Virus record (IMG/VR): IMGVR_UViG_3300022594_000015
Coordinates: 1 to 36,438 of that record
Direction: 5' to 3' (one strand)
DNA from: a virus
DNA: 36,438 bases
Shown: piece after piece, positions 1 through 36,438 of the stretch
Position numbering within the stretch: the first letter of the stretch is position 1
Layout of the letters: each line of letters starts with the position of its first letter
Position numbers and translations under genes: made by a program
The notes under the pieces: generated by a model
The model's database searches: none
Told to the model about the DNA's origin: nothing
Seen by the model: only the letters and a program-made list of their open reading frames with translations

Positions 1-65
1 AATAAACGCGCTAATTTGGCTGGGCTACCCGCTAGTGATATTGCTTTGTTTTTATCCATGTTGTT

Positions 66-71
66 AATTGT
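66..71 (-). promoter_or_regulatory. candidate -10 of the repressor promoter
   Basis: On the minus strand the hexamer TACAAT ends 6-7 nt before the repressor ATG (57-59). That spacing would start the transcript at or next to the ATG, giving a leaderless mRNA like lambda cI from PRM. No Shine-Dalgarno sequence is visible before the ATG. The -35 region is poor, as expected for a weak or activated promoter. The call rests only on the hexamer and its spacing. Confidence 0.35.
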
Positions 72-81
72 ACACGCTAGT
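69..81 (+). promoter_or_regulatory. candidate operator, copy 1 (TGTACAnnCTAGT)
   Basis: The 13-bp pattern TGTACA-NN-CTAGT occurs here and again at 143-155, 74 bp away, in the divergent region between the repressor gene and the rightward early operon. This copy overlaps the candidate repressor -10 and abuts a TTGACT hexamer (81-86) that could be a rightward -35. Paired sites of this kind are expected for a Cro-type repressor, but binding is inferred from position only. Confidence 0.45.
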
Positions 82-142
82 TGACTAAAAAGAGACACTT
101 TATAAATATTTTTAAATAAAACAACAATTACGTCAATTTTGA

Positions 143-155
143 TGTACATTCTAGT
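143..155 (+). promoter_or_regulatory. candidate operator, copy 2 (TGTACAnnCTAGT)
   Basis: This is the second copy of the 13-bp TGTACA-NN-CTAGT pattern. It lies 39 bp before the first rightward start codon (194), in the leader of the early operon, where a bound repressor could block transcription. The only differences from copy 1 are the two N positions. Confidence 0.45.
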
Positions 156-193
156 CATGCCACACATATCGAGTGGTCTTTTAAGGAGATAGT

Positions 194-352
194 ATGAGCA
201 ACAACAGTTATTACGAAGATGACATTGCCGAATTAGAAATGCAATCTTTTTGGCAAAGACGCGGTTACAACTTATTGTCCGCAAACCCTGATTGCCAAGA
301 CCCAGATCATACTGGATGTACAAAGTGCGAAGGGGATGACAATGACGATTAA
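194..352 (+). CDS. small acidic hypothetical protein, first gene of the early operon
   Basis: This ORF encodes 52 residues starting MSNNSYYEDD and ending with an acidic tail (GDDNDD). The start is supported by a strong AAGGAG Shine-Dalgarno sequence at 183-188. Three cysteines near the C terminus (PDC, TGC, TKC) could bind a metal, but no known family is recognised. It is the first gene after the divergent control region and overlaps the next gene by 11 bp, which marks it as the head of the rightward early operon. Confidence 0.7.
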   Translation: MSNNSYYEDDIAELEMQSFWQRRGYNLLSANPDCQDPDHTGCTKCEGDDNDD

Positions 353-536
353 ATTCACAAAGGGCAATATTAACCCTACCACACGCAAATTCCCCAGAAC
401 CCTTGCTCAGGCTTTTCCTGAAGCCCCAGAGCCTAACTTTGAGAGACCTATGGACAAAGAAGATATTATTGCTGTCGTTGGTTGCATTGTTGTTGCAATC
501 TTTATTGTTGCGTCTATGTTGTTGGGGGTGATATGA
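342..536 (+). CDS. small C-terminally anchored membrane protein
   Basis: This 64-residue protein has a basic, proline-containing N-terminal half followed by a single hydrophobic segment of about 20 residues at the very C terminus (starting around IIAVVGCIVV). It looks like a tail-anchored inner-membrane protein with no recognised family. The ATG at 342 is preferred over the one at 336 because AGGGG at 331-335 is then 6 nt upstream. The gene overlaps its upstream neighbour, and its stop overlaps the ERF gene start as ATGA. Confidence 0.6.
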   Translation: MTIKFTKGNINPTTRKFPRTLAQAFPEAPEPNFERPMDKEDIIAVVGCIVVAIFIVASMLLGVI

Positions 537-1102
537 AATCAATTCACGCAGCATTTGTGCAAGCTCAAAAGGAATTTGGCCCTGCGCTAAAGACCGCCAC
601 AAACCCACACTTTAAATCCCGTTACGCAGATCTATCAGCTTGCGTTGAGGCCGTCATAGACGCTTTGAACAACAACGGCATAGCCCTAATGCAAAAGCTC
701 CATGAATCTGACAAGGGAGTTGCAATTGAGACCATATTTGTTCATGAATCTGGCGAATCTATGGCTAACGGAATCCTCCATGTACCTGCAAGCAAACAAG
801 ACCCACAGGGTTACGGATCTGCTTTGACATACGCAAGACGTTACTCATTGATGGCTGCTTGCGGAATTGCGCCAGAGGATGATGACGGTAACGCTGCCAG
901 TCGTAAGCAAGAAGTTAAGTCAAATGTAAATGAGTCAGAGATGGCTGATTACATGGCTTTAATGGACGAATGTGTAACGTTAGAGGCTTTACAAAAGGCT
1001 TTTACTCAGGCAATCGCAGCGACTGATGGCGATATTCCTTGGCAAAAGGTGCTTATAAGTAAAAAAGATCAACTTAAAAAGAAACTTGGGGGTTCAAAAT
1101 GA
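533..1102 (+). CDS. erf: ERF-family single-strand annealing recombinase
   Basis: The 189-residue protein belongs to the ERF superfamily of phage single-strand annealing proteins (P22 Erf-like). These pair complementary single strands during circularisation and recombination of phage DNA. The family signature is clear: an N-terminal KEFGPALKTATNPHFKSRYA segment, then a GYGSALTYARRYSL motif and an acidic EDDDGN stretch. The C-terminal part is lysine-rich and variable, as usual. The start at 533 overlaps the previous stop as ATGA; an upstream in-frame ATG at 482 would give a cysteine-rich extension with no RBS. The nuclease partner is two genes downstream (1277-1897). Confidence 0.92.
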   Translation: MKSIHAAFVQAQKEFGPALKTATNPHFKSRYADLSACVEAVIDALNNNGIALMQKLHESDKGVAIETIFVHESGESMANGILHVPASKQDPQGYGSALTYARRYSLMAACGIAPEDDDGNAASRKQEVKSNVNESEMADYMALMDECVTLEALQKAFTQAIAATDGDIPWQKVLISKKDQLKKKLGGSK

Positions 1103-1284
1103 TGGACGAAATCAATCTCAGAGATTATTTTGCTAGTCAGGCTTTGATTGGCCTTATCTTTGGGCGCAAGTCCATTGACAACGAGATCATCCGCATAGCC
1201 TACAAAGTAGCTGATTGCATGATGGTAGAGCGAGAGTACAAGAAAATTGAGCCAAGAGGCATTAACGGGGGTGTAGATGAGTGA
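1099..1284 (+). CDS. small conserved phage hypothetical protein between ERF and exonuclease
   Basis: The 61-residue protein begins MMDEINLRDYFASQAL, a pattern often seen in small phage proteins of unknown role encoded beside recombination genes. GGGGG lies 6 nt before the ATG. The gene overlaps the ERF stop as ATGA and the downstream exonuclease by 8 bp. It is mostly helical in character, with no membrane segment and no catalytic motif. Its embedding between the annealing protein and the exonuclease suggests co-translation with them, but no function is claimed. Confidence 0.7.
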   Translation: MMDEINLRDYFASQALIGLIFGRKSIDNEIIRIAYKVADCMMVEREYKKIEPRGINGGVDE

Positions 1285-1897
1285 TATAGAACAAGGCTCA
1301 CCAGAATGGTTTGCCATTCGTTGCGGTAAAGTTACGGCCTCACGGGTTGCTGACATTATTGCCACAACCAAGTCGGGCTACTCCGCAAGTCGTGCAAATT
1401 ACGAGGCACAGTTGATTTGTGAGATTTTGACGGGTAAGCCTGCGGAATCTTTTACAAACTCAGCCATGCAATGGGGTACAGACACCGAACCACTTGCCCG
1501 TGCCCAGTACGAGTTAAAGACTGGCAATATGGTTAACCAGATCGGTTTTGTTGTGCATCCAACCATCGAGCAAGCTGGGGCTAGTCCTGACGGTTTGGTT
1601 GGAGAAGATGGGCTGATTGAGATTAAGTGTCCCAATACCGCAACTCACTTAGATACGCTGGTTGAGCAGAAAGTACCGTCAAAATACATTACGCAGATGA
1701 CTTGGCAGATGCTTTGTACAAGCCGTAAATATTGTGATTTTGTGTCTTACGATCCAAGATTGCCAGAAAATCTACAATTATTTGTGCAGCGTATCGAGTT
1801 GGATACAGACTACGCAAAGAAATTGGAGGCTGAGGTAGTAAAATTTTTAAGTGATTTGAATGTTAAAGTTAATAAATTAAGGAATTTAAATGTCTAA
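1277..1897 (+). CDS. YqaJ-like viral recombinase / lambda-type 5'-3' exonuclease
   Basis: The 206-residue protein matches the YqaJ-like (lambda Red-alpha fold) PD-(D/E)xK exonucleases, which resect double-strand ends to provide 3' single strands. The N terminus has the family EQGSPEWFAIRCGKVTAS motif. The catalytic core is visible as GASPDGL (Asp105) followed by IEIKCP (Glu115, Lys117). The length is usual for the family. It forms a two-component recombination system with the ERF protein encoded just upstream. The ORF overlaps both neighbours by 8 bp, indicating translational coupling. Confidence 0.92.
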   Translation: MSDIEQGSPEWFAIRCGKVTASRVADIIATTKSGYSASRANYEAQLICEILTGKPAESFTNSAMQWGTDTEPLARAQYELKTGNMVNQIGFVVHPTIEQAGASPDGLVGEDGLIEIKCPNTATHLDTLVEQKVPSKYITQMTWQMLCTSRKYCDFVSYDPRLPENLQLFVQRIELDTDYAKKLEAEVVKFLSDLNVKVNKLRNLNV

Positions 1898-2114
1898 AAT
1901 ACTGCAAGAGATAACGATCATAGCTGGTAAATACAAAGACCAAAACGGTCAAGAAAAGAACCGCTATCAAAGAATTGGGTCTGTGATTGACACAAAGAAC
2001 GGCCCGATGCTGAAACTGGATTCAATCCCAATTGCAGATCCAGCGTGGAACGGTTGGGCTTACATGAACGAGCCAAAGCCAAAGAACTTTGAGAAAGATG
2101 ACATCGGATTTTGA
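1890..2114 (+). CDS. conserved small phage protein, possible ssDNA-binding partner of the recombinase
   Basis: The 74-residue protein has a short beta-rich pattern: MSKILQEITIIAGKY, then a basic NRYQRIGSV, then MLKLDSIPI. It ends with a WNGWAYMNEPK segment. Similar small proteins sit beside phage recombinases, and the pattern resembles OB-like ssDNA-binding proteins, but no catalytic or diagnostic motif is present, so this is inference from context. It overlaps the exonuclease by 8 bp and is the last gene before a structured non-coding segment. Confidence 0.65.
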   Translation: MSKILQEITIIAGKYKDQNGQEKNRYQRIGSVIDTKNGPMLKLDSIPIADPAWNGWAYMNEPKPKNFEKDDIGF

Positions 2115-2119
2115 GTTTA

Positions 2120-2191
2120 GGGCGGTAATACGGGTTAGCTCCGTATAAGTGAATGAAATTTGTACACAACGCTGCTTTATGCGAACCGCCC
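2120..2191 (+). ncRNA. 72-nt structured RNA candidate between early genes
   Basis: This gene-free stretch can be closed by a perfect 7-bp stem, GGGCGGT (2120-2126) with ACCGCCC (2185-2191). Inside are a 6-bp hairpin (ATACGG...CCGTAT) and a small CGC...GCG hairpin with an 8-nt loop. Total length and closing stem are tRNA-sized, but there is no T-arm consensus and no anticodon arm. It starts 5 nt after a stop codon and ends 29 nt before the next start, so it may be a leader regulatory element or a processed small RNA. Structure was judged by eye. Confidence 0.5.
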
Positions 2192-2220
2192 GATTTATTT
2201 AAATTTAAGGAAACAGATTT

Positions 2221-2538
2221 ATGAAAACATTTACGATTTTTAATGAACTCAACAAAATAATGGATCAAGCCTTAGCCCGTATAAGCGATCCATATACGTC
2301 AAAAGAAGCTGCCCTAACGGTAGATACCAACAAGATGGAACAGATGGTCTTAAACGTTATTAAGACGTTTCCTGACGGCTGTATTTGTCAAGACATAGAG
2401 TTGGCATTACCCCATGTCAGAACAAGCTCCATATCCCCCAGAATCAGACCGTTGCTTAAGAAAAAACTAATTGTTTTAACAGGCGAAAAACGTCCTGGCT
2501 TTAGCGGTCGTAATCAACAAGTCTTTAAAGCTGTATAA
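2221..2538 (+). CDS. winged-helix DNA-binding protein
   Basis: The 105-residue protein has a variable N-terminal helix and then a winged helix-turn-helix-like layout. Residues ~40-95 run from MEQMVLNVIKTFPDGCICQDIELAL, through a recognition-helix-like VRTSSISPRIRPLLKKKLIV, to a short wing ending in GRNQQVFKAV. Such domains often act as phage accessory regulators or replication-associated DNA binders. AAGGAAACAG precedes the ATG at good spacing. It follows the structured RNA at 2120-2191, which could control it. The precise role is unknown. Confidence 0.65.
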   Translation: MKTFTIFNELNKIMDQALARISDPYTSKEAALTVDTNKMEQMVLNVIKTFPDGCICQDIELALPHVRTSSISPRIRPLLKKKLIVLTGEKRPGFSGRNQQVFKAV

Positions 2539-2560
2539 CTAAATTAAAGGAAAAGAACAC

Positions 2561-2722
2561 ATGAACTTTAGTCAAGGCAAATTAGCGGATAGTCTTGTTG
2601 ATGAAATGCTAGAACTAATTCACAAATACGATGAAACTCTTTACATGGCAACAGTTATTGGATGCGTGGAGTTAGTGAGGCAACAGTTAATTATTGATGC
2701 TATGGGGGAAGATGATGAATAA
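2561..2722 (+). CDS. small hypothetical protein
   Basis: This 53-residue ORF has a good AAAGGAAAAG ribosome binding site before its ATG. It is mostly helical (SLVDEMLELIHKYDETLY and ATVIGCVELVRQQLII) with an acidic tail. No family is recognised. It overlaps the start of the next gene, the first of three tandem paralogues, by 8 bp, so it belongs to the same operon. Confidence 0.6.
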   Translation: MNFSQGKLADSLVDEMLELIHKYDETLYMATVIGCVELVRQQLIIDAMGEDDE

Positions 2723-3023
2723 AAAACTAATGGAGCAAACGCTAGAGGCGTTGATAGACTATCGTGATTTTATTGCCAACGCATATATCGTTGAAGGCCA
2801 ATTTCATTGGTTAGAAGGTACGGGAGACGCCATCAAAGCCCTAGAAGAAGCACTAAAGCAAGAGCAGGATGAGCCTGTGGCGTTCAAAATTTATTTGCCA
2901 AAAGCACCGCGGCAAGATGTCAACCACGGTTTGCTACCTTGGGTGTACGACCAAGACCCATCGTCTGGAAATGTTGCATCTATGTGGGTAACACCTGTTC
3001 AAACATTGAAGAGTAACACATGA
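2715..3023 (+). CDS. tandem paralogue 1 (EALKQE family), function unknown
   Basis: The 102-residue protein begins MNKKLMEQTLEAL, aligning residue for residue with the starts of the next two genes (MTKEVMKQ...). The start at 2715 is chosen over 2712 for this alignment and for its spacing from GGGGG. Shared features are an N-terminal helix, a conserved AIKALEEALKQEQDEPVA block at the end of the helical region, and a variable tail. The C terminus (VASMWVTPVQTLKSNT) differs from its relatives, so the tail has diverged or been exchanged. No enzymatic motif is visible. Confidence 0.7.
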   Translation: MNKKLMEQTLEALIDYRDFIANAYIVEGQFHWLEGTGDAIKALEEALKQEQDEPVAFKIYLPKAPRQDVNHGLLPWVYDQDPSSGNVASMWVTPVQTLKSNT

Positions 3024-3045
3024 CTAAAGAAGTAATGAAACAAGC
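3015..3045 (+). repeat. 31-bp direct repeat at paralogue start sites (copy 1; copy 2 at 3602-3632)
   Basis: These 31 bases, spanning the start codon and first eight codons of paralogue 2, are identical to 3602-3632 at the start of paralogue 3. Perfect identity over start codon and flank, against much weaker similarity further downstream, indicates recent duplication or gene conversion. Recombination between the copies would delete exactly one gene (587 bp) in frame. Confidence 0.85.
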
Positions 3046-3610
3046 ACTTGATGCGTTAAATGAAAGCGGGTTGCGTTGGCCTAACATTGTTGAAGCCATC
3101 AAAGTCTTAGAAGAAGCATTAAAGCAAGAGCAAGAGTACGAAGTAGTGGATGGTGTTGGTCGAGGCGTAGAAATTCCTGCTGGTTTGAAATATTATTACA
3201 TTGAACCAAAATTGCCATTACAACAAAAGCAAGGGCAGGGTGAGCCTGTGGCGTGGGATGACTTACTAAAGGATGCACAGCAGATTGTCAAAGATAAGTT
3301 TCTCTATTGGATGGCTGATTTTGCACAGCAATACATCACACCACAACCTAAGCAAGAGCAAGATGAGCCTATAGCATGGTTAGAAGAAAATAGTGCAAAA
3401 GCAATATCAGACTTGGAAAAACAAGCATGGATTCAGGCTGGTCGTGATGAACTTGTAGAAACTTATAACAGACCTCTCTACACCACACCACAACCTAAAG
3501 AATGGGTAGGTTTAATTGATGAGGATATGAAAGACCCAAAAACAAGCAATTTTGATTTTATTTATGGAGCAAGATGGGCTGAACAAATATTAAAGGAGCG
3601 CAACACATGA
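3020..3610 (+). CDS. tandem paralogue 2 (EALKQE family), longest copy with internal repeats
   Basis: The 196-residue protein starts MTKEVMKQALDAL and repeats the IKVLEEALKQEQ block. It also contains two internal copies of a short module: a Gln/Glu-rich linker, then EPVAW or EPIAW, then an aromatic stretch ending in TPQPK. The end of the second module, EWVGLIDEDM, recurs in paralogue 3. The gene overlaps the previous stop as ATGA. Modular growth by duplication is apparent. Related EALKQE/EPVAW proteins occur in many phages, but their role is unknown to me. Confidence 0.7.
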   Translation: MTKEVMKQALDALNESGLRWPNIVEAIKVLEEALKQEQEYEVVDGVGRGVEIPAGLKYYYIEPKLPLQQKQGQGEPVAWDDLLKDAQQIVKDKFLYWMADFAQQYITPQPKQEQDEPIAWLEENSAKAISDLEKQAWIQAGRDELVETYNRPLYTTPQPKEWVGLIDEDMKDPKTSNFDFIYGARWAEQILKERNT

Positions 3611-4020
3611 CTAAAGAAGTAATGAAACAAGCTATTCAAGTTTTAAAAAAATTAGTTGTTGGTTCTAAATACGAAGATGTTGTCCAAGCAGTAGAAACTA
3701 TCAAAGCATTGGAAGAAGCACTAAAACAAGAGCACGATGAGCCTGATGACTTAACAATTGCTTATATGGCGGGATCATATGACGGTAAAAAACAAGCAAA
3801 GCAAGAGCACGGTCAGCCTGTGGCGTGGATTAGCCAAAATGCTGGTTTGTATCACTTTAAACCAGATGAATCTATTGACTCAATGCCTCTATACCTCACA
3901 CCACAAACTAAAGAATGGGTAGGTCTGGCTGATGATGATGACATTGATTGGAAAGGAGGGGGTACTTTAAGAGATTTGGTCAAAGCAATAGAAGCTAAAT
4001 TAAAGGAAAAAAACACATGA
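3607..4020 (+). CDS. tandem paralogue 3 (EALKQE family)
   Basis: The 137-residue protein begins MTKEVMKQAIQVL. Its first codons and upstream bases are identical over 31 nt to those of paralogue 2. It has the IKALEEALKQE block, a second Gln-rich linker followed by QPVAWISQNA, and TPQTKEWVGLADDDD near the C terminus, matching the EWVGL end of paralogue 2. ATGA overlaps link it to both neighbours. The function is unknown; it is part of a three-gene tandem family. Confidence 0.7.
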   Translation: MTKEVMKQAIQVLKKLVVGSKYEDVVQAVETIKALEEALKQEHDEPDDLTIAYMAGSYDGKKQAKQEHGQPVAWISQNAGLYHFKPDESIDSMPLYLTPQTKEWVGLADDDDIDWKGGGTLRDLVKAIEAKLKEKNT

Positions 4021-4307
4021 AACACAAAAACGCACACTTTATTAAAGCATGGGCAGATGGCGCAATCATAGAGGCTAGGCCAAGTCCGTTATACCCTTGG
4101 AGTCAAGCCGATAAGCCAAACTGGGATAGCTCTTACGAGTTCAGGATCAGACCAGAGGATTTGCCAGACTTTTCCGTTGGCGCAACCATCATATTTAACA
4201 AAACCCCACAAGGTTACGTTGAACTTGCCAAGGAAGGGTCAAACAACGTTGAATTTATCTTTGACGGCAATACCAAGAAACTTAAAGGTGTGGAGTTAAT
4301 TAAATGA
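4017..4307 (+). CDS. conserved phage protein with W...YEFRIRP motif
   Basis: The 96-residue protein resembles a common phage domain: HFIKAWADGAIIEAR, then a W..ADKPNWDSSYEFRIRPED motif (residues ~28-50), then a variable C terminus. The family is widespread in tailed phages near recombination genes, but its role is not established. The gene overlaps the preceding stop as ATGA and has AAAGGA upstream. Its own stop overlaps the following lipoprotein gene as ATGA. Confidence 0.7.
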   Translation: MKHKNAHFIKAWADGAIIEARPSPLYPWSQADKPNWDSSYEFRIRPEDLPDFSVGATIIFNKTPQGYVELAKEGSNNVEFIFDGNTKKLKGVELIK

Positions 4308-4579
4308 AATACATAATCCCATTTTTACTATTGGCTGGGTGTGCCCAACCACCAAAGATTGAGCAGCCAACTACATTTGCTACAGCTCCTATTGTTCCGA
4401 TCACCGTAGAACCAAAAGCTCAACAGATGAGCCGAAACGAGGTTATACAGGCGTCAATGGAGTGCGAAGCTGGTGGCATGAGACCTGTACCGATTGTCAG
4501 CAAGCGGATGGTCAGCGGTATGTTGTCAGACATCATCATTGACGTCCAATGCTTTCCCAAGCGTTCGGCAATGTTCTAG
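4304..4579 (+). CDS. small lipoprotein
   Basis: The 91-residue protein carries a short signal peptide ending in a lipobox, LLLAGC (Cys13), so it should be exported, lipid-modified and membrane-anchored. The mature part is proline/threonine-rich, then holds two cysteines (ECEAGG and VQCFPKR). Lipoproteins in early phage operons can be exclusion factors or spanin subunits. This one lies far from the lysis genes and has no spanin partner next to it, so an envelope-directed moron function is an alternative. The ATGA overlap shows operon membership. Confidence 0.75.
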   Translation: MKYIIPFLLLAGCAQPPKIEQPTTFATAPIVPITVEPKAQQMSRNEVIQASMECEAGGMRPVPIVSKRMVSGMLSDIIIDVQCFPKRSAMF

Positions 4580-4587
4580 GGGTTTAT

Positions 4588-4803
4588 ATGTATAAAGAAG
4601 AGGCATCTCTAATCATTAGTGACGTTCTAAAAGAACATTACGACCCTGTACAAGTTGACCAAATCATGTATGCTTTTGAATATGGAGCGTCCCAAGTCAA
4701 ACCAGTTGAGAGATTCCATATTTGGAGGCACGTTTGTAAATCAGGGGATGAGCGTTCGTCTTGGATGGATTCTTGCCTTAGATGTGGAGCAAAACCTTTA
4801 TGA
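4588..4803 (+). CDS. small protein with C-terminal Cys pair
   Basis: The 71-residue protein starts MYKEEASLIISDVL. The ATG at 4588 is supported by AGGGG at 4578-4582; an upstream ATG at 4549 would overlap the lipoprotein gene with no RBS. The C terminus has HVC...SCLRCGAKPL, a His/Cys pattern that could hold zinc. No family is recognised. Its stop overlaps the next ORF start as ATGA. Confidence 0.6.
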   Translation: MYKEEASLIISDVLKEHYDPVQVDQIMYAFEYGASQVKPVERFHIWRHVCKSGDERSSWMDSCLRCGAKPL

Positions 4804-4931
4804 GTAATTTTCTTGTAATTTCGTCAATACTACTTTTAGGTGGATCAATAGCTATTTTAAGCATTTGGATCTACATAATACTCAAAATATTCTTAGAAAA
4901 TAATAATGAAAGTTTCACAAAACACGACTAA
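4800..4931 (+). CDS. 43-residue single-span membrane protein
   Basis: This short ORF begins with ATGA overlapping the previous stop. It encodes a hydrophobic segment covering most of residues 4-33 (SNFLVISSIL...WIYIILKIFL) and a short polar tail ending TKHD. It is probably a small inner-membrane protein. The tight coupling and strong hydrophobicity favour a real gene despite the size. No function is assigned. Confidence 0.5.
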   Translation: MSNFLVISSILLLGGSIAILSIWIYIILKIFLENNNESFTKHD

Positions 4932-4971
4932 GATTTAACTGCAATTTTGCACGTTAACATTGGAGATGTAG

Positions 4972-5142
4972 ATGGAACACAATCTAGTTATTGAAGGCTA
5001 CGACTTTAAATTAGAAGTTGAGTCTGAGGATTTTGAGTTTATCGCTGCAATTCAGGCTTTTATTGCTGAAATCGTTGCAGAAGCTGAGGAAGATTACGAA
5101 ATCGTATGGGAAGATGACGAAGAGGAAGAGTCTGACGAGTAA
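4972..5142 (+). CDS. highly acidic 56-residue protein
   Basis: The protein starts MEHNLVIEGYDFKLEVESED and ends in an almost uninterrupted acidic tail (WEDDEEEESDE). It has a very large excess of Asp and Glu over basic residues and a hydrophobic-acidic central helix. Such composition is seen in DNA-mimic inhibitors, but also in ordinary acidic phage proteins, so this is only a suggestion. GGAGATGTAG precedes the ATG. It is the last gene of the rightward early operon, directly followed by a terminator-like hairpin. Confidence 0.65.
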   Translation: MEHNLVIEGYDFKLEVESEDFEFIAAIQAFIAEIVAEAEEDYEIVWEDDEEEESDE

Positions 5143-5144
5143 GA

Positions 5145-5164
5145 ATAAGGGGTTCGCCCCTTAT
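5145..5164. terminator. hairpin between convergent operons
   Basis: A perfect 8-bp stem, ATAAGGGG with CCCCTTAT around a TTCG loop, starts 2 nt after the acidic-protein stop. There is no T-tract on either side, so efficiency is uncertain. It sits exactly between two convergent operons, and its right arm contains the stop codon of the leftward 45-residue gene, so it may serve both directions. Confidence 0.55.
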
Positions 5165-5298
5165 ATACATAGTAGTCCTATATTGGCAATGGAATACCCA
5201 GCGTAAACCGTTGCCATCCCTACATTCCCTCTAAGCAGTTGGTCAACGGCAATCGCCAAGTAAATAAGGGTTACAACCCCAATTAATGGCTTGCTCAT
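5161..5298 (-). CDS. 45-residue membrane protein, leftward island
   Basis: Reading leftward, the ATG at 5298-5296 overlaps the phosphoesterase stop as ATGA. The product (MSKPLIGVVTLIYLAIAVDQ... to ...IANIGLLCI) has two hydrophobic stretches separated by a short polar turn (QLLRGNVGM), a hairpin-like two-span membrane protein. The TAA stop lies inside the terminator stem. Small two-span proteins can act as holin-like factors, but nothing specific is visible here. Confidence 0.6.
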   Translation of the reverse strand: MSKPLIGVVTLIYLAIAVDQLLRGNVGMATVYAGYSIANIGLLCI

Positions 5299-6254
5299 AG
5301 ATCTTTAACTTCAATGATTTTGCCCCTGAACTGGATCGTCTCATTGGTCTCAACCATAGCAAGCTCAGGCATTAACAACTTACCGTTTGCAAACGTCAGG
5401 ACGGCAAACCCAGAACGCCAATTGACAGGATTCTCCTCTAGGTAATCACGGAACTGTGGGCCATAAATGCCTGCAAGCGTTCCGGTATCAACTCCGTACC
5501 GAACCCCGTTATAGTCTGTATAAGGAGAGACTTTAAGACTGTGTAAGTGACCTGTAACCATTGTCACCCCCGATTGCACGGTATTATTGTGAGTTGCATG
5601 GATACCGCCTTTATTCCTATGCTTTACCACCACATTCTCATTCAACCAAACAGACCAACATGGTTGCCAAGCAGGGAAATGGTCTCTAAGGCTAAAACCT
5701 TTGATGTGCTCATACTGGGGCGCATTGGCAGCTAAAAACGTCTCAAACCGCGCATCATGGTTGCCTAAAGGCCAAACCAAGCGGACATTGTGCCTAGCAG
5801 CTTTAGCAACCTCTTCAATCTCGCCCATGTTGGCCTCGCAAGCCTTTAGCTCTTCAATTACGCTAGGAGACTTTGCCCAGCCGATTTTGGCGTGTCGGCT
5901 AATCAAACTTCCATCGAAGATGTCACCATTTGCAATGACAGCTGTGGGTTTGAGTTCCGCAATAGCCCAGAGTAATCCTTGAAACGCGGTGGATCTAATG
6001 CCAGGCCAAAAGTGAGCATCTGAGAATACGATTACAGTTCCGTTTTCTACGCCCAGATTAATCTTTCTTTCAATCTGGTGAGCATCGTGATAGCTTGGTC
6101 TCATAATGACGTCTAGCTTAGATTCCATGCGGTTTCGCCTCCTAAGTACAGATCTTAAATTTAATCCTGTTACCGTTGCAATTTTGCTACAACTTTGATA
6201 TTTACCCCATAACTCAATGAATTCTTGGTCAGATATTTTTTTTGCGCCAGTCAT
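5295..6254 (-). CDS. calcineurin-like metallophosphoesterase with N-terminal HTH
   Basis: The 319-residue protein has the full set of binuclear metallophosphoesterase motifs: FSDAHFWPG (Asp79, His81), NGDIFDG (Asp111), LGNHDARF (Asn165, His166), a later GGIHATHNN segment, and TGHLHS. The first ~45 residues form a helix-turn-helix-like unit (SCSKIATVTGLNLRSVLRRR), so it may bind DNA. Possible substrates are nucleic acids or nucleotides; the sequence does not decide. It overlaps the HExxH gene by 26 bp upstream and the 45-residue membrane protein by 4 bp downstream, so the three form one leftward operon. Confidence 0.88.
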   Translation of the reverse strand: MTGAKKISDQEFIELWGKYQSCSKIATVTGLNLRSVLRRRNRMESKLDVIMRPSYHDAHQIERKINLGVENGTVIVFSDAHFWPGIRSTAFQGLLWAIAELKPTAVIANGDIFDGSLISRHAKIGWAKSPSVIEELKACEANMGEIEEVAKAARHNVRLVWPLGNHDARFETFLAANAPQYEHIKGFSLRDHFPAWQPCWSVWLNENVVVKHRNKGGIHATHNNTVQSGVTMVTGHLHSLKVSPYTDYNGVRYGVDTGTLAGIYGPQFRDYLEENPVNWRSGFAVLTFANGKLLMPELAMVETNETIQFRGKIIEVKDL

Positions 6255-6597
6255 AAATGATCTTTTCTAATAGGTTGATAACTTGGTGTTCCGCAGCGTC
6301 AAGCTCTTCGTCTGTGGGTTTGTTTTGTGCGGTTCGGATGAGATCGTAGAGAAAAACGTGCAGACATTCGTGTAAAGCAGTCATTGACAACGAATGTTGA
6401 TTAATAGGTGCAGATCCAAAGTTTCCTACTCTGTAAACTGCCATTTTTGCAGGGTAGTCAAAGGATACGTCTGCCATAGCGGTACTGGCTTTTGTAGAGC
6501 GTTCAATACGCCAACCCTGTAACCCAAGTATTGCTTGCCAATAGGCAATCTGAGTATCAAAATATCTTACGTCATCAGGACTTGGGAGGTTTTTCAT
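6229..6597 (-). CDS. HExxH putative metallopeptidase-like phage protein
   Basis: The 122-residue protein contains ALHECLHVF, an HExxH zinc-binding motif (around residues 76-80) in the first half of a helical C-terminal region, followed by an acidic DEELDAAEHQVINLL helix. The N-terminal part has the QAILGLQGWRIE pattern seen in phage SprT-like and related small zinc proteins. It could be a protease or simply a zinc-binding scaffold. It is the first gene of the leftward island, with an extended -10 promoter just before its ATG and no clear RBS. Confidence 0.7.
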   Translation of the reverse strand: MKNLPSPDDVRYFDTQIAYWQAILGLQGWRIERSTKASTAMADVSFDYPAKMAVYRVGNFGSAPINQHSLSMTALHECLHVFLYDLIRTAQNKPTDEELDAAEHQVINLLEKIIYDWRKKNI

Positions 6598-6604
6598 ATC
6601 CAGT

Positions 6605-6614
6605 TTATAGCAAA
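6605..6614 (-). promoter_or_regulatory. extended -10 promoter for the leftward island
   Basis: On the minus strand the sequence TTGCTATAAA gives a TGn-TATAAA extended -10. It lies about 7 nt before the ATG of the HExxH gene, so transcripts would begin at or next to the start codon. No good -35 is visible, which extended -10 promoters can tolerate. This is a pattern-based call only. Confidence 0.4.
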
Positions 6615-6636
6615 GTTTTGTTACAATAGAAACCTA

Positions 6637-6664
6637 TTGACAAATTGTATGTGAGTGCGAAAAT
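6637..6664 (+). promoter_or_regulatory. candidate sigma70 promoter for rightward genes from 6693
   Basis: A perfect TTGACA -35 lies at 6637-6642. With 16-nt spacing the -10 is GAAAAT (6659-6664), four of six matches. It lies in the divergent gap between the leftward island and the 112-residue repeat protein, correctly oriented and spaced for that gene. Confidence 0.45.
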
Positions 6665-6692
6665 AAAGCCTCCATTAACTAAAGGAATTAAA

Positions 6693-7031
6693 ATGGGATA
6701 CTACGGTAAAGAAAAAATGCCTAAAGGCGTTGCCGCTTCTGATCGCTCAGGCGAGAAGATGGGTAGTGAAAAAGGCCCAAACAGCACAAAAGGAACACCT
6801 GGCATGACAGGCGAAAAGATGCCTAAAGGCGCTAACGCAAGTGATATGTCTGGTGAGCGCAAAGCTAAATTAGTAGGTGGCGTAGGAATGGGTAAAGCCG
6901 ATAGCATCGGTGCCCGTGACATGAGCCACATGGGTAAGGTTGACGGACGTACTGGTGAGTTCAACACAGGTTCAAGAGAATCTGAGTGTTACACTCACGA
7001 GCGTATGCCTCACGTTCAAGACAAGATGTAA
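6693..7031 (+). CDS. Gly/Lys/Met-rich repeat protein (KMPKG repeats)
   Basis: The 112-residue protein is low in hydrophobic residues and built from repeats. GEKMPKGANASDMSGE and a near copy KEKMPKGVAASDRSGE occur about 40 residues apart, with further GEKMGSEKG and GVGMGKADS segments. It is likely disordered and basic, perhaps nucleic-acid- or virion-associated; no family is recognised. The start at 6693 has AAAGGA at 6681-6686; an upstream ATG at 6645 lacks an RBS. It is transcribed from the divergent gap and followed by a hairpin. Confidence 0.65.
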   Translation: MGYYGKEKMPKGVAASDRSGEKMGSEKGPNSTKGTPGMTGEKMPKGANASDMSGERKAKLVGGVGMGKADSIGARDMSHMGKVDGRTGEFNTGSRESECYTHERMPHVQDKM

Positions 7032-7039
7032 TAAACGAA

Positions 7040-7070
7040 ACCCCTAGAAAGTTCCTCGCTTTCTAAGGGT
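7040..7070 (+). terminator. hairpin after the repeat-protein gene
   Basis: The arms ACCC-c-TAGAAAG and CTTTCTA-a-GGGT pair over 11 bp with one mismatch around a 7-nt loop. It begins 9 nt after the stop codon. No T-tract follows, so it may be a weak terminator or an mRNA-stabilising stem before the next gene (7103). Confidence 0.5.
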
Positions 7071-7102
7071 CTCTAATCAACACAACTGATAAAGGAGTTG
7101 CG

Positions 7103-7339
7103 ATGACTGATAGTAATTGTAGGTTATGTAGATATTTTGATCTACAGCAAAATCAAACATTAGGCCAATGCAGGCGTTATCCTGTATACCAAAATCGTCA
7201 TCAGAACGAATGGTGCGGTGAATTTGTTGCCAAACTTATCTCCGGTGTAGGCCCATCGGAGGCTTTTTTATATAAAGAGCCAGATGTCGTTATTGCAAAA
7301 CGCGGTAGACAAAAACTTAGTCGGAGGCAAGTCGTATGA
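7103..7339 (+). CDS. small cysteine-rich zinc-binding protein
   Basis: The 78-residue protein begins MTDSNCRLCRYFD, with a CxxC knuckle followed by GQCRRYPV and EWCGEF. These four cysteines are arranged as in many small phage zinc-binding proteins. The C-terminal half is basic (AKRGRQKLSRRQ). AAAGGAG lies before the ATG. The stop overlaps the GroES-like gene as ATGA. Nucleic-acid binding is plausible but unproven. Confidence 0.7.
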   Translation: MTDSNCRLCRYFDLQQNQTLGQCRRYPVYQNRHQNEWCGEFVAKLISGVGPSEAFLYKEPDVVIAKRGRQKLSRRQVV

Positions 7340-7626
7340 AGCCGATTAAAGACAAGATTATCGTTAAGCCGATACAAAGAATACAATCAACCCTGTACAT
7401 CCAAACCGCAGAAACTGATTCTGTGGGTTTTGTCGTTGCTGTTGGAGACGAGGCAGCGGAGGAAGGACTTAAGGTTGGTGACAAGGTATATTTCGGCACT
7501 TTAGCTAAAGACTACAAAGACGAATACCTGAAGTATCATAATTTCAAGGACGGTGACGAGAAGTTCATCGTTATGTCGTGGCAAGATGTGTGTTTTATAG
7601 AGGATCAAGAAGATGCCGTTAATTAA
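7336..7626 (+). CDS. GroES-like co-chaperonin (Cpn10 family)
   Basis: The 96-residue protein matches the Cpn10 fold: MKPIKDKIIVKPI at the N terminus, a mobile-loop-like region (residues ~15-28), then VGFVVAVGD, LKVGDKVYFG and a C-terminal strand ending FIVMSWQDVCFIED. Phage co-chaperonins such as T4 gp31 replace host GroES on GroEL to allow folding of the coat protein. A similar role here would fit the late morphogenesis operon that begins just downstream. ATGA overlap links it to the zinc protein, and it overlaps the next small ORF by 14 bp. A short loop and acidic tail distinguish it from bacterial GroES. Confidence 0.85.
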   Translation: MKPIKDKIIVKPIQRIQSTLYIQTAETDSVGFVVAVGDEAAEEGLKVGDKVYFGTLAKDYKDEYLKYHNFKDGDEKFIVMSWQDVCFIEDQEDAVN

Positions 7627-7759
7627 GTCAAAACTACAAAAAAATGTAGGTAAAAACATAGAAAAAGAGATTCAAGCTGGTAAACCACAAAAACAAGCTG
7701 TTGCAATTGCGTTGAACGTAAAGCGCGAGGCAGCCAAGAAAGATGCTAAAAAGAAATGA
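7613..7759 (+). CDS. small basic phage protein (KPQKQAVAIAL motif)
   Basis: This 48-residue, lysine-rich protein contains ...IQAGKPQKQAVAIALNVKREA, a motif common to a family of very small phage proteins of unknown role that lie near terminase genes. It starts inside the GroES-like gene (14-bp overlap) and its stop overlaps the next start as ATGA. Confidence 0.65.
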   Translation: MPLIKSKLQKNVGKNIEKEIQAGKPQKQAVAIALNVKREAAKKDAKKK

Positions 7760-7890
7760 AAGCAACTCTAGCCGTTCACTTACTGATTGCAATGGGAATG
7801 GATGAACATCTATTTATGAAGTGGCAAGCAGGCAAGAACTCCAAATCAACCAAAAAAGGCCCAGGCCGTAAACACAAACAAGGTCGCTAA
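7756..7890 (+). CDS. 44-residue basic protein
   Basis: The ATGA overlap with the previous stop gives a 44-residue product. It has a short hydrophobic N-terminal helix (ATLAVHLLIAMGM) and a basic C-terminal tail (KKGPGRKHKQGR). No family is recognised. The tail looks suited to nucleic-acid contact. It is the last ORF before the tandem structured repeat region. Confidence 0.5.
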   Translation: MKATLAVHLLIAMGMDEHLFMKWQAGKNSKSTKKGPGRKHKQGR

Positions 7891-7891
7891 G

Positions 7892-8160
7892 AAGTATGAG
7901 GATTGGGGAGGAGCCTGTGCACAAGGTGACGAAGATCTAGTCCTCATTCTTGTTGGTATATACGAGGCGGGGCATTGTTATGATGCATTAAGAAAGCCTT
8001 ATTTTGCCAACAGCTAACAAGTATGAGGGTTGTGAGAGATGCAGGTTTCTGCTCTGTGAACAACAGGTAGCAGTCCTCATTCTTGTTGGTGGCTGAACCG
8101 ATAACAATAGTACCCAAGGGTCGTTATCCCCGAAACTGCCAACTTTTTTTAACAAGGAAT
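7892..8160 (+). ncRNA. two tandem ~130-nt structured repeat units upstream of terminase genes
   Basis: This 274-bp gap has no convincing ORF. Two units spaced 133 bp apart share AAGTATGAGG (7892, 8019), an identical 19-mer AGTCCTCATTCTTGTTGGT (7939-7957, 8072-8090), GCCAAC (8006, 8138) and AACAAG (8016, 8151). Within each unit AAGtATGAGG pairs with CCTCATtCTT around a variable ~40-nt interior, and GTTGG can pair with the later CCAAC. In unit 2 an A-U pair becomes G-U, consistent with a conserved RNA stem. Unit 2 runs into the RBS of the 8165 gene. A riboregulator, processing sites or DNA packaging (pac-like) sites are possible. Confidence 0.6.
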
Positions 8161-8164
8161 AAAA

Positions 8165-8335
8165 ATGTTTAATTTTCAACACGAAGTCCAAGACGTTAAT
8201 CTCATCATCACAGCGTTAGAGCATAAGGCTAGAGATATACAGTTATTAATCCAAAAGTTAACAAAAGAAGCTAATGCTCAGTTGCCTGTACAAACAGTTG
8301 AGACAACTCAGGCAGATGCTCCGACTAATAGCTAA
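8165..8335 (+). CDS. 56-residue helical hypothetical protein
   Basis: The ATG is preceded by AACAAGGAAT, which is also the end of the second structured unit. The product starts MFNFQHEVQDVNLIITALEH, continues with an amphipathic helix (KARDIQLLIQKLTKEA), and ends in a polar Thr/Ala tail. It is a short coiled-coil-like protein with no known family. Its position just before TerS suggests late expression. Confidence 0.6.
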   Translation: MFNFQHEVQDVNLIITALEHKARDIQLLIQKLTKEANAQLPVQTVETTQADAPTNS

Positions 8336-8373
8336 AATCTATTAGAAATCAATTTCTTATACATTAAAACAAT

Positions 8374-8652
8374 ATGAGCGCAGGAGCACCAGTAGGAAAC
8401 AAGAACGCATCCAAATCTAGGATGTTTTCTGATCGTCTGCGCGTTGTTCTAACGACTGAGCCACATCGACTTAGAGCGATTGCAGAGCAGTTGGTGACAA
8501 AGGCAGAAGAGGGCGAACCTTGGGCGATTAGAGAGTTGATGGATAGACTTGAAGGTAAAGCAATTCAAGCGACTTCGATAGAAAACGCTGATGGCTCACC
8601 GATTCTTAATAGTATTCAGGTATCGTTTGTAGCGCCAAATGGATCAGAATGA
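8374..8652 (+). CDS. putative terminase small subunit (TerS)
   Basis: The 92-residue protein begins MSAGAPVGNKNASKSRMFSDRL and continues with IAEQLVTKAEEGEPWAIRELMDRLEGK, a GNKNA...WAI.EL.DRLEGK pattern typical of small proteins encoded just before large terminases. The helical, basic composition fits a TerS role: recognising the packaging site and loading DNA onto TerL. It overlaps the TerL start by 14 bp. It is shorter than P22 gp3, so assignment rests largely on pattern and position. Confidence 0.7.
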   Translation: MSAGAPVGNKNASKSRMFSDRLRVVLTTEPHRLRAIAEQLVTKAEEGEPWAIRELMDRLEGKAIQATSIENADGSPILNSIQVSFVAPNGSE

Positions 8653-9922
8653 GATTAATACAGCCGTCAAAAGGGCAGAATTCCCTGTCAAACTTCAATG
8701 CTTGTTTGAGAAAAGTAGATACAAGTGTATTTACGGAGGAAGAGGCTCTGCGAAGTCTTGGTCTGTTGCGAGAGCATTGCTCATCTTGGGCGCGAAGCAA
8801 GTCCACAGAATACTTTGCGCTCGGGAATTCCAGAACTCCATATCTCAATCAGTTCATAAGCTACTGAGCGACCAGATCGTTGAGTTGGGTTTGATTGGGT
8901 TTTACGAGATAACCCAAACCACAATCAGGGGCGCAAATGGCACAGAGTTCAGCTTTGTTGGCCTAAAAAATAACCCCCACAATATTAAATCCTACGAAGG
9001 TTGTACGATAGTCTGGGTTGAGGAAGCTCAGGCAGTATCGGCAAGATCATGGGATATTCTCATTCCGACCATCCGAGCAAAGGATTCTGAGATCTGGATT
9101 ACTATGAACCCAGAGTTGGAATCAGACGCTACGTTCCAGCGGTTTATTCTCAATCCACCTGAAAACTGTATAACCAGAAAGGTTAATTGGTCTGATAATC
9201 CTTGGTTTCCTGAAGTGCTCGACCATGAGCGCAGAACCTTGCAGTCCAGAGATCCAGAGGCTTACAACACGGTTTGGGAGGGTTTGTGCCGTCAGACTGT
9301 GGACGGTGCTGTGTTTGCCAGAGAGATGCAATCCGCTGAGTTGGAAGAGCGCATCACTAAAGTCAGATACGACCCGACCAAGCCAGTTGTTGCGGTGTTT
9401 GATCTTGGCTGGGCTGATTCCACATCTATTTGGTTTGTACAGTTTATTGCACAGGAAATCAGGCTCATACGTTATGTTGAGGACAGTCAGCAGACCATGA
9501 GCCATTATTTGGCTTTGATGCAGACTTTTGGGTATGTTTACGATACTTTATGGTTGCCACATGACGCACAAAACAAAACCATTGGATCAAACGGACGATC
9601 AATCGAGGAAATTGTCAGGTCTGCAGGGTTTAAGACCAAAATCATTCCAAGAACTGCTATCGCAGACTCTATCAATGCAGCGCGTACTATATTCAGAAAC
9701 TGCTACTTTGACCGAGATAATTGCTATGATGGACTGCAATGCCTTAGACACTATCGGTACGAAGTAGATCCAGATACTAAACAGTTTAGTAAAAACCCGT
9801 TGCACGACCAATATTCACACGGAGCAGACGCTTTTCGGTATATAGCTCTAGGCGTACAGGAAACTAGACCTAAACAACCAAAGAGGGTAAACTATGCTCC
9901 ACCACAATCATGGATGGCTTAA
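8639..9922 (+). CDS. terminase large subunit (TerL)
   Basis: The 427-residue protein is a Terminase_3-type packaging motor and nuclease. The ATPase domain shows a Walker A-like GGRGSAKS (residues 33-40) and Walker B VWVEEA (125-130). The nuclease domain shows VFDLGWADS (Asp255, Asp260), a conserved HDAQNKT segment and C-terminal HDQYSHGADAFRY. The length is standard. TerL pumps DNA into the prohead through the portal encoded next and cuts it. The start overlaps TerS and the stop is directly followed by the portal ATG. Confidence 0.96.
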   Translation: MDQNEINTAVKRAEFPVKLQCLFEKSRYKCIYGGRGSAKSWSVARALLILGAKQVHRILCAREFQNSISQSVHKLLSDQIVELGLIGFYEITQTTIRGANGTEFSFVGLKNNPHNIKSYEGCTIVWVEEAQAVSARSWDILIPTIRAKDSEIWITMNPELESDATFQRFILNPPENCITRKVNWSDNPWFPEVLDHERRTLQSRDPEAYNTVWEGLCRQTVDGAVFAREMQSAELEERITKVRYDPTKPVVAVFDLGWADSTSIWFVQFIAQEIRLIRYVEDSQQTMSHYLALMQTFGYVYDTLWLPHDAQNKTIGSNGRSIEEIVRSAGFKTKIIPRTAIADSINAARTIFRNCYFDRDNCYDGLQCLRHYRYEVDPDTKQFSKNPLHDQYSHGADAFRYIALGVQETRPKQPKRVNYAPPQSWMA

Positions 9923-12016
9923 ATGGCACTAGACCCTCAAGAAACCGATTACGACCCCATCATTGATGAGGCAAAGCAATTCTTAAAGTTTGCCAATGAT
10001 GCGGACACCATGAACCGCCAAGAGGCTTTAGAAGATCTAAAGTTTGCATCTGGTGGCGATCAATGGCCTGTTGATCTACAAAACTCCCGTAACTTAGAAT
10101 CCCGTCCCGTCCTGACTATCAACAAGTTGGACGGTTATTGCCGTCAGGTTACAAACCAACAACGTCAGCAACGACCCAGAATTAAGGTTCATGCAACCAA
10201 TACGTCTGAGGACGCTGCAGAGGCTGAGGTCATTCAAGGTTTAATCAGACACATTGAGGTCAATTCCAATGCTGACAATGCTTACGATAATGCTTATAAC
10301 TACGCTGTACGCATGGGGTGGGGATATTTAAGGGTTGACCACAGATATGTAAGGGAAGATTCTTTTGACCAAGAAATCTTTATAGACCCGATTGATAATC
10401 CCTTTACTGTTTACATGGATCCCAACTCAATAGCAGTTGACGGGTCAGACCAAGAGCGTTGTTTGATTACAACAATGATGCCTAAGAAGATATTTAAGGA
10501 ACTTTACCCTGATGCGGACGAGACATCATTTACGCAAAGGGGCACAGGAGATACGCAAAGCGAATGGATCACCAGAGAAGACATAAGAGTAGCCGAGTAT
10601 TGGTACACAGTAAGAGAGCCTGCAACGCTATATCAGCTCTCAGATGGTTCTACACGGTTTGCAGACGGTAAAGATTTCTTTGAGCGCATGGAGATGGCTG
10701 GTCTGTTTATTGTCAACGAGCGTAAATCCGTTAAAAAGACAATTAAGTGGAAAAAACTAACCGCCATTGAAGTATTAGAGGAGCGCGACTGGCCTGGTTA
10801 CTACATACCAATCATCCCAGTTTACGGACGTCACGTTGTTATTGGCGATAAACGTAAGAAGTTTGGCATGGTTCGTCATGCAAAAGACAGCCAGAGAATG
10901 TACAACTTCTGGGTGACTTCCATGACTGAGTCTGTTGCGCTTGCACCTAAAGCCAAATGGATCATAGCAGAGGGTCAGGACGAAGGTCACGAGTTGGACT
11001 GGGCAGCTGCGAACATTAAGTCAATTGCAACCTTGCGTTATAAGCAGACCGACATTGATGGTAATCCAGCTCCTGCCCCGCAAAGGATGCAACCAGAGCC
11101 TCCTCCTGCTGGAATTATGGCTGCAGCGCAAGAGATTAATAACGATATGGCAACCATTATCGGTATTTACGATCCTAGCCAACAACTGCCAGGGAATATG
11201 TCCGGTAAGGCTTTAAATGGTCAGCAAATGCAAGTTGACCTGACCAATTTTGACCTTTACGACAACTTAACCAAGTCAATTGCTTATGTGGGTAAAGTAA
11301 TCTTAGACCTAATACCTAAGATTTACGATACCGAACGCATGATGCGTATTATTGGTGATGACGGAAAGCCTGAGTTGCTAACAATCAATGAGCGCACCGC
11401 AGTTGGACGGGTTAAAAATGACGTAACTGTGGGCAGATATGACGTAGTTATGGAGACAGGCCCAGGCTACAACTCCAAACGTCAAGAGGCAGTTGAGGCG
11501 ATGATGCCGTTGTTGCAAGGTAATGAGCAACTCTTTAATGCAGCTGCGGACTTGGTGTTCAGGAATATGGATTTCCCTGGCGCAGACGTTATTGCAGACC
11601 GTTTGGCTGCTCTTAACCCAATGGCTCAGATTGATAAGCACTCTGATATACCGCCAGAGGCTCAAATTATGATTAAGGCAGCGCAAGGTCAGGCTCAACA
11701 GGCTCAACAACAGATGCAAGCTATGCAATTGGCTATGAAGCAACGCCAAGACATCGAGCAAGTTAAGCAAGACAACGAAACTAAGCGTGAATTAATGAGG
11801 CAGACCGCAAAAGCCCATGATATTGAGATGAGAAATTCAGAGCGTAAATATGTCGCTGAGTTGAATGTTCACGGTAAAGCTCAAGAGGCAGATTTGAAAT
11901 CACAAACTGCTTTAGAAATTGAGAATCTAAAAGGTCAATTTGCTTTAATATTAGCTCAATTAGACGCTAAAGCTAGAGGCGAAGCATCATCAGAAACTAC
12001 AGAAAGGGCCATCTAA
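9923..12016 (+). CDS. P22-type portal protein
   Basis: The 697-residue protein matches the P22 gp1 portal family. The N terminus has a FASGGDQWP motif and RPVLTINKLDGYCRQVTNQQ, followed by RIKV and EVIQGLIRHIE. The C terminus is a long Gln/Ala/Lys-rich helical barrel (QAQQAQQQMQAMQLAMKQRQ). Portals form the dodecameric DNA channel at one capsid vertex and bind TerL during packaging. The size is close to P22 gp1 (725). The ATG follows the TerL stop immediately, and the stop overlaps the next start by 1 nt. Confidence 0.95.
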   Translation: MALDPQETDYDPIIDEAKQFLKFANDADTMNRQEALEDLKFASGGDQWPVDLQNSRNLESRPVLTINKLDGYCRQVTNQQRQQRPRIKVHATNTSEDAAEAEVIQGLIRHIEVNSNADNAYDNAYNYAVRMGWGYLRVDHRYVREDSFDQEIFIDPIDNPFTVYMDPNSIAVDGSDQERCLITTMMPKKIFKELYPDADETSFTQRGTGDTQSEWITREDIRVAEYWYTVREPATLYQLSDGSTRFADGKDFFERMEMAGLFIVNERKSVKKTIKWKKLTAIEVLEERDWPGYYIPIIPVYGRHVVIGDKRKKFGMVRHAKDSQRMYNFWVTSMTESVALAPKAKWIIAEGQDEGHELDWAAANIKSIATLRYKQTDIDGNPAPAPQRMQPEPPPAGIMAAAQEINNDMATIIGIYDPSQQLPGNMSGKALNGQQMQVDLTNFDLYDNLTKSIAYVGKVILDLIPKIYDTERMMRIIGDDGKPELLTINERTAVGRVKNDVTVGRYDVVMETGPGYNSKRQEAVEAMMPLLQGNEQLFNAAADLVFRNMDFPGADVIADRLAALNPMAQIDKHSDIPPEAQIMIKAAQGQAQQAQQQMQAMQLAMKQRQDIEQVKQDNETKRELMRQTAKAHDIEMRNSERKYVAELNVHGKAQEADLKSQTALEIENLKGQFALILAQLDAKARGEASSETTERAI

Positions 12017-12393
12017 TGCCAACCGTTACAAGCGCCAATCGTGAGGAATTTATTAAATCAGAAATGGCAAAAAAAGAAATGCCAAAAAAGAAAGAGCATA
12101 TTTCTGCTAATTTGCCTGATTTAGAAAATTCTAAAGTTATTGAAAAGCACAAAGAAAGAACTTATCCCCATGCAAATCAAGCATGGAATGAAATGACAAG
12201 AGGAGTTCATTTCAAACAAAAAGGTTGGAAAACTCACCCTGATATTTTTTATGGTGAAGATTTGCAACCTGTAAAAGATGCAAAATGGAAACACGCGGTT
12301 AGGCCTTTGGAACATCCTGAGCATGGAATGAAACATATGGTTTTATCGCAAGAGCCAAGAGGATATACGATTCGTCATTACGAAGAAGAGTAA
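12016..12393 (+). CDS. hypothetical protein between portal and scaffold
   Basis: The 125-residue protein is polar and rich in Lys, Glu and His, starting MPTVTSANREEFIKSEMAKK with a KKEMPKKKEH repeat-like basic patch and ending YTIRHYEEE. Its coding is more AT-rich than the portal gene, with runs of AAA codons, which hints at separate acquisition. No motif identifies it. The start overlaps the portal stop by 1 nt (TAATG), so it is translated with the portal. Confidence 0.65.
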   Translation: MPTVTSANREEFIKSEMAKKEMPKKKEHISANLPDLENSKVIEKHKERTYPHANQAWNEMTRGVHFKQKGWKTHPDIFYGEDLQPVKDAKWKHAVRPLEHPEHGMKHMVLSQEPRGYTIRHYEEE

Positions 12394-12397
12394 ACAA

Positions 12398-12426
12398 TTG
12401 ACAGTATAATTACTTTCAGTTATATT
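12398..12426 (+). promoter_or_regulatory. strong sigma70-type promoter upstream of scaffold/coat
   Basis: TTGACA (12398-12403) is followed after exactly 17 nt by TATATT (12421-12426), five of six -10 matches. A second TATAAT lies at 12405-12410. It starts 5 nt after the preceding stop and about 50 nt before the scaffold ATG. It would boost scaffold and coat expression independently of the upstream late transcript. Confidence 0.7.
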
Positions 12427-12438
12427 GACTAAACCTTA

Positions 12439-12455
12439 CCCATGAGGTACATGGG
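12439..12455 (+). promoter_or_regulatory. hairpin in the scaffold 5' leader
   Basis: CCCATG pairs with CATGGG around AGGTA, forming a 6-bp hairpin about 13 nt downstream of the promoter -10, at the predicted 5' end of the mRNA. Such 5'-end hairpins can stabilise late messages. The RBS (AGGGAAAT) follows before the ATG at 12477. Confidence 0.4.
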
Positions 12456-12476
12456 GCAAATTCTTAGGGAAATCCT

Positions 12477-13379
12477 ATGTCTAGTGAGAGAGAAGCATCG
12501 TCAGTATTGACGAGCGAAAATTCAGGCGAGTTTTATGCTAACAAATTGGGTTTAGCTACGGAGACGGTAACTGAGGCGGTTGAGAATACTCCCGAGCCAG
12601 TTGCAGAAGAACCGCAGAGTGAACCAGTAGCAGAAGAGCAGACCAAACCAGTAGAGGAGGGCGAGAAAAAGCCTAATCCAAAACTTGAAAAACGGTTTTC
12701 TGAGTTAACTAAGCAACGTGAATTGGCCCGTCAGGAAGCTGATAGGGAGCGTCAAAGAGCTAGTGAATTAGAGGCACGTTTACAGGCTTTAGAAAAGAAA
12801 GCCGAGCCTGCAAAGGCAGAGCAGACAGATCAAGAGCCGAGGCCGAGTGATTTTACCGATGCGTTTGAATATGCAAAAGCATTGGCAGAATATTCGACTG
12901 CTAAAGCGCTAAGAGAGAGAGACAAGGTAGAGGCCGAGCGTAAGGTCAATGAAGAGCGCCAAAAGGTTATGACTTCTTGGCAAACTAAGTTAGATCAAGC
13001 CAAAGCTGAACTGCCTGACTATGACGAGATGATTGCTAGTGCTGGGGACATAACAGTCTCTGACCAAGTAAGAGACTCGATACTAGAGAGCGATGTAGGG
13101 CCAAAGATTCTTTACCATCTGGCTGAGAATCCCGAAGTTGCACAAAGGTTAAATAGTCTATCACCCTCAAGTGCTTTAAGAGAGATTGGTAAGTTAGAGG
13201 CTAGGTTTGAAAAGACCGTAGAAGCGCCTAAGACTACTGTGAAAAAGAGTAACGCACCCGCACCGATCAATCCGATCCGAGGTGGTACTAACGTTGATGT
13301 GCCGATATCAGAAAACGGAGAGTTTACTGGGTCAATACATGAATGGAAAGCACTACGCAAATCTGGAAAGATACGGTAA
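12477..13379 (+). CDS. scaffolding protein
   Basis: The 300-residue protein is very charged and helical. It has a Glu/Pro-rich N terminus (PEPVAEEPQSEPVAEE), a long Arg/Glu/Ala coiled coil (residues ~70-175), and a basic C-terminal end finishing with WKALRKSGKIR, the helix-turn-helix-like coat-binding end typical of P22 gp8-type scaffolds. Its length is near P22 gp8 (303). Scaffolds direct coat assembly into procapsids and then leave. The order portal-scaffold-coat matches P22, and the strong promoter at 12398 precedes it. Confidence 0.88.
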   Translation: MSSEREASSVLTSENSGEFYANKLGLATETVTEAVENTPEPVAEEPQSEPVAEEQTKPVEEGEKKPNPKLEKRFSELTKQRELARQEADRERQRASELEARLQALEKKAEPAKAEQTDQEPRPSDFTDAFEYAKALAEYSTAKALRERDKVEAERKVNEERQKVMTSWQTKLDQAKAELPDYDEMIASAGDITVSDQVRDSILESDVGPKILYHLAENPEVAQRLNSLSPSSALREIGKLEARFEKTVEAPKTTVKKSNAPAPINPIRGGTNVDVPISENGEFTGSIHEWKALRKSGKIR

Positions 13380-13404
13380 ATTAATTTTTTAAAAGGAAAT
13401 CAAA

Positions 13405-14922
13405 ATGGCAAATAATTTGCTAACGATCTCCAAGATCACTAACGAAGCGTTAATGGTTTTGGAAAACGAACTCACATTTTCAAGCGAAGTAAACCGTAAC
13501 TATGACGATCAATTTGCTGTGGTATAAACGCCTGCCTCAGTTTTTACTGTGAATTTTGCGTTGAGGTGGCAAGATTGGTAACACAGTAAACGTCCGTAAA
13601 AGATCAGGTATGCGGACGAAAAAGTTTCTCTGATTGACTTGGAAACCTTGCGGAAGGTGACAGGGGGCAAGCGAAAGCAGCCTGAACGACTAAGTGAGAA
13701 ACCCCGAAAGGGATGCGATAGTCTGAACAGCGATATAACCTAAAAGAAGTCGCTGAGTTTGAGCCGAAGAGCTTGAACCGCCAGAAATGGTCAGTAGCCG
13801 AAAGGTGAAAGTAACAGAATGAGACCTGGAAGATTTATTGGCGCAACAGGGCCTGCACTTTCCGTAGAGGACTTTAACGAAACTTCGACCCCAGTAACAC
13901 TTTCTACTCAATTTCAAGTGGCAACTCAGTTTACCACTCAGGATTTAGCATTAAGTTTGGATATGTTCTCTGACCGCGTGTTAAAGCCTGCTGTTGCAAC
14001 AATCGCTAACAAGATTGATCGTGACGGTTTGACAATGGCTGCTCTTCAAACAGCAAACATCGTTGGTACAGCTGGTACACCTCCAACAGGTTTAATCACC
14101 TATTTAACAGCTGGTGCTTATCTTGACGCTGAAGGCGCACCAAGAGACGGACGTAGAGCTTGTATCGTTGAGCCTTTCACATCTGCAACAATCGTTGACA
14201 GCTTAAAAGGTTTGTTCATGCCACAAGAAGCCATTGCCGAGCAATACCGTAAAGGTTTGATGGGTCGTGATTCTGCTGGTACAAACTGGAAACTCGACCA
14301 AAACGTTGTGAGCCAAACATTTGGTTCATACTCAGGTAACACATTGTCTGCTGACAACACAGCGTCTTCTGGACAAATTGGTTATTTGACAAGCGGTTGG
14401 GCACAGTATTCCACAATCCAGATAAAAGCATCTGCTTCAAGCACATTGAACGCTGGTGACGTAATCCAGATTGCTAACCTGTACGCAACTAACCCACAAA
14501 ACCGTCAGGCTTATGGTTCAGGCAAACTCCGTAACTTCGTTGTCCAATCTACTACAACAGTAGGTACAGGCGCAACAAATATTACAGTTAGCCCTGCAAT
14601 CATCATCGGTGGTCAGTTCCAGAACACAATCGTAACTGGTACAACTTCTACAACAGCAGTTGTTACACCATTTAACAATACTGGTGTTCTATCTCCACAA
14701 AATATGCTCTTCCACCGTGACGCTTTTACCCTGGCGGTAGCAGATTTGGAGCTGCCAGAGGGAGTCCATTTTGCTGGTCGTGCAAGCGACAAGGAAGTTG
14801 GTTTGTCAATTCGTGTGGTACGTCAGTACACCATTAATAACGACTCAATCCCAACAAGGCTTGATGTTCTTTACGGATGGGCGCCTCTATACCAAGAACT
14901 TGCTTGCCGTATTGCAGCCTAA
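13405..14922 (+). CDS. P22-like major coat protein gene, split by a group I intron and a ~40-nt interruption
   Basis: Part A (13405-13524, 40 codons) starts MANNLLTISKITNEAL and reaches NRNYDDQFAVV before an in-frame TAA (13525). Part B (13565-13597) reads GGKIGNTVNVR. Part C (13822-14922) begins RPGRFIGATGPALSV and runs to the stop, 366 residues. Joined, they give about 417 residues (P22 gp5 is 430) with the family pattern YDDQFA..GaKIG.t.nVR.PgrF. The group I intron (13598-13821) accounts for the B-C split. The A-B split (about 13525-13564) is unexplained: no reading frame passes through it. AAAAGGAAAT precedes the ATG. The ATG at 13819 straddles the splice site and is not a real start. Confidence 0.9.
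13525..13590 (+). other. interruption of the coat reading frame with a potential pseudoknot
   Basis: Forty bases (13525-13564) separate coat parts A and B, beginning with an in-frame TAA and ending with TGA; removing 40 or 43 nt restores the frame. Stem 1 pairs 13530-13539 with 13562-13570, 9 bp with one bulged U. Stem 2 pairs TTTACTGTG (13543-13551) with CACAGTAAA (13582-13590), 9 perfect bp, crossing stem 1 in H-type pseudoknot order. Stem 1 brings 13524 and 13565 close together, as expected for a bypassed or excised segment. A too-small second intron, a bypass element or an assembly error are all open. Confidence 0.6.
13598..13821 (+). ncRNA. group I self-splicing intron in the coat gene
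   Basis: The 5' exon end GTCCGT (13592-13597) pairs with guide GCGGAC (13612-13617), with the required U-G wobble at the splice site (P1). CAGGT (13605-13609) pairs with ACCTG of the 3' exon (P10). The intron ends with G13821. TTTCTC (13625-13630) pairs with GAGAAA (13696-13701) as P3. GACTA (13688-13692) pairs with TAGTC (13719-13723) as P7. CCC-GAAA-GGG (13703-13712) is P8, and AGCGA/TCGCT forms P9. Splicing joins CGT to AGA in frame. At about 224 nt it has no room for a homing endonuclease. Confidence 0.9.
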
Positions 14923-14949
14923 TTAATTTTTTAAAAAGGAAAATACAAA

Positions 14950-15390
14950 ATGGCAAATCCAGGACCAGCAACCACAGTATCGGCTCACCCAAGTAATGTC
15001 ACAACGAACCAAGCGTTGCGTGTTATCGGTGTAGCTAAAGGTGTAAACCTCAACGCAACAGGTTTGACATCATTCCCTGTTAACAACTCCTCAGCTTTCA
15101 TGCCTAAAGAATTGATCGTTACAAACGTCAATAACGCAGGCGCAGCAGCTTCGATCTCCACATCGACAGCATTGGGTATTGTTAGCACAGCCTCTACGTC
15201 AGCAACTAGCTTGTTTGGCGCAATTGCTCCATCACAATTGACTACCGTTCTCGGTACATCTTATGTTGATGCTGCTTCTGCTGCTATCCAAACTTCACTT
15301 GCTAACCAAACTTTGTATGTAAACGTAACAACAGCAGCTGGAACAACAGCTACTGGAGACGTATACGTGTATGGCTACGATTTCAGCTAA
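14950..15390 (+). CDS. probable capsid decoration or minor structural protein
   Basis: The 146-residue protein is rich in Ala, Thr, Ser and Val with little charge (MANPGPATTVSAHPSNVTTN...), typical of beta-rich phage decoration proteins. It directly follows coat, with its own AAAAAGGAAAA RBS, and is followed by a rho-independent terminator, so coat and this protein probably form the high-expression unit driven by the 12398 promoter. No catalytic motif is visible. Decoration is inferred from position and composition. Confidence 0.65.
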   Translation: MANPGPATTVSAHPSNVTTNQALRVIGVAKGVNLNATGLTSFPVNNSSAFMPKELIVTNVNNAGAAASISTSTALGIVSTASTSATSLFGAIAPSQLTTVLGTSYVDAASAAIQTSLANQTLYVNVTTAAGTTATGDVYVYGYDFS

Positions 15391-15411
15391 TCCGGCCTGA
15401 AATTGAGGAAA

Positions 15412-15445
15412 GTCACCCTCAAAAGGGGTGGCTTTTTCTCTTTTT
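15412..15445 (+). terminator. rho-independent terminator after coat and decoration genes
   Basis: GTCACCC (15412-15418) pairs with GGGTGGC (15426-15432), 7 bp including one G-U, around a 7-nt loop. It is followed directly by TTTTTCTCTTTTT. It ends the coat expression unit. Confidence 0.85.
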
Positions 15446-15482
15446 AAAGTTACAATTAACCCAGTTTTTCAAAGGAAAAATC

Positions 15483-15809
15483 ATGCCATCTACCACAATT
15501 GCCCGTGGAAATGCTTTAAGCACTTTTTACATTGCACCATCCCTTACCCCTGCCCAAGTCGCTGCCAGTACAACAGCAGTTCAGACTTTTACAGTTCCAG
15601 GCTTGTTAACAACTGACTATATCCAACCAGGCGGTTACATTTCTAACCAAACTGCTGGTATTTTCATTGCCGAAACAGATTGTTTGACCAATAACGTATT
15701 GACTGTTCAGTTTGGTAACTGCAGTACATCTCCTGCAACTCCTGCATCTGGTGTATATGAGTTCCAAATCGTTCGTTATGACGGCCCAGCTCCTGCAACA
15801 GCAGTCTAA
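15483..15809 (+). CDS. small beta-rich structural protein
   Basis: The 108-residue protein begins MPSTTIARGNALSTFYIAPS and continues with alternating Thr/Val strands, ending IVRYDGPAPATAV. The pattern resembles small phage capsid or neck-associated proteins of jelly-roll type. CAAAGGAAAAATC precedes the ATG. It is the first gene after the terminator and starts the fibre-rich segment. No exact role is assigned. Confidence 0.65.
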   Translation: MPSTTIARGNALSTFYIAPSLTPAQVAASTTAVQTFTVPGLLTTDYIQPGGYISNQTAGIFIAETDCLTNNVLTVQFGNCSTSPATPASGVYEFQIVRYDGPAPATAV

Positions 15810-15811
15810 TC

Positions 15812-16165
15812 ATGGCAAATACAAGCGTTTATCGTCCCGTAGGCCCAACCTACGCTGTAGCGGTTACAACGACAGCCAGTAATTCTTTGAGCGTTATCCC
15901 AACAGGTAATGACCAAATCAATTACTGTGCGTTCTTGAACACCGCGACTACGCCTGTTGCTATTTCAATTGCTCCTTTAAATCCTACAAGCATTACAGCT
16001 CCAGCAGCGGTACTGCCAACCGCAGGAAACACATCAACATCGTTTGTCTTAGGCGTATCTATGTCTCAGCCAACCGTACTTGCTGTTCCTGCTGGTGGAT
16101 TTAACCTGAGCGCAGTTGGAACTGCCACAACTATTTATGTAATGCCTGTTGCGGATCAATCATGA
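15812..16165 (+). CDS. small beta-rich structural protein
   Basis: The 117-residue protein (MANTSVYRPVGPTYAVAVTT...) is uncharged, rich in Ala, Thr, Pro and Val, and ends AVGTATTIYVMPVADQS. It is similar in character to its two neighbours, suggesting they form or decorate one virion part. It starts 2 nt after the previous stop and its stop overlaps the next start as ATGA. Confidence 0.6.
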   Translation: MANTSVYRPVGPTYAVAVTTTASNSLSVIPTGNDQINYCAFLNTATTPVAISIAPLNPTSITAPAAVLPTAGNTSTSFVLGVSMSQPTVLAVPAGGFNLSAVGTATTIYVMPVADQS

Positions 16166-16527
16166 CCAATCAAGTAGCATCTACACAATCAATCAATACT
16201 GTTGCGGTATTGACTTATGACACTTTACCAGCTGTTTCATCTGGATTTGGCGGTTCAAATGTCCAAGTTTTGGGCAATCAAATCGGCATTTTCAGGGTAA
16301 TTTTTGGTAGTACAGCAGGAAATACGGGAACTTTTACGTTTCCTTTTGCTGCTCCAAATGGTTGGTTGGTTCAAGGTTATGACATCACCAATGGCACAAC
16401 ATTGTTCTTGCAACAAGTAGCGTATACAACTACAACAGCAACAATGAACAGCTATAGCATCACAACTGGTGCTTTAGCGAATATGTCCGCTGGTGATACT
16501 TTAATCTTTACTGCTCAACCATTCTAA
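16162..16527 (+). CDS. small beta-rich structural protein
   Basis: The 121-residue protein (MTNQVASTQSINTVAVLTYD...) has repeated Gly/Thr beta segments such as GNTGTFTFPFAAPNGWLVQGYD and ends LIFTAQPF. It is coupled to both neighbours, with an ATGA overlap upstream and a one-base TAATG overlap with the large fibre gene. It is probably a virion protein of the fibre segment. Confidence 0.6.
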   Translation: MTNQVASTQSINTVAVLTYDTLPAVSSGFGGSNVQVLGNQIGIFRVIFGSTAGNTGTFTFPFAAPNGWLVQGYDITNGTTLFLQQVAYTTTTATMNSYSITTGALANMSAGDTLIFTAQPF

Positions 16528-19313
16528 TGAGTGCCCCTGCCTTAACCCAAGATCAAAACTTATTGCCAGTACAGGCGTATTTTGACGTTTATGGCAATTT
16601 TCAGACGTTTATAGGTCAGGGGCAACCATTTACAGCTACGATTAGCCCGATCCAGTCTGGGTTAACAATCACAAACAGTACGATAAATAGTACGACTATT
16701 GGTTTGGTCACACCATCTAGCGGTGCGTTTACCAATGTTCAGACAACAACGGGATCTATAAGTACCGCGCCATCTAGCCCAACCGATATTGTTAACAAGC
16801 AATATGTTGATGCGTTTGCTGCCGGACTTTCATGGAAACAACCCGTCCTTGTGGCTACAACTGCCAACATTACGTTATCCGGTTTGCAGACAATTGACAC
16901 TATATCGGTCACTTCTGGGTCGCGCGTATTGGTTAAAAACCAGAGCAATCAGGCTCAAAATGGTCTATATATAGCTTCATCAGGTGCTTGGTCTTACGCA
17001 ACAGACGGTAGTACATGGAATGAGTATGTATCTGCGATTGTGTTTATTGAGCAAGGCACACAAGCAGGGCAAGCATGGTATTGTTACGTTCAACCAGGTG
17101 GAACGCTTGGCACAACAGCAATAACTTGGTCACAGTTTTCGTCCGGTGCGGTTTACTACGCAGGGACAGGGTTAACGCTATCAGGATACACTTTTAGTAT
17201 TACGCCAGTTGGTACGGCAGGGACTTACGGTTCTGCTAGTAGTGTTCCAGTATTTACGACAAATGCGTCAGGTCAGGTCACATCTGTAACAAATACATCA
17301 ATTTCTATTGCGCCTAGTCAAATAAACGCAACAATTCCTAATTCAGGATTAACTAATTCGTCATTAACAGTAAATGGCACATTAATTAGTCTTGGTGGAT
17401 CTGGGGCGATTACAGCAACGGCCTCTAATGCTTTGACAATTGGCACAGGATTATCTGGGACGTCCTACAACGGTAGTACGCCAGTCACAGTTGCGATTGC
17501 TAACACAGCTGTTACAGCAGGAAGTTACACAATCGGTAACTTTACGGTCAATGCTCAAGGTCAACTGACCGCAGCGTCAAACGCAAGTACAACGGGTAGC
17601 GGAAACGTAGTTCTAGCGACTTCACCGACCCTTGTTACACCAAATCTGGGGACACCGTCCACATTGGTGGGCACAAATATCACGGGTACAGCGAGTGCGT
17701 TAAACATTGGCGGTAACGCAGCGACTGCGACAAGCGCGACAAGTGCGACAAGCGCGACAAATCTGTCAGGCGGTACAACTTACGCTTTACCCTACCAATC
17801 TGGGGTAGGCGCAACGTCATTTTTAGCGTCAGGTACGGCTAATCAGGTATTAATCACAAACGGTAGCTCAAGTGCTCCGTCTTGGACAAGTAGCATAACC
17901 CTCACAAGCGGATCGTTTGGTACGCTCTACACGACAGGACTTACAGGTTATTTGTATGGTAACGGAGCTTCTGTTGTAACTGCGTCCACAACCATCCCGA
18001 CAAGTGCGTTAAGCGGTCAGGTATCTTTAGCAAACGGTGGTACAAATGCCAATTTGACTGCTGTGGCTGGTGGCGTGGTTTACTCTGGCGCATCTGCTTT
18101 GGCGATAACCGCTGCTGGTAGTTCGGGTCAATTTTTACAGTCAACAGGATCTGGTGCTCCAATTTGGGCAACCCCAGCTAGTTACGCAACAGTAACAGAC
18201 GATACAACTACTAACGGCACAAGATACCCGTTATTTGCTAACCAAACTAGCGGAAACCTAGCCACAGAATACACAAGTTCTACAAAACTTCAGTACAACC
18301 CAAATACAGGTATTTTTACGTCAACAGGTTTTTCTGGGGCGCACAACGGATCAATTGGCGCGACAACTCCAAGCACAGGCTCATTTACAACCGTATCGGC
18401 AACAGGTCAGATTACGTCTACAGTAGCAACGGGAACTGCGCCATTTGTCGTGTCTAGCACAACGCCAGTCGCTAATCTAAGTATTGGGGGCAACGCAGCG
18501 ACCGCAACAAGCGCAACGACAGCAGGCTCGGCAACGACTGCCACAACCGCTACAAATGCGCTGAACATTCAGGTCACAGATAGCACGACATCAAGCAGTA
18601 CGTTTTACCCAACAATGTCCCCAGGTACTACGGGTTCAACCAATTACGCTTTAGGCACAAGTTCTACAAAATTGAGTTTTGTGCCAAACACAGGCACTTT
18701 GACATCAACCGTTGTCAGCGGTGGGGCAATCATAGCGACTGAGACGATCACAGGATCACTCAATCAGGGCGCATTTAGCTACGGAACGCTTGGATATACT
18801 GATATTGATATTTTTGGTTCTTACACAATGAGCGTTAATAATTACGCTCAAAAAATACTTCAGAACACAAATAACGGTACAAAAGCATCTGCGGATTTCA
18901 TCGTAAGTAACAACAACGGCACAGCATCTACTTATTACGGTGACTTTGGCATAACAAGTTCAGGTTATAACAATCTTGGACAAAACATCACAAATAACGC
19001 AAATGCCGTTTATTTGCAAACCCAATCTACCGATTTGTACATTGGTACGCTGACATCAAACGCAATCCACTTTATTGTCAACACAGGGTCATCTGACGCT
19101 TTGACAATCAGTACAGCAGGGAATGTGACAACGCCTAACGTATTGACAGGCGCGGAAGTTAGTGCAAGCAACGGTATTTTTATTAATAACAAGACAGTTG
19201 GCGCAAGTTATTCAATCCCATCTGGATACGCTGCGAGTTCGGTTGGGCCAGTAACCCTGAGCAATGGCGTTACTGTAACCGTACCCTCTGGCAGTAAATG
19301 GGTAGTTCTTTAA
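16527..19313 (+). CDS. large tail fibre protein
   Basis: The 928-residue protein has a short N-terminal attachment-like region (LLPVQAYFDVYGNFQTFIGQGQPF) and then a familiar phage fibre module: VNKQYVDAFAAGLSWKQPVLVAT, TISVTSGSRVLVKNQ and NGLYIA...W. After it come long Ser/Thr/Gly/Ala-rich repeats, including NIGGNAATATSATSATSAT (twice), and a C-terminal module ending GVTVTVPSGSKWVVL. Such fibres trimerise and bind the host surface. The C-terminal module recurs in the next gene. The repetitive coding favours recombination between fibre genes. Confidence 0.85.
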   Translation: MSAPALTQDQNLLPVQAYFDVYGNFQTFIGQGQPFTATISPIQSGLTITNSTINSTTIGLVTPSSGAFTNVQTTTGSISTAPSSPTDIVNKQYVDAFAAGLSWKQPVLVATTANITLSGLQTIDTISVTSGSRVLVKNQSNQAQNGLYIASSGAWSYATDGSTWNEYVSAIVFIEQGTQAGQAWYCYVQPGGTLGTTAITWSQFSSGAVYYAGTGLTLSGYTFSITPVGTAGTYGSASSVPVFTTNASGQVTSVTNTSISIAPSQINATIPNSGLTNSSLTVNGTLISLGGSGAITATASNALTIGTGLSGTSYNGSTPVTVAIANTAVTAGSYTIGNFTVNAQGQLTAASNASTTGSGNVVLATSPTLVTPNLGTPSTLVGTNITGTASALNIGGNAATATSATSATSATNLSGGTTYALPYQSGVGATSFLASGTANQVLITNGSSSAPSWTSSITLTSGSFGTLYTTGLTGYLYGNGASVVTASTTIPTSALSGQVSLANGGTNANLTAVAGGVVYSGASALAITAAGSSGQFLQSTGSGAPIWATPASYATVTDDTTTNGTRYPLFANQTSGNLATEYTSSTKLQYNPNTGIFTSTGFSGAHNGSIGATTPSTGSFTTVSATGQITSTVATGTAPFVVSSTTPVANLSIGGNAATATSATTAGSATTATTATNALNIQVTDSTTSSSTFYPTMSPGTTGSTNYALGTSSTKLSFVPNTGTLTSTVVSGGAIIATETITGSLNQGAFSYGTLGYTDIDIFGSYTMSVNNYAQKILQNTNNGTKASADFIVSNNNGTASTYYGDFGITSSGYNNLGQNITNNANAVYLQTQSTDLYIGTLTSNAIHFIVNTGSSDALTISTAGNVTTPNVLTGAEVSASNGIFINNKTVGASYSIPSGYAASSVGPVTLSNGVTVTVPSGSKWVVL
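17721..17760 (+). repeat. short tandem repeat coding (TSA)n in the fibre
   Basis: Four to five units of GCGACAAG(C/T) encode consecutive Ala-Thr-Ser residues within NAATATSATSATSAT. Because the unit is 9 bp, changes in copy number would keep the reading frame and alter fibre length. A related, more diverged copy of the same protein motif lies near 18490-18540. Confidence 0.7.
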
Positions 19314-19322
19314 AGGAAATAT

Positions 19323-19757
19323 ATGGGACTTTTAGTTTTTCAACAAACTAGCGGAGGCGTAATTAACGTAGTCGGAACTAACACTTCCGCTACTTATACT
19401 TGGACTTTACCCGCTGCGACTGACACATTTGTTGGCTTGGCTACAACCCAAACGCTAAGTAACAAGACTTTTACTGCGCCCGTGGTAAATAGTTGGACAA
19501 CATCGACCAGACCCACTCCGGTGACGGGACTTTACGGGTTTAACACGACAACCGCGACATTTGAGGGCTATAACGGCTCTGGATGGGGCGGTTTAGGTGG
19601 CGCACAAGCTGGTGGCGCTATTCAAATAAATAACAATTCTATAACGGCTAGTTATACAATAGCGACTGGGCAAAACGGCTTTTCTGTCGGTCCAATAACT
19701 ATTGCGTCAGGCTATACAGTCACAGTTTCTAATGGACAAAGGTGGGTGGTTTTATGA
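19323..19757 (+). CDS. short fibre-like protein sharing the C-terminal module of the large fibre
   Basis: The 144-residue protein starts MGLLVFQQTSGGVINVVGTN and has a middle motif RPTPVTGLYGFNTTTATFEGYNGSGW common in phage fibre proteins. Its last ~45 residues, INNNSITASYTIATGQNG... to ...TVSNGQRWVVL, align with the end of the 928-residue fibre (INNKTVGASYSIPSGYAA... to ...VPSGSKWVVL). TAAAGGAAATAT precedes the ATG. It may be an alternative fibre tip or a detached receptor-binding segment. Confidence 0.7.
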   Translation: MGLLVFQQTSGGVINVVGTNTSATYTWTLPAATDTFVGLATTQTLSNKTFTAPVVNSWTTSTRPTPVTGLYGFNTTTATFEGYNGSGWGGLGGAQAGGAIQINNNSITASYTIATGQNGFSVGPITIASGYTVTVSNGQRWVVL

Positions 19758-19999
19758 GTACAAATCTTACGGCTGGTACTGCAACATCTGGGGCTAGTTT
19801 AAGTAGCGATACCTCTGGGTCTCTTGTATTGGTTTCTGGCAGTACATCACAATATTCTGCTACTGTTCCACAAATTACAGGAAACGTTTTAGTTGAAACT
19901 GCGGTTTCTAGTTCTTCAACAAATACGGTTACAAATAAGATTGCTGTCAGTATTGGTGGCACAACTTATTATTTGTTAGCTTCAACATCAGGAACTTAA
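19754..19999 (+). CDS. small Ser/Thr-rich structural protein
   Basis: The 81-residue protein (MSTNLTAGTATSGASLSSDT...) has the GSLVLVSGSTSQYSATVPQITG pattern found in short stretches of phage fibres and ends TTYYLLASTSGT. The start at 19754 overlaps the previous stop as ATGA and is preferred over an in-frame ATG at 19742. It is part of the fibre segment; the role is unknown. Confidence 0.6.
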   Translation: MSTNLTAGTATSGASLSSDTSGSLVLVSGSTSQYSATVPQITGNVLVETAVSSSSTNTVTNKIAVSIGGTTYYLLASTSGT

Positions 20000-20000
20000 C

Positions 20001-21128
20001 ATGGCATACGGAAACCTTAACGTAGACAACCTAACCAGTTCAACTGGTGGGGTAATAAGCCCAAACATTACATCATTGCGTAATAGGATTATTAATGGTG
20101 CAATGAATATTAGCCAAGGAGCTAATGGTGCTTCTGTTACGCCAACAGTAGCGGGGTCTTATGCAACAAATTATGCTGTAGATAGATTTAACACTTTTGC
20201 AACAGTTGCTTCAAAATATACAATCCAACAAACACCAAGCGCAACTGAAACAGGATATGCAACAAGAGTAGGTGCAGGTTTTAAAAATTATTTAGCAGTA
20301 ACTTCTTCTTCCGCTTATTCTGTTGCTAGTGGAGATTATTTTTTAATATCTCAATCAATAGAAGGTTTTAATACGGCAGACTTAGTGTTTGGTACATCTA
20401 GTGCAAAAACAGTTACTTTATCTTTTTGGGCATACAGTTCATTAACAGGAACTTTTGGCGGTTCTTTATGTAATAGTGCTTTAAGCAGGTCATATCCATT
20501 TAGCTATTCAATTCCAGTAGCAAATACTTGGACTCAAATAAGCATTACTATTGCAGGTGATACATCAGGTACTTGGGTAGGTGCTACAAATGGCGCAGGA
20601 CTTATTGTGTTTTTTAATTTAGGTTCTGGAACGTCTCAAAGCACAACCGCAGGTGCTTGGGCTTCTGGATTTTACTCAGCCCCAACAGGAGCAGTATCTG
20701 TAGTAGGTACATCAGGCGCAACCTTCTACATCACAGGCGTTCAACTAGAAGTAGGAACCCAAGCAACATCTTTTGATTATCGCCCTTATGGTACTGAGTT
20801 ACAGTTGTGCCAAAGGTATTATGCAAAGATGATTTCAAATGCAAGTGAAACTGCTTTTGCTAGTGGTTTTTTTACAAGTGGAACAGCCGGTGCATTTTCT
20901 GTTAAATACCCAACAACAATGAGAGCATCGCCATCAATAAGCCAGAGTGGTACTTATGCAAACGATATTACCAACACTACTGCTGCAATAACTTTAAGCA
21001 CTTTATATGCTGGATATGATACTGCTGAACAAAGATTTACAGTTTCTAGTGGTGGTACAGCAAATAGACCTTGCCTTTGGAATGGTTTAAGTACAGGCGC
21101 TTATGTTGACTTTACTGCGGAGTTATAA
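20001..21128 (+). CDS. tail fibre / receptor-binding protein with carbohydrate-binding-like domain
   Basis: The 375-residue protein contains RNRIINGAMNISQ and YAVDRF (residues ~26-70), then a beta-sandwich region with TVTLSFWAYSS and WTQISITIAGDTSGTW. It then has FYITGVQLEVGTQATSFDYRPYGTELQLCQRYYAKM, the hallmark of a widespread fibre-tip family. The C-terminal ~95 residues are variable, as expected for the host-binding end. AGGA lies a few bases before the ATG. This is the best candidate in the genome for a receptor-binding protein. Confidence 0.82.
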   Translation: MAYGNLNVDNLTSSTGGVISPNITSLRNRIINGAMNISQGANGASVTPTVAGSYATNYAVDRFNTFATVASKYTIQQTPSATETGYATRVGAGFKNYLAVTSSSAYSVASGDYFLISQSIEGFNTADLVFGTSSAKTVTLSFWAYSSLTGTFGGSLCNSALSRSYPFSYSIPVANTWTQISITIAGDTSGTWVGATNGAGLIVFFNLGSGTSQSTTAGAWASGFYSAPTGAVSVVGTSGATFYITGVQLEVGTQATSFDYRPYGTELQLCQRYYAKMISNASETAFASGFFTSGTAGAFSVKYPTTMRASPSISQSGTYANDITNTTAAITLSTLYAGYDTAEQRFTVSSGGTANRPCLWNGLSTGAYVDFTAEL

Positions 21129-21130
21129 AA

Positions 21131-21340
21131 ATGTATCAGCAACACCCTAATGACCTTTTGCGTGGACAACCCAAATCTGTTGGAAGATTAACAGATGGAA
21201 CTGCCATTCCTTTTGACAAAGACAACACAGACTACCAAAAATTTAAGCATGAAATCCAAAACGGAGTAGTCTTAAACGATGCTGAAGGTAATCCTATTAC
21301 TGGAACAGCACTAACAACATTTATGGAGACATTACCATGA
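21131..21340 (+). CDS. small fibre-associated hypothetical protein
   Basis: The 69-residue protein (MYQQHPNDLLRGQPKSVGRL...) is soluble and polar, with IPFDKDNTDYQKFKHEIQNG followed by LNDAEGNPIT. Similar short proteins occur after fibre genes and may help fibre assembly, but no defining motif is present. It starts 2 nt after the receptor-binding gene and its stop overlaps the next start as ATGA. Confidence 0.6.
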   Translation: MYQQHPNDLLRGQPKSVGRLTDGTAIPFDKDNTDYQKFKHEIQNGVVLNDAEGNPITGTALTTFMETLP

Positions 21341-21828
21341 GCCTAGTTCTTGACGGTTCATCAGGGGTTCAATACCCTACTGGTTCTAATTACCAAGTAC
21401 CGGCTTTGAATGCTACTTCTGGTAGCGTAGTTCAAGTTGTTACTGCAACAACTATAACAAACACAGCTACAACATCTACATCTTATGTAACAACAACGTT
21501 GTCAGCATCAATTACCCCACAATTTTCAACAAGCACAATTCTTGTTATAACTGATGGAGCAGCAGATACTGGAACATTGGGTGAGCAAGCAACTTTTACT
21601 TTATATAGAAATAATACAACAAATTTAGGAAATGGAAGTACTGGAATTGTTAATATATATTCTTCAACATCAAGAGTAATTGGTTCTGTTGGTATGGTTT
21701 ATTTAGATTCACCTTCTACTACTAGTTCAACAACATATACAGTTTATATGAAAACTTCTAGCGGAAATTCAATTAATTTTCCACAACAACAGGGAAAAAC
21801 AACCATAACACTTATGGAGATTAGATAA
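21337..21828 (+). CDS. fibre-like beta-sandwich protein
   Basis: The 163-residue protein has a recognisable virion-protein pattern: ATSGSVVQVVTATT near residues 25-40, TTTLSASITPQFSTSTILVI in the middle, a TLYRNNTTNLGNG segment, and SVGMVYLDSPSTTSSTTYTVY before a TITLMEIR end. This domain is common at the ends of phage tail fibres. ATGA overlap upstream and one-base overlap downstream indicate coupled translation. Confidence 0.7.
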   Translation: MSLVLDGSSGVQYPTGSNYQVPALNATSGSVVQVVTATTITNTATTSTSYVTTTLSASITPQFSTSTILVITDGAADTGTLGEQATFTLYRNNTTNLGNGSTGIVNIYSSTSRVIGSVGMVYLDSPSTTSSTTYTVYMKTSSGNSINFPQQQGKTTITLMEIR

Positions 21829-22097
21829 TGCAACCAACAATATCTCAAGCTGTAATGTCTGCTTATTCAAATGTTGTTACTGTGCATACTGATGGAACAT
21901 TTGCAAGCACAAAAGCATTAGATGTAAATGGAAACCAAGTTTCTATTGATGAAACAACTGTTAATAATGCTTTAACAACATTGCAAACAAATTACACAAC
22001 CCAACAAGAAGCTGAAGCATCTGCAAAAGCATCTGCCCTTGCAAAACTGACTGCCCTTGGTTTAACACAAGCAGAAATAACTGCTTTGATAGCATGA
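21828..22097 (+). CDS. small helical tail-associated protein
   Basis: The 89-residue protein has an N-terminal polar part with VTVHTDGTFASTKALDVNGNQVSID and a helical C-terminal half rich in Ala and Gln (QQEAEASAKASALAKLTALG). The ending, [15 protein letters not shown], resembles ends of short phage proteins that chaperone fibres or bind membranes. No firm family is recognised. Confidence 0.55.
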   Translation: MQPTISQAVMSAYSNVVTVHTDGTFASTKALDVNGNQVSIDETTVNNALTTLQTNYTTQQEAEASAKASALAKLTALGLTQAEITALIA

Positions 22098-22408
22098 ATT
22101 ACAAATGGCAAATACTGGAACTAAGCGCAGAGGGTGAATTAATCACCCATGCAAAGTACCATTTAAGCCTGACTGACGGTACAAACACAGTTGATACTGA
22201 GGGCAATTGGTATTTCGTTGATCCTGTGCTTAAAACGCCATTTGCTGAAGTAACTGAGGAATTAGTTGCTGAGTGGATTGAAGCTGACTCTATGCGAGAC
22301 GGCAAAAATGTAATAAAATCAAGATTAGAGGAACAATTGGCTCTGTTGGAACAGGTGAAATCTGTTGTACCTCCGTGGAAACCCCAAGTATTCACGCCTA
22401 ATATATAG
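22094..22408 (+). CDS. conserved small phage tail-region protein
   Basis: The 104-residue protein starts [26 protein letters not shown] and continues with [34 protein letters not shown] and [14 protein letters not shown]. This pattern is common in aquatic phages beside tail genes and may correspond to an assembly factor. ATGA overlap upstream; it ends 8 nt before the gp4-like gene. Confidence 0.65.
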
Positions 22409-22416
22409 GACGAGCC

Positions 22417-23394
22417 ATGACCCAAGCTATAGATATTATTTCCAGAGCGCTAAAAGATATTGGCGCATTGGAAGCAGGGGAGACGCCAACCCCAGAGGCT
22501 GCGACAGACGCTTATGATATGCTTCAAGACTTGTTAGATCAATGGTCTAACGAGAGCATGATGGTGTTTTACAAGAATGAAATCATCTTTCCGGTTACAC
22601 CTGGACAAACCCAGTACACAATTGGCCCAGGCGGTCAGATTGGTGCAATCTTCACAGGTTCAATCTCTGGCAACATCCTGACCGTCACATCCATCCAAAG
22701 CGGTGGTATCTCAATTGGTATGACATTGTCAGGCTCTGGCATTACGGCAGGCACAAAAATACAACAAATGCTGACAGGAGCTGGTGGTAACGTGAACGAG
22801 GCAGGAACTTACTTACTCAACTTTAATTATTCTGCGCCAATTACAAGCGAGACAATCAACGCTTATTACTACCGTCCTTTGTCGCTTAATTCCTGTTTTG
22901 TTAGGATTAACACAAACTCAAACGGTATTCCTATTGTTAACGGTGGCTTAGACTATCCTGTCTCTGTACTTAACATCGAGCAGTACGAGATGATTGGACT
23001 AAAGACGCTTAACGGGCCTTGGCCTAAAGCGATCTATTACGAGCCAACTGAGACTTTGGGCAATATTTACGTTTGGCCTAACCCAAGTCAGGGCGAGATG
23101 CACATTTTTGTGGATCAAATATTCCAGAAATTCACAAGCATTAACGAGACAATCAATCTGCCAGAAGGTTACACAATGGCGCTTAGGTGGTGTCTTGCTG
23201 AACGTTTGATGCCAATGTACGGTAAGGCAAGTCCTACTCAGATTGGTTTAATACAGAAATTCGCTGCCCAAGGTAAAGCCACAGTTAAGCGCACTAACAT
23301 GAAACCGCCAATAGTTTCGACTTACGCGGACAGTCTGCTTGTTGGACGCCAAAAAGACGCTGGTTGGATTTTGTCGGGTGGCTTTTTTAGATGA
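22417..23394 (+). CDS. P22 gp4-like head completion / tail accessory protein with an inserted domain
   Basis: The 325-residue protein matches P22 gp4-type head-to-tail adaptors, with an N-terminal [19 protein letters not shown]...LLDQWSNE helical region, [13 protein letters not shown], and a C-terminal [39 protein letters not shown] block. P22 gp4 is about 166 residues; the excess is partly a beta-rich insertion at residues ~77-149 ([16 protein letters not shown]...) that also occurs in the downstream gp10 homologue. gp4 extends the portal to allow tail attachment. AGGACGAGCC precedes the ATG. Confidence 0.85.
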
Positions 23395-23403
23395 GGACAA
23401 TAA

Positions 23404-25644
23404 ATGCCTGAATTTGGTTTTGTCGGCCCATCTTACTCAGCTCCATCAATCTATCAAGACGATCAAGAAACGATTAATTGGAGACCAGAGATTGATCCCC
23501 TTAAACAACCAGGTTCAAGGGGAGTTGTTGCGCTTTATCCAACGCCAGGTCTCACATCTGTTGTTGCTCTGCAAAACCAAGCACCTGTGCGTGGGATGCG
23601 TACACTTTCCGGTTCTCAACAACTTGTTGTTGTCTGTGGGCCTTACGTCTATTCCCTCACCTCTAACCTAGTCCCAACCATTGTCGGACAACTGACAACC
23701 AGTACGGGTCAAGTCGGAATAACTGATAACGGCACTTACGTCTATATTACAGACGGAACAAATAGATATTCTTGGCGTATTAATAGCCCGTCTAGCGCGG
23801 TATTTACGGCAACCATTAGCGGTACAACTTTAAACGTGACTGCAATCACCAATGGCGTTATTACAACCGGACAGTCTTTGTTTGGTATTGGTGTGGCAGC
23901 GGAAACCGTAATTACAGGCACAGGCACAGGCTCTGGTGGAGTAGGTACTTACACTATTAATTTATCCCAGACCGTATCAACTGCCGAACTGATGAACTCT
24001 GCGCCAGTTGGTGCTGTTTTTACGGGTACGATCTCGGGCACGACACTTAGTGTCACAGCTGTCGCGAGTGGCACAATTTACCCAGGCCAGACAATTCAAG
24101 GCAATAACGTTAGCTCAAGCACCGTTGTGACCGCTTTGGGTAGCAGTATTGTCCTAAGTTATGCCATTACGACCGCAGGGACGGGCTATGCGGTTAACGA
24201 TCAGGTAACTGTAGTTGGCGGTGTTTACGGTGCAACTCCACAGGTTTACACCGTTTCTAGTATAGGCAGTAGCGGAGCTGTAACAGGATTAACAGTTTAT
24301 TCACAGGGTTCTTACACAACTCAGCCTATTAACCCAGCATCCACTACAACGTCCGGAGGCGGTTCTGGGTTGACCTTAACGTTAACCTTTGGAACTGGAA
24401 CGGGTGGAACGGGTAGCTATACAGTCAGCCCAAGTCAGACAGAATCCACATCTGAAACCATGTACGCCTTGAACTTCAGCATTTTGCCAAGTTCAGACGG
24501 TGCGTTTCAAGGCGCAGACATTGTGGATATTGTGGATAACTATTTTGTCTACAACCACACAGGCACACAACAATGGGGCGCGTCTAACATTCTTAGCCCT
24601 ATCAGCCCACAGTTGTCGTATGGCAACAAAGACGGTGCGCCTGATAATTTAGTTTCCCTTATCGTTGACCACCGCGAAGTTTATTTGATGGGTGAGGAAT
24701 CATCCGAGGTTTGGGTGGACGCTGGTACGTTCCCATTCCCATTTCAAAGAATCCCTGGCACTTCTACCCAACACGGTATTGTGGCTAAGTTTAGCGTTGC
24801 CCGTGTGGGTAACTCTTTTGCGTATCTAAGCCGTAACATCCGTGGACAATCTCAGGTTATGTACATGGAAGGGTATATCCCTAAGAGGATTTCCAACCAT
24901 GCTGTTGAGAATACGCTTGCCAACCAACCCGTTTCTGATGCGGTTGCGTTTACCTACCAGTTGGAAGGTCACGAAGTTTACGTCATATCCTTTCCCTCAT
25001 TAGATATAACTTGGGCATACGATATTGTTACTGATATGTGGCACAAGTGGCTCTGGTGTGACAACAACAATCAGTATCACAGATGCCGAGCCAATTGCTC
25101 TGCCGTGTTTCAAAACATGGTATTGGTTGGGGATTGGCAAAACGGTCAAATCTACGAATTAGATCCAAATAATTACACGGATAACGGTCAAAACGTTAGA
25201 AGATTAAGACGTACTCCGCATCTGGTTACAGACTTTCAGCGTCAGTATTTTGAGGAATTACAGATCCAGTTCCAACCTGGTGTCGGCACAATAGCCCCAA
25301 CTACCCAGACGGGTCAGGTGGTTGGTAATAATTTAATCATTTATGTTAACGAAGTTTACACAATTGGCATAAGTGACGTCATTATTATTGGCGTTCCAAA
25401 CCAGTTGACACCAACCCAACCATTTAGTACCCCACAGGCTATGTTACGTTGGTCAAGTGATGGCGGTTCTACATGGTCTAGAGAATACTGGGTTCCAATA
25501 GGTTCTCAGGGCAAATATAAAAATCGTGCCATTTGGAGACGGATGGGTACGGCAAGGGATAGAGTTTACGAAGTGGTGGTGACTGACCCTGTAAAAGCGG
25601 TTATTGTGTCAAGTAACCTAAAGGCATCGGAGGGTGAAAATTGA
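23404..25644 (+). CDS. P22 gp10-like packaged DNA stabilisation protein with nested inserted domains
   Basis: The 746-residue protein matches the P22 gp10 tail hub family. The N terminus is PEFGFVGPSYSAPSIYQDDQETINWRPE, and the later core runs from GAFQGADIVDIVDNYFVYNH through LYPTPG-type and QRIPGTSTQHGIVAKFSVARVG motifs. P22 gp10 is 472 residues. The extra length includes residues ~132-356, with two copies of the FTGTISGTTL domain. The second copy is interrupted by another beta module (GTGYAVNDQVTVVGG...). The hub closes the portal and anchors fibres, so the insertions probably project outward. GAGGA precedes the ATG. Confidence 0.88.
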   Translation: MPEFGFVGPSYSAPSIYQDDQETINWRPEIDPLKQPGSRGVVALYPTPGLTSVVALQNQAPVRGMRTLSGSQQLVVVCGPYVYSLTSNLVPTIVGQLTTSTGQVGITDNGTYVYITDGTNRYSWRINSPSSAVFTATISGTTLNVTAITNGVITTGQSLFGIGVAAETVITGTGTGSGGVGTYTINLSQTVSTAELMNSAPVGAVFTGTISGTTLSVTAVASGTIYPGQTIQGNNVSSSTVVTALGSSIVLSYAITTAGTGYAVNDQVTVVGGVYGATPQVYTVSSIGSSGAVTGLTVYSQGSYTTQPINPASTTTSGGGSGLTLTLTFGTGTGGTGSYTVSPSQTESTSETMYALNFSILPSSDGAFQGADIVDIVDNYFVYNHTGTQQWGASNILSPISPQLSYGNKDGAPDNLVSLIVDHREVYLMGEESSEVWVDAGTFPFPFQRIPGTSTQHGIVAKFSVARVGNSFAYLSRNIRGQSQVMYMEGYIPKRISNHAVENTLANQPVSDAVAFTYQLEGHEVYVISFPSLDITWAYDIVTDMWHKWLWCDNNNQYHRCRANCSAVFQNMVLVGDWQNGQIYELDPNNYTDNGQNVRRLRRTPHLVTDFQRQYFEELQIQFQPGVGTIAPTTQTGQVVGNNLIIYVNEVYTIGISDVIIIGVPNQLTPTQPFSTPQAMLRWSSDGGSTWSREYWVPIGSQGKYKNRAIWRRMGTARDRVYEVVVTDPVKAVIVSSNLKASEGEN

Positions 25645-25856
25645 ACAACACCACCCAAATCCCACAGGCTGCGGTGCTCGACCCTGCGACTAACAGACTT
25701 AGCCGTCCTTGGATGCAATATTTCCTTAACTTTTTGAATTTTAAGGGAGCATCAACTGCCACACAGGGCAATGCGATACTTCCAGATAAACCACAAGGAT
25801 TTATGATTGTGACAGTTGACGGCAAACAGTACAAAGTACCTTATTACAATAATTAA
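25641..25856 (+). CDS. small tail-region protein, TTG start
   Basis: The 71-residue product starts at TTG 25641, which overlaps the gp10-like stop, with GGAGGG about 7 nt upstream. The sequence reads NNTTQIPQAAVLDPATNRLSRPWMQYFLNF..., ending IVTVDGKQYKVPYYNN. Similar short proteins lie after the gp10 homologue in several P22-like phages of aquatic origin. No function is known. The start choice depends on the strong RBS. Confidence 0.65.
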   Translation: MNNTTQIPQAAVLDPATNRLSRPWMQYFLNFLNFKGASTATQGNAILPDKPQGFMIVTVDGKQYKVPYYNN

Positions 25857-25857
25857 T

Positions 25858-26289
25858 ATGGAACTAACAAAAGAACATATTCCAACCCGTGAAGAGATAG
25901 ATCGTCTCCAACAAGAAATGTCTGTGATGCCACAGGCTGAGTTAGAGACTGAACATTACTTTTCTGGTGGGATGTATTGCCGTAAACTGACCCGTCCAGC
26001 AGGCACATTGATTGTTGGAAAAGTACACAAAAAGGATCATTTTTTCCTATGTGCAAAGGGTGAGATTATTGCTTGGTCAGAGGGTGGGATGAAGCATTTA
26101 TATCCTGGCGATATTATTTGCTCTAAACCAGGCACAAAAAGGGTTACTTTAGCCGTAACCGATGCAATTGGTATTACATTTCACAAGACTAATAAGACTA
26201 ATTTAGATAAAATCGAGAAAGAGTTAATAGAACCGGATGAATTGGCGTTATTTAGTGCCAACAACCAGTTAAAAGGGGAATTATTATGA
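25858..26289 (+). CDS. cupin-fold protein in the ejection-gene segment
   Basis: The 143-residue protein shows a cupin-like beta-barrel pattern: YCRKLTRPAGTLIVGKVHKKDHFFLCAKGEIIAW, LYPGDIICSKPGTKRVTLAVTD, with His at KVHKKDH and FHKTN. The N-terminal ~30 residues are helical (PTREEIDRLQQEM). Cupins bind metals or small ligands, and phage copies near tail genes have no settled role. The ATG at 25858 lacks a clear RBS but is preferred to the in-frame ATG at 25816, which overlaps the upstream gene. ATGA overlap downstream. Confidence 0.7.
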   Translation: MELTKEHIPTREEIDRLQQEMSVMPQAELETEHYFSGGMYCRKLTRPAGTLIVGKVHKKDHFFLCAKGEIIAWSEGGMKHLYPGDIICSKPGTKRVTLAVTDAIGITFHKTNKTNLDKIEKELIEPDELALFSANNQLKGELL

Positions 26290-27086
26290 CATGGGTAGCA
26301 GCAGCTATTGGCGGTAGTGCCGTATTAGGTCTTTATAGCGCAAACAAAACCGCTTCAGCAGCGACTAGAGCAGCGGATTTGCAAGCGCAAGCAGCTCAAC
26401 AAGCAGCACAACTCCAACAAGAAAACTTTAATACTATCAACCAAGAGCAAGCGCCCCAACGGGCAGCGGGTTATGGCGCATTAAATCAATTAGGTGCTTT
26501 AGGTTCTGGTACTTATCAAAAATACGATGTAAACGGAAACCCATCAGGTTCTGGTGAAGGTACAGGCTATTTAACCCGTCAATTTGGCGATCAAGACTTA
26601 AACTCAAATTTAGCCCCTAACTACGCATTTCAGCTTCAGCAAGGTCAAGGTGCAACAAACGCAATTAATAATGTTGGTGGTGGAGGTGGTAATGCTGCGC
26701 AAGGGCTGCAACAATTTACACAAAACTTTGCAGGCAATGCTTACCAAAACGCATTTAACAATTTCCAAACACAACGTTCTAATATTTACAATACATTGGC
26801 AGGAATAGCCGGAATAGGTCAAACAGGTCAAAGCGCAGTTAATGCTGCCGGAACAAATGCTGCAACGGCACAAGGTCAATTAGGAGTTGGTGCAGCAAGC
26901 GCATTAGGACAAGGGCAAGTTGGTGCAGCTCAGGCTTATGGTGGTGCTATAAATCAATTAGGCAATAGTGCTACGCTTTGGTCTTTGTTAAACCAAAATA
27001 GCAGTATAAATCCAACAACTTATAGCAGTCCAACTCAAGCCCAAATTGCACAGCCTGGTGGAATTGGCTCTTATTTTCAAGGATAA
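26286..27086 (+). CDS. P22 gp7-like DNA ejection (internal virion) protein
   Basis: The 266-residue protein starts with a hydrophobic Gly/Ala segment (WVAAAIGGSAVLGLYSANKTAS), followed by a Gln/Ala-rich helical region (AADLQAQAAQQAAQLQQENF) and a long Gly/Asn/Gln-rich stretch. This architecture is typical of gp7-type pilot proteins that leave the virion with the DNA and help form the trans-envelope conduit. It has RBS AAGGGG, overlaps the cupin gene as ATGA, and precedes two more ejection-type genes. Confidence 0.78.
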   Translation: MTWVAAAIGGSAVLGLYSANKTASAATRAADLQAQAAQQAAQLQQENFNTINQEQAPQRAAGYGALNQLGALGSGTYQKYDVNGNPSGSGEGTGYLTRQFGDQDLNSNLAPNYAFQLQQGQGATNAINNVGGGGGNAAQGLQQFTQNFAGNAYQNAFNNFQTQRSNIYNTLAGIAGIGQTGQSAVNAAGTNAATAQGQLGVGAASALGQGQVGAAQAYGGAINQLGNSATLWSLLNQNSSINPTTYSSPTQAQIAQPGGIGSYFQG

Positions 27087-27088
27087 AT

Positions 27089-28384
27089 ATGGCTGGATTT
27101 AATTTTTCACCTATTAAAGTAGACGCACCACCGCAAACATCATTAGGCGATATGCTTAATATTGCCCGTGGTGCTCAATCTTATCAACAATCACAAGTAT
27201 TAAACCCGATTGCGGTTGAAAAGGCTAAAGCGGATTTGTCTTTGTCACAAACACAAGCGCAAAAAGCACAGAGAACTTTAGAATATGATGTTGCCCATGC
27301 AAAGGCAGTTGCTAATAATGCTATTGCACAAGCCAATGACGCACAATTATTAAACTTACAAAAACAACAGGCTAATTCAAGTCGTAATCTAATAAAAATG
27401 TTGGATTCTCCAGATCCAATCACGCCTGACAGAATTAAAGATCATGTTGTGTCTACCATGCAAAATGCTGGTGCGCCAGATCAGGCAATTATTCAAGCAG
27501 TACAAGGACTGCCAACTGCAGGGACAGACAAAGAATTAAGGGCATACATTGCAAAACATACTCTTAATTCTTTAACGGCAGAAGCTGAATTAGAAAGAAG
27601 ATTTCCTAGTGCTCAAATGCTTAGTACCGGACAACAAGCAGTTCCTATCACAATGGGCAATCCTAGTTTGGCTATGCAAGCCCCTGGCACTAAAGCTGGG
27701 CCTGCTATGCAAATGGAATTACCACCATCTACACCAACGGTTAGTCCAACTGGTCAACCAGGTTATCTTGGCGCACAAAGCAAACAAGGTTTTGTACCAA
27801 GTGCTTTACCACCAAACGCAGGACTTGGCACAGAAGATATACAAAAGACATTTGCTGATGCTCAAACTGCTCAAAACAGAATTGGTTTATTGCAAAACAT
27901 TAAAGATTTAGCTAATAAATCTTTTACTGGGGTCGGTGGATCTCGCAAAGAATTTGTTACTGGTCTAGCCAATGCAATAGGTATTCCGGCTTTTGAATTA
28001 GAAAAAGCAAATACTGATGTATTGGCTAAAAACTCTGCGTTATTATCTCTTGCTGGTGGCAATACAGACATGGCAAGAACTTTGGCAGAAGCAGCAAATC
28101 CTAATAAGAAAATGAATATTGATGCAATTAAAGAGGCATCTAATCAATTAATCGCTGCAGAACGTCTGAAACAGAAAAAGGCTGAATTCTTAAAACCATT
28201 TGTTAATGATCCAATTGCTTTACAGAATAAGCAACTAGAATTTGCAAAAATTGCTGATCCTAGATTGTTGCAAGAGATGACACCGGAACAAGTAAAATCT
28301 CTTAAACAATCAATGACACCTGATGAGCGTAAAGAATTTGCCGAAAAATTAGCAGAAGCTAGAAGATTAGGATTGATTAAATAA
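27089..28384 (+). CDS. putative ejection protein (gp20-like position)
   Basis: The 431-residue protein has an N-terminal tail motif (NFSPIKVDAPPQTSLGDMLN), a long Ala/Gln/Lys coiled-coil region (residues ~35-100) and helical middle and C-terminal parts (TPEQVKSLKQSMTPDERKEF). It lacks enzymatic motifs. Its place between the gp7-like and peptidase-bearing proteins matches gp20 in P22, which is ejected with DNA. AAGGA precedes the ATG. The stop overlaps the next start by 1 nt. Assignment is by position and composition. Confidence 0.65.
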   Translation: MAGFNFSPIKVDAPPQTSLGDMLNIARGAQSYQQSQVLNPIAVEKAKADLSLSQTQAQKAQRTLEYDVAHAKAVANNAIAQANDAQLLNLQKQQANSSRNLIKMLDSPDPITPDRIKDHVVSTMQNAGAPDQAIIQAVQGLPTAGTDKELRAYIAKHTLNSLTAEAELERRFPSAQMLSTGQQAVPITMGNPSLAMQAPGTKAGPAMQMELPPSTPTVSPTGQPGYLGAQSKQGFVPSALPPNAGLGTEDIQKTFADAQTAQNRIGLLQNIKDLANKSFTGVGGSRKEFVTGLANAIGIPAFELEKANTDVLAKNSALLSLAGGNTDMARTLAEAANPNKKMNIDAIKEASNQLIAAERLKQKKAEFLKPFVNDPIALQNKQLEFAKIADPRLLQEMTPEQVKSLKQSMTPDERKEFAEKLAEARRLGLIK

Positions 28385-30618
28385 TGCCTACACTTGCCGA
28401 ACTTTGGGATTCATCTGATACTGGCCTTAAAGGTGATCTAAACGATCGTCTTGAGCAAGCCAAGGATGCTTATCGTAAACAGTACGGCAAAGAAATGCCT
28501 GTTACTAGCGGTTTTCGCACATACGATCAGCAAGCAGCTTTAGCGTCTAAGCCCAACAAATATCCCGTTGCCAAGCCTGGCACAAGTGCTCACGAAACAG
28601 GTGACGCGGTAGATATTGACCCAAGCGTACCAACCGATTTTTTAAAGCAATATGGACTTCACAGACCATTTGCTAATGATGCGGTTCACGTTCAAGTTAT
28701 CCCAAGCGCAAAAGGCACACAGTCTTTGGCAAGCCTTTGGGATCAAGTTGACGTACCTGAAGAGAAAACAACAACTAAAGAACAGATTTCTCCTACAACA
28801 AAAAGCGCAATTGAAACTGCGTTTAATGCCAAAAAAGAATTAGGCCAAAGGGTTGCTGGTGGATTAGACACACTTTTGGGAATTGTTCCCCAAGCAGTTT
28901 CTGCTGCAACTTATGCAAGCGCAAGGGCAGCCCAAAGATCGCCAGAGGAAGCAACTAAGTTTTCTGAGCAAATGGGTTCTTATTTCCAACCTAAAATTGG
29001 CGAGGCTTTAGGCGTACAAAATACTGAAGCCTACAAACATCCATTAGGTAAAGTGCCTGGTCAAATAGCGGAATATGTAAATCACTTATCTAATGTGCTT
29101 GGATTAACGCCAGAACAAATATCTGAGAAAACAGGTATTCCTGCATCTGACGTAAGAAACATGGCATTTACCGCATCTATTGCTGCGCCAGAAGTTTTGA
29201 GTACCGCAAAAGGTGCATTGCCTGCTGTACAAATTGTCAAACAAGGATCTCAAGTTGCATCTCAATTAGAGAAGCAAATGGCTCAAAAGGGCGTACAAAA
29301 CGCTGGTGCTGCCCAGACTGTAAACAAATCAGTATTGGATCAAGCCATTCAATCTGCAACACCTGAACTTGCTGCCGAACTTAAAACAGTTGCTCCGTCT
29401 GATCTTAATGCAGATGTATTAGCGCGTCATTTAGAAGCAGATTCTTTGCCAATTCCTGTGCGTTTGACCAAAGGACAAGCCTTACAAGATCCAAACCTTA
29501 TTTCCAAAGAAAGAAATGAGAGAGGCGTTAAAGAGCAATATGTTGAGCACTTTAACCAGCAAAACAAAGATTTATTGGCTAATGCCCAAGCGATCAAAGA
29601 GCGCACAGCTCCTAACGTATTTACCACCGATTACGTTGACGATGCAGGAAATGCTATCGGTTTTGTTAATGACATTAAGAAAAACAATATTGAGGCTACT
29701 AGAACTGCTTACAAAGACTTAGAGGCTTTGGGTGGTGGTAAGTTTCCAATTAATGCCAAGACATTTGCTGACAATGCTTTGTCTGCGCTATCCAAAGGTG
29801 AGGAATCAGAGTTTTTGCCTGAAGTGTTTAAGCGCAGAATAGAAGATTATGCAAGTGGCAAAAAAGAAATGAACTTTGACAACTTTGAGAATTTACGCAC
29901 TCAAATATCAAAGGCGTCAAGGGCAACAGATGACGGTAATGTACGCCATGCTTTAAGTGTGGTACGTCAAGAATTAGAAAATTTGCCTATGCCTGGTGCT
30001 AGTGCTGAACTCAAAGCTGCAGCAGACAATGCCAGAAGTTTAGCCAAACACGACTTTGAATTAGAAAGCACAAATGATCTATATAACAAAGTTGTTAACG
30101 GCAAAGCAGATACAAAAGACTTTATACAAAACTTTGTGGTCAGGTCTAAAAATTCAGACTTTACCAATTCCCTTAATCTTTTAAAAGAAAACCCACAAGC
30201 TATTGAGCATTTGCGCTCTGGTACATTGGACTATTTGACAAGAGAGGCCACAGACGCAAGCGGAAACTTCTCAACTGCCAAATTTAACAAAGCCATTAAT
30301 AAAATGGATGTTGATGGTAAGTTAGACGCTTTGTTTGGTGGCGATGCTCAAATGTTGAGAAACTTGGTGAAAACAGGCCAATATGTTGAGGCTAGACCAA
30401 GAGGATCTTATGTTAACGAAGCAAATACTTTTGTTGCAGCAGCTAAAGCGTTGGGAGCTTCAGGATTAGAAAAAGCATTAAATGCAACAACTGCTAATAT
30501 TGTTCCAATTGGCACAATGGGTAGAGAGGCGTTACAAAGTAATGCAATAAGAAAACAAACTAAAGAGGCGCTAAAACCTGGTGCTGGTGTAAAACTTTCT
30601 GATATAGGAAAACCATGA
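28384..30618 (+). CDS. ejection protein with N-terminal M15 peptidase (gp16-like position)
   Basis: The 744-residue protein carries a peptidase M15 (VanY-like) domain in residues ~25-107: TSGFRTYDQQ, then SAHETGDAVDID (His70, Asp77) and VHVQ (His102), the three zinc ligands. The rest is long and helical with Ala/Lys-rich stretches, as in gp16-type ejection proteins. The domain probably cuts peptide cross-links in the cell wall during DNA entry. P22 gp16 is about 609 residues with no M15 domain that I know of, so this may be a fusion. Two LAxLWD motifs (residues ~4 and ~115) flank the domain. Confidence 0.82.
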   Translation: MPTLAELWDSSDTGLKGDLNDRLEQAKDAYRKQYGKEMPVTSGFRTYDQQAALASKPNKYPVAKPGTSAHETGDAVDIDPSVPTDFLKQYGLHRPFANDAVHVQVIPSAKGTQSLASLWDQVDVPEEKTTTKEQISPTTKSAIETAFNAKKELGQRVAGGLDTLLGIVPQAVSAATYASARAAQRSPEEATKFSEQMGSYFQPKIGEALGVQNTEAYKHPLGKVPGQIAEYVNHLSNVLGLTPEQISEKTGIPASDVRNMAFTASIAAPEVLSTAKGALPAVQIVKQGSQVASQLEKQMAQKGVQNAGAAQTVNKSVLDQAIQSATPELAAELKTVAPSDLNADVLARHLEADSLPIPVRLTKGQALQDPNLISKERNERGVKEQYVEHFNQQNKDLLANAQAIKERTAPNVFTTDYVDDAGNAIGFVNDIKKNNIEATRTAYKDLEALGGGKFPINAKTFADNALSALSKGEESEFLPEVFKRRIEDYASGKKEMNFDNFENLRTQISKASRATDDGNVRHALSVVRQELENLPMPGASAELKAAADNARSLAKHDFELESTNDLYNKVVNGKADTKDFIQNFVVRSKNSDFTNSLNLLKENPQAIEHLRSGTLDYLTREATDASGNFSTAKFNKAINKMDVDGKLDALFGGDAQMLRNLVKTGQYVEARPRGSYVNEANTFVAAAKALGASGLEKALNATTANIVPIGTMGREALQSNAIRKQTKEALKPGAGVKLSDIGKP

Positions 30619-31370
30619 GCGTTAATCTTTCACCCATCGGTAATGGATTTCAATTCTTTACCACAACCGGACTACCGTTAAACGGTGGATTGCTGTACAC
30701 CTATCAGGCTGGGTCAAGCACACCGCTAACGACTTACTCTGATAATGGCGGTACGATTCCCAATACCAACCCTATTGTGCTCGGTACAGACGGGCGTCCT
30801 CAAGTAGAGATTTGGTTGACTTACGGCTACAACTATAAGTTTGTTCTTGCCGATTCGTCAAACAATGTTATACAAACATATGACAACATTTACGGCATTA
30901 TTGGTGTAGCAGCGACTAGCGGTAGCGGTGGCGCATACGTTCCTAGCGGATTGATTGCAATTTGGTCAGGAGCAGTTGGTGCTATTCCTAGCGGATGGTT
31001 GTTGTGTAACGGATCAAACGGCACACCGGATTTGCGTAATTCGTTTGTGCTTGGCGCAGGCAACTCTTACTCTGTAGGCCAAACTGGTGGATCAACCGAT
31101 GCGGTAGTTGTATCGCACACTCACACAGCAACATCAACTTCTGTTGTTACAGACCCAGGACACAATCACACTTACAACCAAGCAACAACTACAGCTCCTC
31201 AGTCTGGTAGTTCTACGCAAGTATTTACTGCAAATACAACTCAGAACACAAGCACCGCAAGCACAGGTATTACGGTGGCTACATCGACAACAAACCAAAC
31301 CGCTGGTGTAAGTGGTTCTAATGCCAATATGCCCCCGTACTACGCACTTGCGTACATAATGAAAAGTTAA
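30615..31370 (+). CDS. tail collar fibre protein with HxH motifs
   Basis: The 251-residue protein has an N-terminal beta region (PIGNGFQFFTTTGLPLNGGLLYTY...NNVIQTYDNIYG), like head-binding parts of phage tailspikes, and a phage tail-collar domain: IPSGWLLCNGSNGTPDLRNSFVLGAG (residues ~125-160). The C terminus has VSHTHTATS and PGHNHTYN, HxH motifs that coordinate iron in T4 gp37-type fibres, and ends NMPPYYALAYIMKS. It is probably a short fibre or host-binding protein. ATGA overlap upstream. Confidence 0.82.
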   Translation: MSVNLSPIGNGFQFFTTTGLPLNGGLLYTYQAGSSTPLTTYSDNGGTIPNTNPIVLGTDGRPQVEIWLTYGYNYKFVLADSSNNVIQTYDNIYGIIGVAATSGSGGAYVPSGLIAIWSGAVGAIPSGWLLCNGSNGTPDLRNSFVLGAGNSYSVGQTGGSTDAVVVSHTHTATSTSVVTDPGHNHTYNQATTTAPQSGSSTQVFTANTTQNTSTASTGITVATSTTNQTAGVSGSNANMPPYYALAYIMKS

Positions 31371-31372
31371 TC

Positions 31373-31606
31373 ATGGCTGATTCACCTATTGATCTGGTTA
31401 AATATGGCGCTCTTTGGCAACGAGTTGAGGAGTACGAAAAGAAGTTTGATTCAATGGAACGCAAGATTGACAAACTTGAAGAGTCCATTGACAAGCTAAT
31501 TTCGATGGCTGACAAGTCAAGAGGTGGATTGTGGGTGGGTATGATAGTCGTATCAGGGTTATCCAGTTTAGTCGGATTTTTGTCTCATTATTTCACGTTT
31601 AAATAA
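31373..31606 (+). CDS. coiled-coil membrane protein, possible holin-like
   Basis: The 77-residue protein has a strongly charged coiled coil (residues ~15-45, KKFDSMERKIDKLEESIDKL) followed by one transmembrane segment (WVGMIVVSGLSSLVGFLSHY). This layout is common among small phage membrane proteins next to lysis genes. It may be a second holin or a lysis regulator. Its stop overlaps the next start by 1 nt (TAATG). Confidence 0.6.
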   Translation: MADSPIDLVKYGALWQRVEEYEKKFDSMERKIDKLEESIDKLISMADKSRGGLWVGMIVVSGLSSLVGFLSHYFTFK

Positions 31607-32100
31607 TGGATCCGTTCACATTAGCAATGATGGCTTTCTCCGCAGTAAAAAGCGGAGTCGCTGCCTATAAAGAGATTAAATCTACAGGCGGTGAAGTAGT
31701 CAAGATTGTTAATGAGTTGAGTGGTGCGCTAGGGTCGTTTTTTGACCACCAAGACAACGCGATTAAACAGGCCGAGGAACGCAAAAAGAATCCTCCAAAG
31801 GGTAAATCTATACAATCAATCGCCCTAGAAAACGTATTGCAAAAGAAACAACTAGAGCAAGCTGAGTACGATTTAAGGCAGATGTTGGTGTACGAATCAC
31901 CGCCTGAACTGGGCGCAGTCTGGACTGAGTTTAGTGCCGAGCGCGATAGATTGATGAAAGAGCAAGCTAAACAAGACGCAAGTTTAAAAAAAAAGAAGAG
32001 GCTTACCAAAGAAGAAGATCTCAACAATTGGAGAAGTGGCACATTAGAATTGCAATCGGTATTGCAATCTTGGTGGTCTCCCTTGTTATCGCAGGCTTAA
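31606..32100 (+). CDS. helical hypothetical protein in the lysis region
   Basis: The 164-residue protein has a short hydrophobic N terminus (FTLAMMAFSAVKSGVAAYKE) and long charged helices (EERKKNPPKGKSIQ, QLEQAEYDLRQML, MKEQAKQDASLKKKKRLTK). Similar proteins occur in podoviruses before holin genes. The C terminus (VLQSWWSPLLSQA) overlaps the following ORF by 73 bp in another frame. No function is assigned. Confidence 0.6.
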   Translation: MDPFTLAMMAFSAVKSGVAAYKEIKSTGGEVVKIVNELSGALGSFFDHQDNAIKQAEERKKNPPKGKSIQSIALENVLQKKQLEQAEYDLRQMLVYESPPELGAVWTEFSAERDRLMKEQAKQDASLKKKKRLTKEEDLNNWRSGTLELQSVLQSWWSPLLSQA

Positions 32101-32246
32101 TGTACGAAATTAATGTTGATTACAAAAGCAAGAAAAAACAACAGGACTGGGACATTGAGTTTAGAAAACATTATTATGATGACGCAACAATTGAGTGTGA
32201 GCGTATTTTCAGGAAAACAGGCTATTGGCCTAAGTATTGTGCATAA
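32028..32246 (+). CDS. small membrane-anchored protein, TTG start, overlapping
   Basis: The 72-residue product starts at TTG 32028 inside the previous gene. It has a charged start (EKWHIR), one transmembrane helix (IAIGIAILVVSLVIAGLMYE), and a charged soluble tail ending YWPKYCA. This resembles an i-spanin-like N-in/C-out topology, though it is short and no partner lipoprotein lies beside it. The TTG is the only plausible start and the RBS is weak, so the N terminus is uncertain. Confidence 0.5.
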   Translation: MEKWHIRIAIGIAILVVSLVIAGLMYEINVDYKSKKKQQDWDIEFRKHYYDDATIECERIFRKTGYWPKYCA

Positions 32247-32255
32247 AGGATAGAT

Positions 32256-32759
32256 ATGAACTGGTTAACAACAATTGAACAGCTTGCCCCAACCGTAGCG
32301 TCTTGCCTTGGTACGCCAGTCGCAGGGATGGCGGTATCTGCGCTTGAATCTGCTTTAGGCATGAAGTCTGAGGACATCCAAAAGAGCATCGAGGACAATA
32401 AACTGACTGCCGAGCAAGTTGCGTCTATACAACAAGCCGAGATTGCCCTGAAAGCTAAGGCACAAGAGTTAGGACTGGACTTTGAGCAATTAGCAACCGC
32501 AGACAGAAAATCAGCTCGTGAGTTGCAAAAAGACACACATTCCATCATTCCACCGCTATTAGCATTGTTGGTTACAGTTGGATTCTTTGGCATACTGGTT
32601 GGCTTGATGATGGAAACATTTAAGACTTCAGACGCTTTATTATTGATGCTTGGCTCTTTAGGTACTGCCTGGACTGCTATCATGTCGTTTTACTTTGGAT
32701 CTAGCGCAGGCTCTCAGGCCAAAGACGCAATGCTCCACCAATCACAGCCTACAAAATGA
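32256..32759 (+). CDS. holin (3TM / GTA-holin-like family)
   Basis: The 167-residue protein has an N-terminal region PVAGMAVSALESALGM, a helical linker (AEQVASIQQAEIALKAKAQEL) ending in ATADRKSAREL, and two clear transmembrane spans (IIPPLLALLVTVGFFGILVG and ALLLMLGSLGTAWTAIMSFY) followed by FGSSAGSQAKD. This matches the GTA-type holin family, which permeabilises the inner membrane so endolysin can reach the wall. AAAGGATAGAT precedes the ATG. Its stop overlaps the endolysin start as ATGA. Confidence 0.8.
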   Translation: MNWLTTIEQLAPTVASCLGTPVAGMAVSALESALGMKSEDIQKSIEDNKLTAEQVASIQQAEIALKAKAQELGLDFEQLATADRKSARELQKDTHSIIPPLLALLVTVGFFGILVGLMMETFKTSDALLLMLGSLGTAWTAIMSFYFGSSAGSQAKDAMLHQSQPTK

Positions 32760-33265
32760 AAGAAAACTTTACCAAATCTTTACAAATGCTCTTGGTTCAC
32801 GAGGGCGGTTTTGTTAACGATCCTAAAGACCCAGGGGGTATGACCAACCTTGGAGTAACCAAAGCCGTGTACGAGAAGTATGTGGGTCATCCAGTTGACG
32901 AGGCAACAATGAGGGGATTAACGCATGAAGATGTTGCGCCAATCTATAAAACTCTTTACTGGGATCATGTACATGGTGACGATCTACCTAATGGGTTGGA
33001 TTACGCTATGTTTGATTGTGCCGTTAATTCTGGCAGTAGCCGTAGCGTATCATTTCTTCAGAGAATATTATCAGTAAGGGCAGACGGGGTGATGGGTCAA
33101 GAAACATTGTCTCAAATCTCTAAGTTTCCAGTAGACCAACTCATTAAATACTTTGACGCTGAACGCCAAAAGTTTTTAGAAGGGTTAGACACATTTCCGC
33201 ATTTTGGCAAAGGCTGGACTGCTAGGATTTCACAAGTAACAACACAAGCATTGGAGATGGCATGA
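32756..33265 (+). CDS. GH108 endolysin (peptidoglycan hydrolase)
   Basis: The 169-residue protein has the glycosyl hydrolase 108 pattern: LLVHEGGFVNDPKDPGGMTN, with catalytic Glu16, followed by LGVTKAVYEKYVG and TLYWDHVHGDDLPNGLDYAMFDCAVNSG. A C-terminal peptidoglycan-binding-3-like part (LQRILSVRADGVMGQETL) completes it. No signal peptide is seen, so release depends on the holin encoded just upstream. Length and domain order are usual for the family. Confidence 0.92.
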   Translation: MKENFTKSLQMLLVHEGGFVNDPKDPGGMTNLGVTKAVYEKYVGHPVDEATMRGLTHEDVAPIYKTLYWDHVHGDDLPNGLDYAMFDCAVNSGSSRSVSFLQRILSVRADGVMGQETLSQISKFPVDQLIKYFDAERQKFLEGLDTFPHFGKGWTARISQVTTQALEMA

Positions 33266-33423
33266 ACTTTAAAATAGACGGCAAATCATATCCCTCAAAG
33301 AAATCACACTATGTTGTGGTTCGTGAGCACGAAAAGAAAACAGAGAACGAGTTGCACAGACTAGAGGACAAGCTCAAAAAGCACGAATCTTTGCCTGCTG
33401 AAAAGGCTCATCCATCTAAGTAA
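33262..33423 (+). CDS. 53-residue basic charged protein after the endolysin
   Basis: The ATGA overlap with the endolysin stop starts a 53-residue protein (MNFKIDGKSYPSKKSHYVVVREHE...) with a charged helix (KTENELHRLEDKLKKHESL) and a PAEKAHPSK end. No membrane segment or signal. It is the last rightward late gene and its stop overlaps the convergent leftward gene by 8 bp. Function unknown. Confidence 0.6.
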   Translation: MNFKIDGKSYPSKKSHYVVVREHEKKTENELHRLEDKLKKHESLPAEKAHPSK

Positions 33424-33772
33424 GGCTGTTTTTATAGTCTAAGTAGCTTTGGGGTACAGGCACATTATCAGGCCACAAATTGGCTTCTATAAGCCTGTAA
33501 ACTGTTTTAAGGTGCGCTGTATTCCAAAGTCTCTCGCGTTCTTTCTTGGAGTAGATAGATCCTTGGTCTAAATCCATGTGGCAGATGTGGCACAGCGCTG
33601 CGATCATATTATCGTCAGCCTTTATGCTTTTTCCTTTGCCGTGTATGCCTTGGTTTGAGTGAGCACCGACAATCGTCCCGTCATCCGCACCGCACAGCTG
33701 ACAAAACAAATACCTACAGTTGGACAGTAGTTTTGGGCTACGAATGTACGTTCTTTTTAGGTTGGATTTCAT
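33416..33772 (-). CDS. DUF1364/YbcO-like nuclease with Cys/His metal site
   Basis: Reading leftward, 118 residues from MKSNLKRTYIRSPKLLS contain CRYLFCQLCGADDGTIVGAHSNQ, GIHGKGKSIKADDNMIAALCHICHMDLDQG and RERLW. The CxxC...H...H...CxxCH arrangement fits the YbcO/DUF1364 family of lambdoid nin-region nucleases, HNH-like metal-dependent enzymes. The start at 33772 is chosen because a longer frame to 33886 would overlap ninB much more. It overlaps ninB by 35 bp and the last late gene by 8 bp, in convergent orientation. Confidence 0.75.
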   Translation of the reverse strand: MKSNLKRTYIRSPKLLSNCRYLFCQLCGADDGTIVGAHSNQGIHGKGKSIKADDNMIAALCHICHMDLDQGSIYSKKERERLWNTAHLKTVYRLIEANLWPDNVPVPQSYLDYKNSLT

Positions 33773-34157
33773 GTTCAGCACACCAAGCGTAAAGCCATTC
33801 AATAAACTGACTGGCCTCTTCTTTACTAAATTTACGGCTTTGTAGCCCCAGTTGGACGATCCTAGACCCATCAAGGGACGGCACAACCTTACCGCCCGTC
33901 ATTCCTATTTCTGTCGCAAATTGGTCAATTAAAAACCGTTTCCAACTCTCCGCATCCCATTGTGCGCCCAGATGCTTGGCTGCAACAGATATGTTGTCTA
34001 TTATGTCGTGAATCAGGTTGTTTTGGTCATTTGACCTTTTGGCGTCCACAATCTCTAAATCAAGCTCTTTACCAGAATTGAGCGCCTCTATGACTTTAGG
34101 CCAGACCCGTTGCATAAGTGCTTTGGCCTGTGATTCTGATGTAAGTTTAAACTTCAT
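33738..34157 (-). CDS. ninB: NinB-like recombination protein (lambda Orf family)
   Basis: The 139-residue protein matches NinB: AKRSNDQNNLIHDIIDNISV (the RS.DQN.. motif), HLGAQWDAESWKRFLI, and VVPSLDGSRIVQLGLQSRKFSKEEASQFIEWLYAWC. Lambda Orf/NinB binds SSB-coated DNA and helps the annealing protein, functionally linking it with the ERF/exonuclease pair on the other arm. It overlaps the VRR-NUC gene by 4 bp and the DUF1364 gene by 35 bp in a compact leftward operon. Confidence 0.88.
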   Translation of the reverse strand: MKFKLTSESQAKALMQRVWPKVIEALNSGKELDLEIVDAKRSNDQNNLIHDIIDNISVAAKHLGAQWDAESWKRFLIDQFATEIGMTGGKVVPSLDGSRIVQLGLQSRKFSKEEASQFIEWLYAWCAEHEIQPKKNVHS

Positions 34158-34432
34158 AATAATAAATTAAGCATACGCAAGGCGCTATCTACAGAATCAA
34201 CCAGGCAAAACGGCCCACCTTTCCAGTTCTCAGCAAAGTGCTTTTGGTTCTCATTAAATCCTTTTTTACCATAAGCTGAATTAGGGTTTTTACACTCCAT
34301 AAGTAGGGTTTTGCCGTTAATACCGACAAGCAGATCACAGGGTTCGTCAAGGTAATAAACGGTCGCGCCATTAGCCCGTAGAGCCTCCACAATCGCTTTT
34401 TCATTGTCATCGCGCCTAGCTGCCCGTCTCAT
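34154..34432 (-). CDS. VRR-NUC-like PD-(D/E)xK nuclease
   Basis: The 92-residue protein shows the small VRR-NUC pattern: Glu11 in RRDDNEKAIVEALRANG, Asp33 in CDLLVGING, and LLMECKNP (Glu46, Lys48), followed by NENQKHFAENWKGGPFCLVDS. Such phage nucleases can resolve Holliday junctions or cut branched DNA. CAAAGGAAAAATA precedes the ATG. It overlaps the upstream ORF by 17 bp. A role in recombination or packaging clean-up is inferred from family and context. Confidence 0.8.
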   Translation of the reverse strand: MRRAARRDDNEKAIVEALRANGATVYYLDEPCDLLVGINGKTLLMECKNPNSAYGKKGFNENQKHFAENWKGGPFCLVDSVDSALRMLNLLL

Positions 34433-34604
34433 TATTTTTCCTTTGTATCGTATTTTTTACATCTTCAGCCAGATTTTTAAACAATGAGTTATCTCGCATC
34501 TTTTGACGTACCTGATCGCGTACGTACTCAACCCAAGCTGGTTGCATAGCTAGGTGGGCGTACAGCTCTACAATCTCCTCATACTGTTCGTCAAATGCGT
34601 CCAT
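34416..34604 (-). CDS. small hypothetical protein of the leftward operon
   Basis: The 62-residue protein starting MDAFDEQYEEIVELYAHLA is acidic at its start and basic later (VRQKMRDNSLF, QRKNNETGS). The start at 34604 has an AAAGGTGGC RBS; a longer frame to 34673 overlaps the neighbour more heavily. It overlaps the VRR-NUC gene by 17 bp. No family is recognised. Confidence 0.6.
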   Translation of the reverse strand: MDAFDEQYEEIVELYAHLAMQPAWVEYVRDQVRQKMRDNSLFKNLAEDVKNTIQRKNNETGS

Positions 34605-34758
34605 TTCTGAGCCACCTTTTGTATAAGTCAGCCTCTTTTTTATTTGCCGAACGATCACGTTTAAGTTCGTCATCGTGTCTGGGCGTTTTTCTAAGTTCTA
34701 ATTCTTTTACGGGTACATCCCACTTGGGTACGGGTTGCCAAATAGTTTTAAACTCCAC
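34591..34758 (-). CDS. small hypothetical protein, GTG start
   Basis: A 55-residue ORF reads from GTG 34758, which overlaps the replication-protein-like stop by 11 bp; AAAGGAA lies about 7 nt upstream of the GTG. The product (VEFKTIWQPVPKWDVPVKEL...) has KTPRHDDELKRDRSANKKEADLYKRW and ends at TGA 34591, overlapping the next start by 14 bp. Without it there would be a ~140-bp hole in an otherwise gap-free operon. No family is recognised. Confidence 0.55.
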   Translation of the reverse strand: MEFKTIWQPVPKWDVPVKELELRKTPRHDDELKRDRSANKKEADLYKRWLRNGRI

Positions 34759-35104
34759 TTCCAATTCCTTTCATTTTCTCACGTATCCAGTCCGGCATGG
34801 GTACAGCCTTAGCCTTTTCCTGGTCTAGTTTAACAAGGTAAGGATCACGTTCCTGAACCATTGTAGATATCTCTGGGATATCAGCCCCGTCCCATCTTTG
34901 TTGATTTAAGTATACAAGAGGAGCTGGAATAAAAGCCCCGTTGTCTTTTCGCCATTGGTCGGTCGTTTTCATCCACTCAACGTGCTTAATGATCTGATCT
35001 GCACAAGAATCGCAGTAAGTCTTGTTCCAAACTTTAAGGCATTGGGACTTAGCCCCTTTTCTTGTTGATCTAGGCCATGCTTTCCAAAAATCTTCAAATG
35101 TCAT
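34748..35104 (-). CDS. replication-protein-like (initiator/helicase-loader C-terminal-type) protein
   Basis: The 118-residue protein has FEDFWKAWPRSTRKGAKSQCLKVWNK, then an HVEWMKTTDQWRKDNGAFIPAPLVYLNQQRWDG block. The FW..WPR....A and W....G.FIP.P..YLNQ.RW signatures are found in phage replication proteins and DnaT/replication-O-like C-terminal domains that recruit host helicase. No N-terminal origin-binding domain is present, so it may be a loader rather than an initiator. The start at 35104 overlaps the PAPS-reductase-like stop as ATGA, with AGAGGAGA upstream. Confidence 0.72.
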   Translation of the reverse strand: MTFEDFWKAWPRSTRKGAKSQCLKVWNKTYCDSCADQIIKHVEWMKTTDQWRKDNGAFIPAPLVYLNQQRWDGADIPEISTMVQERDPYLVKLDQEKAKAVPMPDWIREKMKGIGSGV

Positions 35105-35823
35105 AGGTTCTCCTCTGCTAATTGACAAAATATACTACATTCAATATTTGGCTCCTGTGGGTAATTCCCATCAGTTGGTTTTAATTCATCCAAATATCTA
35201 TCCTTAAATACAGTCTGAGACTTAAACCTTTCAAGTTTTGCCATTCGGTCAAAGTGCTCTGGAAAATCGACTTTAATCTTATTCCAGTATCCCATTCCTC
35301 CCTTAACACATCCAATGCAATTATTATTGTGATACCCAAGTTTATACATAGCTGGTAACTCAATTCCTGCGTTTTTCAGCATTGCCAAACAATCTTCCTT
35401 GCCCAATCCTTTGTCTATTAATGGCGTCCATATATCTACATCATTGTTGGCGTCTATAAAGCGATCTAAACGCGCTTGTTCCTCTGCCGTATATCCAAAC
35501 ACTTGACGGTCTCCAACCTGTTCAAAACGTTGCCTAACCTGTTTTTTTAGGGTTCTAGTACAAGGTGCTCCTTTTGGGGTGCGAATAAAGTTTTTTTCAA
35601 ATACTTTGTAAATAGAACGGTCGTATTTGTCATTTCCTAATATCTCTATTTTCTGACCAAACCATTTCTCACACTCGGACAGAAAACGCTTATTGTCAGG
35701 ATGCTCTTCAATAACTTCTGTGTAAGCAATTATTAAAGGCAATTTCCCGGCATTTTCTGAAATAGCGATTTTGGTTGCTATTGCTGAAGCTGCTCCACAA
35801 CTAAACCAGCATACGATTCTCAT
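35101..35823 (-). CDS. PAPS-reductase-like protein (alpha-hydrolase, PP-loop)
   Basis: The 240-residue protein begins MRIVCWFSCGAASAIATKIA, with the PP-loop SCGAAS typical of adenine nucleotide alpha-hydrolases such as PAPS reductase and DndC-like enzymes. Later it has APCTRTLKKQVRQRF, VFGYTAEEQARLDRF and a CIGCVKGG Cys pair. Such phage proteins are widespread. Proposed roles are sulfate reduction or nucleotide/DNA modification, neither of which the sequence decides. The start at 35823 is supported by GGGGAAT; a longer frame to 35931 adds an aromatic-rich tail with no RBS. Confidence 0.8.
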   Translation of the reverse strand: MRIVCWFSCGAASAIATKIAISENAGKLPLIIAYTEVIEEHPDNKRFLSECEKWFGQKIEILGNDKYDRSIYKVFEKNFIRTPKGAPCTRTLKKQVRQRFEQVGDRQVFGYTAEEQARLDRFIDANNDVDIWTPLIDKGLGKEDCLAMLKNAGIELPAMYKLGYHNNNCIGCVKGGMGYWNKIKVDFPEHFDRMAKLERFKSQTVFKDRYLDELKPTDGNYPQEPNIECSIFCQLAEENL

Positions 35824-35937
35824 TATTGATTCCCCATAGGTTCTACTAGGGTGGATAGTACCATTCCCTCTCCAGCTATATTGTTTAACATAATTTAAAT
35901 AAAAGTAATAACAAAAACAAAAAAAGCCCAAGTGCGC

Positions 35938-36101
35938 TTGACGAGTTTATTCGCTTATACCCTGAGTTAGTTTCCACCGTAGGCTCAAGGTTTTACCAGT
36001 ACCTAAACTAAGTCTGGTCACATTTTGCTCTGGGGTGTATCAGAGTGCGGTGTTTTATCCCAAGCCGTCCATTCAAACGCTCTGCTCCGTGTGGGTTACG
36101 G
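35938..36101 (-). ncRNA. gene-free stretch with four consecutive hairpins
   Basis: The 413-bp gap 35824-36236 has no plausible ORF on either strand. Part of it folds into stems: ACCCTGAG/CTCAAGGT (35959-35966 with 35984-35991, one mismatch), ACCAG/CTGGT (35995-35999 with 36014-36018), CTCTG/CAGAG (36028-36032 with 36041-36045), and CCGT/ACGG (36087-36090 with 36098-36101). On the minus strand it runs into a short CAAG-CGCA-CTTG hairpin with a T-run near 35935. This could be a structured leftward RNA or origin DNA. Strand and limits are uncertain. Confidence 0.4.
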
Positions 36102-36116
36102 ATGCCTAATACAAAT

Positions 36117-36197
36117 AAAAAAACCACTTAATTAAGTATCTTGGTAGTACTCCTAAAACGTAAAGTACGTTCAGGACAAGATACTTATCTAAGTGGT
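36117..36197 (-). terminator. large hairpin with T-run, probable leftward terminator or small RNA
   Basis: ACCACTTA (36123-36130) pairs with TAAGTGGT (36190-36197), and AAGTATCTTG (36134-36143) pairs with CAAGATACTT (36177-36186). Inner TCCT/AGGA and AACGT/ACGTT stems complete a 75-nt rod. Read leftward, the hairpin is followed by TTTTTTT, so it would end transcription of the repressor gene whose stop lies at 36237-36239. It is far longer than a usual terminator, so it could also be a processed or regulatory RNA. Confidence 0.65.
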
Positions 36198-36236
36198 CAA
36201 GTTATTGCGTACTACTGCAACGGTTTGGATTATACA

Positions 36237-36398
36237 CTAGTTTATTACGTCAAACCATTCAGGTCGCATAACTCTTAGCTGAAAAACCCTAAGTTTAGGA
36301 ATTTCAGTCCAATTATGTATAGCTTGCCTAGACACACCTAATAAACGCGCTAATTTGGCTGGGCTACCCGCTAGTGATATTGCTTTGTTTTTATCCAT
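36237..36398 (-). CDS. Cro-like repressor (P22 Cro / YdaS-type HTH)
   Basis: The 53-residue protein starts MDKNKAISLAGSPAKLARLLGVSRQAIHNW, a compact helix-turn-helix of the P22-Cro/YdaS kind, and continues EIPKLRVFQLRVMRPEWF. The start at 36398 is used because an upstream in-frame ATG at 36437 would add a 13-residue tail with no homology-like pattern. The gene is divergent from the early operon across the circular join and faces the TGTACAnnCTAGT repeats. It is the only regulator of this type seen; no integrase accompanies it. Confidence 0.85.
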   Translation of the reverse strand: MDKNKAISLAGSPAKLARLLGVSRQAIHNWTEIPKLRVFQLRVMRPEWFDVIN

Positions 36399-36438
36399 GT
36401 TGTTAATTGTACACGCTAGTTGACTAAAAAGAGACACT
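36340..36438. repeat. 99-bp exact end repeat (right copy)
   Basis: This is the second copy of bases 1-99. It contains the start of the Cro-like repressor gene, which reads leftward from 36398, and the start of the divergent control region. Joining the two copies makes a circle in which the repressor and the rightward early operon (first gene at 194) are divergent neighbours. Confidence 0.95.

Follow-up and report, generated by a model that had tools for sequence, protein, structure and literature searches.

A viral coat gene with two interruptions

The window analyzed here (the whole 36,438-nt stretch), a virus record of IMG/VR, carries portal, terminase and coat genes of the P22-like type (Pfam), and it raises the question of how an intact coat protein could be produced from a gene whose frame is broken near its start. 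The coat frame opened at 13405 ends after FAVV at a TAA (13525), and the conserved sequence GGKIGNTVNVR restarts at 13565 in a different frame. This break, described in an earlier sequence-only reading, was confirmed by the frames and by about 78 related coat genes that are uninterrupted. That reading had also matched the removal of 40 nt to the family spacing; indeed, in each of these genes FAVV and RPGRF lie exactly 30 nt apart, with the 40 nt missing. It had considered that intact relatives might lack GGKIGNTVNV at this place; the intron-less ones in fact read ..FAVV-GGKIGNTVNVRRPGRF.., with exactly the 40 nt absent.

On the + strand, the gene starts with exon 1 (13405..13523; MANNLL...FAV + GT), encoding a P22-like coat N-terminus that is unbroken in intron-less relatives. 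It is followed by a core-less 40-nt insert, hereafter the mini-intron (13524..13563), delimited by its absence from relatives, by its variants and by covariation. A 34-nt middle exon (13564..13597; GGKIGNTVNVR), whose coding sequence is conserved in relatives, separates it from a 224-nt group I intron (13598..13821). Exon 3 (13822..14922; RPGRF... to stop) matches Pfam P22_CoatProtein (E 6e-27). The predicted spliced coat mRNA junction is GCTGTGGT/AGGTGGCAAG, and the protein stretch crossing the mini-intron junction is DDQFAVVGGKIGN.

Insertions at the same place were found in at least 49 locus entries, which represent at least 47 distinct contigs (lower bounds that include the window, entry L001; L074 and L227 are one contig), from many samples and with at least 23 distinct sequences, so the insertion is not an assembly artefact. 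Whether related phages exist both with and without the insert, a point raised by the earlier reading, is answered by the same comparison: these contigs carry it and the roughly 78 coat genes lack it. Insert lengths are 32, 33, 34, 40 and 41 nt and fall into all three frame classes; a constraint to one frame class, suggested by the 34- and 40-nt inserts, was dropped because inserts of 32, 33 and 41 nt exist. The first 50 N-terminal residues of the interrupted coat remain conserved.

The mini-intron carries group I splice guides and no core

The borders had initially been placed at 13525-13564. The length of 40 nt stands, while the best position is one base upstream (13523/13524 and 13563/13564), with an identical protein. 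With these borders, U is the last base of the 5' exon and G the last base of the insert, in group I fashion. The two crossing stems noticed previously correspond to P1 (13516-13523 x 13534-13541) and P10 (13529-13533 x 13564-13568). The 5' strand of this P1, called P1m (GCUGUGGU; 13516..13523), comprises the last 8 nt of the 5' exon and pairs with the internal guide sequence of the mini-intron (GCCUCAGU; 13534..13541) through 7 of 8 pairs, with a U.G at the splice site and one UxU mismatch that is constant across the coat family. The P10 guide strand, CGCCU (13529..13533), is contiguous with the P1 guide and pairs with AGGUG at 13564-13568. One contiguous guide for both exons is a hallmark of the group I internal guide sequence. 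A P10 formed from the P1 loop has been described (PMC6155759).

A third helix, H3, was not part of the earlier reading. Its 5' strand (13543..13559) pairs in the unconstrained minimum free energy (MFE) fold as 13543-13551 x 13582-13590 and 13552-13559 x 13569-13576, so that the middle exon contains the 3' strand of H3 together with the 5' strand of P1i, the P1 of the full intron. The 3' splice site of the mini-intron lies in the H3 apical loop (13560-13568), and H3 stops one base before GUCCGU, the 5' strand of P1i. No P9.0 pairing was identified for the mini-intron 3' end.

The 40-nt element thus follows the group I splice rules and has a P1/P10 guide. A catalytic core of its own (P3-P9) is absent: at 28-46 nt, the mini-introns of all sites described below are too short to hold one. 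By its sequence features, the element is not itself a group I intron and appears to act like a group I splice-site module served by another core. The possibility that the 40 nt are a mere part of the downstream intron was ruled out, the 34 nt between them being conserved coding sequence.

The neighboring intron has a group I core

The full intron (13598..13821) is absent from relatives and possesses its own P1, P10 and P3-P8-P7 core. P1i (13592..13617) pairs 13592-13597 (GUCCGU) with 13612-13617 (GCGGAC), the 5' site shows the U.G pair, and the 3' end is a G (..AATG). P3 (13625..13701; 13625-13630 x 13696-13701) is paired in 96% of cells and shows 25 double-change cells in the intron family versus 5.8 +/- 2.3 in shuffles. 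P7 (13688..13723; GACTA at 13688-13692 x TAGTC at 13719-13723) encloses the 3' strand of P3 and the P8 hairpin, which sits between its two strands, and is invariant in the intron family as searched. The Rfam group I model gave no match to the full intron at its gathering threshold, nor at E values up to 10. As the core topology is present, we read this miss as a limit of the model. The window intron stands with 162 loci in a large family of phage introns of roughly 200-250 nt with a group I core, to which the Rfam group I model is blind in the window at E up to 10.

Relatives of the full intron occupy several other coat-gene positions (L066, L045, L015, L052 and MW202674 among them), and the family is therefore probably mobile. 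Between the window and L002, identity reaches 99.7% over the mini-intron, middle exon and intron versus 86-89% in the flanking exons, as if these three parts had traveled as one unit. No homing endonuclease was recognized by Pfam among the 29 window ORFs tested. A scan of bacterial and archaeal genomes gave two clear members of the intron family, in which no mini-intron was seen on inspection.

Several related loci were observed on the way. In the public phage record of L083 (MW202674.1, 2037-3552), the intron-interrupted coat gene is annotated as a hypothetical protein flanked by two P22 coat proteins. Two loci, L066 (about 2507-2740) and L178 (about 460-700), have a full intron of this family after GCCGT, a few bases upstream of the mini-intron site; the mini-intron may derive from it or be related to it. 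The coat gene of L194 (- strand, about 1360-1640) has another kind of group I-like intron after GATCAGT, and the guide of that intron, ATAAGCCTGCTGAT, resembles that of the mini-intron. L124 and L145 hold family members whose core contains a short ORF in its P6 region.

The two introns occur together and the guides covary with the exons

A full intron lies exactly 34 nt downstream of each coat-family mini-intron whose contig runs past the intron start (these co-occurrence counts are lower bounds); four entries (L214, L284, L304 and L380) are too short to judge, their contigs ending within 80 nt. Among the matches listed and within the patterns searched, no coat intron was found at the mini-intron site without a mini-intron.

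Covariation was analyzed in 15 distinct coat-family variants, with P1, P10 and H3 compared as equal-length segments (MAFFT misaligned H3 when applied to whole mini-introns). In these variants 91% of the P1/P10/H3 cells pair, and both sides have changed in 31 cells, against 9.1 +/- 2.2 after shuffling and 0-5 with the partners slid. The register of H3 is the best pairing among four offsets, which favors H3 somewhat, and the slid controls give the margin; the helix register and the scoring scheme are of our own choosing, and variants within one site are related by descent. The guide base (A, T or C) tracks the third base of an Ala codon (GCT, GCA or GCG), the P10 strand follows the third position of the Gly codon that comes after the junction (second pair GU, UA, AU or CG), and H3, whose proximal part covaries, tracks the third bases of Thr and Val codons. 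Since these exon changes are synonymous, the insert follows its host exon at the RNA level.

Mini-introns are predicted at four other gene sites

For 141 distinct full introns, we scored the preceding 180 nt for this arrangement: P1m, a contiguous P10, a terminal G and an H3 ending before P1i. In dinucleotide-preserving shuffles (n=2820) the score was 43 at the 99th percentile, 47 at the 99.9th and 50 at most. A score of at least 46 was reached by 20 introns, and in every one the exon is truly interrupted and becomes open after removal. These introns fall at the coat site (A) and at four other gene places scoring 47-52; score and null are of our own making, and sites C, D and E are represented by one sequence each.

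Site B (FYG/TYVQINEQV) includes L114 and L091 and, from a pattern scan, at least L424, L420, L415, L411 and L422; its covariation amounts to 12 double-change cells versus 4.9 +/- 1.7. The junctions are PIEQS/RWNQSN at site C (L158), RIAY/YGNLICSAPG at site D (L103), where the junction falls within a codon, and FAG/KYIPVPLE at site E (L203). Insert-less homologs with an unbroken protein were found for B (L184, L117 and others), C (L176), D (L180, 100%) and E (L089 and L180), and at all four sites removal of the predicted mini-intron restores the protein that is uninterrupted in these homologs. No relatives of the L158 intron end turned up in a pattern scan. Among other short-exon cases inspected, L229 looks like an intron close to a start codon, and L124 and L145 look like introns that contain an ORF.

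The unconstrained MFE structure of all 29 sequences from the five sites is the tandem series of hairpins P1m-H3-P1i. In each of the 29 folds the 5' site maps to the P1m loop or its immediate neighborhood, and the 3' site to the H3 loop or its edge; P10 would therefore be a loop-loop contact.

A shorter insertion was seen in the coat genes of L135 (about 5914-5976, +) and L186 (- strand), where 11 frameshifting nt interrupt the sequence as GACGAT/CTATAAACCTG/CAGTTC. Both genes have a full intron after ACACAGT. The insertion holds no guide; the 5' exon CGACGAU pairs with GUUGUCG in the downstream exon, with a U.G at the site, and the MFE fold again gives three tandem hairpins. This is possibly a mini-intron whose guide lies in the exon.

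Proposed splicing by a shared core, and its alternatives

We consider it highly probable that the 40 nt are a core-less "satellite" group I-type intron, excised by the ribozyme of the neighboring intron, which then splices itself. It is likewise probable, if slightly less so, that the five sites belong to a natural class of non-autonomous group I introns, which would carry guides only and be spliced by the core of a neighbor before the neighbor splices itself, with a shared helix fixing the order. The borders, guides, covariation, obligate co-occurrence and restored proteins can be read from the sequences. The neighboring core as catalyst in cis we infer strongly; the order of the two reactions and any benefit would be further readings of the same data.

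In the unspliced RNA, three hairpins would precede the core: P1m with the 5' site of the mini-intron, H3 with its 3' site and P1i with the 5' site of the full intron. They would take the place of P1-P2-P2.1, as in a group I intron whose 3' splice site had been shifted into the P2 loop. The neighboring core would take in P1m and cleave after U13523; G13563 would then act as the terminal G in the P7 site, and U13523 would be ligated to A13564. Loss of the mini-intron would remove H3, whose 5' strand departs with it, and P1i could then dock as P1. The core would finally excise itself (13598-13821), leaving an intact coat mRNA. H3 may in this way fix the order of the two reactions, which would matter because the mini-intron would be left stranded if the full intron excised itself beforehand. 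One conceivable benefit is selfish, the gene being no longer able to afford the loss of the full intron alone; it is also conceivable that the mini-intron serves as a shield against a homing endonuclease.

The mini-intron could instead be a group I-type substrate on which a core acts in trans, either that of the full intron once it has been excised or one on a different transcript. P1 docking in trans works for engineered group I ribozymes (PMC6155759), and with the guide inside the mini-intron any compatible core might serve. However, H3 ends directly before P1i at all five sites, which points to a cis, unspliced arrangement, and the coat-family spacing is fixed at 34 nt; we regard splicing in trans as unlikely.

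That a protein system, such as a tRNA-type endonuclease or an RNase plus a ligase, takes out the 40 nt is very unlikely. Such systems typically remove short segments whose borders are structured, but in the 29 folds the sites lie at the P1 loop edge and in a hairpin loop, with no bulge-helix-bulge of the archaeal type. The U and G rules and a contiguous P1/P10 guide would not be expected either, and the co-occurrence with a ribozyme would be left unexplained.

The sequence-only reading had offered RNA excision or ribosome bypassing. Excision is upheld by the group I-type guides, whereas bypassing of the 40 nt, as in T4 gene 60 or the mitochondrial byp elements, we find scarcely believable. The stop codon does directly follow a GTA and the gap is structured, but the insert lengths span three frame classes, a TGA precedes the resumption point (GGT), which does not match a Val take-off codon GTA, and a group I intron is tied to the insert in all testable contigs. 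The GTA pair at 13522 and 13586, suggested as take-off and landing sites, does not help, since its sole matched GTA (13586) would delete GGKIGNT. In structure the element is a group I splicing module common to the sites, not a hairpin of the T4 gene 60 kind.

A mere defect (assembly error, dead gene or a coat split between two starts) is hardly credible: the insert holds stops and a second ORF starts at 13819, but the element is present in at least 47 contigs, its structure is maintained by compensatory change, the N-terminal 50 residues are still conserved, and the ATG at 13819 stems from the common 3' end of the intron.

Comparison with known systems

To our knowledge, all natural group I introns carry their own core. 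In the literature searched, where subscription journals were thinly covered and absence is weak evidence, we found no report of a natural core-less segment excised by a group I ribozyme; only engineered ribozymes were described as removing a separate segment that lacks a core, and the natural arrangement proposed here would seem to be without precedent.

The engineered trans-excision-splicing (TES) ribozymes (Bell, Johnson and Testa 2002; review, PMC6155759) excise short segments outside themselves, and the mini-intron with its neighbor would be their natural counterpart. As proposed for the mini-intron, a group I core removes a short outside segment ending in G through P1 and P10, an anatomy that fits our folds. 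TES is bimolecular, with the guides on the ribozyme, whereas here the arrangement is natural, lies on one transcript, has its guides inside the excised segment and would involve a core that later excises itself. Spliceozymes, engineered group I ribozymes removing 64-100-nt introns (PMC4094466), similarly take a core-less intron from a pre-mRNA. They select the 3' site through P9.0 and P9.2, in contrast to P10 plus H3 in the mini-intron.

Among phage group I introns (T4 td, SPO1, Twort and Bastillevirinae; PMC11878797), architecture and splice rules are those of the full intron at 13598-13821. Several introns per gene and small exons are also known, and Bastillevirinae phages show a small exon between two introns, with exon skipping (PMC11878797). 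Each of these introns owns a core, and a core-less partner is reported in none that we found. T4 gene 60 and the byp elements share with the mini-intron a short, structured, stop-containing break in a coding frame, but they need matched take-off and landing codons, which the mini-intron lacks; it has group I guides and an adjacent intron.

If our reading is true, the neighboring intron is a two-target group I ribozyme and offers a ready-made model for ordered splicing by a single RNA. It would also account for phage genes that look frameshifted and are split or dropped by gene callers.

Degenerate group II introns and the group III introns of Euglena have lost catalytic domains and are thought to depend on a core elsewhere. 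They are group II kin, whereas the mini-intron is of the group I kind and lies within a few tens of nucleotides of the core. If natural and recurring, this arrangement would show how introns come to depend on a shared catalyst, and would parallel, among group I introns, the transition from self-splicing to splicing by a shared core that has been proposed for the origin of the spliceosome.
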